Source of the DNA: Micromonospora inyonensis
GTDB taxonomy: Bacteria > Actinomycetota > Actinomycetes > Mycobacteriales > Micromonosporaceae
Length of the DNA stretch: 64,000 nt
Assembly: GCF_900091415.1 (NCBI RefSeq)
Contig: NZ_FMHU01000001.1
Span: forward strand, 2,852,001 to 2,916,000
Direction: 5' to 3'
In this document: positions 1 through 64,000 of the stretch, one piece after another
How the letters are laid out: each line of letters begins with the position of its first letter
Numbering within the stretch: the first letter of the stretch is position 1
The notes under the pieces: generated by a model
What the model was told of the DNA's origin: nothing
Database searches by the model: none
The model's input: the letters and a program-made list of their open reading frames with translations, nothing else
Made by a program: the position numbers and the translations under genes

Positions 1-1
1 C

Positions 2-214
2 GCGCCGGGGCAGGGCGCGCAGTTCCGGCTCACCCTGCCGGCCCGCGCCGGGGACCGGCTGACCACCTCGCCGCTGCGGCTGGTGCCCGCCGACGCCACG
101 CTGCCCTTCGGTGGCCCTCGCGACGGGGAACTGCTGGCCATCGGTCCCGGGCCCGGCGGGGCCCTGGCGATCGGCCCGGCGACCGACGGCGAGCGGGCCG
201 AGGTCGGGCCGTGA
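2..214 (+). CDS. mtrB: Sensor histidine kinase MtrB, C-terminal end (partial)
   Basis: Only the last 70 codons are in the window; the gene starts upstream. The visible protein begins APGQGAQFRLTLP, which resembles the end of the ATPase domain of a histidine kinase (the GAxFxLTLP strand), followed by a short Pro/Gly-rich tail. MtrB is the membrane sensor of the MtrAB two-component system, which controls cell-wall and division genes in actinobacteria. The stop codon overlaps the GTG start of lpqB by 4 nt (GTGA), the usual mtrA-mtrB-lpqB arrangement. The assignment depends on this order and on the short C-terminal match. Confidence 0.8.
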   Translation, partial: APGQGAQFRLTLPARAGDRLTTSPLRLVPADATLPFGGPRDGELLAIGPGPGGALAIGPATDGERAEVGP

Positions 215-2043
215 ACCGGCGGCTGGTGGCGGCGCTGCTTGCCGGGGTGCTGCTGGCCGCCGGGCTGGGGGGCTGCGGGATACCGCAGTTCTCCGAGGTG
301 CGGGTGGACGGCCCGGGGCCGGTCGGGGAGGCCGGCTCGGTCGACGGCCGCCCCAGCGAGCCGCCGCCGCGCGGTGCCAGCGGCAGCGACTCGGCCGCGT
401 TCATCCGTAACTTCCTCGCCGCCCCGGCCGGCGAGGCGAACCGGGCGTACGACCGGGTGTTGCAGTTCATCGCCCCGGAGGACCGGGACCGGCTCCAGGA
501 GAAGCAGGGCAGCGACTTTGCGGTGAACGTGGTCCGCCTGCTCGACGACCCGGTGACCACGGTGAACCCGCAGGGCACCACCGGCGAGGAGGCCACCTTC
601 TCGGTCCGGGTGACCGTGCAGCAGGTGGGGCTGCTGCGGGCCAACGGCACCCTCGCGCCCCCGGTGGCCACCGAGACGGAGTACCAGTTCAACCTGCGGG
701 CCGCCGCGCCGGCCGGGTCGGACGACGACGACGCCGGCTACTACGTCGTGGACCCGCCGAGCACGCTGCTCCTCAGCGACCAGGCGCTCCAGATGTTTTA
801 CCGGCCCTCGACGATCTACTTCTGGAACTCCAACCAGACCCGGCTCGTCCCGGACCAGCGGTACCTCCCCCTCGCGGTGCCGAAGGAGCGCCGGGTCACC
901 GAGGTGGTCGGCTGGCTCACCGACGGCCCGTCGGAGTGGCTCGCCCCGACCGTCACCCGGCTGCCCGACGGCGCCCAACTGATCAACAACGCCACCGAGA
1001 CCGACGGTCGGTGGGAGATCGACATCGCCATGTCGGGCGAGGACGGGGCCAAGTTCGACCGGCTCGTCACCCAGCTCGCCTGGTCGCTGCCGGACCTCGA
1101 CGGCCCGCTGGAGCTGAAGGTCCGCAACCAGACCCGCCGGAAGGTCGCAAGCGCCGCCCAGCACCGGCTCGCCAACCCCGTGTACCCGGTCCGGCAGGAC
1201 CCGCAACGGTTCTGCGTGTACGAGGGGGTGGTGCGCCCGCTGGCGTTCCTCGGCGAGATCAGCGGCACCGACCCGGTCGCCCAAGCGGACAACCGCGACG
1301 TCGTCTCCGCCGGACTCAGCCGGGCCGGGGACCGGATCCTCGCCGCGCTCGTGGTGGCCGACGGCCGGCGTCAGCGGCTCGCGGTGGGCAGCGGGGCGGC
1401 CCCGGTACGGGTCACCGCCCGCAGCGCCGCGACGTACGGCTCGATCGGTCGGCCGGTCTGGCTGAAGACCCCGGACACCCGGGGCGCACACGGGCTGGTG
1501 GTGGCCGACGGCCGGCTCCACCGCTTCGACAGCGCCGCCCATCTCACCCCGGTGCCGCTGATCGTTCCCGGTCCGGTCACCGCGGTCGCCGCCGCACTGG
1601 ACGGGCACCGGATCGCGCTGGTCGTCGGTGGCCGGCTGTACGTGGCGGCGGTGAGCGTGGACGGCGGTGGGGTCACCGTCGGGCCGACCCGTCAGGTGCC
1701 CACCTCGCTGACCGCGCTCACCGCGGTGGACTGGGCCGGGGAGTCCCGGCTGGTCCTGGCCGGCGCGCAGGGCCAGCCGGCGGTCTACGAGGTGAGCGTG
1801 GACGGGGCCGGGGCCGAGGTCGCGCTCCGGACCGACCTCGGTGCGAAGGTCACCCACCTGGCGAGCTACCCGGACAATCCGGTCGTCCCGTTCGCCCGCA
1901 GCCCGGTGATGTACGAGGCGAACCGGGTCACCTGGGCCGGGCCGCCGCTCGCCCAGGTCCTGCGGGAGCAGGTCCAGGGGATCGGGCCGGCGGGTGCCGA
2001 GGCCACACCGGGCAGTCCGACCGCCCCGTTCTTCCTCTACTGA
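211..2043 (+). CDS. lpqB: Lipoprotein LpqB, GerMN domain
   Basis: A 610-residue exported lipoprotein. Residues 1-22 form a lipoprotein signal peptide with lipobox LGGC, so Cys22 is the expected lipidation site. A GerMN-type domain lies in the middle (roughly residues 190-310) and the C-terminal half resembles the LpqB beta-propeller domain. In actinobacteria LpqB acts with MtrB and modulates signalling by the MtrAB system at the cell surface. The GTG start overlaps the mtrB stop, which supports both the start and translational coupling. Length and layout are normal for the family. Confidence 0.93.
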   Translation: MNRRLVAALLAGVLLAAGLGGCGIPQFSEVRVDGPGPVGEAGSVDGRPSEPPPRGASGSDSAAFIRNFLAAPAGEANRAYDRVLQFIAPEDRDRLQEKQGSDFAVNVVRLLDDPVTTVNPQGTTGEEATFSVRVTVQQVGLLRANGTLAPPVATETEYQFNLRAAAPAGSDDDDAGYYVVDPPSTLLLSDQALQMFYRPSTIYFWNSNQTRLVPDQRYLPLAVPKERRVTEVVGWLTDGPSEWLAPTVTRLPDGAQLINNATETDGRWEIDIAMSGEDGAKFDRLVTQLAWSLPDLDGPLELKVRNQTRRKVASAAQHRLANPVYPVRQDPQRFCVYEGVVRPLAFLGEISGTDPVAQADNRDVVSAGLSRAGDRILAALVVADGRRQRLAVGSGAAPVRVTARSAATYGSIGRPVWLKTPDTRGAHGLVVADGRLHRFDSAAHLTPVPLIVPGPVTAVAAALDGHRIALVVGGRLYVAAVSVDGGGVTVGPTRQVPTSLTALTAVDWAGESRLVLAGAQGQPAVYEVSVDGAGAEVALRTDLGAKVTHLASYPDNPVVPFARSPVMYEANRVTWAGPPLAQVLREQVQGIGPAGAEATPGSPTAPFFLY

Positions 2044-2048
2044 TCCGC

Positions 2049-2753
2049 ATGCCGGGCGGCCTCTGGGCGGATCTCGCCGACCTGGTGCTGCCGGTGGAGT
2101 GCGCCGGCTGCCGGGCCCGGCGGGTCCCGCTGCGGCACGGCGTCTGCGCCGACTGCGTGGCCACGCTGGGCGCGTTGCGACCCGTTCCGGTACGCCCCGA
2201 CCCCGCCCCCGCCGGCCTTCCGCCCTGCGTCGCCCTCGGCGCGTACGACGGTGTGCTGCGGGAGGTGCTGCTGGCGTACAAGGAACGGGGCCGGCACGGC
2301 CTGGCCCGGCCGCTGGGCGGGTTACTGGCCGAGGTGGTGGCGGCGGCGGTCGGCGAGGTCCGGCCGGTGCTGCTGGTGCCGGTGCCGGACACGGCCGAGG
2401 CGGCGCGGGCGCGCTACGGCGACCATCTCGGACGGCTGGCCCGGCACGCCGCCGCCCGGCTGCGTGCGGCGGGCTGGCCGGTACGGGTGCGGCGGCCGGT
2501 GCGGGCCCTGCCCCGACCGGACTCGGTGGGGCTGGACAGCGCTGGCCGGGCGGCGGCCGCAGCCGCGGCGTTCCGGCTGCGGGCGTGGCCCCCGGCCGGT
2601 CCGGCCGAGCCGGGCGGCTCCGTGGTGGTGCTCGACGACATCCTCACCACCGGGGCCACCCTGGCGGCGGTCGGTGGGGTGCTCGGGGCGGCCGGGCTGC
2701 CACCCGCCGTGGCGGCGGTGCTCGCCGCGACCCGGAGACGACGGCCAAGGTGA
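2049..2753 (+). CDS. comF: ComF family phosphoribosyltransferase-like protein
   Basis: A 234-residue protein with an N-terminal four-cysteine cluster (CAGC then CADC about 15 residues later) that probably binds zinc. A C-terminal type I phosphoribosyltransferase fold carries the PRPP loop VVVLDDILTTGAT. ComF proteins are linked to DNA uptake in naturally competent bacteria; their role in actinomycetes is unclear. The ATG start lies 5 nt after the lpqB stop, so it is probably in the same operon. It contains a rare TTA leucine codon at 2322-2324, so translation may depend on the bldA tRNA. Confidence 0.88.
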   Translation: MPGGLWADLADLVLPVECAGCRARRVPLRHGVCADCVATLGALRPVPVRPDPAPAGLPPCVALGAYDGVLREVLLAYKERGRHGLARPLGGLLAEVVAAAVGEVRPVLLVPVPDTAEAARARYGDHLGRLARHAAARLRAAGWPVRVRRPVRALPRPDSVGLDSAGRAAAAAAAFRLRAWPPAGPAEPGGSVVVLDDILTTGATLAAVGGVLGAAGLPPAVAAVLAATRRRRPR

Positions 2754-2995
2754 CTCTCCGTGGTTCCGTTTCACCCCTTGGTGACCGAGCTGTGAAATTC
2801 TCTGGTCTGCCATGACAACCGGGGGTGACTGGTTGGCGAGGAGGAGTTAGCGTTTCGGTGTCGGGGGTAGGAGGGGTTCCATCCACCGCTCCCGGCGTGG
2901 AAGGAGGCGTAGCCGTAGCAACCGGTCGACGCCGCAGGGATGCTCCCAGGGTCGACCGGATCAGGATCGAAGACCATCCGATCAAGGGAGGTCAC

Positions 2996-3622
2996 GTGGA
3001 CATCGTGGTCAAGGGCCGTAACGTCGAAGTGCCGGACCATTACCGGGTACACGTAGCAGAGAAGCTTGCCAAGATCGAGCGTTACGACCACAAGCTCATC
3101 CGGGTCGACGTCGAGTTGTTCCACGAGCGCAACCCGCGTCAGGCGGACCACTGCCAGCGCGTCGAGATCACCTGCGTGTCGCGCGGGCCGGTGGTGCGGG
3201 CGGAGGCCTGCACCAACGACTTCTACAGCGCGCTGGACGCCGCCATCGCCAAGTTGGACACCCGGCTCCGCCGGGCGGCCGACCGCCGCCGCGTCCACCG
3301 GGGACGGCACGCGCCGATCTCCGTCGCCGCCGCCACCGCCGGCCTGCCGGTCGCGGACCTCGGTGAGCCCACGCTCTCCACCAACGCGTCCACCACCGCC
3401 ACCGCGGTCGCCGAGCGGGACGAGGAGCCCGACGACCAGCCCTGGCACATCGCGCGGGAGAAGGTGCACCCCGCCCAGCCGATGACCGTCGACGACGCCC
3501 TGTTCGAGATGGAACTCGTCGGTCACGACTTCTATCTGTTCCAGAACAAGGAGTCCGGCCGGCCGTGCGTGGTCTACCGCCGGCACGCCTACGACTACGG
3601 GCTCATCTCCCTCGACCTCTGA
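2996..3622 (+). CDS. hpf: Ribosome hibernation-promoting factor, long form
   Basis: A 208-residue long-form HPF. Residues 1-110 are the ribosome-binding S30AE/YfiA domain (starts MDIVVKGRNVEVPDHYR). A variable linker follows, and the C-terminal ~55 residues are the dimerisation domain (VDDALFEMELVGHDFYLFQNKESG). Long HPF joins two 70S ribosomes into inactive 100S dimers in stationary phase or stress. The GTG at 2996 was chosen because a strong ribosome site (GGGAGG) ends 4-5 nt before it and homologues start at this residue. The frame stays open upstream to 2825 but that part has no family similarity. Confidence 0.93.
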   Translation: MDIVVKGRNVEVPDHYRVHVAEKLAKIERYDHKLIRVDVELFHERNPRQADHCQRVEITCVSRGPVVRAEACTNDFYSALDAAIAKLDTRLRRAADRRRVHRGRHAPISVAAATAGLPVADLGEPTLSTNASTTATAVAERDEEPDDQPWHIAREKVHPAQPMTVDDALFEMELVGHDFYLFQNKESGRPCVVYRRHAYDYGLISLDL

Positions 3623-3629
3623 GTCCCCC

Positions 3630-3662
3630 GGCGGGGGGTCGCTCGTACCGCGGCCCCCCGCC
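3630..3662. terminator. GC-rich hairpin between convergent hpf and GNAT genes
   Basis: A perfect 9-bp inverted repeat (GGCGGGGGG at 3630-3638, CCCCCCGCC at 3654-3662) with a 15-nt loop sits just after the hpf stop, between convergent genes. It has no strong U tract, as is common in actinomycetes, and could serve both directions. Confidence 0.5.
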
Positions 3663-3758
3663 CCACCCCCTCCGCGCGCCGACTCCGGGGGTCGGCGGCG
3701 ACGGCCTCCGATCCGCGGCCAGCCCCCGGAAGCGGCAGCGGGAGGGTGGAGGTGCGGA

Positions 3759-4886
3759 TCAGGGGCGGCCGGGCGGGTCCGGACGGTCGGTGGGAAGAAG
3801 GGCGTAGAGCACCGAGTCGACGCGGGTGCCGTCCGGGCCCGGTAGGCGCCCACGCTGGATCCCCTCCCGGCGGAAACCGGCCTCCTCCAGTACCCGCTGC
3901 GGCGCCACGTTCTCCGGCCGGCAGCCGGCCCACAGCCGGGCCACACCCGCCGTGTCGAACGCCCAGTCGACCATCAGGCGCACGCCTCGGGTGAGCAGGC
4001 CACGCCCGCGCCATTCGGGCAGCATGCTCGCGCCGAGCATGGCCTGACGGATCAGCGGTTCGTCGTACCGCAGGGCGAGGCCGCCCCCCGCCTCGCCGGT
4101 GGCCACGTCGACCACGACCAGATCCGCCACGGTGCCGACCAGCCAGTTGCTCGCCGCCATCCGGCACCGCCGCTCGACCTCGGGCCGGGTGGGGGTCTCC
4201 GGTGGAACCCGGTTGGCGACCACCTCGGGGCGGGTGTGCAACCGGTACATCAGGTCCACGTCGTCCGGGCCGGTCGGGCGTAGGGCGACCACGCCGTCGG
4301 TGAGCCCGTCGGGCGGGAGGTCCGGCAGGAGCCGGGGCGCCGGTCCGGGCGGGTCGTCGGCGAGACGTACCCAGGCGATCGAGTCGCAGCGCCCGCCGCC
4401 GCGCTGTGGGCTGGCGGCCCGGCGTACCCCCTCGTGCCGGTAGCCGGCGGCCAGCGCGACCCGCTGGCTGGCCGCGTTCTCCCCGTGGGTGAACAGTTCC
4501 AGCCGGACGAGGCCGGTGGCGAACGCGTGCCCGGTCAGCGCCCGGACGGCGGCGGTGGCCACGCCCCGACCCCGGGCCCACGGTGCCGTCCAGTAGCCGA
4601 TCTCCGCCTGCCGGCGCATGGGCACCAGCCGGTCGATGCCCACCGCGCCGAGGAGCCGGTCGGAGTCCGGATCGGCGACGGCGTACGCCATCCCGCCGTC
4701 GGCCCAGACCGCCGGAGCGGCCTCGTCGACCCACCAGCGGGCGGTCGCCTCGGTGTACGGGCTGGGCAGCGCAGGCAGGAAGCGCTGGGTGAGCGGGTCG
4801 TCGCAGCCGGCGGTTATGTCGGCGACGTCGGTGTCCCGGTAGGGCCGCAGCCGCACCCCGTCGCCCTCGATCACCTGTGCTTGCAT
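3759..4886 (-). CDS. Double-domain GNAT N-acetyltransferase
   Basis: A 375-residue protein made of two GNAT acetyltransferase domains of the RimJ/RimL type (about residues 1-175 and 185-365). Each half has the acetyl-CoA binding region: APWARGRGVATAAVRAL in the first, PEWRGRGLLTRGVRLM in the second. The substrate cannot be read from sequence; relatives acetylate protein N-termini or small amines. The ATG at 4886 has a good upstream ribosome site (GGGGGAC). The next gene upstream on the same strand is a second double-GNAT gene, so the pair probably arose by duplication and may be cotranscribed. Confidence 0.85.
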   Translation of the reverse strand: MQAQVIEGDGVRLRPYRDTDVADITAGCDDPLTQRFLPALPSPYTEATARWWVDEAAPAVWADGGMAYAVADPDSDRLLGAVGIDRLVPMRRQAEIGYWTAPWARGRGVATAAVRALTGHAFATGLVRLELFTHGENAASQRVALAAGYRHEGVRRAASPQRGGGRCDSIAWVRLADDPPGPAPRLLPDLPPDGLTDGVVALRPTGPDDVDLMYRLHTRPEVVANRVPPETPTRPEVERRCRMAASNWLVGTVADLVVVDVATGEAGGGLALRYDEPLIRQAMLGASMLPEWRGRGLLTRGVRLMVDWAFDTAGVARLWAGCRPENVAPQRVLEEAGFRREGIQRGRLPGPDGTRVDSVLYALLPTDRPDPPGRP

Positions 4887-4905
4887 CTCGTCCCCCGTTC
4901 CGGTG

Positions 4906-6072
4906 TCAGATCGACTGTCCGGCCTGGTCCCCGGCGAGCAGCGCGCCCACCCAGGCGTCGACGCGCGTGTCGCGGAACACGATGGCCCCCCGGGAGACGC
5001 CCTCCATCCGGAAGCCGGCCTTCTCGGCGGCCCGCCGCGAGGCGGTGTTGCCGACGTTGGCCCGCCACTCGATCCGGGCCAGGCCGAGGGTGGTGAACCC
5101 CCAGGTGGACACCGCGGCCAGCGCGGCCGGCAGGTAGCCCCGACCGCGTGCGTGCGGTGCGGTCAGGAAGCCGACGTCGCCCAGGGCCGGGTCCACCGGT
5201 GAGATGCGCAGGTCGACGTTGGCCACGTACGCGTCGTCGGGGTCGACGACGGCGAAGCAGGCGGCCCGCCCGTCCGCCCAGGTCGACCGGTGGTAGGCGA
5301 GGTACGCCTCGGCGTCCGAGCGCTGGTACGGGTCGGGCACGCTGGTCCAGCGCACGGTCTCCGGATCCCGGCAGGTGGCCACGACGGCGTCCAGGTCCCG
5401 CTCGTCCATCGCGCGTAGCCGTAGCTCGACCGGGCCGGCGGTGGCGAACAGTTCGGGGTGCGGACGACCGAAGACCGCCGCACGGCGGGCCACCAGGGTG
5501 CCCGGTCCGGCCGGGCCGACCGCGCCCGGCTCGGGCACCTCGCCGGGCAGCAGCGAGCCGATCCAGCCGTCCGTGGGGCCCTCCGGCGGTGGCGCGGCCA
5601 GCCGGAGCCGGCCGTCGACGTGGAAGCCGGCGCGCAGCGCCGCCAGCCGGGAGGCGTGGTTGCCCAGCCCGGCCTGCCAGATGATCCGGCGCAGCTCCAG
5701 CCGGTCGAACGCCCACCGGGCCACCGCCCGGGTCGCCCGCGCGGCGAGGTTGCGCCCCCGGGCCCACGGGGCGGTCCAGTACCCGATCTCGCCCGAGCGC
5801 AGGGCGTGGTTGATGCTGACCAGCCCGCAGGAACCGAGCAGCTCGCCGCTGCCGGCGTCGCAGGCGGCGAAGGCCGCCGAGGTGCCGTCGGCCCAGCCCT
5901 TCGGAGCGAGGTCGCTCACGAAGTTCAGGGCGTGCTCCGGCAGGTACGGCCGGGGTACCGTGGTCCAGCGCTGGATGTCCGGGTCCTGGCAGGCCCGGTG
6001 CACGTCACCGGCGTCGGTGGGGCGCCACGGGCGCAACAGCAGGCCGTCCTCGATGATCTCCACAGGCTCCAC
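4906..6072 (-). CDS. Double-domain GNAT N-acetyltransferase (paralogue)
   Basis: About 388 residues with two RimJ/RimL-like GNAT domains, each containing the acetyl-CoA loop (APWARGRNLAARATRAV and APHARGRGYLPAALAAV). It ends 19 nt before the start of the neighbouring double-GNAT gene on the same strand. The open frame extends upstream to 6189, but family similarity begins at VEIIEDGLLLRPW. GTG at 6072 or GTG at 6063 are therefore the likely starts; 6072 is given here. Substrate unknown. Confidence 0.8.
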   Translation of the reverse strand: MEPVEIIEDGLLLRPWRPTDAGDVHRACQDPDIQRWTTVPRPYLPEHALNFVSDLAPKGWADGTSAAFAACDAGSGELLGSCGLVSINHALRSGEIGYWTAPWARGRNLAARATRAVARWAFDRLELRRIIWQAGLGNHASRLAALRAGFHVDGRLRLAAPPPEGPTDGWIGSLLPGEVPEPGAVGPAGPGTLVARRAAVFGRPHPELFATAGPVELRLRAMDERDLDAVVATCRDPETVRWTSVPDPYQRSDAEAYLAYHRSTWADGRAACFAVVDPDDAYVANVDLRISPVDPALGDVGFLTAPHARGRGYLPAALAAVSTWGFTTLGLARIEWRANVGNTASRRAAEKAGFRMEGVSRGAIVFRDTRVDAWVGALLAGDQAGQSI

Positions 6073-6243
6073 CGAGCAATCGTGCCCGACCGTTCGCGCT
6101 GGGCGTAACCGGATATCGCCGTGCACACGGCCGGGGACGCGTGTCTTGTGTCGGTTTCCGTGGACCTCACGTACGCCACCAGTGACCATTGGGCCGACGG
6201 AACGCCTACGATGGTTCGAGACTGTCTAGGGGAGCGTTGATCC

Positions 6244-9159
<2,916 letters not shown>

Positions 9160-9174
9160 CCGCGACCACGACCC

Positions 9175-9208
9175 GAGGGGCGTCCACCGCACGCGGTGGG
9201 CGCCCCTC
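9175..9208 (+). terminator. Hairpin terminator after secA
   Basis: An inverted repeat (GAGGGGCGTCCACCG with CGGTGGGCGCCCCTC, one mismatch) and a 4-nt loop lie 16 nt after the secA stop. It forms a long GC-rich stem of the actinomycete terminator type without a clean U tract. Confidence 0.65.
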
Positions 9209-9312
9209 GCGGCGTCTTCCCGGGCGTCGGCCCGCGGCCAGCGGACCGGGGGAGCAGGGCTGTGCTTCCGGTATCGGCTCGCCGCCGGCGGCCCGGCCGG
9301 CGGAGCGGGGTG

Positions 9313-9909
9313 TCAGAGGACCTGGAGAACGGCGCAGATCCAGCCCGGCCCCCGGCGTTCCAGGCGGAGCGCCATCGCCCAGCTCCGCCCGTTCGGGGCG
9401 GCGAGCACGGCGGCGGCCTCGATCGCGGCCGGCTGTGGCTGGCACACCCGGAGCCGGCGCAGGCGCACCATCGGGCGGGTGGCCCGTCGCCGGACCGGCC
9501 CGAGCCGGGAGGTGGCCAGGGCGAGCTGCTCCAGCACGTCGGCCGTGCGCAGCGGGTCGGTGAGGGGGCGGATCTGGCCCGGCGGCCGGTAACCGTTGAC
9601 GACCTCCAGGCAGGTGGACAGGAAGCGGTGCGCGGCGCGGGTGGCCTCCGGGGTGGCGGTGGCGGGCGGCGCGGCAGCGGGCGCGGCCGGCCGGGGCGGG
9701 TGCGGCGCGGTGGGTCGGTGTGCGGGCCGCCCGGCGGGCCGACCCCCGCCCGGGCGGCTGGCGTCGACCAGGTCGAGGGCGAGCTGGGCAGCGGTCGGAC
9801 GCGGCCAGAGGTCGGCGAGCCGATCGTCGGCGAACGGCGGTTCGAGGGGTGGCGCGGGCCGCAACCGGACCGGGGGACGTGGTGGCACCGGACGGCGGGA
9901 GTCGACCAT
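9313..9909 (-). CDS. Rv3235-family protein (DUF6459-like)
   Basis: A 198-residue protein with a disordered Pro/Arg/Ala-rich N-terminal half and a folded C-terminal half (TRAAHRFLSTCLEVVNGYRPPGQIRPL, then RRLRVCQPQPAAIEAAAVL ending in WICAVLQVL). This pattern fits the actinobacterial Rv3235 family found near secA; its function is unknown. The ATG at 9909 has a good ribosome site (AGGGGGA). Two copies of GTTTGCCT spaced exactly 10 bp (plus-strand reading) lie 21-38 nt before the start. The same motif is in front of the BldC-like gene upstream, so the two genes are probably co-regulated. Confidence 0.75.
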   Translation of the reverse strand: MVDSRRPVPPRPPVRLRPAPPLEPPFADDRLADLWPRPTAAQLALDLVDASRPGGGRPAGRPAHRPTAPHPPRPAAPAAAPPATATPEATRAAHRFLSTCLEVVNGYRPPGQIRPLTDPLRTADVLEQLALATSRLGPVRRRATRPMVRLRRLRVCQPQPAAIEAAAVLAAPNGRSWAMALRLERRGPGWICAVLQVL

Positions 9910-9929
9910 CAGATCCCCCTGATTCCTTC

Positions 9930-9947
9930 GTTTGCCTACGTTTGCCT
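9930..9947 (-). promoter_or_regulatory. 10-bp phased direct repeat before Rv3235-like gene
   Basis: GTTTGCCT occurs at 9930-9937 and 9940-9947 with an exact 10-bp period (one helical turn). The repeat sits 21-38 nt upstream of the minus-strand start at 9909. It matches the repeat before the neighbouring BldC-like gene and is a likely operator. Confidence 0.5.
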
Positions 9948-10009
9948 CCGACAGCCTTCATCTTCGGGCATGGAACAGCCCCGGTCAATGTCTGCGGGTG
10001 ACCCGTCCG

Positions 10010-10240
10010 TTACTCGGTGGCCTCGCGTTCGCTGAGCGGGTTGGCCCGCACCCACTCCGCGGTCTCGGCGTACTTGCGCTGGATGTACTCCTCCAACCGG
10101 ACGCGTTCCACCCGCCACTGCCCCCGGCCGCCGATCTTGATGGCGGGCAGTTCTCCGCTGCGGACCATGTGGTAGACCTGCGAGTCGGTGACGTTGAGTT
10201 CGGCCGCCACGTCGGACAGCAGCAGGAACCTCGGTTCCAT
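10010..10240 (-). CDS. BldC/excisionase-type helix-turn-helix DNA-binding protein
   Basis: A 76-residue protein almost entirely made of a MerR/excisionase-type winged helix (HTH_17). It reads [40 protein letters not shown], followed by a helix ending EYIQRK. It resembles BldC and other small developmental regulators that bind direct repeats as head-to-tail chains; it is not close enough to name as BldC. The ATG at 10240 has a GAGAGG ribosome site. Two or three GTTTGCC-like repeats at exact 10-bp spacing lie just upstream, suggesting autoregulation. It is on the same strand as the Rv3235-like gene. Confidence 0.82.
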
Positions 10241-10253
10241 GTCGGACCTCTCG

Positions 10254-10280
10254 CGTTGCCGGCGTTTGCCTCAGTTTGCC
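10254..10280 (-). promoter_or_regulatory. 10-bp phased direct repeats before BldC-like gene
   Basis: GTTTGCC is present at 10264-10270 and 10274-10280. A weaker copy (5 of 7 bases, ending TTGCC) is at 10254-10260, all in 10-bp register. The array is 14-40 nt before the start at 10240, the right place for a repressor site. The same motif occurs before the gene starting at 9909. Confidence 0.5.
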
Positions 10281-10417
10281 ACCGGTCGGGCCGGAGGCGC
10301 ACCGGCGCGGCGCGGGGCTGCCTTTCCGCCGGCCGCCGCGGGTGTACTACGGTCACGGCGTCCGGCACGGCCGGCGTCCCGGCCGGACACCGGCCGGCCT
10401 CGAGCGGGGAGACCAGG

Positions 10418-10927
10418 GTGACCGAGAACCTTGTCCGGGTGTACGTACCGGCGACCGTACCGATGCTGACCCGGCTGCGCGACGCGGGCCTCCCGGCCGG
10501 CGCGGTGCACGCGGTGACCCCCGGCCTGCGCGAGTGGTACGCCGAGGGCGACGAGGAGGAGCTGGAGTACGTCGCCTTCACCCGGGCCGCCCAGGACGCG
10601 CTCCGGCTGCTGCACGACGACCCGTCCGCGCCCCGGCGTCGCGTGGTGGTCTCGGCCGACGTGCCGGCCGCCGCGCTGGGCCGGCCGGACGGCGAGCTCG
10701 GCTCCAGCATCGTCGACCTGGCCCGGCCGGTCGGAGTGCGGGCGGTGGCCGCCCTGCACGTCGACGGGGAGGAGGCGGTCACGGACGTCACCGCCGCCGC
10801 GGAGGTCGTCGACCGGGCGCTCGCCGGGGACGAGGACGCCCAGTTCACCGTCGACGGAGTGGAGGACCACGAGCTGGAGTGGTACGACCCCTCCGAGCTG
10901 GACCTGCTGCTCCGTACCGCCTCCTGA
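10418..10927 (+). CDS. DUF6912-family protein
   Basis: A 169-residue soluble protein starting [24 protein letters not shown], with an alpha/beta pattern and an acidic C-terminus ([17 protein letters not shown]). It fits a conserved actinobacterial family of unknown function (DUF6912). GTG at 10418 is preceded by CGGGGAGACC, a fair ribosome site. The gene is divergent from the BldC-like gene and convergent with the membrane-protein gene that follows. No catalytic motif is recognisable. Confidence 0.75.
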
Positions 10928-10936
10928 GCGCGCCGG

Positions 10937-11947
10937 TCAGTCCACCAGGGCGGCGTCGTCCTCGTCGTCGACGGGGGCCGGGCCGAGCGTGCGGCCAAAG
11001 GCGATCATCGCGGTGAGTGCGCCGACGAAGAGCACCCAGATGGCGTTGTCCAGCCGGGAGGTGCCCAGGGTGGTCTGGGCCACCGCGTCCGCCTCGCTGA
11101 GCGCGGCCGCCAGGTCGAGCAGGGAGCGTCCGCCGACCCGGATGACCACCTCGGTGAGCAGCAGCAGCAGACCCGAGCCGGCCCCGGCCACCAGGTACGC
11201 GGGCCACCGTTCGGCCGGTGCGTCCGGGTGCCGCCGCAGCGTCCGGCGGCGGGCCAGACGGAGGTAGCCGAAGGCGACCACCCCGGCCACCAGCCCGGCG
11301 AGCAGGGACTCGGTGCGGGAGACCCACCGGGCCGCGCCGACCATCGCCTCCTGGGTGCCGCCACCGCCGTACAGCTCGAAGAGCGGGTCGCGGACCTGGC
11401 TGAACGCCACCACGAAGACCAGGACGGCGAGGGCGGCGGCGACCACCGCCCCGACCACCCGGGCGGTGCGGGCACCGGCCAGCGCGCCGCCGACCACGGC
11501 CGCCGCGGCGGTGGTGCCGGCGATCACGTTCGTGGTGGCGTTGTCGGCGTAGACAAGGTTGATCGCCACGGCGGTGAGCAGCCCGACGAGCAGGCCCACC
11601 CCGGTGGCGGTGACGAAGCGGAGGGTGGCCCGGTCGACGCCCCGGCGGGCGAGCAGGTTGGTGACCGCCAGCGCGACCCCGCCTCCGGCGACCAGGGCCG
11701 CCGAGATCACCCCGGGCAGCGCGTACGCGGAGAGGCTGACCGCCGTGACGCCGGCCTGTGCGGAGCTGATCGCGGCCCGGGTCGACCAGAGCATCGCGGC
11801 CAGCCAGCCGAGCGCGAGCAGCGCGAGGACGACGGCCGCCGGGGCGGGCCCCGGCCTGCCCGCCGGGGCGGTGGTCTCCCCGGTCGACGGGCCGTCGACC
11901 GGGTGGTCCGGGTCCGCGGCCGTCGAGCTGCCGGACTGCTGGGTCAT
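10937..11947 (-). CDS. Polytopic membrane protein of unknown function
   Basis: A 336-residue protein with about eight hydrophobic segments, starting after a 35-residue polar N-terminus (AAVVLALLALGWLAAMLW is the first). It ends in an acidic cytosolic tail (DDEDDAALVD). Ala/Gly/Val-rich helices alternate with Arg-rich loops, so it is certainly integral to the membrane, but no transporter or enzyme signature is visible. ATG at 11947 was chosen over an upstream open frame because AAGGGA lies just before it and the sequence upstream is not protein-like. Confidence 0.7.
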   Translation of the reverse strand: MTQQSGSSTAADPDHPVDGPSTGETTAPAGRPGPAPAAVVLALLALGWLAAMLWSTRAAISSAQAGVTAVSLSAYALPGVISAALVAGGGVALAVTNLLARRGVDRATLRFVTATGVGLLVGLLTAVAINLVYADNATTNVIAGTTAAAAVVGGALAGARTARVVGAVVAAALAVLVFVVAFSQVRDPLFELYGGGGTQEAMVGAARWVSRTESLLAGLVAGVVAFGYLRLARRRTLRRHPDAPAERWPAYLVAGAGSGLLLLLTEVVIRVGGRSLLDLAAALSEADAVAQTTLGTSRLDNAIWVLFVGALTAMIAFGRTLGPAPVDDEDDAALVD

Positions 11948-12347
11948 CGTCTTCCCTTCGACGCGAACGCGCCAGCTCCCTCCCATCGACGGGCACGGGC
12001 AGGGCCTCCGACGGGCACGGGAAGGTGGCGAGCGGGTCACCGGCTCACCAGGGTACGCGCCCGCCCGACGGGCCGGCCCGGGTGTGACCGGGTGGATGCA
12101 GGGGCCCCCTGTTACCGCTTTTTGTCGAGGAGGGGTCCCCTGCATCCACCCGACCCGGGGCGCGGCTCGCGCGGGTACGACGGGTGTACGGCGGGACGTG
12201 GCTGGCTAGGTGGGTGGGGTCGGGCGTGGGAGAATCGCGGCGGACCCGTCGCCGCGAGCCGGTGAGGCGTCGTGCCCGGTGACCGGCCGTCGGTCGGTGG
12301 CCGCGGGTCCGGTTTCGCCACCGCTGTCGAGATCGCCAGGAGCTGTG
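11948..12347. other. Intergenic region between membrane protein gene and pruA
   Basis: A 400-nt divergent spacer. It holds one full palindromic repeat (12089-12152, listed separately) and the promoter region of pruA. A -10-like GAGAAT is near 12231. No further gene is seen. Confidence 0.6.
12089..12152. repeat. Dispersed palindromic element, copy 1
   Basis: Arms of 22 bp (12089-12110 and 12131-12152, one mismatch) contain GGATGCAGGGGCCCCCT and its complement. They enclose a 20-nt loop, GTTACCGCTTTTTGTCGAGG. The loop's T run is inside the hairpin, so this is not a standard terminator. Related copies are at about 49702-49760, 53647-53710 (opposite orientation) and, as a half, 63189-63211. Confidence 0.8.
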
Positions 12348-13976
12348 ATGGACGCCGTGTTCTCCGTACCCGAGCCACGCAACGAGCCGGTACGCGCCTA
12401 CGAGCCGGGCAGTGCCGACCGGGAGCGGCTCCAGCGGCGCCTCGCCGAGCTGGCCGCCGACCGGCTGGACCTGACCATGACCGTCGCCGGTGAGCAGCGG
12501 ATGGCCGGCGGCGAGCGGATCGACGTGGTGCAGCCGCACCGGCACGCGGACGTGCTGGGGGTCACCGCGCACGCCGACCGGGCCGACGCGCGGGCGGCGG
12601 TCAAGGCCGCCCTGGACGCGGCTCCGATGTGGCGGGCGCTGCCGTTCGAGGAGCGAGCGGCGATCTTCCTGCGGGCGGCGGAGCTGCTCGCCGGCCCCTG
12701 GCGGGACACCCTGAACGCCGCCACCATGCTCGGCCAGTCGAAGACGGTGGTCCAGGCGGAGATCGACTCGGCCTGCGAGTTCGTCGACTTCCTCCGGTTC
12801 AACGTGCACTTCGCGCGGAAGCTGCTGGAGGAGCAGCCGATGTCGTCGCCCGGGGTGTGGAACCGGTTCGACCACCGTCCGCTGGAGGGCTTCGTCTACG
12901 CGATCACCCCGTTCAACTTCACCGCGATCGCCGGCAACCTGCCCTCGGCCCCGGCGCTGCTCGGCAACACAGTGGTCTGGAAGCCCGCGCCGACCCAGCA
13001 GTTCGCGGCGCACTTCACCATGCGCCTGTTCGAGGCGGCCGGCCTGCCGCCCGGTGTGATCAACATGGTCACCGGCCGGGGCGAGGAGGTCTCCGAGGTG
13101 GTCCTCGCCGACCCCGACCTGGCCGGCATCCACTTCACCGGGTCGACCAAGGTGTTCCAGCACCTCTGGCGGACCGTCGGGGAGAACATCGCCCGGTACC
13201 GGGGCTACCCCCGGCTGGTCGGGGAGACCGGCGGCAAGGACTTCGTGGTGGCGCACACCAGCGCCGACGTGGACGCGCTGCACACCGCGCTGATCCGGGG
13301 CGCCTACGAATACCAGGGACAGAAGTGCTCGGCGGCGTCGCGGGCGTACGTGCCGCGTTCCATCTGGGAGGGCGGCCTGCGGGACCGACTGGCCGCCACC
13401 GCCGACTCGCTGACCTACGGCGACGTGACCGACTTGTCGAACTTCGGTGGCGCGGTGATCGACTCGAAGGCGTTCGACCGGCACACCGCCGCGCTGGGGC
13501 TGATCTCCTCTGACGACAGTTGCCGGGTGCTGGCCGGCGGCACCGCCGACGACTCGGTGGGCTGGTTCGTCCGGCCGACCCTGTTCGAGTGCACCGACGG
13601 CACGCACGAGACGTTCACCACTGAGTACTTCGGCCCGATCCTCGGTGTGCACGTCTTCGACGACGCCCGCTTCGAGGACGTGGTCGCCCAGGCGGAGTCG
13701 GTGGCCCCGTACGCGCTGACCGGGTCGATCTTCGCGACCGACCGCCGGGTGGTGGAGGCGGTCGCGGAGCGGATGCGGTACGCGGCCGGCAACTTCTACG
13801 TCAACGACAAGCCGACCGGTGCGGTGGTCGGGCAGCAGCCGTTCGGGGGCGCGCGGGCCAGCGGCACCAACGACAAGGCCGGCTCCTGGCACAACCTGGT
13901 CCGGTGGATGTCGCCGCGCACCATCAAGGAGACCTTCGTCCCACCGACGGACCACACCTACCCGCACATGGGCTGA
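12348..13976 (+). CDS. pruA: L-glutamate gamma-semialdehyde dehydrogenase (P5C dehydrogenase)
   Basis: A 542-residue aldehyde dehydrogenase that oxidises glutamate semialdehyde / pyrroline-5-carboxylate to glutamate with NAD+, the second step of proline breakdown. The fold and motifs are complete: the NAD-binding region (ITPFNFTAIAGNLPSAPALLGNTVVWKPA), the GSTKVF turn, the catalytic glutamate in LVGETGGKDF, and the nucleophile in YQGQKCSAASRAYVP. ATG at 12348 follows AGGAG at 12338-12342. No proline dehydrogenase gene (putA/prodh) is adjacent. Confidence 0.95.
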   Translation: MDAVFSVPEPRNEPVRAYEPGSADRERLQRRLAELAADRLDLTMTVAGEQRMAGGERIDVVQPHRHADVLGVTAHADRADARAAVKAALDAAPMWRALPFEERAAIFLRAAELLAGPWRDTLNAATMLGQSKTVVQAEIDSACEFVDFLRFNVHFARKLLEEQPMSSPGVWNRFDHRPLEGFVYAITPFNFTAIAGNLPSAPALLGNTVVWKPAPTQQFAAHFTMRLFEAAGLPPGVINMVTGRGEEVSEVVLADPDLAGIHFTGSTKVFQHLWRTVGENIARYRGYPRLVGETGGKDFVVAHTSADVDALHTALIRGAYEYQGQKCSAASRAYVPRSIWEGGLRDRLAATADSLTYGDVTDLSNFGGAVIDSKAFDRHTAALGLISSDDSCRVLAGGTADDSVGWFVRPTLFECTDGTHETFTTEYFGPILGVHVFDDARFEDVVAQAESVAPYALTGSIFATDRRVVEAVAERMRYAAGNFYVNDKPTGAVVGQQPFGGARASGTNDKAGSWHNLVRWMSPRTIKETFVPPTDHTYPHMG

Positions 13977-14289
13977 GGCTGTCCGGGCGCAGCGCGTCCG
14001 GCTGGTGTCGTCCCGACGGGCCCCATTCCGCCGTCCTCCGGTGGGGTGGGGCCCTCGGCGTGCACCACTGATGACCCGCCCGGGTGGAATCTGGGCCAAA
14101 GCGGACAGGGGATCGGGCGTTTCCTGTACCCTGCGTAACCAGATGATCATATACGTAGGCATCCTCCAGGCGCCCGAACGCATCGATCATCCTCTATGGA
14201 CTGTCGCTCTCCGACAGTGCACATAGGAAGTGACAGGCCGTGCTGATTGCGCCAAATCCTAGACGCCGGGGCAGCAAAGTGGCAGCGTA
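13977..14289. other. Intergenic region with AT-rich promoter and hairpin before PadR gene
   Basis: The last 170 nt are unusually AT-rich for this genome (CAGATGATCATATACGTAGG near 14140). They contain the palindrome ATGATCAT and a 7-bp hairpin, ACTGTCG / CGACAGT (14200-14206 and 14212-14218). These look like the promoter and a possible operator of the PadR gene. Confidence 0.45.
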
Positions 14290-14814
14290 ATGGGCATGGC
14301 GGATTCCGGAATCAACCCCACAGCGGCGGCCCTGCTCGGGCTGCTCCACGAGGGTCCCATGACAGGCGGTCAACTGATGGCCGCCGCCGAGCGCCGGCTG
14401 GCGCCCTACTGGTCGATGACCCGCAGTCAGGTCTACCGAGAGTTGCCGGTACTGGCCGAGCGCGGACTCGTGCGGATGGGCAAGCCCGGTCCACGGTCCA
14501 GTCAGCCGTACGCGATCACCCCGTCCGGTAAGCGGACGTTCTCCCGCTGGCTGGCGGAAGGGCCGGGCAAGGACACCATCCGCAACCCGGTCGCGCTGCG
14601 GATCGCCTTCGGCGAGCTGCACTCGGCCACCCAGTTGCGCAACCTCTACACCTCGGCGAACGAGTACCACACCGAAGCCCTGGCGCACGTCCGTGAGCAG
14701 GTGCGCAACGCCAAGAAGGATGGTGCCGCCTTCGACGCGAGCGCCCTGGAGTTCGCGGTCGCCTACCACAAGGCCGCGCTGACCTGGCTGAAGAACGCTC
14801 CGGTCCCCGGCTGA
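14290..14814 (+). CDS. PadR-family transcriptional regulator
   Basis: A 174-residue regulator. Residues 8-80 form the PadR winged helix ([49 protein letters not shown]). The C-terminal helices ([25 protein letters not shown]) are the dimerisation part. PadR proteins repress nearby genes in response to small molecules, but the ligand and targets are unknown here. The start is uncertain between ATG 14290 and ATG 14296 because the ribosome site is weak. The AT-rich upstream DNA with inverted repeats may be an autoregulatory site. Confidence 0.85.
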
Positions 14815-14987
14815 GCGCCGATCCGCCGCCGGGTCCGCCTGCGGACCGTGGAGCCGTACCAGCCCGCCCACCCGTACGACACCACCAGGACCGGAGGACC
14901 GGGGGCCGGCGACGCCCGCCGTGCCCCCTCGCCGGGTGCAATCCACTCCGACCGCGGGGCTCGCCGGCCGCCGGCCGCTCCCGCCGG

Positions 14988-14993
14988 TACGCT
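14988..14993 (+). promoter_or_regulatory. -10 box for a probable leaderless prfB transcript
   Basis: TACGCT lies 8 nt before the prfB GTG start and no ribosome site is visible between them. This is the geometry of actinobacterial leaderless genes. Confidence 0.45.
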
Positions 14994-15001
14994 TGGCTGT
15001 C

Positions 15002-16123
15002 GTGACCGCTGCCGATTACGCCGAACAGCTCAAGGAACTCGACGCCACCCTGCGCAACATCGAGGCCGTGCTCAACCTCGACCGGCTGCGTGAGGACAAG
15101 GCCCGGCTCGAGCAGGAGGCCTCCGCGCCGGACCTGTGGGACGACCAGGCCCGAGCCCAGCAGGTGACCTCGCAGCTGTCGTACGTCAACGGCGAGATCA
15201 GCAAGCTGGGCAGCCTCCGGTCCCGGCTCGACGACGCCCGTGTCCTGCTGGAGCTGGCCGAGGCCGAATCGGACTCCGGGGTGCTCACCGAGGTGGAGAG
15301 CGAGATCGCCGGGCTCGGCAAGGCCATCCAGGAGATGGAGGTGCGCACCCTGCTCTCCGGGGAGTACGACTCCCGGGAGGCGCTGGTGGCGATCCGGGCG
15401 GGAGCCGGCGGCGTGGACGCGGCCGACTTCGCCGAGATGCTTCTGCGGATGTACCTGCGCTGGGCGGAGCGGCACGGCTACCCGACCGAAGTCTACGAGA
15501 CCTCGTACGCCGAGGAGGCCGGGCTGAAGTCGGCCACCTTCGCGGTGAAGGTCCCGTACGCGTACGGGACCCTCAGCGTGGAGTCCGGCACACACCGGTT
15601 GGTCCGGATCAGCCCCTTCGACAACCAGGGCCGGCGGCAGACCAGCTTCGCCGGTGTGGAGGTGCTGCCGGTCACCGAGCAGACCGACCACATCGACATC
15701 CCCGAGAACGAGATGCGGATCGACGTCTACCGGTCGTCCGGGCCGGGTGGGCAGAGCGTCAACACGACCGACTCGGCGGTGCGGATCACCCACATCCCGA
15801 CCGGGATCGTGGTCACCTGCCAGAACGAGAAGTCCCAGCTCCAGAACAAGGCGTCCGCGATGCGGGTGCTCCAGGCCCGGCTGCTGGAGCGCAAGCGCCA
15901 GGAGGAGCAGGCCCGGCTGGAGGGGCTCAAGACCGACGCCGCCGGCTCGTGGGGCGACCAGATGCGGTCGTACGTCCTGCACCCCTATCAGATGGTGAAG
16001 GATCTGCGTACCGAGCACGAGACGGGCAACCCGACCTCGGTCTTCGACGGCGAACTGGACGCCTTCATCGAGGCGGGGATCCGCTGGCGGAAGCAGCGAC
16101 AGCTCGCCGATGACCGAGCGTGA
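15002..16123 (+). CDS. prfB: Peptide chain release factor 2
   Basis: A 373-residue class I release factor that recognises UGA and UAA. The stop-codon-reading tripeptide SPF is at residues 204-206 and the peptidyl-tRNA hydrolysis motif GGQ at 249-251. GTG at 15002 is the start where homology begins ([17 protein letters not shown]). The frame is continuous, so the programmed +1 frameshift known in many bacteria is absent, as expected in actinomycetes. ftsE follows, the common actinobacterial order. Confidence 0.95.
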
Positions 16124-16191
16124 TCGAACCGGGGCGGAGCGCGTTGATCGTTTGTCGCGTAACCTACTAAATCGATGACTTCACACGCATC

Positions 16192-16216
16192 GGCGGGGCG
16201 TGGGGGACGCCCCGCC
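16192..16216 (+). terminator. Hairpin terminator after prfB
   Basis: A perfect 10-bp stem (GGCGGGGCGT / ACGCCCCGCC) with a GGGGG loop lies about 70 nt after prfB and just before the ftsE promoter. There is no U tract. Confidence 0.6.
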
Positions 16217-16228
16217 GGTCACACGGCG

Positions 16229-16234
16229 TAGACT
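16229..16234 (+). promoter_or_regulatory. -10 box for a probable leaderless ftsE transcript
   Basis: TAGACT lies 8 nt before the ftsE GTG with no ribosome site in between, the same geometry as at prfB. Confidence 0.45.
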
Positions 16235-16242
16235 CCCTCTCC

Positions 16243-16923
16243 GTGATTCAGCTTGAGCAAGTGACGAAGACGTACCCGAAGGCGTCCCGCCCGTCGCTCG
16301 ACAACGTGTCGGTCTCGATCGAGAAGGGCGAGTTCGTCTTCTTCATCGGCCCTTCCGGCTCCGGCAAGTCCACCATCATCAAGCTCCTGCTGCACGAGGT
16401 CACCCCGAACAAGGGGCGGGTCATCGTGAACAGCAAGGACGTCACGTCGATGCGCTCCTGGAAGCGTCCGCAGTTCCGGCGCTCCATCGGCTGCGTGTTC
16501 CAGGACTTCCGGCTGCTGCCCAACCGCACCGCGTACGAGAACGTCGCGTTCGCCCTCGAGGTGATCGGCAAGACCAAGGCGGTCGCCCGCCGGGTGGTGC
16601 CCGAGGTGCTGGAGCTGGTCGGCCTCGGCGGCAAGGAGCACCGGTACCCGCACGAGCTCTCCGGTGGTGAGCAGCAGCGGGTCGCGGTGGCCCGGGCGTT
16701 CGTGAACCGGCCGTTGATCCTGCTGGCGGACGAGCCGACCGGAAACCTCGACCCGGACACCTCCATCGAGATCATGCGCCTGCTGGACCGGATCAACCGC
16801 ACCGGCACAACGGTCGTGATGGTCACGCACGACTCCAACATCGTCAACCAGATGCGCCGCCGGGTCGTCGAGATCGAGAGCGGGCGCATCGTGCGGGACC
16901 AGGCCCGCGGCGTCTACGGCTGA
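16243..16923 (+). CDS. ftsE: Cell division ATP-binding protein FtsE
   Basis: A 226-residue ABC ATPase that works with membrane partner FtsX to activate peptidoglycan hydrolases at the division site. Walker A (GPSGSGKST), the signature ([15 protein letters not shown]), Walker B ([12 protein letters not shown]) and the H-loop (VMVTHD) are all present. The GTG start comes directly after a -10 box, so the mRNA is probably leaderless. ftsX follows after 109 nt with its own good ribosome site. Confidence 0.96.
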
Positions 16924-17032
16924 GCCGACGGCCCGCCGCCCCCAGGCGGGCCCGCGGCTCGCCGCTCCCCGAACGGGGCCCTGCGGCCCGATCTGACGAC
17001 GAACACTTGCCGGAGACCCGGAGGAATACCCG

Positions 17033-17908
17033 ATGCGCGTTAAATACGTCCTGTCCGAGGTGCTGGTCGGACTGTGGCGCAACGTGACCATGACGATCGC
17101 CATGATCATCACGATGGCGGTGTCCCTGACCATGCTCGGTGCCAGCGGTCTGATGTACCGCCAGGTCTCCGACATGAAGGAGCTCTACTACGAGAACATC
17201 GAGGTGTCGATCTTCCTCAAGACCGACGTGCCGGCCGAGCAACGGGACGCGCTCCGCGCCAAGTTGGACGGCGACCCGCTGGTCGAGGAGGTCGTCTACG
17301 TCAACAAGGACGAGGCGTACCAGCGCTTCCAACAGATGTTCCGGGACGCTCCGGACCTGGTCGGAGCCGTCCAGGCGGACGTGCTGCCCGAGTCGTTCCG
17401 GCTCAAGCTGACCAACCCGCAGGAGTACCGGTCGATCTACGAGCAGTACAAGGACGACGCGGCGGTGGACGAGATCGTCGACCAGAGCGCGCTGCTCGAC
17501 AAGATCTTCAACATCCTGACCGCGATCCAGAACATCGCGCTCGCCGCGGCCGCCGTGATGGCCATCGCGGCCCTCCTCCTGGTGGCCAACACCATCCAGG
17601 TCGCCGCGTACAGCAAGCGGCGTGAGGTCGCGGTCATGAAGCTGGTCGGCGCCTCCAACTGGTTCATCCAGGCACCGTTCGTGCTGGAGGCCGTGGTCGC
17701 CGGTCTGATCGGTTCACTGCTCGGCCTGCTCGCCCTGATCGGCGCGAAACAGTTCCTCTTCGACGGGTCGTTGCAGTCCCTCCAGGGTCTGCTCTCCCCG
17801 ATCAGCTGGGGCGACATCCTGATCATGTTCCCGCTGATGGCGGGCGTGGGTGGCTTCGTCAGCGCGATCACCGCCTGGGTCACGCTCCGCTTCTACCTGC
17901 GGGGCTAG
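17033..17908 (+). CDS. ftsX: Cell division protein FtsX
   Basis: A 291-residue membrane protein with a short cytosolic N-terminus, one TM helix (about residues 20-43), a large extracellular loop (about 45-165) and three C-terminal TM helices. This is the four-TM FtsX layout. The loop probably contacts a cell-wall hydrolase partner. The ATG at 17033 follows GGAGGA. A strong terminator hairpin sits 30 nt after the stop and ends the ftsEX unit. Confidence 0.95.
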   Translation: MRVKYVLSEVLVGLWRNVTMTIAMIITMAVSLTMLGASGLMYRQVSDMKELYYENIEVSIFLKTDVPAEQRDALRAKLDGDPLVEEVVYVNKDEAYQRFQQMFRDAPDLVGAVQADVLPESFRLKLTNPQEYRSIYEQYKDDAAVDEIVDQSALLDKIFNILTAIQNIALAAAAVMAIAALLLVANTIQVAAYSKRREVAVMKLVGASNWFIQAPFVLEAVVAGLIGSLLGLLALIGAKQFLFDGSLQSLQGLLSPISWGDILIMFPLMAGVGGFVSAITAWVTLRFYLRG

Positions 17909-17937
17909 TCACTCCTACGGGTCGTCTCCGGGTGAGG

Positions 17938-17979
17938 AGAGCCCCCCGGCACCGGGAACAAATGGTGCCGGGGGGCTCT
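17938..17979 (+). terminator. Strong intrinsic terminator after ftsX
   Basis: A perfect 16-bp stem (17938-17953 and 17964-17979, AGAGCCCCCCGGCACC and complement) has a 10-nt loop and is followed by TTCCGTT. It is the clearest intrinsic terminator in the window. Confidence 0.85.
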
Positions 17980-18040
17980 TTCCGTTCAGGTAGCATGGGC
18001 GGGCTGTCCGCCGAGTCGATCACGGAAGGGGTGTGGGCCG

Positions 18041-18520
18041 ATGCCACGGGAGAAGGGGCGGAAGGTCGTCGCCTCCAACCGCCGGGCGCGGCACGACTAC
18101 AGCATCCTCGACACGTACGAGGCGGGCATGGCGCTGACCGGCACGGAGGTGAAGTCGCTGCGCGCGGGTCGGGCCTCCCTGGTGGACGCGTTCGCCCAGG
18201 AGCGCGACGGCGAGCTGTTCCTGCACGGCATGCACATCCCGGAGTACGTCCAGGGCACGTGGACCAACCACGAACCCCGGCGGACCCGGAAGCTGCTGCT
18301 GAAGCGCCTGGAGATCGACCGGCTGATCGGCAAGAGCCGGGAGGGCGGGTTGACCATGGTGCCGTTGCAGGTCTACTTCTCCGACGGCTGGGCCAAGGTC
18401 GAGATCGGGCTCGCCAAGGGCAAGAAGGCGTACGACAAGCGCCAGGACCTGGCCAAGCGGGACGCCGATCGCGAGATCAACCGGGCGCTGGGCCGGCGGG
18501 GCAAGGGGATGGCCGAGTGA
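18041..18520 (+). CDS. smpB: SsrA-binding protein SmpB
   Basis: A 159-residue RNA-binding protein that delivers tmRNA to stalled ribosomes. The conserved core is clear: [31 protein letters not shown], then [17 protein letters not shown] and a basic C-terminal tail rich in Lys/Arg ([24 protein letters not shown]). It is placed just upstream of ssrA, its RNA partner. ATG 18041 is preceded by GGAAGGGGTG. A -10-like TAGCAT is near 17991. Confidence 0.96.
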
Positions 18521-18626
18521 TTTCGTCCCATATGTCCGTCTAGCGACGTGCGGGCGGGGCTCGGGATGAAACCCGTTGCGCGAGGCGTTAGGCTTGGTGG
18601 AGCTGCCGACAGGGGCAGCCACTCGA

Positions 18627-19002
18627 GGGGGTGACAGGTTTCGACTTCGTGCGTGGCGTCAGGGGAAGCGAGCCGAGGAAGCCGACGTCGTCTCGTGAAT
18701 CGGTCGTCGGAAAACAATAAGCGCCAAGAACAATCGCGCTGACTTCGCTCTCGCCGCCTGAGGCGAGTAGCAAGTCTGTCGGCCTGGGAGCGCCTTCGAC
18801 CCAGTTAGCCGGCATCAGCTAGGAGGCTGGCCAACCGGACCCGGTCGCGGGGTCCGTGCGGCGAGATCAATCAGCGACTGGGCCCGTCACACCGACTCGC
18901 TCGCGTGATCGGTGGGGCCGAGTAGAGGCACAGCGAGCTGCGCTCGGAGAAGCCCTGACAAGGCGGCGAAGGACCCGGGTTCGATTCCCGGCACCTCCAC
19001 CA
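18627..19002 (+). ncRNA. ssrA: Transfer-messenger RNA (tmRNA)
   Basis: The 5' end GGGGGTGACAGGTTTCGACT pairs with the 3' acceptor strand CACCTCC, followed by A and an encoded CCA (19000-19002). The TPsiC arm GGTTCGATTCCCGG is present at the 3' end. The tag frame starts at GCC 18723 and ends at TGA 18759-18761, giving AKNNRADFALAA; the ALAA ending is the usual protease signal. The RNA rescues stalled ribosomes with SmpB, which is encoded directly upstream. Confidence 0.95.
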
Positions 19003-19004
19003 CC

Positions 19005-19039
19005 ATGCGCCCCGGTCCCACCAACGGACCGGGGCGCAT
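19005..19039 (+). terminator. Terminator hairpin after ssrA
   Basis: A perfect 14-bp stem (ATGCGCCCCGGTCC and its complement) with a 7-nt loop starts 2 nt after the tmRNA 3' CCA. Confidence 0.8.
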
Positions 19040-19056
19040 CGTCGTTCCCGGGGGAA

Positions 19057-19102
19057 CCAGGGCACGTCGCGGCGGCGGGATCCGGGCCAGGGCACGTCGC
19101 GG
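19057..19102 (+). repeat. 16-bp direct repeat with 30-bp period
   Basis: CCAGGGCACGTCGCGG occurs at 19057-19072 and again at 19087-19102. It lies in the 5' region of the lipoprotein gene that follows. It could be an operator or a local duplication. Confidence 0.45.
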
Positions 19103-19143
19103 TCGGCGGGAACCGGGGACGCCCCGGCCCACGTCGAACCGGC

Positions 19144-20088
19144 ATGCGTCGACGAGTGACTCTGCTGCTGGGCCTGCCGATCCTGCTGGCCCTGACCGCC
19201 GCCTGCGCGGAGAACGGGAACCGGACCACCACGGTGGGTGATCCGAGCGAGCGGTGGGGGTCGTTTCACCGGCGGGCCGCCGAGGTCGCCGAGGCGTGGC
19301 AGCCCGGCCCGGCCTGGAAGACCGGCTACGTTCCCCTGGAGGCCCCTACCGTCCTCACCGGGGATCCGAAGTTCTCCGACGAGACCAAGCTGGCCTTCCA
19401 GGCCGGCTGGTACCGGGAGCAGGTCGCCATCCCGCCGACCCGTGTGGGCGGCGGCGTCGTGCGCTTCCCGGACGGCACGCTCGACGTGCCGCTGGTCAGT
19501 GCCGCCGAGGCGTACCGGCAGTTGGACCTGGGAGACCCGCCGCCGTGCGAGGGTCGGCCGAAGGTCCCCGGGCCGACGGTGGAGCCGGGCCCGGACGGAC
19601 CGGTCGCGACCACCCCGGTGACGGCGGCCTGCACGCCGCTGACCGTCACCGGCCTCAAGCTCGGCACCGTGGAGTTGCGGACCAGCCGGGGCGAGGCCAC
19701 CGTGCCCGCCTGGCTGTTCACCGTCGAGGAACTCGCCGTGCCGGTCGCCCAGGTGGCCGTGGCGCCCAGCGCGGTCTCCGCCGTGCCGGATGCCGGCCCG
19801 TCCTGGCAGCCGGCTCCCGAGGTGGCCGCCGCCCAGAACGTCGTCTCGATCGAGGGCGCCGAACTGACCTGGCGGGTCGGGGTGGGTGCCTGTGACACCG
19901 GGGTCCAGCCGCTGGTGGCCGAGTTCGACGACGTGGTGGTGGTCGGCGCCGGGGTGGTCCGGGGCACCGGCGTGTGCACGGACCAGTTGAAGCTGGAGCC
20001 GGTCAGCGCGACGCTCAAGGCGCCGCTCGGCGCCCGTACGGTGCTGGACGTGGTGACCGGATCGCCGGTGTCCATGCTCGGCGGGTGA
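19144..20088 (+). CDS. Secreted lipoprotein of unknown function
   Basis: A 314-residue exported protein with a signal peptide and lipobox LTAAC; Cys21 is the likely lipidation site. The mature part has a Pro-rich stretch and several cysteines, with repeated beta-strand-like segments (VTGLKLGTVELRTSRGEATVPAWLFTVEE). No enzyme motif is recognised. ATG 19144 was chosen because the signal peptide begins there; the longer open frame upstream overlaps tmRNA and is not protein-like. It converges on the MTA phosphorylase gene. Confidence 0.75.
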   Translation: MRRRVTLLLGLPILLALTAACAENGNRTTTVGDPSERWGSFHRRAAEVAEAWQPGPAWKTGYVPLEAPTVLTGDPKFSDETKLAFQAGWYREQVAIPPTRVGGGVVRFPDGTLDVPLVSAAEAYRQLDLGDPPPCEGRPKVPGPTVEPGPDGPVATTPVTAACTPLTVTGLKLGTVELRTSRGEATVPAWLFTVEELAVPVAQVAVAPSAVSAVPDAGPSWQPAPEVAAAQNVVSIEGAELTWRVGVGACDTGVQPLVAEFDDVVVVGAGVVRGTGVCTDQLKLEPVSATLKAPLGARTVLDVVTGSPVSMLGG

Positions 20089-20167
20089 CGCGCCTGCCCC
20101 GGCAGGTCGTGGACGGCGACCGGGAAGCCGGTGGCGTCGTCCGGGCACGACGGTCGGGATCGACCCG

Positions 20168-20198
20168 CCGAGGGGGCGTCCGCCGACGACCCCCTCGG
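20168..20198. terminator. Bidirectional hairpin between convergent genes
   Basis: A 9-bp perfect stem (CCGAGGGGG at 20168-20176, CCCCCTCGG at 20190-20198) lies between the ends of the lipoprotein and MTA phosphorylase genes. Confidence 0.6.
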
Positions 20199-20210
20199 GG
20201 CGACCCGAGC

Positions 20211-21014
20211 TCAGGGCAGCGGGAAGGGGAGCTTGATGCCGTCCAGCGCGGAGGCGCAGGTGCACTCCCGCTCGGCCGGAAGGGCGGCGACCGCGTCCAG
20301 CAGGATGTCCCGCAGCCGGTCGGTGTTCTCGCCGAAGACCCGGAACACCTCCTCCTGCGTCACCGAGTGCCCGCCCTCCACTCCGGCGTCCAGGTCCGTG
20401 ACCAGGGCGATGGAGGTGTAGCAGAGCGCCAGCTCACGGGCGAGGACGGCCTCCGGGTGCCCGGTCATGTTGACCACCGAGCCACCGATCGCGGTGAACC
20501 AGCGGGACTCGGCGCGGGTGGAGAAGCGTGGCCCCTCGACCACCACCACCGTGCCGCCGTCCACCGCCGACACCCCCCGTCCGGCCGCCGCGTCGAGCAG
20601 CGTACGCCGACCGGCGGGGCAGTACGGGTCGGCGAAGGAGACGTGCACCGCACCCCGGTCGTAGTAGGTCTGCGCCCGGCCGCTGGTCCGGTCGATCAGC
20701 TGGTCCGGCACGACGAAGGAACCCGGGCCCAGTTCCGGCCGCAGTCCGCCGACCGCGCAGGGCGCCAGCACCCGGCGTACCCCGAGGGACCGCAACGCCC
20801 ACAGGTTGGCCCGGTAGGGGATCAGGTGCGGCGGGTGCCGGTGGTCGCGGCCGTGCCGGGGCAGGAAGGCCACCCGCCGACCGGCCACCTCGGCGACGGT
20901 GATCGCGTCCGACGGGGGCCCGTACGGTGTCTCCACCCGGTGTTCCACGGCGTTGTCCAGGAGGGCGTAGAGGCCCGAGCCGCCGATGACCGCAATCTCC
21001 GCCCTAGGATCCAT
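20211..21014 (-). CDS. mtnP: S-methyl-5'-thioadenosine phosphorylase
   Basis: A 267-residue purine nucleoside phosphorylase-family enzyme of the MTAP type. It splits 5'-methylthioadenosine, a polyamine-pathway by-product, with phosphate. Motifs seen: phosphate loop IGGSGLY at the N-terminus, FLPRHGRDHRHPPHLIPYRANLWAL, the methionine-type signature NMTGHPEAVLARELALCY, and VTDLDAG. ATG 21014 follows GGGGAG. The family includes close relatives that use methylthioinosine or guanosine, so the exact nucleoside is inferred. Confidence 0.88.
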   Translation of the reverse strand: MDPRAEIAVIGGSGLYALLDNAVEHRVETPYGPPSDAITVAEVAGRRVAFLPRHGRDHRHPPHLIPYRANLWALRSLGVRRVLAPCAVGGLRPELGPGSFVVPDQLIDRTSGRAQTYYDRGAVHVSFADPYCPAGRRTLLDAAAGRGVSAVDGGTVVVVEGPRFSTRAESRWFTAIGGSVVNMTGHPEAVLARELALCYTSIALVTDLDAGVEGGHSVTQEEVFRVFGENTDRLRDILLDAVAALPAERECTCASALDGIKLPFPLP

Positions 21015-21215
21015 CGATTCTCCCCAAACTCGTTCCACTACCGGCCGGTCAGACCTTAGCCACCGTGCAAGGTGCAGGCTATGGTGCCAGGCATGGCGTT
21101 GAGGACACGGACGCTCCCGGTGCACCGGGTCGACCCGGTGCGTTCGGCGACGTCCCGGCAGGGGGTTCCGGCGTGGCGTGACCGCGTCGCGGCACGCGGT
21201 TAGGGGATAGGCGAC

Positions 21216-21806
21216 ATGCAGGGAGAGGGACAGGCGATCGGCGGTCGTTCGATGGCGTCGATGACCGGGCAGTTGCTGGTCGCGACCCCGGCTCTGAAGG
21301 ATCCCAACTTCGACCGTACGGTCGTGCTGCTGGTCGCGCACGAGCCCGGCGGGGCGCTGGGTGTGGTGCTCAACCGGGCCACCGAGGTGCCCGTCGCCGA
21401 CGTCCTCGGCGACTGGAGCGCGCTGGCCCGGGACCCGGCGGTGCTCTTCGAGGGCGGCCCGGTGCAGCCCGACTCGGCCATCTGCCTGGCCCGGATGCGT
21501 CACCCGGTACGCCGGCTCAAGGGCTTCCACCAGGTTCTCGGCGCGGTGGGCACGATCGACCTTTCCGTGGACCCGGACCGGATGCGGGAGAGCGTCTCCG
21601 GCATCCGGGTCTTCGCCGGCTACTCGGGATGGGGCGCCGGGCAGTTGGAGCAGGAGATCGAGGAGGGCTCCTGGTTCGTCCTGGACGCCCTGCCCGGCGA
21701 CGCCTTCGTCGACCGTCCCGACGACCTGTGGCCGATGGTGCTGCGCCGGCAGGGCGGGATGATGGCGGCGGTCGCCCACTTCCCGCCGGACGTGTCACTC
21801 AACTGA
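21216..21806 (+). CDS. YqgE/AlgH family protein (UPF0301)
   Basis: A 196-residue protein with the family core GQLLVATPALKDPNFDRTVVLLVAHEPGGALGVVLNRAT and the later FAGYSGWGAGQLEQEIEEGSW and FPPDVSLN ending. The family is widespread; its function is not settled despite the AlgH name from Pseudomonas alginate regulation. ATG 21216 is used; ATG 21255 (MASMTGQLL) is a possible alternative start. It is divergent from mtnP. Confidence 0.88.
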   Translation: MQGEGQAIGGRSMASMTGQLLVATPALKDPNFDRTVVLLVAHEPGGALGVVLNRATEVPVADVLGDWSALARDPAVLFEGGPVQPDSAICLARMRHPVRRLKGFHQVLGAVGTIDLSVDPDRMRESVSGIRVFAGYSGWGAGQLEQEIEEGSWFVLDALPGDAFVDRPDDLWPMVLRRQGGMMAAVAHFPPDVSLN

Positions 21807-21892
21807 CCGCCGGGGGTACCCCCGGGAGATGACCATGGCCGCCGGTGTGTGTATAGTTTCGTCCGTGCCCGGGCGACCGGGGACACTGGCAA

Positions 21893-21965
21893 GGGGCCGT
21901 GGCGCAGCTGGTAGCGCACCACACTGGCAGTGTGGGGGTCAGGGGTTCGAGTCCCCTCGGCTCCA
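21893..21965 (+). tRNA. tRNA-Ala (anticodon GGC)
   Basis: A complete cloverleaf: acceptor GGGGCCG / CGGCTCC (one G-U), D stem GCGC/GCGC, anticodon stem CCACA/TGTGG with loop CTGGCAG (anticodon GGC), variable loop GGGTC, T arm AGGGG TTCGAGT CCCCT, discriminator A. CCA is not encoded. The DNA downstream looks accessory, so this tRNA may have been an integration site. Confidence 0.96.
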
Positions 21966-22401
21966 CCCTTGTGAAACGCCCTGGCGCGGGACCTGATCCC
22001 GAACCAGGGCGTTCGTCGCGTCCGGGGCAGTCGCTGCTCCGCCGGATCCCTGCGCCGTCGACCGTGGTGTCCCGTGCCGACCCGGGTCCGATCGGCATTC
22101 GGCGTCATGAATTGCACGAACCGGGCCAGATGTTTGCCGGGGATCGGTCTTCCCGCATTCCACCCATTGGCGCAACTGTGTCGACAGGGTTTGTCGAATG
22201 TCGGATGTTCGACCGTTCTCGTACCGGTGACTTTCCCCGCCACCGGCTGGATACTGGCCGTGCCGCCGTCCGCGCGAAGGGGGCGGTCCGTGCCGGGAAC
22301 GCGGACCGGACACCTCGCGCGGACGCGGAGGGCGGGACCGACGTTGCCCGGTCTTCGCGGGACTGGGGAGGTGGACCGAAATCGCACCCAAAGAGCCGGT
22401 C
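21966..22401. other. Non-coding region after tRNA-Ala
   Basis: A 436-nt stretch without a convincing gene. It begins with a long hairpin (21975-22013). At 22179-22212 it holds the palindrome TGTCGACA followed by TGTCGA, TGTCGG and TGTTCGA, a cluster that may be an operator. No copy of the tRNA 3' end was seen downstream. Confidence 0.45.
21975..22013 (+). terminator. Hairpin terminator after tRNA-Ala
   Basis: AACGCCCTGG (21975-21984) pairs with CCAGGGCGTT (22004-22013). An inner stem CGGGA/TCCCG extends the structure. Confidence 0.7.
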
Positions 22402-23109
22402 GTGAAGAGTGTCAAGACGGTGCTCGGTTTCCTGACCGTCGCGTTGCTGGTCATGGAGGGCATCGCCCTCGTCCTGGTCACCTCCGTCGTCGACGCCGAC
22501 CGGGCACTGATCTGGGTCCTGGTGGTGCTCATCCTCATCGTCTTCATCCTGTTCGGCCTGGCGATCGCGCGGCCAGGGCTGATCAATCCCGCGTACCAGG
22601 CGCCGGCCAAGGTCCACCCGGTGCCGGTAGCCAGTCCGCCGAGACTCAGATACGACATCTTCGTCTCGTCCCCGATGACGGCGTTCGGGGCCGACGGTGG
22701 CTACGAGGAACACCGGAAGGAGGTTCTCAAGATCGTTGCGGTCATCGAGCGTCGGTGCCAACTGAGGTGTTACTACTCGGGCCGGACCAGGGAGACCCTC
22801 CAGGACCTGGAGGCGGTCGACGTCGGACTGCGCAACGACATGGAGGCGCTGCGGAGCAGCCGCACCTTCGTGCTGATCCTGCCCGAGGCCTTCGTCTCGA
22901 GCGTCTTCGTGGAAGCGGGGATGGCGCTGGCCTTCGGGAAACCCGCCGTCTACTTCCGGCGTCCGGACGTCAGGCTGCCGTTCATGCTCGAGGGCGCGGC
23001 GAACGCGGCCGGCTCCGACCTGCCGCCCACCCGGCAGTATCCGTACCAGAGCACCCCGGATCTGATCAGGCTCATCCAGAACAACGGCCGAAGGATCTTC
23101 GACCCCTGA
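22402..23109 (+). CDS. Two-TM membrane protein with TIR / nucleoside deoxyribosyltransferase-like domain
   Basis: A 235-residue protein. Two TM helices (about residues 6-28 and 36-56) form a hairpin anchor, followed by a cytosolic domain from about residue 83. The domain starts RYDIFVSSPMTAFGADGG, has the middle DVGLRNDMEALRSSRTFVLILPEAF and ends SSVFVEAGMALAFGKPAVYF. This resembles the TIR and nucleoside 2-deoxyribosyltransferase fold; the Glu in VEAG...GKP matches the position of the catalytic Glu in those families. A base-releasing or NAD-cleaving activity is possible but inferred. The GTG start at 22402 has no strong ribosome site. The next gene, 41 nt on, is a CinA-type amidase. Confidence 0.6.
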   Translation: MKSVKTVLGFLTVALLVMEGIALVLVTSVVDADRALIWVLVVLILIVFILFGLAIARPGLINPAYQAPAKVHPVPVASPPRLRYDIFVSSPMTAFGADGGYEEHRKEVLKIVAVIERRCQLRCYYSGRTRETLQDLEAVDVGLRNDMEALRSSRTFVLILPEAFVSSVFVEAGMALAFGKPAVYFRRPDVRLPFMLEGAANAAGSDLPPTRQYPYQSTPDLIRLIQNNGRRIFDP

Positions 23110-23150
23110 GCCCACGCCTTCGATGGGCGGGACTGACGATAGGCAGGACA

Positions 23151-23642
23151 TTGCTCCCAGAAGAGATCGTTGCGAACCTGTTCAAACGGCACGGCCTGAC
23201 CCTGGCGACCGCCGAGTCGCTCACCGGCGGCATGGTCGGCGAGCGTGTCACGTCGGTGCCCGGAGCGTCGGCGTACTACCTCGGCGGGGTGATCACATAC
23301 GCGACGGAGGCGAAGCGCGACGTTCTCGGGGTGAGCGCCGACGTCCTGCGGACCGACGGCCCGGTAAGCAGCCGGGCGGCCAGCGAGATGGCACTCCGGG
23401 CCAGTGAGAGATTCGGGTCGAGCGTCGGGGTGGCGACCACCGGCGTGGCGGGGCCCGCCATGCAGGACGGTCACCCGGTCGGGACGCTCTTCGTCGGGAT
23501 CTGCTGCCACGGGCAGGTCCGCTGCCTGCCGTTCCGGGGGCCCGACGGAAGTCGGGAGGAGATCCGCCGGTGGGCCAGCGAGATGGCGCTGAACGCCGTC
23601 ATCGACGCGGTGCGCGACGCCCGACCGGTGGGCGACCGTTGA
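23151..23642 (+). CDS. pncC: Stand-alone CinA C-terminal domain protein (NMN amidase type)
   Basis: A 163-residue protein equal to the C-terminal domain of CinA, the nicotinamide mononucleotide deamidase (PncC) that turns NMN into nicotinic acid mononucleotide. Motifs: TLATAESLTGGMVGERVTSVPGAS, GGVITYATEAKRDVLGV with the conserved Lys, and TTGVAGPAMQDGHPVGTLFVGI. The N-terminal nucleotide-binding half of full CinA is absent, which is normal for PncC. TTG at 23151 is the best start (AGGCAGGA directly before it). It probably shares a transcript with the TIR/NDT-like gene upstream, which would link the pair to NAD metabolism. The symbol is tentative. Confidence 0.82.
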   Translation: MLPEEIVANLFKRHGLTLATAESLTGGMVGERVTSVPGASAYYLGGVITYATEAKRDVLGVSADVLRTDGPVSSRAASEMALRASERFGSSVGVATTGVAGPAMQDGHPVGTLFVGICCHGQVRCLPFRGPDGSREEIRRWASEMALNAVIDAVRDARPVGDR

Positions 23643-23672
23643 CGCACTGACCGGCATCTCCGGCCGGTGTCG

Positions 23673-24452
23673 TCAGCCCCAGCGGCGGAGGGCATCCGCC
23701 ACGACGGCGTCGACGGAGTCGGCCGCCTCCCGGGCGTCGGCCACGGTGAACGCGACCGGCTCACCCCGCCGCCAGCGGAGCGCGCGGTCCGCCAATGGTC
23801 CGTACGCGGGAAGGACCTCGGCCAGGTAGGCGGCGGCACCGGCCTTCGAGACGATGTCGCCGTGGGCCAGCGTGAAGTGCAGGCGTGCCGGCCCGAGCGC
23901 ACACCAGGCCACGCCCTCGGCACCCACCTGCGTATCTTCCGGCGCGTCGGCGACCGCCGCACGGAGACTCGCGGCCAGCGGCCACCAGTAGGTCTCCAGG
24001 TTGTCCAGGTTGAAGCGGCGTACGGCGGCGCGGTCGACGGTCAGCCCCAGGGTGGACACCTCCGGGCCCCGGACCGCCTTCCCGTACCTGTTGAGCAGCA
24101 GCCACAGCACGGGGTGGAGTTCCCCGCAGGGCTGGTCGGCCCGGAACCGTCCCTCGACGACGAACGGCGCGACCCGCCGGTCGGCGGGCTGCTGGAAGAA
24201 GGTCTCCCGATCGAGGTACACGCCGTCGAGGTGCGGTTTCGGCGGCATGCCGGCGTGCACCGCGGCCAGGGCGCTGCGGTCCTCGTCGGTCGGGCGGCGC
24301 GACGTGACGATCAGCGTGTCGATGTCACTGTGGCCGGGCTGGTACGCCCCGAGCGCGACCGAACCGGTCAGGTACAGCATCTCGACGAAGCCGGGCAGGG
24401 CCGTGTCCACCGCGGCCAGGTAACGGGCGACCACCGTCTCCACCGTCTCCAC
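23673..24452 (-). CDS. Nucleotidyltransferase, aminoglycoside adenylyltransferase-like (DUF4111)
   Basis: A 259-residue protein with the polymerase-beta-type motif LTGSVALGAYQPGHSDIDTLIVTSR near residues 27-51, where the two Asp of SDID bind metal. A C-terminal helical part (KAGAAAYLAEVLPAYGPLADRAL) is like ANT(3'')/DUF4111 proteins. Such enzymes adenylylate aminoglycosides, but many chromosomal members have no known resistance role. The start may be ATG 24452. It converges with the CinA-type gene and lies in the accessory stretch after the tRNA. Confidence 0.75.
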   Translation of the reverse strand: METVETVVARYLAAVDTALPGFVEMLYLTGSVALGAYQPGHSDIDTLIVTSRRPTDEDRSALAAVHAGMPPKPHLDGVYLDRETFFQQPADRRVAPFVVEGRFRADQPCGELHPVLWLLLNRYGKAVRGPEVSTLGLTVDRAAVRRFNLDNLETYWWPLAASLRAAVADAPEDTQVGAEGVAWCALGPARLHFTLAHGDIVSKAGAAAYLAEVLPAYGPLADRALRWRRGEPVAFTVADAREAADSVDAVVADALRRWG

Positions 24453-24656
24453 CGGGAGAACCTAGCAGCGCGCACCGGTCAGGGTCGCCGTGCCGAGACC
24501 AGGAGTCGCGACAGGGCGGCTCCCGGGCAGCGTATCCGGGCCAGCGGCGTGCCGGTCACTGACGTTCACCAGGGTCGCGATCGCCATCAATTGCATCGAT
24601 ATGTGGAATGCTTCCCAGTCCCGGCGATGCGTGGATCCGCGACGAAGGGAGCCGGC

Positions 24657-24998
24657 ATGGGCGGCGGCAGGACGAGGTTCCGTCGGGTACCGCCGGAGGC
24701 ACCGCGCACGCGGTTCTCCGCACGGTACGACCGCTTCGCCGACGCCTTCGGTGCCGACCGGGTCGTGGGCCGGTGGGAACTGGTGCGGGCCCTCGACGTG
24801 CCGCCTCGCGTTTCCTGGACCGACGCGCCCCACGCGACCGGTGACCTTCCGGCCGACCTGGCCTTCGTCGCCTCCACCAGCAACGGCGTCGTCACAGGTA
24901 GAACCGCGCACCGGTCCAGCTCGACCGCGGTCTCCACTCAGCGAGCAGGCGGAACTTCCCGTTCCGGGCGTTCGCCAGATCAGCCAGCGCCGGGGTGA
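24657..24998 (+). pseudogene. Possible gene remnant
   Basis: An open frame of 113 codons starts at ATG 24657 after a reasonable ribosome site (GAAGGGAG). Its first ~75 residues (FSARYDRFADAFGADRVVGRWELVRALDVPP...) have coding-like composition, but the rest becomes Ser/Thr/Arg-rich and looks out of frame. From about 24892 the opposite strand reads more like protein. The best interpretation is the broken 5' part of a gene. No family was recognised. Confidence 0.3.
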
Positions 24999-25044
24999 CC
25001 CGGTGCGGAGCGGGAGGGGCGTGACCTGCGGGTTGTGACCTCAC
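24892..25044 (-). pseudogene. Possible 3' fragment of a minus-strand gene
   Basis: The minus strand from GTG 25044 to TGA 24892 reads ...RVTPALADLANARNGKFRL then LAEWRPRSSWTGARFYL, which looks like a genuine protein C-terminus. The upstream part is missing. It meets the plus-strand remnant tail to tail and suggests a deletion or insertion scar. Confidence 0.25.
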
Positions 25045-25216
25045 GTACCGGTCCGGCGCGCCCGGGGCGGAGATCCCGTACCGTCAAGGGATGGCGTCGT
25101 CCTTAGCGGACGCTTAAGTTGCGGTTCGGTGCTCGTGAAGTTCCGACCGCCCGGTCAGGCTGTCGTTACCGTTTGTGTTCACCAGACCGGAGTTCGACCT
25201 GCCCCGGGGGAGCTTG

Positions 25217-26677
25217 ATGCTACGACGAGGTTCAGCGATCGCGCTGGTGGCAGCGGGTACGACGGTGATGTTGGCCGTTTCCGTGCTGCCGCTCTTCGCC
25301 GACGACGACACCTCGGTCACGATGGGTCCGGTCGCGGACACCACCGCGACCCAGGTGGCCCAGGACGGGGACAACAGCGTCAAGACGACGCTGGCCAGCT
25401 GCCCGCGGCTCTGCGACCGCAACCCGAACGGCCGGCGGGACGCGCTGCTGGAGTTCGACGTGACCGCGTTGCCCGCCGGGGCCCGGGACATCCGTGCCAC
25501 CCTGCGGGTGCACGCCTGGCAGCCCTTCACCGCCCAGGTCTTCGCCCACTTCGCGGCCGGCCCGGCGGACTTCGCCGGTGGCTGGACCGAGCGGCCGTCC
25601 CTGGGGCCCGCGCTGGACGGCGTCAGCGAGGTCGGCAAGGGGCACAACGAGTGGGACGTCAGCGAGGCGGTCACCGGTAACGGCTCCTACACGTTCGCGC
25701 TGACCCAGCAGATCCACCACACCCGGATCTACTGGGCGTCCCAGGACAACTCCCGTACCGAGCTGCGTCCCCAGCTCGTGCTGACCTACCGCGACGGAGG
25801 ACGACCCGCCCCGTCCCCGTCCCGGACGACGACCGCGCCGAAGCCGTCCCCGAGCCGGACGACGGCCGAGCCGACCCCGGCCCCGACGACGGTGAAGCCC
25901 AGCCCGTCGGTCAGTGTGAGCCGCCCTCCGAAGAGCCCGACGCCGGCCCCGCCCGGCCAGGTGCCCGGCTGGCGGATGGTCTGGAACGACGAGTTCAACG
26001 GCGACGTGGTGAACCGCGCCAAGTGGAACCTGCGGACCGGTGAGGCACGGGACGTCGACAAGGGCTGCAACGTCGACAGCCCGGAGAACACCTTCGTCTC
26101 CGGCGGCGTGCTGACCCTGCGGGCGTTGCGCCAGACCGCACAGTGCGGCTCGCAGACCCGGCAGTACACCCAGAGCTACCTGGACACCATCGGCCGTCAC
26201 TCGTGGACGTACGGCCGGTTCGAGATGCGGGCCGAGTCGCCGAACGGCCCGTACGACTCGCGGGGGCTCTGGCCGGCGTTCTGGCTGCGCCCCGAGGACG
26301 GCGGCCGGGGCGAGATCGACGTCGTCGAGCTGCCCGGCGGCAACCAGTACTACCGGGCTGCCACCCAGGCCATCTTCTACGACTACACCCCGGTCAAGCA
26401 GGACCAGCGGTGGACGTTCCCGGACGGCGGGTACCCCGGAGACGGGTTCCACACGTACACCACCGAGTGGGAGCCGGACGCGATCCGCTGGTACATCGAC
26501 GGACGCAAGGTGTACGAGCGCAACCGCGCCACCACGCCCTGGTTCGACGAGGTGTTCCACAAGCCGTACAACCTGCGGCTGAACTTCCAGGTCGGTGGCT
26601 GGCTCGGCGACCCGGACGGGGGCACGGTGTTCCCGGCCGACTTCCGGGTCGACTACATCCGCGTCTGGCAGCGCTAG
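25217..26677 (+). CDS. Secreted glycoside hydrolase family 16 protein with N-terminal DNRLRE domain
   Basis: A 486-residue exported protein: signal peptide (1-27), a DNRLRE-type beta-sandwich (about 30-190), a Pro/Ser/Thr-rich linker (about 195-250) and a GH16 catalytic domain (about 255-485). The active site GEIDVVE (365-371) has both catalytic Glu and the middle Asp. GH16 enzymes cut beta-1,3(4)-glucans or galactans. ATG 25217 after GGGGGAGCTTG is preferred over ATG 25175. It sits at the edge of the glycan cluster and may trim or release the product. Confidence 0.9.
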   Translation: MLRRGSAIALVAAGTTVMLAVSVLPLFADDDTSVTMGPVADTTATQVAQDGDNSVKTTLASCPRLCDRNPNGRRDALLEFDVTALPAGARDIRATLRVHAWQPFTAQVFAHFAAGPADFAGGWTERPSLGPALDGVSEVGKGHNEWDVSEAVTGNGSYTFALTQQIHHTRIYWASQDNSRTELRPQLVLTYRDGGRPAPSPSRTTTAPKPSPSRTTAEPTPAPTTVKPSPSVSVSRPPKSPTPAPPGQVPGWRMVWNDEFNGDVVNRAKWNLRTGEARDVDKGCNVDSPENTFVSGGVLTLRALRQTAQCGSQTRQYTQSYLDTIGRHSWTYGRFEMRAESPNGPYDSRGLWPAFWLRPEDGGRGEIDVVELPGGNQYYRAATQAIFYDYTPVKQDQRWTFPDGGYPGDGFHTYTTEWEPDAIRWYIDGRKVYERNRATTPWFDEVFHKPYNLRLNFQVGGWLGDPDGGTVFPADFRVDYIRVWQR

Positions 26678-26824
26678 CCACACCCTCCCCCTGCTTCCAC
26701 CCGACCCCAGCCCCCTGCCACCACCCGACCCGGCGGGGGCGCGCGGTGCGGGCCGGGCGGGGCGTCACCTATCGTGTTCGCGCGGGGCGTCCGGGTGCGG
26801 GCGCGGACAGGGGGCAACACGGTC

Positions 26825-28069
26825 ATGGCGGAGCGGCGGGACGGCGACCCCCGGGAGCGGCAGGACGGCATCGGCTGGGTGACCCGGGCGGTCTTCCCGG
26901 ATCCCCGGCTGCGGTTGTCGGTCTCGCGGGAGCAGCCCGTCGCCACCCGGAAGGACGCGGCCGGTGCGGTGACCGTGCGGTACGCGGTGGTGCCGTCGGT
27001 GGAGCGGGCCCGGTTCCTCCTGCCGCTCGCCTCGCGGCGGGTCGGGGCGGCCTCGACCTGGGCGTACAACGCCCTCCGGCCGCCCCGGGTGCGGCTCAAC
27101 CGGCTGGCGGTCGGTCTGCTCGCCGGGGTGGGGGCCACCGGCGCGGCGGGCATGCCGGTGCTGACGGTCTCCGTGCCGTCCATGGTGGACCCGGCCGAGG
27201 CGCTCCTGGTCGATCACCTGGCCTCGGTGCTCGGTGGCCGGTTGCACGCCGCCATCGGCATCCGGCCGCCCGATCCGCACCACAAGCCGACCCTCCAGAT
27301 CTTCGACGACCGGGGCCGCCCCCGGGGGTACGCGAAGATCGGCTGGAACGACGCGACCCGGGCGATGGTCCGGGCCGAGGCGGCGGCCCTGCGCGGCCTG
27401 CCCCGTGACGGCGGTGACCTGCCCGACGCGCCCCGGCTGCTGGGCGAGGTGGGCTGGGGCGACCTCGCGGTGACCGTGGTCGAACCGATGCCCGCCGGCG
27501 TGCGTGGCCTGCGTCGGCCGGAGGAGCCCCGGATCGCCGCGATGCTGGCGGTGGCGCGGCGCGGTGGTCCGCCCCGCCCGGCTCGTCCGCTGCGCGGCTC
27601 ACCGTTCCTGACCGACCTGGCCGCCCGGGCGGAGGTCGCGGGTGGCCCGGTCCGGGACGCCGTGGCCGCGCTGGCGGCCCGGGACGGCGAGGTGGCCCTG
27701 GAGTTCGGCGACTGGCACGGCGACTGGGTGCCGTGGAATCTCGGCACCCACCGGAGCCGCCTGATCGCCTGGGACTGGGAGAACGGCGGCACCGACCGGC
27801 CGGTCGGCTTCGATCTCGCCCACCAGGGCTTCCAGACCGCGTTGTCGCTGGGCGGACGACCCGCCGCGGAGGCGGCCGAGCAGATGCGGGCCCTGCTCGA
27901 CCGGCAGGGCGCGGCTCTCGGGCTGGACGCCGACCGCCGCCGACTGGTGGGTGACGCTTACCTCATCGAGCTCTGGCTGCGGACGGCCGAACTCGCCGCA
28001 GGCGGTGGGGGCTGGAGTCCGAAGCTGCATCCGTCCCTTCTGGAGTTGCTGGCCGTGCGACTGGGATAG
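26825..28069 (+). CDS. APH-fold kinase-like protein
   Basis: A 414-residue cytosolic protein with the aminoglycoside phosphotransferase / choline kinase fold. The catalytic loop HGDWVPWNL lies near residue 297, followed by the metal-binding Asp in AWDWEN near 313. An N-terminal lobe has a beta-rich region with GYAKIG as a possible nucleotide-anchoring Lys strand. The first ~140 residues are unlike standard APH enzymes. ATG 26825 was chosen (CAGGGGG about 10 nt upstream); GTG 26774 is possible. Its place before the glycosyltransferases suggests it phosphorylates a sugar or carrier, which is an inference. Confidence 0.65.
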   Translation: MAERRDGDPRERQDGIGWVTRAVFPDPRLRLSVSREQPVATRKDAAGAVTVRYAVVPSVERARFLLPLASRRVGAASTWAYNALRPPRVRLNRLAVGLLAGVGATGAAGMPVLTVSVPSMVDPAEALLVDHLASVLGGRLHAAIGIRPPDPHHKPTLQIFDDRGRPRGYAKIGWNDATRAMVRAEAAALRGLPRDGGDLPDAPRLLGEVGWGDLAVTVVEPMPAGVRGLRRPEEPRIAAMLAVARRGGPPRPARPLRGSPFLTDLAARAEVAGGPVRDAVAALAARDGEVALEFGDWHGDWVPWNLGTHRSRLIAWDWENGGTDRPVGFDLAHQGFQTALSLGGRPAAEAAEQMRALLDRQGAALGLDADRRRLVGDAYLIELWLRTAELAAGGGGWSPKLHPSLLELLAVRLG

Positions 28070-28454
28070 GGCCGTACCGGCCGACCGAACCTCCACAATG
28101 GGAGCAATCGGCTGCCCGTCCCTACCGGGATTCCGAGTATTCCTCTACTGTGTCACCGCTTGGTCGTGGTCCGCCGTGCCGAGACGTGGTGCCCGAATCG
28201 TCGGGACATCCGGGGCGCGGACGGGACCGGGGCATGCCGGCCGCCGGCCGGGCACGATACGCGGATCCGCCAGCCGGACGCCGGGTGGGTGCGTCCGGTG
28301 GCCGGGTCGTCGCTCCACGTCCTACCGGGCCGACCGACCGTCCGTACCGTCCAGGAAGGACGCCCGTGGCGCTGACCCCCCTCCGTACCGTCCGCGCGGT
28401 GCCCGTACCGGTGCTGCCGGTCGGGCCGGCGGTGACCGGCCGGGGTGGGTGTCC
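28070..28454. other. Intergenic region before the glycan transferase genes
   Basis: 385 nt without a convincing gene. A lower-GC patch near 28130-28160 (GAGTATTCCTCTACTGTGTC) could hold the promoter for the downstream cluster, with TACTGT as a -10 box. Nothing else is recognised. Confidence 0.35.
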
Positions 28455-29399
28455 GTGACCACGCTCCTCGTCGCCTCCACCGGTGGCCACCTCGCCGAGC
28501 TGCACGACCTCGTACCCCGGCTCGGCGTGCAGGACGACTGCGTCTGGGTGACCTTCGACTCCCCGCAGAGCCGGTCGTTGCTCGACGGTGCGGAGGTCAT
28601 CCACGTTCCCCAGGCCACCAGCCGGGACCTGGTCGGCGCGGTACGCGACCTGGTGGCGGCCCGGCGGGTGCTGCGCGGTGGCCGGTTCAGCCAGGTGGTC
28701 AGCACTGGTGCCAGCGTCGCGGCCTCGTTCTTCCTCCCGGCGGTCCGGTCCAGAGTGGCCTGCCACTACATCGAGAGCGCAACCCGTACGACGGGCCCGT
28801 CGCTCACCGGCCGGATGGTCGCCCGGATGCCGGGGACCGGTCTGTACACCCAGTACCCCTCGTGGGCCGACGGTTGCTGGCGCTACGGCGGCTCCATCTT
28901 CGACGCCTACGTCGCCCGGGAGTCGGCCGCCAGTCGGCAGGTCTCCCGGGTCGTCGTCACCCTCGGCACCCAGAAGTTCGGGTTTCCCCGGCTGCTGGAG
29001 CGGCTGACGCGGATCATTCCCGCGTCGGCCGAGGTGCTGTGGCAGGTCGGGTCGACGCGGATTCCCCGGATGCCCGCCGACGCCCGCCCGCAGGTGCCCT
29101 TCGCCGAGATGCAGCAGGCGATGCGGGAGGCGGACGTGGTGGTCACCCACGCCGGGGTCGGTTCCGCGCTGACCGCGCTTCGGGCCGGCCAGCGCGCCAT
29201 CTACGTGCCCCGCCGCCGACGCTACGGCGAACACGTCGACGACCACCAGGTCGAGATGGCCCGGGAACTGGACCGCCGGGAGCTCGTCCTGGCCCGCGAG
29301 GCGGACCAGGTCAGCGAGGCGGACCTCCTCCTGGCCACCCGGTGGACGGTCTCCGCCCGGAAGGAGGTGGAGCCGTTTCGATGGACGAACCCGACCTGA
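28455..29399 (+). CDS. Glycosyltransferase, fused Alg14-Alg13 (PssD-PssE) type
   Basis: A 314-residue protein. The N-terminal half (starts MTTLLVASTGGHLAEL, then VSTGASVAASFFLPA) is like Alg14/PssD, the membrane-anchoring acceptor part. The C-terminal half (VVVTLGTQKFGFPRL, VVTHAGVGSALTALRAGQRAIYVPRRRRYGEHVDDHQ) is like Alg13/PssE, the UDP-sugar-binding GT28 part. Together they add the second sugar to a lipid-linked precursor in exopolysaccharide synthesis. In most bacteria these are two genes; here they are one. GTG 28455 is the start where homology begins. Confidence 0.82.
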   Translation: MTTLLVASTGGHLAELHDLVPRLGVQDDCVWVTFDSPQSRSLLDGAEVIHVPQATSRDLVGAVRDLVAARRVLRGGRFSQVVSTGASVAASFFLPAVRSRVACHYIESATRTTGPSLTGRMVARMPGTGLYTQYPSWADGCWRYGGSIFDAYVARESAASRQVSRVVVTLGTQKFGFPRLLERLTRIIPASAEVLWQVGSTRIPRMPADARPQVPFAEMQQAMREADVVVTHAGVGSALTALRAGQRAIYVPRRRRYGEHVDDHQVEMARELDRRELVLAREADQVSEADLLLATRWTVSARKEVEPFRWTNPT

Positions 29400-29515
29400 T
29401 GCCCGAACGGTCCGCGACGGCCGAGTTACGGCACGTACGGACCAGTCGGGTGATGCGCGCCGGTCACCGGCGCAGCAAGCTACGCCTGTATCACTTCATC
29501 CTTGGGGGCCGCCCA

Positions 29516-31492
29516 GTGTCACTCAGTACGTCAACCCGACCGGGCCGCAGTTCGGTCGCGGTCCGCTGGCTCGCCGCGCTCTCCGCGCCGGCCCTGGTCG
29601 CCACGCTCCTGGTGGCGACCCCCGGCGCGGCCACCGGCCTCACGCCGGTGGTCAGCACGCTCACCTCGGCGAACCCGTCCGACACCACCCCGCACGCGCA
29701 GAACGGCGACGTCAAGGCGTTCGCCGAGATCGGCGACACGATCTACGCGGGCGGCAGCTTCACCTCGGTCAAGAGCCCCGGTGCGGCGACCTGGACGGCG
29801 CGCAACTACCTCTTCGCGTACGACCGGGCGACCGGTGCGCTGAAGACCTCGTTCGCGCCGGTGCTGGACGGCGCGGTGCACGCGCTCGCGGTCAACCCGG
29901 ACGGCAAGCTGATCGCCGGCGGGAACTTCAAGACCGTCAACGGGGTGTCCCGGAAGAACCTGGTCGCCCTGGACCCGGCCACCGGCGCCACGGTGGGCTC
30001 CTGGGTCGGCCGCAGTGACGGTGGCCAGGTACGGCGCACCATCGTCCGGGGCAACCACCTGTACATCGCCGGTGCCTTCCACTGGGTCAACGGCACCTCC
30101 CACTCGCTGCTGGCCCGGCTCAACGCCACGACCGGCGCGATCGACCCGACCTTCCAGATCGACGCGTCGGTGGCCCGCACCAGCACCGAGCTGGTCTGGG
30201 GGCTGGACGTGTCGCCGGACAACGGCACGCTGGTCGCGGTCGGCAACTTCACCGTGGTGAACGGGCAGTCCCGGAACCAGGTGGTGATGGTCGAGCTGGA
30301 CGGCACCCCGGCGGTCGCCGACTGGAGCACCCAGCGCTACGTGCACCCCTGCTCCAGCGCGAGCTTCCCGTTCTACGCCCGGGACGTCGACTTCGCCGAC
30401 GGCGGCAGCTACTTCGTGATCGTCGCGGACGGCGGCCGGGCGAGCGGGGCGTACTGCGACACGATCGCCCGGTTCGAGACCGACACCCGGGGCAGCGCGA
30501 TCGACGGCACCTGGGTGAACCACACCGGCCACGACTCGGTGACCTCGGTCGAGGTGGCGGACAACGTGGTCTACGTCGCCGGGCACTTCCGCTGGCTGAA
30601 CAACACCAACGGCAACGACTCGGCCGGCCCGGGTGCGATCGACCGGTACGGCTACGGCGCGCTCGACCCGATCAACGGCATGCCGCTGGCCTGGAACCCG
30701 CAGCGCACCGGCGCACCGGCGGGCACCACCAACTGGGGTCCGATCGTCTGGGAGCTGTGGCGGGGCAGCACCGGTATCCACGCCGGCTTCGACAACGACG
30801 GCACCGGCGGCGAGTACCACGGCCGGATGGCCCTCTTCCCGCTGGCCGGCGGTCGCGTCGTCCCGGCGGTCAACGCGCCGCAGACCGTCCCCGGCTACCT
30901 CTACATCGGCGGTCGGGACGGCCAGCTGACCCGGGTGCCCTTCGACGGGGCGGCGACCCTCGGCACGCCGAGCGTGGTCAGCCAGCCGAACCTGACCGGT
31001 GCGGGCGCGGCGTTCGCCGTGCACAACAAGCTCTACTGGTCGAAGGTCGACGGTGGCCTGCAGACCACCAGCTCCCTGCACATCTCGACGTTCACCGGTG
31101 GCACGGTGGGCGCGTCCTGGCTCGGCAGCGGCTACAACGACTGGTACAACACGGCCACCATGAGCGGGGCGTTCTATCTGGACGGGCGGATGTACTACAC
31201 CAAGGCCGGGCAGAACACGCTGTACTACCGCTACCTGGAGCCGGACGGCTACACCATCGGCGCCTCCGAGTTCACCGTCCCGAGCCAGGGCGTCAGCTGG
31301 GGTTCGGTGCGGGGGATGACCTGGGCGGGGGGCCGGATCGTCTACGGCACCTACTCCCTGCTCGGCCCCGGCAACCTGTGGGCGGTGCCCTTCGACGGGA
31401 CGGCCGTGGACGGGGCCGCCGCGGTCCAGCTCGCCACGGGCACGCGTGACACGGACTGGGACAGCCCGACGCTGTTCTACGCCACGTCCTGA
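29516..31492 (+). CDS. Secreted beta-propeller-like (delta-60 repeat type) protein
   Basis: A 658-residue exported protein with a signal peptide (about residues 1-38, ending ATPGAATG). At least six repeated units follow, of the form G.TIYAGGSFTSV...NYLFAYDRATGALKTSF, typical of delta-60 / kelch-like propellers. The C-terminal part (YWSKVDGGLQTTSSLHISTFTGG) has further blades. It is probably cell-wall or matrix associated and might bind the polysaccharide; no catalytic residues are seen. GTG 29516 follows CTTGGGGGCC. Confidence 0.75.
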   Translation: MSLSTSTRPGRSSVAVRWLAALSAPALVATLLVATPGAATGLTPVVSTLTSANPSDTTPHAQNGDVKAFAEIGDTIYAGGSFTSVKSPGAATWTARNYLFAYDRATGALKTSFAPVLDGAVHALAVNPDGKLIAGGNFKTVNGVSRKNLVALDPATGATVGSWVGRSDGGQVRRTIVRGNHLYIAGAFHWVNGTSHSLLARLNATTGAIDPTFQIDASVARTSTELVWGLDVSPDNGTLVAVGNFTVVNGQSRNQVVMVELDGTPAVADWSTQRYVHPCSSASFPFYARDVDFADGGSYFVIVADGGRASGAYCDTIARFETDTRGSAIDGTWVNHTGHDSVTSVEVADNVVYVAGHFRWLNNTNGNDSAGPGAIDRYGYGALDPINGMPLAWNPQRTGAPAGTTNWGPIVWELWRGSTGIHAGFDNDGTGGEYHGRMALFPLAGGRVVPAVNAPQTVPGYLYIGGRDGQLTRVPFDGAATLGTPSVVSQPNLTGAGAAFAVHNKLYWSKVDGGLQTTSSLHISTFTGGTVGASWLGSGYNDWYNTATMSGAFYLDGRMYYTKAGQNTLYYRYLEPDGYTIGASEFTVPSQGVSWGSVRGMTWAGGRIVYGTYSLLGPGNLWAVPFDGTAVDGAAAVQLATGTRDTDWDSPTLFYATS

Positions 31493-31498
31493 CCATGT

Positions 31499-31521
31499 CC
31501 GGTGCGCCGCTGGCGCACCGG
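31499..31521 (+). terminator. Hairpin after the propeller gene
   Basis: A perfect 10-bp stem (CCGGTGCGCC / GGCGCACCGG) with a 3-nt loop lies 7 nt after the stop codon. It has no U tract. Confidence 0.5.
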
Positions 31522-31720
31522 CGGGACGACCGACGCACCCGGCCGGCCACCCCTCACGGCGGTGGCCGTCCGGGCGTCGGTAGGAGATCCGACCGAGTTC
31601 CGGATGACCGGGGGGCGGACCCGGGCCGGACCATCGACGACAATGGAGGAACGACCCTCCGCGAGTGCGGGTCGACCACCGGCTCCGTACGCCCCCGCCG
31701 CACCCCAGAGGACCTGTTTG

Positions 31721-33562
31721 ATGGACGCGACCGACGTCGCCAGACCACGCCCTGTCGGGCTGGCAGATCTCGCGCGGATCCCCCTGCGCCGCTGGCGCAC
31801 CGTGCTCGCCGCGATGGGACTGCTGCTGCTCCTGATCGTCGCCTACCTCGTCTTCATTCCGGCCGTCTACACCGCGACGACCGTGGTCGTGGTCCGGCCG
31901 GTGGTGACCGACCCGTTCTCGCTGCCCGCCGGGGGCGCCGACCGGGCGGTCAACATGACCGCCGAGACCGGCATCGCGACCAGCAACGACGTCATCGACC
32001 GGGTGGCCCAGATCACCGGTCGGGACGTCGAGGGCGTGGCCAACGCGCTGAAGGTGGAGACGCCGGTCGGCGGTCAGCTCCTGCGGTTCAGCTATGCGGG
32101 GGAGAGCGAGCGGGAGGCGGTCGCGGGGGCGAACGGGGCGGCCGAGACGTACCTCAGCCACCGCAAGGGGATGTACGAGGACCAGCGCGCCGCCGTGCTC
32201 AAGTCGTACGACGACACGATCGCGCTGGTGACCACGCAGCGGACCACCACCCAGCGGGCCCTGCCGGCGGAGGGGTCCACCAACGCCTCCCCCCGGACCA
32301 GCGCGCTGCTCGACCAGATCCGGGCCCTCAACGACCAGTTGGCGCAGCTCGCCGAGCAGCGTTCCAAGATCGCATCGGCGGACCTGAGCCCCGGCTCGGT
32401 CACCAGCGCCGCCCGTGCGCCGGTCCCCTCGAACCGGGACTCGGCCCCGATCTACGTCCTCGCCGGGCTGCTCGGCGGGGCGCTGCTCGGCACGCTGCTG
32501 GCCTTCGTCCGGGAGGCGGTCGACCGTCGGGTGCGCTCGGCCAACGAGGCTTCCGAGATAATCGGTGCGCCGCTGCTCGGCACGGTGCACCGGGGCAAGG
32601 GCGACGCCGCCACGTCCGACATGCGGTACCTCGCCCTGGCGCTGAACCGGTGGGTCGAGCGGCCGGCCCCGGTCCCGCTGGTGGTGCTCTCCAGCGACGA
32701 GGACGAGGGCCGGGCCCAGGTGAGCGCGGGGCTGGCCGCCGCCCTGGCCGAGGCCGGGCACGAGGTGCGGCTGGGCAGCTCCCCGGAGAGCCTGGAGCAG
32801 ATCCGGCCGGTCCTGCTCGCCGCCCAGCGGCGCGTCCCGCCGGCGGTCGCGGCCACCCGTCCCCAGCTCACCAAGCCTCCGGCCGCGGCGGTGGCGAAGG
32901 CGGCCGTCGAGGTCATCCCGAAACCGCGTGTCGCCGAGGGCATCAGCCCGTCCCGGTCGATGGACGACACGGTGCAGATCTCGGCGGTGCGTTCGTCCGG
33001 CCCGGCCGGCGGTTCCGGCGCGACGAGCGGTCCCGACGACACCGTGCAGATCACACCGGTGCGTTCGTCCCGGCCGGCGGGTGGCGTCCCGGCGGGGGGC
33101 AGCTCCGACGACACGGTGCTGATCACGCCGGTGCGCAAGCCCCGGCCCAGCCCGGGACCGGACGCCAAGAACGGCGGTGTGTACCGCTCCGGCACGGCGA
33201 ACGAGGCACCGAAGCCGGCCCCGGTGGCGGCGACCGCCGCGACCGCTGCGGCCACCCCGGCCACGCCGGGCACGCCGACCGGGCCGGGCGCCACCGACGA
33301 CCGGACGGTCCGCATCGGCACCGGTGTCGTCCGGCTCATCCGTGATCTCGACTCCGGCGACGACAAGGGGCTGGTGCTGCTCGACGCCCCGGCCGCCACC
33401 CGCGACGACCGTGGCGTGCGGATCGCCCGCGCCGGCCTCGCGGTGCTGGTGACCGCCCGGGACCGGACCCGCACGGCCCATCTGGGCCGGGTGGTCGAGC
33501 GGCTCCGTGCCGCCGGGGTGAACCCGGTCGGCTTCGTGTTGACGAGGGATGGACGTGACTGA
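31721..33562 (+). CDS. Wzz/chain-length-determinant-like membrane protein with 24-residue repeats
   Basis: A 613-residue protein. A first TM helix (about residues 28-50) is followed by a periplasmic Wzz-type region (VYTATTVVVVRP...), a coiled part and a second TM helix near 247-267. A long cytosolic domain includes a kinase-like region (PLVVLSSDEDEGRAQVSAGLAAALAEAG) that lacks an intact Walker A. Three tandem 24-residue units with DDTVQI(S/T)xVR begin at residues 414, 438 and 462, and a fourth relative (DDRTVRIGTGVVR) is near 525. Such proteins set polysaccharide chain length. The GT2 gene overlaps its 3' end by 14 nt. Confidence 0.75.
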   Translation: MDATDVARPRPVGLADLARIPLRRWRTVLAAMGLLLLLIVAYLVFIPAVYTATTVVVVRPVVTDPFSLPAGGADRAVNMTAETGIATSNDVIDRVAQITGRDVEGVANALKVETPVGGQLLRFSYAGESEREAVAGANGAAETYLSHRKGMYEDQRAAVLKSYDDTIALVTTQRTTTQRALPAEGSTNASPRTSALLDQIRALNDQLAQLAEQRSKIASADLSPGSVTSAARAPVPSNRDSAPIYVLAGLLGGALLGTLLAFVREAVDRRVRSANEASEIIGAPLLGTVHRGKGDAATSDMRYLALALNRWVERPAPVPLVVLSSDEDEGRAQVSAGLAAALAEAGHEVRLGSSPESLEQIRPVLLAAQRRVPPAVAATRPQLTKPPAAAVAKAAVEVIPKPRVAEGISPSRSMDDTVQISAVRSSGPAGGSGATSGPDDTVQITPVRSSRPAGGVPAGGSSDDTVLITPVRKPRPSPGPDAKNGGVYRSGTANEAPKPAPVAATAATAAATPATPGTPTGPGATDDRTVRIGTGVVRLIRDLDSGDDKGLVLLDAPAATRDDRGVRIARAGLAVLVTARDRTRTAHLGRVVERLRAAGVNPVGFVLTRDGRD

Positions 33563-34493
33563 CCGGGCACCGACCGACCAGACGTACCCGCGGGTGACCG
33601 CGGTGATCGCCACCCGGGACCGTCCCGGCCTGCTGGAGCGGGCCGTCCAGGCGGTGCTGGACCAGGACTACCCGGGCGAGATCGAGTGCGTGGTGGTCTA
33701 CGACCACTGCGACATCCGGCCGCTGGACGTCCGGCTGCCGGAGCACGGGCGGACGCTGAGCTACGTGAACAACACCCACCGGCAGGGGCTGCCCGGCGGG
33801 CGGAACACCGGCGCGGACGTGGCCACCGGCGAGCTGATCGCGTTCTGCGACGACGACGACCTCTGGCTCCCCGCCCGGCTGAGCCGGCAGGTGGAGCTGT
33901 TACGGCGGCGGCCGGACGCGGCGGCGGCGAGCTGCGGCATCCGGTTGCAGGGCCCCGGCATCGCCAAGGAACGCCGTCTCGACCGGGACGAGGTGGTCCT
34001 GGACGACTTCCTCGCCGACCGGGTGATGGAGGTGCACTCCAGCACGATGCTGGTCCGGCGGTCGACCTGGGACGCGATCGGCCCGGTGGACGAGGAGATC
34101 CCCGGCGGGTACGGCGAGGACTACGAGTGGCTGCTCCGGGTCGCCGCGCACGGGCCGGTGGTGATCGCCCCCGAGGTGCTGGTGGTGGTCGACTGGCACG
34201 GCGGGTCGTTCTTCTTCGGGCGCTGGGCGGTCATCGTCGAGGCGTCCCGTTACCTGCTCGCCAAGCACCCCGAGCTGGCCCGTAGCCGGACCGGCCTGGC
34301 CCGCATCCACGGCCAGATCGCCTTCGCGCTGGCCTCCGGGCACCGCCGGGGCGAGGCGCTGCGGGAGCTGGTCCGGGTGGTCCGGCTCAACCCGACCGAG
34401 AAGCGGGTCCTGGTGACCCTGCCGGTGGCGCTGGGCCTGGTCTCCGGGGAGCGGGTGCTGAGCCTGGCGCAGCGGCGGGGGCGGGGTGTCTGA
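33549..34493 (+). CDS. Family 2 glycosyltransferase
   Basis: A 314-residue GT-A fold enzyme. The N-terminus reads RVTAVIATRDRPGLLERAVQAVLDQDYPG, followed by GLPGGRNTGADVATGELIAFCDDDDLW with the DxD-type acidic metal site. The C-terminal part may contact the membrane but has no clear TM helix. It adds a sugar from a nucleotide donor to the growing glycan. It overlaps the Wzz-like gene by 14 nt and the flippase gene by 8 nt, so the three are translationally coupled. A TTA codon at 33900-33902 makes expression potentially bldA-dependent. Confidence 0.87.
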   Translation: MDVTDRAPTDQTYPRVTAVIATRDRPGLLERAVQAVLDQDYPGEIECVVVYDHCDIRPLDVRLPEHGRTLSYVNNTHRQGLPGGRNTGADVATGELIAFCDDDDLWLPARLSRQVELLRRRPDAAAASCGIRLQGPGIAKERRLDRDEVVLDDFLADRVMEVHSSTMLVRRSTWDAIGPVDEEIPGGYGEDYEWLLRVAAHGPVVIAPEVLVVVDWHGGSFFFGRWAVIVEASRYLLAKHPELARSRTGLARIHGQIAFALASGHRRGEALRELVRVVRLNPTEKRVLVTLPVALGLVSGERVLSLAQRRGRGV

Positions 34494-36075
34494 CCGACCC
34501 GACCGGGCCGCCGCCGGGGGAGAGGTCCGGCGCGGCACCCGTAACGGGGCGGTCGGGCTGGCCGGCGCGGCCGTCAACGGGCTGCTCGGCTTCGTGCTGA
34601 CCCTGGTGATCGTGCGGGGGTTCGGCCCCACCAATTCCGGGGCGATCTTCACCGCGATCGGCGTCGTCACGATCGTCGGCGTGCTCTGCTGCGCGGGCGC
34701 GGACACCGCCCTGGTCTGGTCGCTGCCCCGACGACGGCTGGGCCCCCGGGGGGACGCCGCCCGGCTGCTCCCGGTGGCGCTGGTGCCCACCCTGCTCGGG
34801 TCGACCGTGGTGGCCGTGGCCGGGGTGGCCCTGGCCGGACCGCTCGCCCCGGTCCTGTTCGACCGCCCCGGTGGCGACGGGCCGGCGCTGCTGCGGCTGG
34901 CGTTCGCCACCCTGCCGTTGACCGTGGCGATGACCGTCCTGGTCGCGGCGGTGCGCGCGGTGCGTCCGGTGACCGCCGTGGTGGCCGTCCAGTACGTGCT
35001 GGTGCCGTTGGCCCGGCCGGTGCTCGTGGCGGCGGCGGTGGTCGGCGGTGCCGGGGTGGTGCTGGCCTTCGGCGGATGGCTGTTCCCGGCCGCCCTGGCG
35101 GTGCTGGCCTGCGCGGCGATGCTGCTCGGTCCGCTCGGGCTGACCTCGGGTGCCGTGCTGCGGCCGGAGCGGGCCGACTGGCGGACGTTCTGGGGCTTCG
35201 CGCTGCCCCGCGCCGCGTCGGCGACCATCGACGCGAGCAGTCTCTGGCTCAGCGTGCTGCTCACCACGGCGCTGGCCGGGCAGGCGGACGCCGGTGTGCT
35301 CGGCGGGGTCGGCCGGTACGTGCTCGCCGGACTGCTGGTCATGCAGGGACTGCGAGTGGCGGTCGCGCCGCAGCTGTCCCGGCTGCTGGGGCAGGACCGG
35401 ACGGCCGAGGCCGCCGAGGTCTACCGCCGGACCACCATGATGATCATGGTGCTCTCCTGGCCGGCGTACCTCATCCTCGGCTTCTTCGCCCCGGGCTTCC
35501 TGAGCCTGTTCGGGCCGGAGTTCGGTGCGGGCGCGACCGCGATGACCGTGCTGGCCGGAGCGATGATGGTCAACTCCGGGGTCGGGATCGTGCAGACCAT
35601 GCTCCTGATGAGCGGCAACAGCGGCAGGCACCTGATGGCCGCCTCGACCGGCCTGGTGCTCAACGTCGGTCTCGCCGTGGTCCTGGTGCCCCGGCACGGC
35701 GTGCTGGGGGCGGCGGTCGCCTGGACGGTCGGCATCGTGGTGGAGAACCTGCTCGCGGCCCGCGCCGCCCGGATCGCGATCGGCCAGCCGCTGCTCACCG
35801 GTGCGCTGCTGAAGGCCGGGGCGCTGGCCGGCGCGGGCACGCTGGTGCTCGCCACCCTCGGTGCGACGGTGGCCGGCCGGGGCGTCGCGGGACTGGCCCT
35901 GACCGTGGCGCTGCTGGTGGTCGGCTGCGCCCTGCTGCTGCTCGACCGCCGGGTCCGCCGGGTGGTCCGGGCCGCGGCGGCGACCCTGCGGCCGACGCCC
36001 CGGCACCGGCAGGACGAGGGTTCACCCGACCGGGCGGCGGTGGCCGGCTCCGGCGGAACGAGAGGGATGCGATGA
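34486..36075 (+). CDS. Polysaccharide flippase-like (Wzx/MOP superfamily) membrane protein
   Basis: A 529-residue integral membrane protein with about 14 hydrophobic helices, starting TRNGAVGLAGAAVNGLLGFVLTLVIVRGFGPTNSGAIFTAIGVV. This matches the MATE-like/Wzx group that flips lipid-linked oligosaccharides across the membrane. The GTG start lies inside the end of the GT2 gene, and its stop overlaps the sulfotransferase ATG (ATGA). The exported substrate is presumably the product of the cluster. Confidence 0.85.
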   Translation: MSDRPDRAAAGGEVRRGTRNGAVGLAGAAVNGLLGFVLTLVIVRGFGPTNSGAIFTAIGVVTIVGVLCCAGADTALVWSLPRRRLGPRGDAARLLPVALVPTLLGSTVVAVAGVALAGPLAPVLFDRPGGDGPALLRLAFATLPLTVAMTVLVAAVRAVRPVTAVVAVQYVLVPLARPVLVAAAVVGGAGVVLAFGGWLFPAALAVLACAAMLLGPLGLTSGAVLRPERADWRTFWGFALPRAASATIDASSLWLSVLLTTALAGQADAGVLGGVGRYVLAGLLVMQGLRVAVAPQLSRLLGQDRTAEAAEVYRRTTMMIMVLSWPAYLILGFFAPGFLSLFGPEFGAGATAMTVLAGAMMVNSGVGIVQTMLLMSGNSGRHLMAASTGLVLNVGLAVVLVPRHGVLGAAVAWTVGIVVENLLAARAARIAIGQPLLTGALLKAGALAGAGTLVLATLGATVAGRGVAGLALTVALLVVGCALLLLDRRVRRVVRAAAATLRPTPRHRQDEGSPDRAAVAGSGGTRGMR

Positions 36076-36965
36076 CGATCCGGGACCGGGCCAAGAGCGT
36101 GCTGCCCACGGGGGTGCGGACGCGGGTACGCGGCTCACTGGTGCGCTACGGCGAGTGGACCAGCGACCAGCGTCCGCTGCCGGACTTCCTGATCGCCGGA
36201 ACGAAGCGGGGCGGGACCACCTCGCTCTGGCGGTACCTGCTGGAGCACCCCCTGGTGCCCCGGCTCTTCCCCGCGTGGAACACCAAGACCTCGCACTACT
36301 TCGAGGAGAACTGGGGCCGGGGCGAGGCGTGGTACCGCTCGCACTTCCCGACCCAGCGGCAGCGCCGCGCGCTGGAACGCAAGCACGGTGGGCCGACCCG
36401 GGTGGGGGAGGCCGCGCCGCTGTACATGTTCCACCCGCTCGCCCCGCAGCGGGTCGCCGACCTGCTCCCCGAGGTACGGCTGATCTTCCTGCTCCGCGAT
36501 CCGGTGGAGCGGGCGTACTCGCACTGGAAGGAGCGGCGTACCGAGGGGAAGGAGCCACTGGAGTTCGCCGAGGCGCTGGCGCGGGAGGAGGAGCGGACCG
36601 CCGGCGAGCGGGTGCGGCTGGTCGCGGAGCCGACGTACGTCAGCGAGGCGTACGACTGGTACACCTACCGGGCCCGGGGCCGTTACCTGGAACACCTCGA
36701 ACCCTGGCTGGACCGCTTCGACCGGGAGCAGATGCTCGTCCTGCCCAGCGAGACGCTCTACCGGGAGCCGGCCGCCACGTACGCCCGGGTGCTGGACTTC
36801 CTCGGCCTGCCGCCGCACCAGCTCGCCCGGTTCGAGGTGTTCAACGACCGGCGCAGCAGCGCGATGGACCCGGCGGTCCGGGCGGAGCTGAGCACGTACT
36901 TCGCCCCGTACAACGACGCGCTGGCCGAGCGGCTGGGCATGGGCTTCGACTGGTCGCGTCCGTGA
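36072..36965 (+). CDS. PAPS-dependent sulfotransferase
   Basis: A 297-residue sulfotransferase. The 5'-phosphosulfate-binding loop is in LIAGTKRGGTTSLWRYL near residue 40. The 3'-phosphate-binding motif is in IFLLRDPVERAYSHWKE near 140. It resembles heparan/carbohydrate sulfotransferases and probably sulfates a sugar of the cluster product, using PAPS made elsewhere. ATG 36072 overlaps the flippase stop. Sulfated extracellular glycans are uncommon in actinomycetes, so this gene is a useful marker of the product. Confidence 0.85.
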   Translation: MTIRDRAKSVLPTGVRTRVRGSLVRYGEWTSDQRPLPDFLIAGTKRGGTTSLWRYLLEHPLVPRLFPAWNTKTSHYFEENWGRGEAWYRSHFPTQRQRRALERKHGGPTRVGEAAPLYMFHPLAPQRVADLLPEVRLIFLLRDPVERAYSHWKERRTEGKEPLEFAEALAREEERTAGERVRLVAEPTYVSEAYDWYTYRARGRYLEHLEPWLDRFDREQMLVLPSETLYREPAATYARVLDFLGLPPHQLARFEVFNDRRSSAMDPAVRAELSTYFAPYNDALAERLGMGFDWSRP

Positions 36966-37008
36966 GTAGGCGGGCGTGTCACTGCCGATAAAACGGACAT
37001 AAGCCCTC

Positions 37009-37014
37009 TAAGTT
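37009..37014 (+). promoter_or_regulatory. -10 box for leaderless GH99-like gene
   Basis: TAAGTT lies 6 nt before the ATG at 37021, in an AT-rich stretch (GATAAAACGGACATAAG), with no ribosome site between. Confidence 0.4.
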
Positions 37015-37020
37015 GGGCGA

Positions 37021-38379
37021 ATGGCTCGTCGTTTGGTTGTGGTGGTCACCGTCCTGCTGACCATGGTGGTTCCCGTCGTCGCGCCCTCGTCGGCGCGCTC
37101 GGCACCGGCCGTGGTCGGCCGGTCCGCGCCCCCGGGGGTCGCGGTGGACGACTTCGCGCTCACCGCCGCGCCCGCGTCGGTGACGGTGACCGCGGGATAC
37201 CCGGCCCGTTTCACCATCGGCACCACCGTCGTCTCGGGCGGATCGCAGCCGATCACCCTCCGGGTCACCGACCTGCCCGCCGGGGTCGGCGCCGTGTTCA
37301 CCCCGGCCACCGTCGCGGCCGGTGAGTCCGCCCGTCTGGCCCTGCACACCTCGATCTCCACGCGTCCCGGCACCTTCGTCCTCACCGTCGAGGGCGTGGG
37401 CGCGTCGGTGGCCCGTCAGGTGGAGGTGCGGCTGGTCGTCCGCGCCGCACCGGTCGTCCGGGCCGCCTTCTACTACCCGTGGTTCCCCGAGGCGTGGCGG
37501 CAGCAGGGGCTGGACCCGTTCACCAACTACCGGCCCACCCGTGGCCTCTACCAGGTGGACGAGGCGACCGTCCGGTCCCAGGTCGCCGAGATGCGCGAGG
37601 GTTGGATCACCCTGGGCGTCGCCTCCTGGTTCGGCCGGGGCAGCACCACCGACCGGCACTGGCCGGCGATGATGGCCGGGGCCCGCAACACCGGCTTCTC
37701 CTGGGCCCCCTACTACGAACCGGAGAGCACCTCCCAGCCGGACGTCGAACGGATCACCGAGGACCTGCACTACCTGCGGGCCACCTACGGCGGGGCGCGC
37801 TCCCCGCTGGCCGTCCTGCCCGGCAAGGGGATGGTGGTCTTCGTCTACAACGCCAACGACCTGACCACCGAGCTGGGCTGCGCCACGGTGGACCGCTGGA
37901 ACGCCGCCCGTGACCTGCTCGCCCGCCGCTACGGCGAGACCGTCCACGTCAACCTCAAGGTCTTCCCCGGCTTCCGGACCTGTGCCGGCACCCCGCGCGT
38001 CGACGGGTGGCACCAGTACGGTCCGGACCGCGCGGAGAGCGACTTCAGTGCCGCCCCCGGCGAGGGCTCGTACACCGTCTCGCCCGGCTTCTGGAAGGCG
38101 GGCCTGGCGTACGGGCAGGCGCCCTTCCTCGCCCGCAACCGGGACCGCTGGCGGTCCGGCCTGACCCGGATGAACGCCTCCGGCGCGCGCTGGCAGTTGA
38201 TCACCACGTGGAACGAGTGGGGCGAGGGCACCTCGATCGAGGCGTCCTCCGGCTGCCGCAACCCGGTGCCGTCGGGGACCTGGTGCGACTGGAGCGGCGA
38301 CGGGCTCTCCGAACCCGTCGCGGACCTGCGGGACGTGCCGCCCCCCGGTGCGCCGCCCTCCGCTGCGCCGGGGCGTTGA
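37021..38379 (+). CDS. Secreted GH99-like (endo-alpha-mannosidase-type) protein
   Basis: A 452-residue exported protein: signal peptide (1-27), an Ig-like/beta domain (about 38-145) and a GH99/GH71-like TIM barrel (about 150-430). The barrel starts VRAAFYYPWFPEAWRQQG and has LGVASWFGRGSTTDRHW and the C-terminal ITTWNEWGEGTSIEAS, typical of this clan. It may cut or remodel the cluster's polysaccharide, but activity is inferred. The gene is separated from the sulfotransferase by 55 nt and has its own -10 box. A second GH99-like domain lies at 44379-46874. Confidence 0.8.
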   Translation: MARRLVVVVTVLLTMVVPVVAPSSARSAPAVVGRSAPPGVAVDDFALTAAPASVTVTAGYPARFTIGTTVVSGGSQPITLRVTDLPAGVGAVFTPATVAAGESARLALHTSISTRPGTFVLTVEGVGASVARQVEVRLVVRAAPVVRAAFYYPWFPEAWRQQGLDPFTNYRPTRGLYQVDEATVRSQVAEMREGWITLGVASWFGRGSTTDRHWPAMMAGARNTGFSWAPYYEPESTSQPDVERITEDLHYLRATYGGARSPLAVLPGKGMVVFVYNANDLTTELGCATVDRWNAARDLLARRYGETVHVNLKVFPGFRTCAGTPRVDGWHQYGPDRAESDFSAAPGEGSYTVSPGFWKAGLAYGQAPFLARNRDRWRSGLTRMNASGARWQLITTWNEWGEGTSIEASSGCRNPVPSGTWCDWSGDGLSEPVADLRDVPPPGAPPSAAPGR

Positions 38380-38861
38380 TGTGCTGCGGAATGCGTCCGC
38401 CGAGTCGTCGTCCGGCCGCCGCGACCGGTGACTCCGGGCGTTTCCGGGTGGCCCTCGATGGATTACCCAAGCACGCCACGGCCACCCGTGAGGCCCGTCA
38501 TGCGCCCGAATATGATTCGGATTTGGAATTTCTGCCGTCGACGTCGTTGCGCCGCTGTGGTTAATTGTTCAACCAGTCGCGACAATCTGATCTTCGTGGC
38601 GCTTGAGCTGGAGAAACGACCACAAAAACGTGAACGCGTCGCGACGGAAAACGCCTGCCCGCCTGTCGCGTTGTCGACTGTTCCCATAATGGACGAGCCC
38701 CATTCACCGCTCGTACGCTTCCGCTGCCCGAGCCATCAACCGGCGGATCTGGCGCAGTCGCGTCGGCGGTGACGATTTCCTCGAAAGAGAATTCCTCACG
38801 TGCTGCCCGCCGGTCGGACGAATGGCTCGATCAGCGTTCGGTTCGACCGTGAGGGGTGGGC
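38380..38861. other. Long regulatory-looking intergenic region inside the glycan cluster
   Basis: 482 nt without a convincing gene and with clearly lower GC than the surroundings (AT-rich patches near 38510-38540, 38560-38590 and 38620-38650). TCGCGAC occurs at 38577-38583 and 38638-38644 and may be an operator pair. It probably carries the promoter for the operon that starts at 38862. Confidence 0.4.
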
Positions 38862-41324
38862 ATGACCAGAGCCGTACTCGATTCGGCCACCAGGCAGGCG
38901 CCGGACAGTCCCGCGGCGGTGCCGCAGGACCTCGGGGGGCCGGCCGACGACCGGCCACCCCGGCTGAGCGTCGTGGTGCCCACCCGGAACGAGGCGGAGA
39001 ACGTACCCCTGCTGATCGCCCGGCTCATCCCGCTGGTCGCCCCGCTCGGTGCGGAGATCCTGGTGGTCGACGACAGCGACGACGACACCCCCGCCGTGCT
39101 CGCGCGCGCCGCGCTCGACGCCCCGCTGCCGGTGCGCCTGCTGCACCGACCCGCGCACGCGCGGACCGGTGGCCTCAGCGGGGCGGTCCTGCTCGGAGCC
39201 GGACACGCCAGGGGTGACTGGATCCTGGTCATGGACGCCGACCTCCAGCACCCGCCGGAGACCGCGGCGATGCTCGCCGCCATCGCCATGCGCCACGACG
39301 TGGACGTGGTGATCGGCACCCGGTACGCCGGCAACGGCTCCCGGGAGGGACTGGACGGCCCAGTGCGGGAGACCACCTCGTCCTGGGCGACCCGGCTGGT
39401 CAAGAGCTTGTTCCCGCGTCGACTGGCCACGGTCAGCGATCCGATGAGCGGCCTGTTCGCCGTACGCCGTGACGCGATCCGGCTGGACCGGATGAACCCG
39501 ACCGGCTTCAAGGTCCTGCTGGAGTTGCTGGTCCGCCACCCGGGCGCGCGGGTCGCCGAGGTCGCGTACGAGATGGCGACCCGGCACGCCGGGCGCTCCA
39601 AGGCCTCACTGCGGGAGGGGCTGACCTTCCTGCGCCACCTGTCCCGGCTCCGGGGGCAGCGGCTGGTCGGCCAGATCCGCACCCGCCCCCGCACCCTGCG
39701 GGAACGCCTGCACGAACTCGGCCGCCTGGTCGCCTTCGGGCTGGTCGGCCTCTCCGGCATGGTGGTGAACACCGCCGTGCTCTGGTTCTGCTACGAACCC
39801 GCCCAGTTGCACCACCTGTTCGGCGCGGCGGTCGCCACCCAGGTCTCCACCTCGTGGAACTTCCTCCTGGTCGACAACCTCATCTACCGGCGCAACCGCC
39901 GGGCCGGGCTGCCCGCCCGCGCCACCCGCTTCTTCCTGCTCAACAACGCCCTGCTGCTGCTGCGCCTGCCGGTGCTCCAGGCACTGGTCTGGGCCGGGGT
40001 CGGGGTGCTGGCCGCCAACGCGGTCACCCTGGGCGCGCTCTTCCTGCTCCGGTTCCTGGTCAACGACCGGGTCATCTACACCGCCGACGACCGGGGCCGT
40101 CGCGACCCGGTGCGGATGCTGGTCGCCGTCGGCGGCACGGAGACGCTGCCCACGCCGTCGCGTCGTCGCTACCAGTACCTCAAGTACCGCTACGACGTCG
40201 CCGGTGTGGTCACCATCGGCTCCCAGATCCGCCTCCCCGAGCTGGAGTTCTTCCGCGCGCAGTGGGTGCCCGGGGCCGACGTGGACATCGCCGTCCGGGT
40301 CGCCGACGTGGGCGGACGCGGTCCGCAGCGGCGCGCGGCGATGACCCAGTACGCCAGCCAGTCGGTGCTGCGCTACGAGGAGCAGCTCGGCCGGCTCGGG
40401 GCGAACTTCCGCATCCAGCTCGGGCAGGCGATCGACATCCAGGTCGGCCCGCTGCTGGCCCGCTCCCCGCACGTGGTCTACACCAACATCATCGAGGCGT
40501 TGCTCCGCTTCGTGATGGTGTCCCGGGGGCACATGCTGCTGCACTCCGCCTGCGTCACCCTCGACGGCGTCGGGGTCATGCTCTCCGCGCTCACCGACAC
40601 CGGCAAGACCGCCACCGTGCTGCGCCTGCTGCGCGACCACGGCGGGCTCTTCCTCTCCGACGACATGACCATCGTCCGGCCGGACGGCGTCGCGCTCTGC
40701 TTCCCCAAGCCGCTGACCATCAGCGCGCACACGCTGCGCGCGGTGCAGGCCCAGGACCTCACCCCCCGGGAGTGGCGGCGGCTCCAGATCCAGAGCCGCC
40801 TGCACTCCCGGGGCGGCCGGTCGCTGGCGCTGGCCCTGGCCCGCTTCAACCTGCCGATCATGGGCATCAACGCGCTCACCCAGCTGCTCGTCCCGCCGCC
40901 CAAGTACAGCGTGGACCGCCTGGTGCCGTGCCGGATGGGCACCAGCACCCGGGTGGAGGAACTCTTCGTCATCGAGCGGGGCGCGCCCGGGATCAGCGAT
41001 CTCGACCCGACGGAAACCCTGGAACGGATGATCGACAACACCGACGACGCGTACGGCTTCCCGCCGTTCCGCTACCTCGCCCCCGCCATCACCATCGACG
41101 GTCAGGGCTACACCCAGCTCCGGCACCGGGAACGGGAGATCCTCGCCGGTTTCCTCTCCACGGTGCGGGGCCGGGTCGTCTCCTCGGACTGCTTCGGATG
41201 GGCCGACGAGATCCCCCGCCTGCTCCGCGAGGAGCGGGGCGAGGCGTCCCGCCGTGGCGGCGTACCGTCGCCGGTGTGGCCCCGGTGGGACGCCCACCTG
41301 GTCGCTACCGGGGGCGCCGGGTGA
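38862..41324 (+). CDS. GT2 - GtrA - P-loop (HPr-kinase-like) three-domain fusion
   Basis: An 820-residue protein. Residues about 33-270 form a DPM1-like GT2 domain (LSVVVPTRNEAENV, DDSDDDTP, MDADLQHPPE) that makes polyprenyl-phosphate sugar. About 285-405 is a GtrA domain with four TM helices (LVAFGLVGLSGMVVNTAVLW). About 420-800 is an extra domain with a P-loop (LTDTGKTAT, GKT at 581-583) followed by LFLSDDMTIV, like the ATPase core of HPr kinase-type proteins in glycan clusters. ATG 38862 follows GAGGGG. The C-terminal gene overlap (GTGA) couples it to the GT39-type gene. Confidence 0.72.
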   Translation: MTRAVLDSATRQAPDSPAAVPQDLGGPADDRPPRLSVVVPTRNEAENVPLLIARLIPLVAPLGAEILVVDDSDDDTPAVLARAALDAPLPVRLLHRPAHARTGGLSGAVLLGAGHARGDWILVMDADLQHPPETAAMLAAIAMRHDVDVVIGTRYAGNGSREGLDGPVRETTSSWATRLVKSLFPRRLATVSDPMSGLFAVRRDAIRLDRMNPTGFKVLLELLVRHPGARVAEVAYEMATRHAGRSKASLREGLTFLRHLSRLRGQRLVGQIRTRPRTLRERLHELGRLVAFGLVGLSGMVVNTAVLWFCYEPAQLHHLFGAAVATQVSTSWNFLLVDNLIYRRNRRAGLPARATRFFLLNNALLLLRLPVLQALVWAGVGVLAANAVTLGALFLLRFLVNDRVIYTADDRGRRDPVRMLVAVGGTETLPTPSRRRYQYLKYRYDVAGVVTIGSQIRLPELEFFRAQWVPGADVDIAVRVADVGGRGPQRRAAMTQYASQSVLRYEEQLGRLGANFRIQLGQAIDIQVGPLLARSPHVVYTNIIEALLRFVMVSRGHMLLHSACVTLDGVGVMLSALTDTGKTATVLRLLRDHGGLFLSDDMTIVRPDGVALCFPKPLTISAHTLRAVQAQDLTPREWRRLQIQSRLHSRGGRSLALALARFNLPIMGINALTQLLVPPPKYSVDRLVPCRMGTSTRVEELFVIERGAPGISDLDPTETLERMIDNTDDAYGFPPFRYLAPAITIDGQGYTQLRHREREILAGFLSTVRGRVVSSDCFGWADEIPRLLREERGEASRRGGVPSPVWPRWDAHLVATGGAG

Positions 41325-42934
41325 GCACGACCGGCACCTCTCCGACGACCCCACCCGGACAGCGGCTCGGAACGCTGCCGGCACCGTCGGCCGAATCCGA
41401 CGGCGCGGCGGCGGCACCGGGGCGACCGGCCGCCACCCGGCGGCGCTGGGCCGCGCTCGGCGTCCTCACCGCGATCGCCGCGCTCGCCGCCGTCGTCCGG
41501 GCCTGGCAGCTCGACGCGCTCGGCTTCAACAGCGACGAGGCCGTGTACGCCGGGCAGGCCGCCTCCCTGGCCGGCAACCCCCGGTACGCCGACCTCTTCC
41601 CGGTCTTCCGCGCCCACCCGATGCTCTTCCAGGCGCTGCTGTCGCCGTTCTTCCGCGCCGGGGAGGTGGACGTCGTCGGCCGGGCGGTGGTGGTCGTCCT
41701 CGGCGTCGCCACCGTGCTCGCGGTCTACCCACTCGGCGCACGCCTCTACGGCCGGCGGGTGGGGCTGGTCGCCGCGCTCCTGCTGGCGGTCATGCCGTAC
41801 CACGTGGTGGTGACCCGGCAGGTCCTCCTGGACGGACCGATGGTCCTCTTCGCGACGCTGACCCTCTACTGCCTGGTCCGGTTCGTGCAGGCGCAGCGGC
41901 TGGCCTGGTACCTGGCCACCGCCGCGATGCTCGGCCTGACCATGCTCACCAAGGAGACCAGCGTCGTCCTCGCCGGTGGCGTGTACGCCTTCCTCGCGCT
42001 CACCCCGATGGTGCGCCGGCCGGTGCGGGCCACGCTGGCCGCGCTGCCGGTGCTCGCCGCGATCTTCGCGGTGCACCCGCTCTCCCAGGCCCTCGCCGGA
42101 CGCAGCAGCACCGGCCGCAACTACCTGGTGTGGCAGCTCTTCCGTCGGCCGAACCACCCGATGGACTTCTACCTGGACAACGTCCCGGCGGCGATGGGGG
42201 CGCTGGTGCTGGTGGCGGCGCTCGGCGGCCTCTGGTGGGCCCGCCGGCGCCGGTCCTGGCGGGAGACCCTGCTGCTCTGCTGGATCGGGGTGCCCGTGGT
42301 GTTCTTCCAGCTCTGGCCGGTCAAGGGCTTCCAGTACCTGCTGCCGGTCGCGGGGCCGCTGGTGCTGCTGGCCGCCCGGGCGCTGCTGACCCTGCCGGTG
42401 CCGACCCGGCTGATCCGGCGGGTGCGGTCGGCCCGGCTGGTCCCGGCGGTGCGGCTGGCCGCCGTGGCGGTGGTCGCGGCGAGCCTTCTCTGGCCCTGCT
42501 GGAACGCGGTCAACCACGCCGGCCGGACCACCTTCCTCGCCGGTTCCGGCGGGGTGCCCGGAGGCCGGGAGGCCGGCCGCTGGCTGGCGGCCAACACCCC
42601 GGAGGGCTCGGTGATCCTGACCGTCGGGCCGTCGATGGCGAACATCGTGCGCTACTACGGCAGCCGGCAGAGCTACGGGCTGTCGGTGAGCCCGAACCCG
42701 TTGCACCGCAACCCGTCCTACACGCCGCTGCACAACCCGGACGCCTCGTTGCGCGCCAACGACCTGCACTACGTCGTCTGGGACTCGTTCTCCGCCCGGC
42801 GCTCGACGTACTTCTCGGATCGGCTGCTGACCCTGGTCCGCCGGTACCACGGCCGGGTCGTGCACACCGAGTACGTCGACGGCCCCGACCGGACCCCGGT
42901 CCCCGTGATCATCATCTACGAGGTGCGCCCATGA
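41321..42934 (+). CDS. GT39/PMT-type membrane glycosyltransferase
   Basis: A 537-residue polytopic protein with about 10-11 TM helices and a polar N-terminus. The acidic motif of polyprenyl-phosphate-dependent transferases is in LGFNSDEAVYAGQAASLAG (first extracellular loop). It also has VTRQVLLDGPMVLFATLTLY and a soluble C-terminal domain. It probably takes a sugar from a polyprenyl-phosphate donor, fitting the DPM1-like synthase encoded just upstream. The GTG start overlaps that gene by 4 nt, and its stop overlaps the next ATG. Confidence 0.82.
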   Translation: MSTTGTSPTTPPGQRLGTLPAPSAESDGAAAAPGRPAATRRRWAALGVLTAIAALAAVVRAWQLDALGFNSDEAVYAGQAASLAGNPRYADLFPVFRAHPMLFQALLSPFFRAGEVDVVGRAVVVVLGVATVLAVYPLGARLYGRRVGLVAALLLAVMPYHVVVTRQVLLDGPMVLFATLTLYCLVRFVQAQRLAWYLATAAMLGLTMLTKETSVVLAGGVYAFLALTPMVRRPVRATLAALPVLAAIFAVHPLSQALAGRSSTGRNYLVWQLFRRPNHPMDFYLDNVPAAMGALVLVAALGGLWWARRRRSWRETLLLCWIGVPVVFFQLWPVKGFQYLLPVAGPLVLLAARALLTLPVPTRLIRRVRSARLVPAVRLAAVAVVAASLLWPCWNAVNHAGRTTFLAGSGGVPGGREAGRWLAANTPEGSVILTVGPSMANIVRYYGSRQSYGLSVSPNPLHRNPSYTPLHNPDASLRANDLHYVVWDSFSARRSTYFSDRLLTLVRRYHGRVVHTEYVDGPDRTPVPVIIIYEVRP

Positions 42935-44382
42935 TCGACTTCGCCCGGAGCCGGGTACGCCGCTGCTCCCTCCGCCGTCCGCTCGGCGCGACGCTCGCCC
43001 TCCTGCTCGCCGCCGCCGCGCCGATCGCCGCCGCACCGGCCGTGGCCGCCGTGCCAACCGCCCTCGCCCCGACGGCCCTCGCCCCGGCCGGTGCGCCCGC
43101 CGTGACCGCCCCGGTCGCCGCCGCCCCGGACGGTCAGCCGGCGACCACCACCCCGATCCGGCACTTCGTCTACCTGATGCAGGAGAACCACACCTTCGAC
43201 AACTACTTCGGCACCCGGCCCGGGGTGGACGGCATCCCGGAGGGCGTCTGCATGCCGGTGAAGCGCGGTCAGCCCGAACCCTGTGTCAAGCCGTTCCACA
43301 TCGGTGACCGGGGTGCGATCGACCTGGACCACTCGGCCGAGGCGTTCCGCACCCAGTACAACGGCGGGAAGATGGACGGCTTCGTCGAGGGGGTGAGCAA
43401 GCAGGGCAAGGACGGCACCATGGCGATGGCCTACTACGACGACCGGGAGATGCCCTACTACTGGAACGTCGCCGACGAGTACGTCATCTTCGACCGCTTC
43501 TTCAGCTCGTCGAACTCGGGCAGCATCCGCAACCACATGTTCCGGGTCACCGGCGGGCCGGGCGCGTACGGCGACGCGGAGACCATCCCGGCGAGCGGCT
43601 GGGGGAACATCCCCACCATCTTCGACCGGCTGGAGGCGGCCGGCATCTCCTGGAAGTTCTACGTGCAGAACTACGACCCGACGATCACCTTCCGGACCCG
43701 TACCGCCGAGGAGGAGATCGACCGGGGCGCGCAGGTGATCTGGGTGCCGCTGCTGGCGTACGCCCGCTACATCGACGACCCGAAGCTGTCCAGCAAGATC
43801 GTCGACCTGGACGAGTACTACGAGGACGCGGCGAAGGGCGACCTGCCGGCGGTGGCGTTCGTCGCCCCGGCCGGCAACAGCGAACACCCGCCGGGCAACA
43901 TCCGGGCCGGGCAGACCCTGGTCCGCTCCCTGCTGACCCAGCTCATGCGCTCCCCGGCCTGGGACTCCTCGGCGTTCTTCTGGTCCTACGACGACTGGGG
44001 CGGCTGGTACGACCACGTCACCCCGCCGCAGGTCGACAGGTACGGCTACGGCTTCCGGGTGCCCGCCCTGCTGGTCAGTCCGTACGCCCGGCGCGGGTAC
44101 GTCGACTCCACCACCCTCGACTTCGCCTCGGTGCTCAAGTTCATCCAGGCCAACTGGGGACTGCGACCCCTGGCCGACCGGGACCGGAAGGCGGCGAACT
44201 TCCTCGGCGCGTTCGACTTCGAGTCGCCACCCCGCCCGGCGGTGCTGCTCGACGCCGAACGGAACCCGCCAGCGGTCCAACGACCCCGGCCGGAACCGGT
44301 CTACACCTCGTACGCCGTCGCGGTGGCCCTGGTTGGGGCGCTGGTCGCCACGGCGGCGCTGCGGGGACGGAGGTCGCGGTGA
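42931..44382 (+). CDS. Membrane-anchored phospholipase C / acid phosphatase-type phosphoesterase
   Basis: A 483-residue exported enzyme of the alkaline-phosphatase-like phosphoesterase family (PLC/AcpA). A signal peptide and an Ala/Pro-rich spacer (1-70) precede the start motif YLMQENHTFDNYFGTRPG. The later metal-site segments SYDDWGGWYDHV and HPPGNIRAGQTLV are present. A C-terminal TM helix (YAVAVALVGALVATAAL) with basic residues anchors it outside the cell. It may dephosphorylate a lipid-linked intermediate or a phosphoglycan. It overlaps both neighbours by 4 nt. Confidence 0.82.
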   Translation: MIDFARSRVRRCSLRRPLGATLALLLAAAAPIAAAPAVAAVPTALAPTALAPAGAPAVTAPVAAAPDGQPATTTPIRHFVYLMQENHTFDNYFGTRPGVDGIPEGVCMPVKRGQPEPCVKPFHIGDRGAIDLDHSAEAFRTQYNGGKMDGFVEGVSKQGKDGTMAMAYYDDREMPYYWNVADEYVIFDRFFSSSNSGSIRNHMFRVTGGPGAYGDAETIPASGWGNIPTIFDRLEAAGISWKFYVQNYDPTITFRTRTAEEEIDRGAQVIWVPLLAYARYIDDPKLSSKIVDLDEYYEDAAKGDLPAVAFVAPAGNSEHPPGNIRAGQTLVRSLLTQLMRSPAWDSSAFFWSYDDWGGWYDHVTPPQVDRYGYGFRVPALLVSPYARRGYVDSTTLDFASVLKFIQANWGLRPLADRDRKAANFLGAFDFESPPRPAVLLDAERNPPAVQRPRPEPVYTSYAVAVALVGALVATAALRGRRSR

Positions 44383-46874
44383 CCGGGCCGCTCCGTCGCC
44401 TGCTCCTGCCGCTGGCCGTGGCGGCGGGTGTGCTGGGACTCACCCCGGTCGCCGCCGTGGCCGACGGTCCCGCCTCCCGCCGGCCGGGCGTGCTACGCAT
44501 GCAGACCGTACCGCCGCTGGCCGGCGTCCAGGTCACCGTCGACGGCAGCACCGTGCGCTCCGACGTCCACGGGCGGATCTCCGTCCGGGTGCGGAACTTC
44601 CTCGGTCTCGCCGACCGGATCGCGGTCGCCCCGGCGGCCGTCAGCTCCGACCGGCGGGTGGTCTTCGACCGCTTCCGGGGCAGTCCGGACGCCGGGGTGC
44701 ACCGGGTCGTCGAGGTCGGGCTGCGGACCATCCGGCGGGTCTCGTGGAGTTTCGTCGAGCGGCTGGGCACCCCGGTCCCGGCCCAGCGGATCACCACGAT
44801 GCGGCTGCGCAGCAGCACGGGGGAGATCCACGAGCTGAGCGGGGCGGACCTGACCCGGCCCCGCTGGGTCGCCGAGAGCCGTACCCAGCAGGGCCCGCGC
44901 GGGCTGGCGTCGAAGCAGCTCTACTACGCGGTGGACAGCGTGATCGTGGACGGCACCTCGGTGGTGAACCGGGCCGCGCAGCGGTTCGTGCCGTGGACCC
45001 AGCAGGCGTGGGTCATCGAGCTGCTGTTCTTCAAGGTCACCTTCAGCGCGGCGGACATGGTCTTCAGCCGGCGGGCCGGGGACGGCGTGGAGCTGACCCG
45101 GGCGGACGGCCGGGTCGAACGGCTCGGGTTCGCCGGCGACGGCACCGTCCTCGTCCCCGACCTGCCCCGGGGCACGTACGAGGTGAAGGTCGCCGGTGGT
45201 GGCGTCTCCTTCGGACGTCCGGTCAGCATCAGCCGCGACCAGCAGGTGGTGCTCAGCGTGATCAGCCCGCTCGACCTGAGCCTGGTGGTCCTCGGCGTGC
45301 TGGCCGTGGCGCTCGGCCTGGTCCTGGTCGGCCGCCCGCACCTGTGCCGGGCGCTCGTCCGGCTGCCCCGCCCGTCCTGGCCGTCTCGGCCGTCCTGGCT
45401 CCAGCTACCCGTTCCCCGGCGCCGCGCGGCTCCGACGGACCCGGCGGACCCGGTGGCTCCGGCGGACTCCGGAGCGGGCGTGCCCGAGCAGCCGGTCCCC
45501 GTCCCGACGGCACCCGCGACCCGCTCCTCGGAGGCGAACGGCGCGGCCGCCGGGATGCCGGAACGCCCGGCCGGCCGGAGCGGCGGCCGTCGCGGTGCGG
45601 CCGTCGCGGTCGTGGGGCTGGTGGCGCTGCTGGTCCCGCTGCCGGTCGCTGACCGGTCGGCCGCCGCCGCCCCGCCGCCGGTCACCGACCGGCTGGCCGC
45701 CGCCCCGCCGCAGAAGGCTCCGTGGACGGCTCCCGCCGACGCGCCGGTCGGCGCGCCACCCTGGGCCCCGGTCCCGGCGCAGGAGGTCGCCGCCGCGGCG
45801 GGCCGGGCCTCCGCCGGGGAGTCCGCCCCGGTGCCCGTGCTCGCCTACTACTACATCTGGTTTAACCCGAGCTCGTGGAACCGGGCCAAGACCGACTACC
45901 CGCTGCTCGGGCGGTACTCCAGCGACGACACCGAGATCCTGCGCCGGCACGTCCGGATGGCCAAGGCCGCCGGCATCGACGGGTTCCTGGTCTCCTGGAA
46001 GCGCACCCCGCAGCTCGACGCCCGGCTCGCCGCACTGGTCGACATCGCCCGGCGGGAGGACTTCAAGCTCGGCATCGTCTACCAGGGGCTCGACTTCGCC
46101 CGTGACCCGTTGCCGTTGGCGACGGTCCGCGCGGACCTGGGGCACTTCGCCGACCGGTACGCCACCGAGCCGGTGTTCGACATCTTCGACCGGCCGGTGG
46201 TGGTCTGGACGGGCAGCGAGAAGTTCACCGCCGAGCAGATCGACGACACCGTCGGGCAGGCCCGTCGCCGTCTGCTCGTGCTCGGCAACGCCAAGAACGT
46301 CGACGCGGTGGCCGACACCCGTGGCGTGCTGGACGGTCACGCGTACTACTGGTCCTCCGCCGATCCGGTCAAGGAGAAGACCGACCGGAAGCTGGCCGCC
46401 ATGTCGGAGGCGGTCAAGCACACCGGTGGACTCTGGATCGCCCCGGTCGCACCCGGCTTCGACGCGCGGATGATCGGCGGCCGGCGGGACGTGGACCGGC
46501 GCGACGGCGACACGCTGCGCGCCTCGTTCGCCGCCGCCCGCCACTCCGCGCCGGACGCCCTCGGGGTGATCAGCTGGAACGAGTTCAGCGAGAACACCCA
46601 CATCGAGCCGAGTGAACGGCACGGCGAGACGTACCTGGACGTCCTCGCCGACCTGCTCGGCCGGACCGTCGACCACGACGTGCTGTTGGAGAGCCACGCC
46701 ACCTCCGACGAGAAACCGTGGGGGCTGCCCGCCTGGGCGGCGCTGCTCTCCACCGTCGCCGTGGCGGCCGTACCGCCCCTCTGGCTGGTGTACCGCCGAC
46801 GCCGGACCCGGCCCGCGGTCACCCCACCGACCCAGCGGGGCGCCGCCCCGCAGGTGGATCCAGTGGACCTCTGA
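44379..46874 (+). CDS. Large exported protein with C-terminal GH99-like domain and three TM segments
   Basis: An 831-residue protein in two halves. Residues 1-300: signal peptide and beta-rich extracellular part, then TM helix ~303-322. A Pro-rich linker is followed by a second signal-like hydrophobic segment (~406-425, then A-rich). Residues ~487-760 are a GH99-like barrel (PVLAYYYIWFNPSSWNRAK...GVISWNEFSENTHIEPS), and a C-terminal TM helix is at ~784-806 with basic residues after. An in-frame ATG at 45555 just before the second signal-like segment could start a separate shorter product. GTG 44379 overlaps the previous gene. Confidence 0.7.
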   Translation: MTGPLRRLLLPLAVAAGVLGLTPVAAVADGPASRRPGVLRMQTVPPLAGVQVTVDGSTVRSDVHGRISVRVRNFLGLADRIAVAPAAVSSDRRVVFDRFRGSPDAGVHRVVEVGLRTIRRVSWSFVERLGTPVPAQRITTMRLRSSTGEIHELSGADLTRPRWVAESRTQQGPRGLASKQLYYAVDSVIVDGTSVVNRAAQRFVPWTQQAWVIELLFFKVTFSAADMVFSRRAGDGVELTRADGRVERLGFAGDGTVLVPDLPRGTYEVKVAGGGVSFGRPVSISRDQQVVLSVISPLDLSLVVLGVLAVALGLVLVGRPHLCRALVRLPRPSWPSRPSWLQLPVPRRRAAPTDPADPVAPADSGAGVPEQPVPVPTAPATRSSEANGAAAGMPERPAGRSGGRRGAAVAVVGLVALLVPLPVADRSAAAAPPPVTDRLAAAPPQKAPWTAPADAPVGAPPWAPVPAQEVAAAAGRASAGESAPVPVLAYYYIWFNPSSWNRAKTDYPLLGRYSSDDTEILRRHVRMAKAAGIDGFLVSWKRTPQLDARLAALVDIARREDFKLGIVYQGLDFARDPLPLATVRADLGHFADRYATEPVFDIFDRPVVVWTGSEKFTAEQIDDTVGQARRRLLVLGNAKNVDAVADTRGVLDGHAYYWSSADPVKEKTDRKLAAMSEAVKHTGGLWIAPVAPGFDARMIGGRRDVDRRDGDTLRASFAAARHSAPDALGVISWNEFSENTHIEPSERHGETYLDVLADLLGRTVDHDVLLESHATSDEKPWGLPAWAALLSTVAVAAVPPLWLVYRRRRTRPAVTPPTQRGAAPQVDPVDL

Positions 46875-46944
46875 GGCCCCGTCCCGGGTGTCGACGCCGA
46901 CACCCGCGACGGGGCCGCCGGGGCCGGTGAGGAGAAAACAGAAC

Positions 46945-48603
46945 ATGATGCGGACGACACGTGGCCGGCTGGTCCGGCCGACGGTGGCGGTGCTCGGGTC
47001 GGTCATCGTGGCGGCCTTCGGGCCCGTCACCCCGGCAGCCGCCGCGACACCCCACGCACTGCCTCCGGTGACCGCCCCGGCCCCGACCGCCGACGCCCCG
47101 GCTGGGGTGGCCGCCCCGGCCCGGGGCCACGGTCCGGCGACCGGCGACGCGCCGGTCGGGCAGGCGACGGTCACCCCGGTGGCCGACGCCTGGGTGGACA
47201 GCATGGACCCGGCGGCCAACCACGGCACCGGTGGCTACCTGAAGGTGGACGGCCTGCCCGTCGCGGTGGCGTACCTCCGCTTCGACGTGCGCGGCGTCGA
47301 CCCCGAACCATCCGCGCTGCTCCGCTTCCACGTCGAGACCGCCAGCAGCACCGGCGTGGAGGTCCGCGCGGTCGGCGACGAACCCTGGCAGGAGACGACC
47401 CTGACGTACCACGACGCGCCGCCCGTCGGCACGGTGGTCGGCAGCAGCGGGCCGGTCGAGGCCGGCACCTGGGTGTCGGTGGACGTCTCGGCGCTGGTCA
47501 GCGGCGACGGCCCGGTCACGTTCGCGTTGACCACGGGCAACGACACCGCCGTCCGGATCACCAGCCGGGAGGGGACGGCCAAGCCGGAACTGCTCGTGCC
47601 GGCTCCACCCCACCCGTCGCCGTACCTGGTCAGCCGGATCGGGTCGGTGACCTACCAGGCGGTCTCCCAGGTCACCGGGCACACCTACACCGGCCGGCTG
47701 AAGGCGGTGGTGGAGAGCGCGGTCACCGAACTCGACGGCCGGGGCGGCGGGACCGTCCAGTTCGGCGCTGGCACCTTCGACTTCGGCGCGGAGTTCCTCA
47801 AGCTCGTCCAGATCGACAACATCGTCTTCGCCGGGGCCGGCATGGACCTGACCCTCATCCGCAACTACAGCAGCGCCAGCGCCGACACCGAACCGTTCAA
47901 CACCAAGGGGGCGGTCGGGATGGTCGTCCGGGACCTCACCGTCGCGGCGGGCGGCCCGGCCCGGTCCACCAGCGACGCTCTCGACTTCGACGACGGTGTC
48001 GACGTGCTGGTGGAGCGGGTCCGGGTGAGCGCCGCCCGGGGCCGTGGCATCGTCTTCGACGGCAAGAACCAGGGCTGGAGTTCCACCGGGAACACCGTGC
48101 GGGACTGCATCATCACCGGCGCGGCCAGCGACGGCATCGAACTGCTCGCGGCCAGCCGCAACACGATCAGCGGCTGCCAGATCCACCACGTCGCCGGGCA
48201 CGGCATCCAGATCAACCGATCCTCGGCGGACGCCGACCAGCCGAACAAGACCTCCGACCGGAACGTGCTGACCGGGAACGTCATCGACGAGGCCGGCCTG
48301 GACGGCGTCAACGTCGACGGGGGAGAGGCCAACCAGATCCTGAACAACCGCGTCACCAACAGCTCCGCCGTCACGTCCGGCCGGGACGGCATCCGGATCA
48401 CCACTCCCACCGAGGTCGCCTGCGCCGAGAACATCGTCGCCGGCAACGTGGCCACCGACCACCAGGCGACCAAGACCCAGCGCTTCGGCCTGAACATCAC
48501 CACGAGCCGCTGCCTGGCCACCGTGGTCGGGCCGGGCAACGACTTCACCGGCAACCTCTCCGGTGGGATCCGCGACCTCGGCACCGGCACCGTCTACCAG
48601 TGA
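46945..48603 (+). CDS. Secreted right-handed beta-helix protein with DNRLRE domain
   Basis: A 552-residue exported protein: signal peptide (1-34), Pro/Ala-rich spacer, a DNRLRE-type carbohydrate-binding-like domain (about 70-210), and a parallel beta-helix (about 220-552). The helix has pectate-lyase-style turns (DGIELLAASRNTISGCQIHHVAGHGIQINRSS, NVLTGNVIDEAGLDGVNVDGG). Such proteins bind or cleave acidic or branched glycans. ATG 46945 follows GGTGAGGAGAAAAC; ATG 46948 is equally possible. A strong hairpin after the stop appears to end the glycan cluster. Confidence 0.85.
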   Translation: MMRTTRGRLVRPTVAVLGSVIVAAFGPVTPAAAATPHALPPVTAPAPTADAPAGVAAPARGHGPATGDAPVGQATVTPVADAWVDSMDPAANHGTGGYLKVDGLPVAVAYLRFDVRGVDPEPSALLRFHVETASSTGVEVRAVGDEPWQETTLTYHDAPPVGTVVGSSGPVEAGTWVSVDVSALVSGDGPVTFALTTGNDTAVRITSREGTAKPELLVPAPPHPSPYLVSRIGSVTYQAVSQVTGHTYTGRLKAVVESAVTELDGRGGGTVQFGAGTFDFGAEFLKLVQIDNIVFAGAGMDLTLIRNYSSASADTEPFNTKGAVGMVVRDLTVAAGGPARSTSDALDFDDGVDVLVERVRVSAARGRGIVFDGKNQGWSSTGNTVRDCIITGAASDGIELLAASRNTISGCQIHHVAGHGIQINRSSADADQPNKTSDRNVLTGNVIDEAGLDGVNVDGGEANQILNNRVTNSSAVTSGRDGIRITTPTEVACAENIVAGNVATDHQATKTQRFGLNITTSRCLATVVGPGNDFTGNLSGGIRDLGTGTVYQ

Positions 48604-48609
48604 CCCGTA

Positions 48610-48651
48610 CGCCGGAGGGGACCCTCGCCCGGCGGAGGATCCCCTCCGGCG
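48610..48651 (+). terminator. Hairpin terminator at the end of the glycan cluster
   Basis: A perfect 12-bp stem (CGCCGGAGGGGA at 48610-48621 and its complement at 48640-48651) lies 7 nt after the stop of the beta-helix gene. Confidence 0.7.
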
Positions 48652-48719
48652 ACCCACCCCGGCACCCGCGACCTCTCCCTGACCCGCTCCGAAGCCGGCC
48701 GTGGCCGTCGGCCGCCGGG

Positions 48720-48725
48720 TAGCGT
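48720..48725 (+). promoter_or_regulatory. -10 box for leaderless aldo/keto reductase gene
   Basis: TAGCGT lies 7 nt before the ATG at 48733 with no ribosome site between. Confidence 0.4.
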
Positions 48726-48732
48726 CGGGATC

Positions 48733-49701
48733 ATGCGCTACGTGCCGGTCGACACGCCCAAGCCCATTTCCAAGATTGGTCTCGGTACCTGGCAGTTCGG
48801 CTCCCGGGAGTGGGGCTACGGCCCGGAGTACGAGCAGCGGGCCGCGCAGATCGTCCGGCGGGCGCTCGACCTCGGGGTCACCCTCTTCGACACCGCCGAG
48901 CTCTACGGATTCGGCCGCAGCGAACGGATCCTCGGCGCGGCGCTCGGCAACGACCGGTCGACGGCCGTGGTGGCCACCAAGGTGTTCCCGGCGTTCCCGA
49001 TCGCTCCGGTCGTGCAGCAGCGGGCGGTCGCCTCGGCCGCCCGGCTCGGCGTCCACCACATCGACCTCTACCAGGTGCACCAGGCGAACCCGGTGGTCGG
49101 CGACCACACCACCATGCGCGGCATGCGCGCGTTGCAGGACGTCGGCCTGGTCGGCGAGGTGGGCGTGAGCAACTACAGCCTCCGCCGGTGGCAGTTCGCC
49201 GAGATCGCCCTCGGCCGGCGGGTGCTGAGCAACCAGGTCCGCTACAGCCTCGTCGACCGGGGCCCGGAGGACGACCTGCTGCCGTACGCCGAACGGACCG
49301 GCCGGATCGTGATGGCGTACAGCCCGCTCGCCCAGGGCTTCCTCTCCGGGCGGTACGACGCGGCGAACCCGCCGACCGGGGCGGTCCGCAGGGCGAACCC
49401 GTACTTCCTGCCGGAGAACCTGGAACGCGGGGCCGCGCTCGTCGACACGCTGCGCGAGGTGGCCGACGCGCACGACGCCACGCCCAGCCAGATCGCCCTC
49501 GCCTACCTGCTGCACCACCCGAACGTGGTGGCCATCCCCGGCGCGTCCAGCGTCGAGCAGATGGAACGCAACGCCGCCGCGGCCGAGATCGACCTCACCG
49601 ACGGCGAGTACGACGCCCTGCTCACCGCCGCCCGCAACTTCCAGCCGATCACCGGCCTGGCCGCGCTGCCCCGCCTCCTGAGGGCCCGTACCATCCGCTG
49701 A
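48733..49701 (+). CDS. Aldo/keto reductase
   Basis: A 322-residue NADPH-dependent TIM-barrel oxidoreductase. Conserved parts: LGTWQFG, TLFDTAELYGFGRSERILG with the catalytic Asp and Tyr, VVATKVF with the Lys, the DLYQVHQAN strand with His, and the cofactor segment IPGASSVEQMERNAAA. The substrate is unknown. Immediately after the stop lies a copy of the dispersed palindromic element. Confidence 0.92.
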   Translation: MRYVPVDTPKPISKIGLGTWQFGSREWGYGPEYEQRAAQIVRRALDLGVTLFDTAELYGFGRSERILGAALGNDRSTAVVATKVFPAFPIAPVVQQRAVASAARLGVHHIDLYQVHQANPVVGDHTTMRGMRALQDVGLVGEVGVSNYSLRRWQFAEIALGRRVLSNQVRYSLVDRGPEDDLLPYAERTGRIVMAYSPLAQGFLSGRYDAANPPTGAVRRANPYFLPENLERGAALVDTLREVADAHDATPSQIALAYLLHHPNVVAIPGASSVEQMERNAAAAEIDLTDGEYDALLTAARNFQPITGLAALPRLLRARTIR

Positions 49702-49760
49702 GGTGCCTGCAAGGGCCCCTTACTACCGCTTTTTGATAAGCAAGGGACCCCTGCAACCAC
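49702..49760. repeat. Dispersed palindromic element, copy 2
   Basis: GGTGCCTGCAAGGGCCCCTT and the partly complementary CAAGGGACCCCTGCAACCAC flank the loop ACTACCGCTTTTTGATAAG. The core arms match at 12 of 14 positions. It begins at the base after the aldo/keto reductase stop and shares the TACCGCTTTTTG loop with the copy at 12089. Confidence 0.75.
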
Positions 49761-49786
49761 ACCAGAGGCGGAACCCAGCTGATCCG

Positions 49787-49984
49787 TCAGCCACTGCGGG
49801 TGTCGTCGTCGGCTCCGGCCACGGCGTGCAGGTAGTCGCGGGCGGCGGCCACCGCCGGGCAGTCCGGCACCCGGCACACCGGACAGCGGCCGTCGGCAGC
49901 GGGCTGGTGGTCGCGGAGGATCCAGCGGGCGGTCAGGCTGAGCCGGTTGCGGATCTGGGCGAGAGACCGGAACGGCGCGATCAT
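49787..49984 (-). CDS. Small Cys-rich protein partner of XRE regulator
   Basis: A 65-residue protein starting MIAPFRSLAQIRNRLSLTARW, with a possible zinc-binding cluster in GRCPVCRVPDCPAVAAARDYL (C-x2-C-x4-C) and an acidic tail. It begins 1 nt after the XRE-regulator stop (TGAGATG), so the two are cotranslated. The function is unknown; a role as a small cofactor or sensor for the regulator is a guess. A longer upstream frame (to 50029) overlaps the regulator and is unlikely. Confidence 0.6.
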   Translation of the reverse strand: MIAPFRSLAQIRNRLSLTARWILRDHQPAADGRCPVCRVPDCPAVAAARDYLHAVAGADDDTRSG

Positions 49985-49985
49985 C

Positions 49986-51155
49986 TCAACCGATTCCGAG
50001 CGCCGAGGCCAGGCGCGTGACGCCGGCACCGGCGGGTCCGCCGCGCACGACCCCGGCGATCACCGTACGGGCGGCACGCCGGGCGCGGGTCTCGGCCGGC
50101 GCGATACCGTCCGCCTCGACCAGCAGGCGTCCGGCCCGGTCAAGGTCACCGAGCAGGAGGTACGCCCGCGCGGCATCGATCAGGTGCGCGGCCCGGTGCC
50201 CGGCGGGCAGCCGTGCCCATCCGCCCCGGCGGGTGACCTCCTCGTGCCGGGCGACCGCCTCCGCGACGTCGCCGAGGTCGACAGCCACCGCGACCCGGGC
50301 CAGGGCGACGGTGGTCGGGCCGAACGTCGTCCGGTGGTGGTCGTGACCGTCGCCGACCTGCTCGGCGAGGTCGGCCGCCCGGTCGGTCAGCGTCCGGACG
50401 CGATGTGCGTCACCGCAGGTCGCGGCGGCCAGGGCGGCTTCGAGCAGCAGCGTCCCGAGGACCGACAGGCGATCCGCCGGTGCCTTCTGCGGGGCCGGTG
50501 GTGCGATCCACCGGGCGGCGGTGACCGTCGCGGCGTGGGCGAGGCGACCCCGGCCGAGGGCCCGTAACGCCTGGCCCAGGGGAATCGCGGCGACGGCGGC
50601 CCGCAGCGGGTCGCCCCCGGCGGCGGTCATCGCCCGGTCCGCCGCGAGCCAGGCCAGGTCGGGTTCGCCGACCTTCACCAGCACGGACGCGGTGAGCCGG
50701 TACACCTGCACCAGCACCCCGGCCTCGTCGTGGCCGGTGCGCCGGGCGTCGCCGAGCAGGTCGGGCAGCAGCCGCAGCAGGTACGGATAGTCGGCGTGCT
50801 GGTAGGTCAACCAGGCGTGCCCGACCCGGCGGTCCAGCTCGGCGGGTGCTGGTATCGGCCGGAGGGCGGGCGGGCCGGGAGAAAGGTCGTGACGGGCGAG
50901 TGCGGCCCGCACCGCGTCGATCCCGTCGACGGCGGCGGTGACGGCCGGGGGTGCGGCGGTACGGCCGATCAGCACCGCCGGGTCGACGCGCAGCACCTCG
51001 GCGACGTCCTCGATCACCGATACCCGGTCCAGGGCGCGCACGCCCCGCTCCACCTTGTCCACCCAGCTCTTGGACTTTCCGAGCCGGTCGGCGAGCACCT
51101 GTTGCGTCATCCGCCGTCGAGCCCGCCACTGCGCCACCCGACGCCCGACCGGCAT
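49986..51155 (-). CDS. XRE-family regulator with TPR-like C-terminus
   Basis: A 389-residue protein. Residues 3-70 are an XRE helix-turn-helix (RRVAQWRARRRMTQQVLADRLGKSKSWVDKVERGVRALDRVSVIEDVAEVLRVDP). The rest is all-helical with TPR-like repeats (LYQ-like YRLTASVLVKVGEPDLAWLAADRAM; AARAYLLLGDLDRAGRLL), typical of actinomycete regulators that sense peptides or small molecules. ATG 51155 follows GGGGGTGAG. It has a TTA codon at 50565-50567. It is divergent from a mini-GntR gene and coupled to a 65-aa Cys-rich gene. Confidence 0.85.
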   Translation of the reverse strand: MPVGRRVAQWRARRRMTQQVLADRLGKSKSWVDKVERGVRALDRVSVIEDVAEVLRVDPAVLIGRTAAPPAVTAAVDGIDAVRAALARHDLSPGPPALRPIPAPAELDRRVGHAWLTYQHADYPYLLRLLPDLLGDARRTGHDEAGVLVQVYRLTASVLVKVGEPDLAWLAADRAMTAAGGDPLRAAVAAIPLGQALRALGRGRLAHAATVTAARWIAPPAPQKAPADRLSVLGTLLLEAALAAATCGDAHRVRTLTDRAADLAEQVGDGHDHHRTTFGPTTVALARVAVAVDLGDVAEAVARHEEVTRRGGWARLPAGHRAAHLIDAARAYLLLGDLDRAGRLLVEADGIAPAETRARRAARTVIAGVVRGGPAGAGVTRLASALGIG

Positions 51156-51658
51156 CTCACCCCCGCGCACGACACCACCACCGCGCGGAACCGGTCGTGA
51201 ACTGGGTCGACGACTCCGGCCAATGGCCACGGTTGACCGTCAGCCGCTGCTGGGCACGGCAGGGCAGCGGGGCCCCGCACCGGCCGATCCGCCGCCACCT
51301 CCACCACGACCAGACCGGCCGATGCCCTCCGACCGAGGCGATCAGGCGTCCTCTCGTTGCGTGTCGGCATTCAGCCGGTAATTTCCACCTCTCCCGTTGC
51401 CTGCTGAACCGGTCTGATTTGGTGCGGAAGGCCATGCGTTCTCCTGCCGGTCCGTTCTTGGACGCCGTGGATGCCCGTCCAGCGGAACGCCTGGCCAGGC
51501 ATCCACGGCGGTGGGGCCTCCGGCCGCCAAGCTGAGCGACCCCACGAGCAACTTAAGACGCAATGTGCGCATAGTCAACAGCTCATGACGCATGGCGTTG
51601 TAAGTCGGTCGCTACCTGTGATCTGCTTGGACCAGCCGCCAAGCTGGGAGCACCACGA
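51156..51658. other. Divergent regulatory region between XRE and GntR genes
   Basis: 503 nt without a convincing gene. It carries promoters for both directions. GCCGCCAAGCTG is repeated at about 51523 and 51635. The last 120 nt are lower in GC (GAGCAACTTAAGACGCAATGTGCGCATAGTCAACAG) and contain the palindrome TGCGCA. Confidence 0.4.
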
Positions 51659-51883
51659 ATGTCAGAAGCCGCTTACCTCCAGGTCGCCAGGGACATCCGC
51701 GACCAGATCAGCTCCGGTCGACTGAAGCCGGGCGACAAGTTGCCCTCCTTCTCCGCGCTCTGCGCGCACTACGACGTCAGCAACACCGTGATCCGGGCGG
51801 CCATGCTGCTGCTGAAAGCCGAGAAGCTGATCGACGGCCGCCAGGGCAAGGGCGTCTACGTGGTAGATCGATCGTCCGACTAG
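51659..51883 (+). CDS. Mini GntR-family DNA-binding protein
   Basis: A 74-residue protein consisting only of a GntR winged helix: YLQVARDIRDQISSGRLKPGDKLPSFSALCAHYDVSNTVIRAAMLLLKAEKLIDGRQGKGVYVV. The effector domain of normal GntR regulators is absent. Such mini-GntR proteins are common in Micromonospora and Streptomyces, often beside XRE regulators. It is divergent from the XRE gene, so the two may form a regulatory module. Confidence 0.85.
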   Translation: MSEAAYLQVARDIRDQISSGRLKPGDKLPSFSALCAHYDVSNTVIRAAMLLLKAEKLIDGRQGKGVYVVDRSSD

Positions 51884-51937
51884 GCGGAATCGGTGGTGGG
51901 CCGAGAACGCACCGGCTGACGATGGATGCCTCGAAGA

Positions 51938-52477
51938 TCATTGAACCGTTCGGTGGTCCCCCGTCAGGGCGAGGCGGAGGAAGAGGTACCGGGAGTGGTC
52001 CGGTCCCGGCCGGGACCCTCCGTCCGGTCGCCATCCGTACCGCTGGTAGAAGGCCAGCGCGCGGGTGTTGCGTTCCCAGACCTCGATGAGGCCAAGAGAC
52101 AGCCCGGCGTCCGCCAGGTAGTCGAGGAAGGTGCCGTGCAGGACGCCGCCGATGCCGTTTCCCCACCTGCCGGGAACGACGTGGATCTGGTAGAGCTGAC
52201 CGGCCCGGCTGGTGTCCGGGGCGGATTCGAGCGGCGGTCCCATCGCGGCCACGCCGACGATCTCGTGCCCGACCGTGGCACAGAGCACGCGTTTGTGGGG
52301 TGACTCGATCGCCTCGGTCCAACCGGTGCGCTGGTCCTCCCGTACCGTCGGAGTCTGGACGGCGTCGGCAGCCAGCCCGCCTGCCTGGTAGTACGCGAGC
52401 CGAGCCCGGGTGTGCAGGTCGACGATCTGCGCCAGGTCGGCGAGCATGGCGTACCGAGTGACGACCGGATCGTTCAT
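51938..52477 (-). CDS. GNAT N-acetyltransferase
   Basis: A 179-residue acetyltransferase with the acetyl-CoA-binding strand and loop QIHVVPGRWGNGIGGVLHGTFLDYLADAG and the following LGLIEVWERNTRALAFYQRYGW typical of the family. The substrate is unknown. It converges with the mini-GntR gene and is divergent from the AAA ATPase gene. Confidence 0.88.
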   Translation of the reverse strand: MNDPVVTRYAMLADLAQIVDLHTRARLAYYQAGGLAADAVQTPTVREDQRTGWTEAIESPHKRVLCATVGHEIVGVAAMGPPLESAPDTSRAGQLYQIHVVPGRWGNGIGGVLHGTFLDYLADAGLSLGLIEVWERNTRALAFYQRYGWRPDGGSRPGPDHSRYLFLRLALTGDHRTVQ

Positions 52478-52571
52478 GCTTGCACTCCCTGGGTGGCGGT
52501 CGATGTGGTGAACGTTGTGGGACGGATTTTCGACGTACGGCTCGTGCGACGGAACGTTCCCCAGCGTGAGC

Positions 52572-52577
52572 TAGCTT
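52572..52577 (+). promoter_or_regulatory. -10 box for leaderless MoxR-type gene
   Basis: TAGCTT lies 7 nt before the GTG at 52585 with no ribosome site between. Confidence 0.4.
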
Positions 52578-52584
52578 TGGTCGG

Positions 52585-54162
52585 GTGACTGCGCCTTCCC
52601 AGGTACCTCCGGTTCCCCCGGCCGATCTGCCCGGCACGCTCGGCGAGCTGCGCGCGGCCGGACACCAGCACCGTACGGTCAAGCAGGAACTTCGCGACAA
52701 CCTCCTCGCCCGGATGCGGACGGGCGGCGACCGCTTCCCCGGCATCGTCGGCTACGACGACACCGTACTGCCCGAGGTCGAGCGGGCGCTGCTCGCCGGA
52801 CACGACCTGGTGCTGCTCGGTGAGCGGGGCCAGGGCAAGACCCGGCTGATCCGGAGCCTCGCCGGGCTGCTCGACGAGTGGACGCCGGTGATCCCCGGTT
52901 CGGTGCTCAACGAGCACCCGATGCACCCGCTCACCCCGGCGTCCCGGACGGCGGTCGCCGAGGCCGGCGACGACCTGCCGATCGGCTGGCTGCACCGCTC
53001 GATGCGGTACGGCGAGAAGCTCGCCACCCCGGACACCAGCGTCGGCGACCTGATCGGCGACGTCGACCCGATCCGGATCGCCGAGGGCCGGTCGCTCGGT
53101 GACCCGGAGACCATCCATTTCGGATTGGTGCCCCGGACGAACCGGGGGATCTTCGCCGTCAACGAGCTGCCCGACCTGGCCGAACGGATCCAGGTGGCGC
53201 TGCTCAACGTGCTGGAGGAGCGGGACATCCAGGTCCGCGGCTACCAGCTCCGGCTGCCGCTGGACCTGCTCCTGGTGGCCAGCGCCAACCCGGAGGACTA
53301 CACCAACCGCGGCCGGATCATCACCCCGCTGAAGGACCGCTTCGGCGCGGAGATCCGTACCCACTACCCGCTGGACCTGGATCTGGAGCTGGCGCTGATC
53401 CGGCAGGAGGCGCAGCTCGTCGCCGAGGTGCCGGAGCACGTGCTGGAGGTGCTGGCCCGGTTCGCCCGGGTGGTGCGCGAGTCGCCCTCGGTCGACCAGC
53501 GATCCGGGGTCTCCGCCCGGTTCGCCATCGCCGCCGCCGAGACGGTGGCCGCTGTCGCCCTGCGCCGCGCCGGCCTGCTCGCCGCCTCCGCCTCCGCCTC
53601 CGCCTCCGCCTCCGCCTCCGCCCCTGGCTCCGCCCCCGGCCCGTCTGAGGTGCCTGCAGGGGCCCCCTCCTCATCAAAAAGCGGTAACAGGGGACCCCTC
53701 CTTCCACCTCAGCCACCCCGGCCAGCAGCTCTACCGACTCAGCCGGTGGCGCGTGTCGGGGACGCGGCGTCGGTGGTGAGCACGCTGCGGGGCAAGGTGG
53801 AGTTCGAGAGCGGCGAGGACGGCCGGGAGGCGGAGATCCTCGCCCACCTGCTGCGGACCGCCACCGCCGAGACGTTCCGCGCCCGGCTGGCCGGGATCGA
53901 CCTGTCCGGCTTCACCGCGCTGGTCGCCGACGACGCGGTCATCGAGACCGGTGAGCTGGTGGGGGCGACGGAACTGCTGGCCCAGGTGGGCACCATTCCG
54001 GGGCTGGCCAAGGTGCTGGACCGGCTCGGCCTGGGCGACGCGCCAACCCCGGACGAGGCCGCCGCCGGGGTCGAGTTCGTGCTGGAGGGGCTGCACCTGA
54101 CCCGTCGGCTCGGCAAGGACGTCACCGACGACGGTCGGACCCGCTACGGCGGCCAGGGCTGA
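52585..54162 (+). CDS. MoxR/ChlI-type AAA+ ATPase, Rv0958-like
   Basis: A 525-residue AAA+ ATPase of the MoxR / magnesium-chelatase group. Walker A GERGQGKT is at residues 79-86; the Walker B strand is GIFAVNELPDL (NE in place of DE); sensor 1 is in ASANPEDYTNRGRII. The next gene encodes a VWA protein; such pairs act as chaperone-like remodelling machines. Residues about 334-375 are a low-complexity linker: a run of CTCCGC hexamers encoding (AS)n, then a palindromic element of the dispersed family read in frame. The C-terminal domain resumes after it (ASVVSTLRGKVEFESGE). Confidence 0.85.
   Translation: MTAPSQVPPVPPADLPGTLGELRAAGHQHRTVKQELRDNLLARMRTGGDRFPGIVGYDDTVLPEVERALLAGHDLVLLGERGQGKTRLIRSLAGLLDEWTPVIPGSVLNEHPMHPLTPASRTAVAEAGDDLPIGWLHRSMRYGEKLATPDTSVGDLIGDVDPIRIAEGRSLGDPETIHFGLVPRTNRGIFAVNELPDLAERIQVALLNVLEERDIQVRGYQLRLPLDLLLVASANPEDYTNRGRIITPLKDRFGAEIRTHYPLDLDLELALIRQEAQLVAEVPEHVLEVLARFARVVRESPSVDQRSGVSARFAIAAAETVAAVALRRAGLLAASASASASASASAPGSAPGPSEVPAGAPSSSKSGNRGPLLPPQPPRPAALPTQPVARVGDAASVVSTLRGKVEFESGEDGREAEILAHLLRTATAETFRARLAGIDLSGFTALVADDAVIETGELVGATELLAQVGTIPGLAKVLDRLGLGDAPTPDEAAAGVEFVLEGLHLTRRLGKDVTDDGRTRYGGQG
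53584..53625 (+). repeat. CTCCGC hexanucleotide tandem repeat
   Basis: About seven copies of a CTCCGC-type hexamer encode an Ala-Ser run inside the MoxR-type gene. Changes in copy number would keep the frame, so it may vary in length between strains. Confidence 0.7.
53647..53710 (-). repeat. Dispersed palindromic element, copy 3, inside a coding gene
   Basis: The 64-bp element is in reverse orientation to copy 1; its loop reads GTTACCGCTTTTTGATGAGG on the minus strand. The arms (22 bp each, about 5 mismatches) include AGGGGTCCCCT-type cores. It lies in the linker of the MoxR-type ATPase and is translated without a stop as EVPAGAPSSSKSGNRGPLLP. Confidence 0.75.
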
Positions 54163-54170
54163 GCCCGGAC

Positions 54171-56123
54171 ATGGCTGGCAACCGGTTCCGGTACGGGCAG
54201 TGGCGGGGCGGGCCGGACCCGCTCGCGCCCCCGTACGACGTACGGGCGGCGGTCGACCAGGTCGGCGCGGAGGTGCTGGCCGGCGGGAGCCTGCGCGAGG
54301 CGCTGCGGAACCTGCTGCGCCGGGGCCCGCAGGAGCGGCGCGGCCTGGACGATCTGGCCGCCCGGGCGCGCCGGCTGCGCCGCGAGGCGCTGCGCCGGGG
54401 TGACCTGGACGGAGCGGTGACCCGGGCCCGGGCCCTGCTCGACCAGGCGCTCGCCGCCGAGCGGGACGAGTTGCGCGGGCGGGACGGCGACGACGCCCGG
54501 TTCGCCGAGGCGATGCTGGACAACCTGCCCCGCTCCACGGCCCGCGCGGTGGAGGAGCTGGCGGCGTACGACTGGGCCAGCGACGAGGCGCGGCAGACGT
54601 ACCAGCGGATCCTCGACGGGCTGCGCGGCGAGGTGCTGGAGCAGCGCTTCGCCGGGCTGCGGGACGCCGCGCGGGCCGCCGCCGACCCGCGGGTGCAGCA
54701 GCAGCTCGCCGAGATGATGCGTGATCTCAACGACCTGCTGGCGCGGCACGCCCGCGCGGAGGACACCACCGACGCGTTCGCCGAGTTCATGCGCCAGCAC
54801 GGCGACTTCTTCCCGGAACAGCCGCGCGACGTCGACGAGCTGGTCGACGTGCTGGCCCGGCGGTCGGCGGCGGGGGAACGGCTGCTGCGGTCGCTGTCGG
54901 ACCGGCAGCGCGAGGAGCTGGCCGGGTTGATGCGGCAGTCCCTCGGCGACCGGCTCTCCGGTGAGCTGGCCGCGCTCGACGCCAACCTGCGGGCGCTGCG
55001 GCCGGACCTGGGCTGGTCGCGGGGCGAGCGGGTCCGGGGCGACCAGCCGTTAGGTTACGGCGAGGCGGCGTCCGCGCTCGGCGAGATCGGCGAGCTGGAC
55101 GACCTGCTCGACCAGCTCGGCCAGGAGCATCCGGGGGCGACCCTGGACGACGTCGACGTGGAGGCGGTCGCCCGTACGCTCGGGCGGGACGCCGCCGACG
55201 ACGTACGCCGGCTGCGGGAGCTGGAGCGGGAACTGCGCCGGCAGGGTTGGGTGAGCCGGACCCCGGACGGCCTGACGTTCAGCCCGAAGGCGCTGCGCCG
55301 GCTCGCCGGCACCGCGCTGCGCCGGGTCTTCGCCGACCTGACCGCCGGGCCGCGCGGCCAGCACGACCTGCGGTCCGCCGGGGCGGCCGGCGAGGTCAGC
55401 GGGGCGTCGCGACCCTGGCAGTACGGCGACGAGCAGCCGCTGGACGTGGTGCGGACCCTCACCCGGGCGGTCCACCGGGCCGGGCCGACGGTGCCGGTGC
55501 GGCTCGCGGTCGAGGACTTCGAGGTGATGGAGACCGAGCGGCGGGCCTCGGCGGCCGTGGCGCTCTGCGTCGACCTCTCCTTCTCGATGGTCTCCGAGGG
55601 ACGCTGGGGGCCGATGAAGCAGACCGCGCTGGCCCTGTCCCACCTGGTCGCCACCCGGTTTCCCCAGGACGCCCTCCAGATCGTCGGCTTCGGGCGGGCG
55701 GCGCTGCCGTTGAGTCGACAGGAGCTGGCGGCGGTCGAACCGGACATGGTCCAGGGCACCAACCTCCAGCACGCGCTGCGGCTGGCCGGACGCCACCTGC
55801 GCCGGCACCCGGGGGCGGAACCGGTGGTGCTGGTGGTCACCGACGGCGAACCGACCGCCCACCTGGACCCGGACGACGGCGAGCCGGTCTTCCACTGGCC
55901 GCCGCTGCGCGAGACCGTCGACGCCACCATCCGGGAGGTGGACCGGCTGACCCGGTACGGGGCGACGTTGAACATCTTCATGCTCGGCGAGGACCCGGGG
56001 CTGCGCCGGTTCATGGACGCGGTGGCCCGCCGATCGAAGGGGCGGCTGTTCACCCCGGACACCGACGACCTCGGTGAGTACGTGGTCTCCGACTACCTGC
56101 GCGCCCGCCGGGGCCGCCGCTGA
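54171..56123 (+). CDS. VWA-domain protein, Rv0959-like
   Basis: A 650-residue protein with a long helical N-terminal part (about 1-400, with charged stretches such as QQQLAEMMRDLNDLLARHARAED) and a C-terminal von Willebrand A domain. The metal-binding MIDAS motif DLSFS is at residues 468-472 and a later TDGEPTAHL completes the site. It follows the MoxR-type ATPase by 8 nt and is its likely partner, as in the Rv0958-Rv0959 pair. Its cellular target is unknown. A TTA codon lies at 55050-55052. Confidence 0.88.
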   Translation: MAGNRFRYGQWRGGPDPLAPPYDVRAAVDQVGAEVLAGGSLREALRNLLRRGPQERRGLDDLAARARRLRREALRRGDLDGAVTRARALLDQALAAERDELRGRDGDDARFAEAMLDNLPRSTARAVEELAAYDWASDEARQTYQRILDGLRGEVLEQRFAGLRDAARAAADPRVQQQLAEMMRDLNDLLARHARAEDTTDAFAEFMRQHGDFFPEQPRDVDELVDVLARRSAAGERLLRSLSDRQREELAGLMRQSLGDRLSGELAALDANLRALRPDLGWSRGERVRGDQPLGYGEAASALGEIGELDDLLDQLGQEHPGATLDDVDVEAVARTLGRDAADDVRRLRELERELRRQGWVSRTPDGLTFSPKALRRLAGTALRRVFADLTAGPRGQHDLRSAGAAGEVSGASRPWQYGDEQPLDVVRTLTRAVHRAGPTVPVRLAVEDFEVMETERRASAAVALCVDLSFSMVSEGRWGPMKQTALALSHLVATRFPQDALQIVGFGRAALPLSRQELAAVEPDMVQGTNLQHALRLAGRHLRRHPGAEPVVLVVTDGEPTAHLDPDDGEPVFHWPPLRETVDATIREVDRLTRYGATLNIFMLGEDPGLRRFMDAVARRSKGRLFTPDTDDLGEYVVSDYLRARRGRR

Positions 56124-56207
56124 CCTGTCCGGGGCCGGTCCACCGGCGCTGACCGTCCCCGGCCGCCGCGGACCGGCGAATCGCCGTGCCGCCGCGTCGT
56201 CGACGCC

Positions 56208-56213
56208 TACGCT
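56208..56213 (+). promoter_or_regulatory. -10 box for leaderless DinB-like gene
   Basis: TACGCT lies 6 nt before the ATG at 56220 with no ribosome site between. Confidence 0.4.
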
Positions 56214-56219
56214 GGGCGG

Positions 56220-56687
56220 ATGGAGACCGCGGAGCTGCGCCGGGCGTACGACGCCCTGCTCGCCGAGGTCGAGACAGGCGGATTCGGGCCGCCCGGGGAC
56301 GGCGGACTGAGCGCCGAGCAGATCGTGGCCCACCTGGCCGTCAACGACGAGCTGCTGAGCGGGGCGACCGAGGCGGTGCTCGCCGGCTCGACGTACGCCT
56401 ACTACGACCTGGAGGACATCCACCGCCCGCAGCTCGACGCGATGGTCGTCCGGCACGGCGGCCTGGCCGGGCTGACCACCCTGTTCCGGGAGACCAGCCG
56501 GCGGCTCTGCGCGCTGGCCGACCAGCTCGGCCCGGCGGCGCAGACGCTTGTCGAGACCCACCTGCGGGAGGGGTTCGAGCTGCGGGTGGACGAGGCGCTG
56601 CCCTGGGGCCGGACCCTCGACCTGCACGGCCGGGTGCACCTGCCGCTGCACCTGGCCGAGCTGCGCGCCCTGCGCCCCAGCGGCTGA
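56220..56687 (+). CDS. DinB-like / mycothiol-type helical bundle protein
   Basis: A 155-residue protein with the four-helix DinB-like layout. It has an early helix ending EQIVAHLAVNDELLSGATEAVL (His equivalent to the first metal ligand) and a late HVHLPLHLAEL-like segment (GRVHLPLHLAELRAL) that can supply further ligands. DinB-like proteins include thiol-dependent transferases using mycothiol in actinobacteria. The exact reaction is unknown. Confidence 0.65.
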   Translation: METAELRRAYDALLAEVETGGFGPPGDGGLSAEQIVAHLAVNDELLSGATEAVLAGSTYAYYDLEDIHRPQLDAMVVRHGGLAGLTTLFRETSRRLCALADQLGPAAQTLVETHLREGFELRVDEALPWGRTLDLHGRVHLPLHLAELRALRPSG

Positions 56688-56729
56688 CCGGCCCGGTGTG
56701 GCTGACCCGCCGGGCCGGTCCCGGTGCCG

Positions 56730-58662
<1,933 letters not shown>

Positions 58663-58741
58663 CCGCGCGGTCGTGGTCCGAAAGGGTGTCGGACCTGGGA
58701 GAACCCATCGTGGACAACCAGCGGGACGGCCGTGACCGGCG

Positions 58742-58747
58742 TAGGGT
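58742..58747 (+). promoter_or_regulatory. -10 box for leaderless FAD oxidoreductase gene
   Basis: TAGGGT lies 6 nt before the GTG at 58754 with no ribosome site between. Confidence 0.4.
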
Positions 58748-58753
58748 GACGGC

Positions 58754-60250
58754 GTGTGTGCGTTGCGTGTGGATAGGGCTGGTGACCTGCGGGAACAGTC
58801 CGGTGACCGGCACGGCCGGGCGGTCGGGGCGCTCCGCCGGTCGTACGCGGCGGTGCCGGCCGGCGAACCGGTCCGGCTGGCCAAGCGGACCTCCAACCTG
58901 TTCCGTCCCCGGGCGGCCACCGCGTCCCCCGGACTGGACGTCGGCGGCCTGACCGGGGTGCTCGGGGTCGACCCGGTTGCCCGTACCGCCGACGTGCAGG
59001 GCATGTGCACCTACGAGGACCTGGTCGCGGTCACCCTGCCACACGGGCTGATGCCGCTGGTGGTGCCGCAGTTGCGCACCATCACCCTGGGTGGGGCGGT
59101 GACCGGCCTCGGCATCGAGTCGACCTCCTTCCGCAACGGCCTGCCGCACGAGTCGGTGGTCGAGATGGACGTCCTCACCGGTTCCGGTGACCTGCTCACC
59201 ACCGGCCCGGACGGCCCGTACGCCGACCTCTTCGCGGCCTTCCCGAACTCGCTGGGCAGCCTCGGTTACGCCACCCGGCTGCGGATCGGGTTGCAACCGG
59301 TGCGCCGGTACGTCGCCCTGCGCAACGTCCGCTTCACCGACCTGGACGCGCTGGTCGACGCGATCGGCGAGGTGACCGCCACCCGGGCCTGGGCGGGCCG
59401 TCCGGTCGACGCGATGGACGGGGTGATGTTCGCCCCGGACGAGGCGTACCTGGTGCTCGCCACCTTCACCGACGACGCGCGCCCGGCCGTCGACGGGCCT
59501 CCGGTGGGCGGGGCCGGCCCGCTCGGCGGCGGGCGGCCGGGCGGTGGCCGGGGTGGGCCGGCCAGCGACTACACCGGCCGGGAGATCTACTACCGGTCGT
59601 TGCGCCGGCGGGACCGTGACCTGCTGACCATCCACGACTACCTCTGGCGCTGGGACACCGACTGGTTCTGGTGCTCCCGGGCGTTCGGCGCGCAGCATCC
59701 GGTGGTGCGCCGGCTCTGGCCGGCCCGCTGGCGGCGCAGCGACGTCTACCACCGCCTGGTCCGGCTGGAGCACCGGTACGGCGTCGTCGCCCGGGTGGAC
59801 CGCTGGCGCGGTCGGCCGCCCCGTGAGCGGGTGGTGCAGGACGTGGAGATCCCGCTCGCCGGCACCGCCGACTTCCTGCGCTGGTTCGCCCGCGAGGTGG
59901 GCATGTCGCCGGTCTGGCTCTGCCCGCTGCGGCTGCGCGAGCCGGCCGGGCCGGGCTCGGCCCGGGTCTGGCCGCTGTACCCGCTGCGCCCCGGCGAGAC
60001 GTACGTCAACGTCGGGTTCTGGGGCACCGTGCCCATCACCGGGGGGGCCGCCGACGGTGACGTCAACCGGGCCGTGGAGCGGGCGGTCGCCCGGGCCGGC
60101 GGACACAAGTCCCTCTACTCCGACGCGTACTACGACCGGACGGAGTTCGACCGGCTCTACGGCGGGGCCGCGTACCGCGCCGTCAAGGACCGCTACGACC
60201 CGCAACACCGGCTCACCGGACTCTACGAGAAGGCGGTGGCACGACAGTGA
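58754..60250 (+). CDS. FAD-binding oxidoreductase for 10-methyl fatty acid synthesis (TmsA/BfaA-like)
   Basis: A 498-residue protein of the FAD_binding_4 (DHCR24-like) group: ADVQGMCTYEDLVAVTLPHGLMPLVVPQLRTITLGGAVTGLGIES is the FAD-binding region. It is followed by the methyltransferase gene with a 4-nt overlap. In mycobacteria and related bacteria this pair makes 10-methyl fatty acids such as tuberculostearic acid: the methyltransferase forms a methylene group and this reductase saturates it. A Gly-rich insert lies near residues 250-275. Confidence 0.78.
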   Translation: MCALRVDRAGDLREQSGDRHGRAVGALRRSYAAVPAGEPVRLAKRTSNLFRPRAATASPGLDVGGLTGVLGVDPVARTADVQGMCTYEDLVAVTLPHGLMPLVVPQLRTITLGGAVTGLGIESTSFRNGLPHESVVEMDVLTGSGDLLTTGPDGPYADLFAAFPNSLGSLGYATRLRIGLQPVRRYVALRNVRFTDLDALVDAIGEVTATRAWAGRPVDAMDGVMFAPDEAYLVLATFTDDARPAVDGPPVGGAGPLGGGRPGGGRGGPASDYTGREIYYRSLRRRDRDLLTIHDYLWRWDTDWFWCSRAFGAQHPVVRRLWPARWRRSDVYHRLVRLEHRYGVVARVDRWRGRPPRERVVQDVEIPLAGTADFLRWFAREVGMSPVWLCPLRLREPAGPGSARVWPLYPLRPGETYVNVGFWGTVPITGGAADGDVNRAVERAVARAGGHKSLYSDAYYDRTEFDRLYGGAAYRAVKDRYDPQHRLTGLYEKAVARQ

Positions 60251-61590
60251 GCCTGATCGACCGTGAACAGGGGACGGTGGGCGTCCCCTCCGTACCGCCG
60301 GCACGTCGCCGGCCGTCCGGGCCGACCGTGGCCGACGTCGTGCGCGCCGTCACCGCCGGGCCCCTGCCGGTGCGGATCACCGGATACGACGGCAGCGCCG
60401 TGGGCCCGGCCGACGCCGGGATCACCCTGGCGATCCGCTCCGAGCGCGGGCTGTCGTACCTGTTGACCGCCCCGGGTGACCTGGGCATGGCCCGGGCGTA
60501 CGTCAGCGGCGACCTGGCCCTCGGCGGCGTGCACCCCGGCGACCCGTACGAGGCGTTGCGGGTGCTCAAGGACGAGCTGACGGTGCGCCCGCCGTCGCTG
60601 GCCGAGGGGCTGGCCCTGGTGCGCCGGCTGGGCTGGGAGCGGCTGCGCCCGCCGCCGCCCCCGCCACAGGAGGCCGTTCCGCGCTGGCGGCGGGTGGTCA
60701 ACGGGCTGCGGCACTCCCGCTCCCGGGACAGCTGCGCGGTCTCGCACCACTACGACGTCTCCAACGCCTTCTACGAGTTGGTGCTCGGTCCGTCGATGAC
60801 GTACACCTGCGCGCTGTTCCGCGACCCGGACGACACCCTGGAGCAGGCCCAGGCGGCCAAGTACGACCTGGTCGCCGGCAAGCTGGCGCTCCGGCCGGGG
60901 ATGCGTCTGCTCGACGTGGGCTGCGGCTGGGGCGGGATGGTCCGGCACGCGGCCCGCGAGTACGGCGTCCACGCTGTCGGGGTGACCCTGTCCCGGGCCC
61001 AGGCCGCGTGGGCGCGGGTGGCGATCGAGCGGGAGGGACTCACCGGGCTGGCCGAGGTGCGGCACCTGGACTACCGGGACGCGCCGGCCGGGCCCTTCGA
61101 CGCGATCTCCTCGATCGGGCTGACCGAGCACATCGGGGTGCGCAACTACCCGGTGTACTTCGGTGCGCTGCGGGATCGGCTGCGTCCCGGGGGCCGGCTG
61201 CTCAACCACTGCATCACCCGGGCGGACAACCGGGCCCCGCACCGTTCCGGCGCGTTCATCGACCGGTACGTCTTCCCGGACGGCGAGCTGGCCGGGCCGG
61301 GGCGGCTGGTCGGCGAGATCCACGACGCCGGGCTGGAGGTGCACCACGAGGAGAACCTGCGCCGGCACTACGCGCTGACCCTGGCCGCCTGGTGCCGCAA
61401 CCTGGTGGCGCACTGGGACGCCTGCGTGGCCGAGGTCGGTGCGGGCACCGCCCGGGTGTGGGGGCTCTACATGGCCGGCTCGCGGCTGGCGTTCGAACGC
61501 AACGGCATCCAGTTGCACCAGGTGCTGGCGACCGCGAACGGTCCCGACGGGGCGGACGACTACCCGCTGCGTCCCGACTGGACGCCCTGA
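60247..61590 (+). CDS. Cyclopropane-fatty-acid-synthase-type methyltransferase (TmsB/UfaA1-like)
   Basis: A 447-residue SAM-dependent methyltransferase of the CFA synthase family. The SAM motif is LLDVGCGWGGMVRHAAREYG; SVTHHYD-like SHHYDVSNAFYELVLGPSMTYTCALF and EHIGVRNYPVYF are conserved catalytic parts. With the upstream FAD enzyme it should methylenate then reduce oleoyl-type chains to 10-methyl fatty acids. An N-terminal domain (about 1-150) is typical. The GTG start overlaps the FAD gene stop. Confidence 0.88.
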   Translation: MSLIDREQGTVGVPSVPPARRRPSGPTVADVVRAVTAGPLPVRITGYDGSAVGPADAGITLAIRSERGLSYLLTAPGDLGMARAYVSGDLALGGVHPGDPYEALRVLKDELTVRPPSLAEGLALVRRLGWERLRPPPPPPQEAVPRWRRVVNGLRHSRSRDSCAVSHHYDVSNAFYELVLGPSMTYTCALFRDPDDTLEQAQAAKYDLVAGKLALRPGMRLLDVGCGWGGMVRHAAREYGVHAVGVTLSRAQAAWARVAIEREGLTGLAEVRHLDYRDAPAGPFDAISSIGLTEHIGVRNYPVYFGALRDRLRPGGRLLNHCITRADNRAPHRSGAFIDRYVFPDGELAGPGRLVGEIHDAGLEVHHEENLRRHYALTLAAWCRNLVAHWDACVAEVGAGTARVWGLYMAGSRLAFERNGIQLHQVLATANGPDGADDYPLRPDWTP

Positions 61591-61883
61591 CGAACCGGAC
61601 GCGGGCGGTCCACGGGGCCGCCCGCGACGAGTTGAGCCTCGGCCACCTGCTCGACCTGACGGAGGAGGTCCAGGCCGACGTCGCGGCACTCGACCGCTCC
61701 GCCCCCGAGCTGCCCAGCATCGGGGTGTCCGGGGAGATCCGGGTGCCCGCCGAGCGTCGCCAGGAGTTCCTCGCCGACCTGCGGAGCACCCTCCAGGACC
61801 TGTTCACCCGGTACGGCGGCGCCGAGGGCGACGCCTTCAAGCTCGCCGTCGCCTGCTATCCCAGGGGGAGAAGAAGACCGTGA
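61587..61883 (+). pseudogene. C-terminal fragment of a winged-helix regulator, coupled to SRPBCC gene
   Basis: A 98-codon frame ends exactly at the GTGA overlap with the SRPBCC gene, which supports translation. The protein part (LSLGHLLDLTEEVQADVAALDRS, IRVPAERRQEFLADLRSTLQDLFTRYGG, LAVACYP) resembles the C-terminal half of ArsR-type regulators that often accompany SRPBCC genes. The DNA-binding N-terminus is missing: upstream is only the end of the methyltransferase gene. No ATG/GTG start exists; CTG 61587 or TTG 61632 are candidates. Confidence 0.45.
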
Positions 61884-62710
61884 CTGAACCGATGACCATC
61901 CGGGCCCGCCTCGCCGCGCCGGTGAAGGCCGTCCACCACGCCCTCACCGACCCGGCCGAGCTGCGCGTCTGGTTGACCGAGTACGCCGAGGTCGAGCTGC
62001 CGCACCGGTACGCGTTCTGGGGCCGGCACACCCCCGAGGGCGATGCCCCGCACCAGCGGCTGCTGCACGCCGACGACCACGACCTGCGGTTCACCTGGCT
62101 GCTCGGTGGGGAGGAGACCACCACCACGATCAACCTGGCCGAGGACGGTCCGGACGCGACCATCCTCACCCTCACCCAGACCCACTTCGACTTCGCCGAG
62201 GCGATCAGCGGCAGCAACATCCGGGGTGTGTTCCAGACCTGGTGGTCGCTGGGCATCGCCAACCTCGCCGCCCACCTGGAGGGGCGCCCTCTGCTGCCGA
62301 AGGTCGACTTCACCTCCACCGACCTGCGCGGCGAGCTGCTCATCGACGCGCCGACGGACGCGGTCTACACCTCGCTCACCGACTCCGACCAGGCCAGCGC
62401 CTGGTTCGGGTACCCGATCGGCATCGAGCCCTGGGTCGGCGGCCGGTACGCCATGGGCGGCTTCGACTCCGGGCACGCGGCGAAGGTCGTCGACCTGGAA
62501 CCGGGACGGCGGATCTCGGTCGACTGGGGACCGCCCGGCGTCACCACCTGGGAGCTGTCCGAGTCCGCCGGCCGGACCCGGCTCACCTTCGTGCAGAGCG
62601 GCTTCGACGAGCAGAACCCGCCGTACGCCGCCTGGGGTGGCTCCGTCTCCGGGCTCGCCGAGCTCCGCCGCTACCACGAGGTGCCCGACTGGCGACCGAT
62701 CTGGCTCTGA
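61880..62710 (+). CDS. Two-domain SRPBCC (AHSA1-like) protein
   Basis: A 276-residue protein made of two START-like SRPBCC domains (about 1-140 and 145-276), each opening with the family pattern: TIRARLAAPVKAVHHALTDPAELRVWL and RGELLIDAPTDAVYTSLTDSDQASAWF. The fold forms a hydrophobic cavity for lipids or small molecules. GTG 61880 follows AGGGGGAGAAGAAG and overlaps the upstream frame. Function unknown. Confidence 0.85.
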   Translation: MTEPMTIRARLAAPVKAVHHALTDPAELRVWLTEYAEVELPHRYAFWGRHTPEGDAPHQRLLHADDHDLRFTWLLGGEETTTTINLAEDGPDATILTLTQTHFDFAEAISGSNIRGVFQTWWSLGIANLAAHLEGRPLLPKVDFTSTDLRGELLIDAPTDAVYTSLTDSDQASAWFGYPIGIEPWVGGRYAMGGFDSGHAAKVVDLEPGRRISVDWGPPGVTTWELSESAGRTRLTFVQSGFDEQNPPYAAWGGSVSGLAELRRYHEVPDWRPIWL

Positions 62711-62748
62711 CGCCGTTAGCGGCCGGCCGATCGGGGTACTGCCCGTCG

Positions 62749-62982
62749 ATGTTCCTCATCTTCGGACTCCGTACCTCGGTCAGCCGCTCGGGTGTGGTCG
62801 CCATGGTCTGCCCCAACTGCGGCAACCACGCCGCTCAGGTGATCACCAAGCGGTCGACGAGGTTCAGCGTGTTCTTCGTCCCGCTCATCCCGATCCGCAC
62901 CCGCTACGTGCGGCAGTGCTCGTTCTGCGGCGCGGAGTACGTCATCGGAAAGCACGAGGCGCGACACCTCCCGGTCGGCTGA
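62749..62982 (+). CDS. Zinc-ribbon domain protein
   Basis: A 77-residue protein with two CxxC pairs: MVCPNCGNHAAQVITKRSTRFSVFFVPLIPI and RQCSFCGAEYVIGK, the zinc_ribbon_15 type layout with a hydrophobic stretch between. Function unknown. ATG 62749 begins the hydrophobic N-terminus MFLIFGLRTS. Confidence 0.8.
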   Translation: MFLIFGLRTSVSRSGVVAMVCPNCGNHAAQVITKRSTRFSVFFVPLIPIRTRYVRQCSFCGAEYVIGKHEARHLPVG

Positions 62983-62983
62983 G

Positions 62984-63160
62984 ATGACCCGCTTCCTCTG
63001 CTGGCTGATCGGCCGCGCCCCGACCACGCCCGACGAGCCCCCCACCCACACGGTGTCCCGGCCGCCCTGCACCCCCGGTCGGCGACGTCGACGCCGCCGC
63101 CGACCGTCCGCCGGGGCGCGGCTGCCCCGTTCTCCCCGGAACCGGTCCACCGGCCGCTGA
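62984..63160 (+). CDS. Possible small Arg/Pro-rich protein
   Basis: A 58-codon frame begins 1 nt after the zinc-ribbon stop, so it could be coupled. The product (MTRFLCWLIGRAPTTPDEPP... then Arg-rich) has no recognisable domain, and composition alone cannot prove it is real. Confidence 0.3.
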   Translation: MTRFLCWLIGRAPTTPDEPPTHTVSRPPCTPGRRRRRRRRPSAGARLPRSPRNRSTGR

Positions 63161-63598
63161 CCGTGCCGCTCCCCGCCGCCGCCCGCTGAGGTGTTTGCAG
63201 GGGTCCCCTCCGGGGCGCGACCGGCACACCCTCCCGGGCTCTGGAGTCCGTTGGGGCCGCGGCGGCACCCGCTCCGGTCGGGCTGCTGCTGACCGAGTTT
63301 TGCGAGTTTCGCGAGGCGCTTACGCGCGCGTGCGCGAGGGGCCTGGTGCTCGTAGACCCCGGGGTGAGGGGGGTCCGGACGCCGCAGCCAAACGCAGCTC
63401 CGGCGGCTACCCACAAGACGTGACAACTCTGCCGCCCCCTCAGGACGGCCCCCCGGGGATCCCCCAGGGAGGCTGCCGAAATCGTCAGCGGACCGGACGG
63501 GGAATCCCGGGCCCGCCTGTGCCCCGCCTCAGCGGAGATGAGGGACCCCTCAAGACCCGGAGGGTGTCTGGCTGTCCGGCCGGGGGTCACGCCGGTCT
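63161..63598. other. Non-coding region with half palindrome
   Basis: About 440 nt with no convincing gene. It contains a half copy of the dispersed palindrome and a stretch of CG-rich alternating bases (GCGCTTACGCGCGCGTGCGCGAG near 63316). Nothing else was recognised. Confidence 0.4.
63189..63211. repeat. Half copy of dispersed palindromic element
   Basis: AGGTGTTTGCAGGGGTCCCCT matches one arm of the other copies; no loop or second arm follows. It is probably a decayed copy. Confidence 0.5.
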
Positions 63599-63898
63599 GT
63601 CACAGCCGCCCGCAAGGGCGTCAAAGCTCCGGTCCAGGCCACCCGGCGGTAGCGCATCGAGCGCACGAACGCCTGGCACAACGCCTTCAACCGGCTACAA
63701 CGCCCCTACGAACGCAAAGAAGACGTGGCCAACGCTCACGACGACCTCGTCAACGCCATCGACGCCACCATCGTCACCATCCGTAGCCTCCATCTCGGCC
63801 CGCAGTTCCTCGTCGCCCAACATGCTCATCCCGTTACCTCCTCTCCTATCTCACGGCCGGGCCGTAGCGGCGGGTTCATCTCGTACCTGGTGCTTTGA
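63599..63898 (+). pseudogene. 3' remnant of an IS5-type transposase with nonsense codon
   Basis: The frame reads ARKGVKAPVQATRR, then TAG (63650-63652), then RIERTNAWHNAFNRLQRPYERK and DLVNAIDATIVTI. This is the C-terminal DDE region of IS5-type transposases, where the stop falls at the position of a conserved Trp (TGG to TAG) before the catalytic Glu of (I)ERTNAW. The upstream two thirds are absent, so it is a decayed fragment. Confidence 0.6.
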
Positions 63899-64000
63899 CC
63901 ACGAACGTTCACGGTGTTGGTTGACACGCCGTCTGGCCTGCCGGCTGGGTTGTGCCGCGGCGGTCAGGCTGTGGTGGTGGCAGAACCCGTTCGCGTTCGG

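Follow-up and report, generated by a model that had tools for sequence, protein, structure and literature searches.

A 64,000-nt stretch of the Micromonospora inyonensis genome, referred to here as the window, carries behind a tRNA-Ala gene two adjoining genes predicted to encode a membrane-anchored protein with a nucleotide N-glycosidase fold and an accessory CinA of the NMN deamidase type. To judge from its sequence, the pair would join a DrHyd-type nucleotide enzyme to a partner that we did not find described. We lean towards reading it as a horizontally acquired two-gene nucleotide-cleaving module, plausibly for phage defence, in which CinA would use NMN, and we hold this reading tentatively, at a little less than even confidence. 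NDT-like and TIR-like nucleotide-cleaving enzymes are known or predicted immune effectors; a dedicated NMN-deamidase partner did not appear among the papers listed. If the two proteins work together, bacterial immunity would be tied to an enzyme of housekeeping NAD recycling, and one could test whether hosts defend the NMN step, a possible way for phages to rebuild NAD+.

The two open reading frames lie 41 nt apart on the plus strand, and the tRNA-Ala gene ends 434 nt before gene 1, which confirms the arrangement described in the first-pass annotation. The features are as follows.

21893..21967, plus strand: tRNA-Ala (ggc), found by ARAGORN and Rfam; start of the locus with species-variable downstream genes
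22402..23109, plus strand: gene 1, two TM helices and a predicted DrHyd/NDT-type nucleotide N-glycosidase domain; GTG start, 235 aa
22420..22485, plus strand: predicted TM helix 1, gene 1 residues 7-28, from the model and hydropathy
22495..22569, plus strand: predicted TM helix 2, gene 1 residues 32-56, from the model and hydropathy
22648..23106, plus strand: N-glycosidase-fold domain, gene 1 residues 83-235, from the predicted structure
22837..22839, plus strand: codon of Asp146, gene 1, which aligns with an Asp of MilB and BcmB
22912..22914, plus strand: codon of Glu171, gene 1, the catalytic-type glutamate
23151..23642, plus strand: gene 2, accessory CinA C-terminal domain, PncC-type by family (PF02464, TIGR00199); TTG start, 163 aa
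23217..23219, plus strand: codon of Ser23, gene 2, Ser of the Ser/Lys dyad, aligned with 2a9s; Ser31 in the A. tumefaciens enzyme (PMC5384747)
23313..23315, plus strand: codon of Lys55, gene 2, Lys of the dyad, aligned with 2a9s; Lys63 in PMC5384747

Both genes look real: their third-position GC is 0.90 and 0.89, and they have homologues at 51-55% identity (gene 1) and at up to 72% (gene 2). The overall GC of gene 1 is 0.657 vs. 0.725 for the window. As the gene on the 3′ side (23673-24452) is on the minus strand, the pair forms a two-gene operon in the window. This neighbor has a nucleotidyltransferase domain, with a match to AadA_C slightly below threshold (21.3 vs. 22.2 bits). The two TM segments first proposed for gene 1 were recovered, the peaks of a 19-residue Kyte-Doolittle window (2.49 and 3.39) coinciding with the predicted helices, and so were the DIFVSSP start and the Glu motif, found as DIFVSSPM and as Glu171 within VEAGMALAFGKP.

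The predicted structure of residues 83-235 matches the MilB/BcmB/BlsM/DNPH1 (Rcl) N-glycosidases and the NDTs, with about 15-21% identity to the closest solved folds, and Glu171 aligns with the Glu of VEIGWASGMGKP in MilB and of IEIGWASAMGKK in BcmB. Gene 1 differs from these enzymes in its two N-terminal TM helices and in a match to PF05014 (14.5 bits) that falls below the curated cut-off of 28.8, so that superfamily membership is claimed at the level of the fold only; on the model, the domain appears to belong to the DrHyd / NDT / MilB-DNPH1 superfamily. In an alignment of 22 homologues (out of 23 profile matches, P0023 being omitted), the position of Glu171, which sits after strand 4, is Glu in every row (22/22) and that of Asp146 is Asp in 16, Asn in five and Val in one, which points to an active enzyme. 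The substrate may be something other than NAD+, given that the closest enzymes of known structure use CMP or related nucleotides. The domain had been described at the outset as TIR/NDT-like, and only the second half of that description stood. TIR was rejected as the main identity, as the TIR families PF01582 and PF13676 gave no match to gene 1 at E values up to 0.1 and the structural score was 18.0 for MilB vs. 12.5 for the best TIR rows; in both respects gene 1 differs from the TIR NADases (SARM1, SPARTA TIR, Thoeris ThsB) and comes closer to MilB/DNPH1. Among the 22 homologues, 14 match PF05014 (E up to 0.1) and one matches TIR_2, weakly. Searches with gene 1 gave no match above cut-off in NCBIfam and no match among PDB sequences.

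The identification of gene 2 as a CinA C-terminal domain was borne out by PF02464 (E 2.5e-46, 157.6 bits vs. a cut-off of 23.5) and by TIGR00199 (120.2 bits vs. 68.9). Its residues S23, S40, Y50, K55, T97, and R135 align with S31, S48, Y58, K63, T105, and R145 of 2a9s, through a two-residue offset in chain numbering that we inferred ourselves. Mutation of these six residues cuts or abolishes the activity of the A. tumefaciens enzyme, and the known CinA reaction is the deamidation of NMN to NaMN in NAD recycling, as given in an excerpt of PMC5384747. By family and by the residues kept, gene 2 thus resembles the PncC/CinA NMN deamidases and would be one of them with an intact active site. It differs from them in being a second genome copy, in a separate clade and beside a glycosidase. 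In a tree of 59 CinAs, gene 2 falls in a clade of 22 rows (99/90), whereas the other copy of the window genome groups with CinAs of relatives in a separate clade of 37 rows. To the latter belong the CinAs of two loci (L050 and L051) in which, by eye, the order is pgsA, cinA, HTH regulator, and pspA. Short CinAs are likewise found at this usual locus in other genomes of the group (e.g., 178 and 161 aa). The stand-alone, single-domain CinA of the first-pass description is therefore ordinary here; as far as the sequences tell, the distinctive trait of gene 2 is that it is a second, divergent copy. Within the 22-row clade, it belongs to a group of six (100/97) that comprises the CinAs of the window, Pilimelia, Solwaraspora, and Phytohabitans and two metagenomic ones. 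The Pilimelia CinA (P0025), on a contig of 9,142 bases, is its closest known relative (72% identity), though no Pilimelia glycosidase was found among the matches listed.

The glycosidase is rare. It was found in 1/101 genomes, that of the window itself, and in 4/354 genomes of the family, as a full-length match in the window and in Phytohabitans houttuyneae (G360) and over the domain only in a genome of the same genus (G309); the fourth, G197, has a short homologue, and by eye, the G309 frame has hydrophobic N-terminal stretches too. Draws at the class level for the glycosidase (1/394) and at the order level for the gene 2 CinA (1/348) returned only the window genome, the latter draw evidently excluding G360, G242, and G243, and another actinobacterial family gave no glycosidase (0/341 genomes) in a search that, run without a positive control, says little. 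When about 5.8 billion proteins were searched with the single sequence, the window glycosidase and two others were listed; a three-row profile, for which scoring was limited to the 8000 candidates with the most words in common, listed 23 matches. The homologues include one from Streptomyces (P0004), P0007, and metagenomic ones. Of two profiles searched against genome contigs, A1 gave no relative and A3 two distant ones. The pair had no match in plasmids, phages, or viral contigs.

The location is variable as well. AlgH was present in all 24 same-genus genomes searched, and in all 18 congeners fetched, algH and the tRNA-Ala gene are followed by other genes, some of them shared among these congeners, and in none by the pair. 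Some 27 kb separate algH from the window gene at 48733 downstream of it, vs. about 6 kb for the homologue of this gene in two other loci (L057, L062). The region downstream of the tRNA-Ala gene is a variable locus. In the window, the variable stretch (21968-48700) covers about 27 kb, and by eye its genes from 28 to 48 kb resemble a polysaccharide or glycosyltransferase cluster. Classical integration at the tRNA site was considered and rejected, as the 22-nt 3′ end of the tRNA occurs once in the window, with no second copy. No integrase was seen among the gene calls at 21 to 52 kb (by eye, from the first 90 residues), and nothing beside the pair was recognised as an integrase, a defence gene, or a mobile element, a minority of the genes at 22-49 kb having been profiled. 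In G309, integrase- and excisionase-like genes follow the same tRNA-Ala (L070:828-2228, by eye), so that in this congener integration takes place at the tRNA gene.

The adjacency of glycosidase and CinA could be read in two genomes, of two genera: the window and Phytohabitans houttuyneae, where the two genes overlap by 4 nt (ATGA). In Solwaraspora sp. WMMB762, a glycosidase (P0003) and a CinA (P0028) are both present on one contig of 7,322,552 bases. Identities among these three organisms run in parallel (50-55% for the glycosidase and 58-65% for CinA). The expectation that homologues would always be followed by CinA failed: four more distant relatives lack it. In G309, the glycosidase adjoins a 784-aa TPR/phosphoesterase protein, with no CinA match nearby; there is no CinA near the G197 homologue; and none was seen by eye in the open reading frames surrounding the Nitrosomonas and Propionivibrio homologues. 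With adjacency in a close relative and absence in distant ones, the pairing was observed in the close subfamily but not across the wider family. CinAs of the accessory clade also occur without a glycosidase in G242 and G243, in the latter after LemA- and HtpX-like genes (L047:9026-12057, by eye).

The neighbors of the glycosidase relatives are of note in their own right. The locus in G309 (L046:7848-10936) holds the homologue and then the 784-aa protein, which has TPR-S, Metallophos, and a PADLOC Effector/TIR match; the two are possibly a different two-gene conflict system. In Nitrosomonas sp. Nm132, a TIR_2 domain is fused to the glycosidase domain (the Nitrosomonas/Propionivibrio loci are L054:9569-10537 and L055:1-894), and by eye Propionivibrio has such a fusion too and the genes after the fusion in L055 include another TIR-like protein.

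That two unrelated accessory genes merely happen to adjoin would account for the clade CinAs of G242 and G243, for the distant glycosidases without CinA, and for there being only two readable adjacencies. However, the overlap in a second genus persists at about 55% and 60% protein identity, the two genes are also present together in a third species, and glycosidase and CinA have diverged in parallel; we regard chance as very improbable. The co-occurrence of the two genes in two genomes, when three and four of 354 carry them, gives a hypergeometric value of 2.9e-4, which overstates the case for pairing because the presence of the pair was the reason for choosing the window genome.

The Phytohabitans operon continues after CinA with a 446-aa PNP_UDP_1 (PF01048) protein (L045:7230-8570, minus strand, E 4.9e-10) and may be a three-enzyme nucleotide module. 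This third protein matches in part (4.1e-13) the PADLOC PN-superfamily effector model, which we take to be a CBASS effector class, and inspection by eye of the gene calls surrounding the operon showed no CD-NTase. The window genome differs in having no match to this gene, in a search without a positive control.

Neither gene 1 nor gene 2 had a PADLOC match at E values up to 1, ThsB and ThsA of Thoeris included. The NDT-like effector of Retron-Eco1 reportedly hydrolyses NAD+, to go by the title of one paper. It has no TM helices and works with a reverse transcriptase and a noncoding RNA, whereas gene 1 has two TM helices. No reverse transcriptase was present among the seven neighboring proteins profiled, nor was a retron RNA found at Rfam gathering thresholds. 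The likeness to Retron-Eco1 lies in the use of an NDT-like protein as a phage-defence effector, as an excerpt of PMC12887533 describes it. Over the TM part of gene 1, there is no SLATT Pfam match, though profiles of such short 2TM regions have little power. An NMN-deamidase partner of an NDT- or TIR-like effector was not described in the titles and opening lines of abstracts among the matches listed, in which CinA and a TIR domain were joined by one paper, on skin immunity.

On our preferred reading, gene 1 would encode a DrHyd-superfamily nucleotide N-glycosidase that is tethered to the membrane, with its catalytic domain probably on the cytosolic side. Activated by a trigger, probably an infection or stress on the envelope, the glycosidase would remove the base from a nucleotide pool, be it NAD+ or another nucleotide, and base removal would halt growth or the replication of phages. 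By turning NMN into NaMN, the dedicated CinA would alter the remaining pyridine-nucleotide cycle. The invariant Glu, the membrane anchor, and the TIR_2-fused or effector-adjoining relatives fit a nucleotide-depleting or signalling role, while the missing PADLOC match, the lack of a recognised mobile element or defence gene beside the pair among the genes profiled, the distant relatives that do without CinA, the CinAs of G242 and G243, and the Pilimelia CinA without a listed glycosidase count against this reading. The earlier proposal of an NAD-depletion and salvage or control module, possibly in phage defence, is partly supported and kept as plausible, shorn of its TIR part. CinA may serve in recycling, as a brake, or in a blockade of phage salvage.

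A purely metabolic pair is the alternative that we take most seriously, although we consider it rather doubtful. A membrane-held enzyme of nucleotide salvage or cleaning, comparable to DNPH1 and MilB acting on nucleoside monophosphates, would then work beside an extra NMN deamidase for NAD recycling. The closest folds are indeed nucleotide hydrolases of metabolism and antibiotic biosynthesis, the CinA reaction cited above is one of NAD recycling (PMC5384747, in excerpt), and a PNP_UDP_1 phosphorylase comes next in Phytohabitans. However, a very patchy distribution, a variable locus, a membrane anchor, and the effector-like neighbors or fusions of the glycosidase relatives speak against it. It is less likely still that the pair is a toxin with its brake, in which NMN activates the glycosidase, or is its harmful product, and the CinA antidote lowers NMN. 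The close adjacency, with the overlap in Phytohabitans, would suit such a pair, and an excerpt of PMC9788811 offers a loose analogy in a bacterial NMN deamidase that prevents the activation of SARM1 by NMN in animals. However, SARM1 senses NMN by its ARM domain, for which gene 1, consisting of two TM helices and the fold, has no room; distant glycosidase relatives do without CinA; and the glycosidase-first gene order supports neither side. Finally, the gene 1 domain might have no catalytic activity and instead sense a nucleotide, whose level CinA sets, and gate the two TM helices. Excerpts of PMC9503650 describe 2TM SLATT proteins as predicted effectors and inactive members of the DrHyd clade as nucleotide sensors, and Glu19, in TM helix 1, is Glu in 11 of the 15 alignment rows with a letter there. 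Nevertheless, a catalytic-type Glu kept in all rows, the Asp in most, and the lack of a SLATT match make this reading improbable.

Returning to the nucleotide-cleaving module, one could imagine a more specific part for CinA, directed at the reconstitution of NAD+ by phages; one phage route goes by the name of NARP2. In canonical salvage, Nampt and Nmnat take nicotinamide to NAD+ by way of NMN, and homologues of Nampt are carried by phages, according to an excerpt of PMC12774641. If the glycosidase destroyed NAD+, CinA, by converting NMN to NaMN, could block the rebuilding of NAD+ by phage Nampt/NMNAT, and the PNP-like gene of Phytohabitans could remove further nucleotides. We rate this version as unlikely; if true, CinA would be a means by which the host counters the rebuilding of NAD+ by phages. 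Even if the pair were metabolic, the relatives of gene 1 would make up a small group of membrane-bound N-glycosidase-like proteins below the curated Pfam and NCBIfam cut-offs. Two homologues of the glycosidase domain, P0020 and P0021, show by eye N-terminal HTH-like stretches, suggesting regulatory versions.
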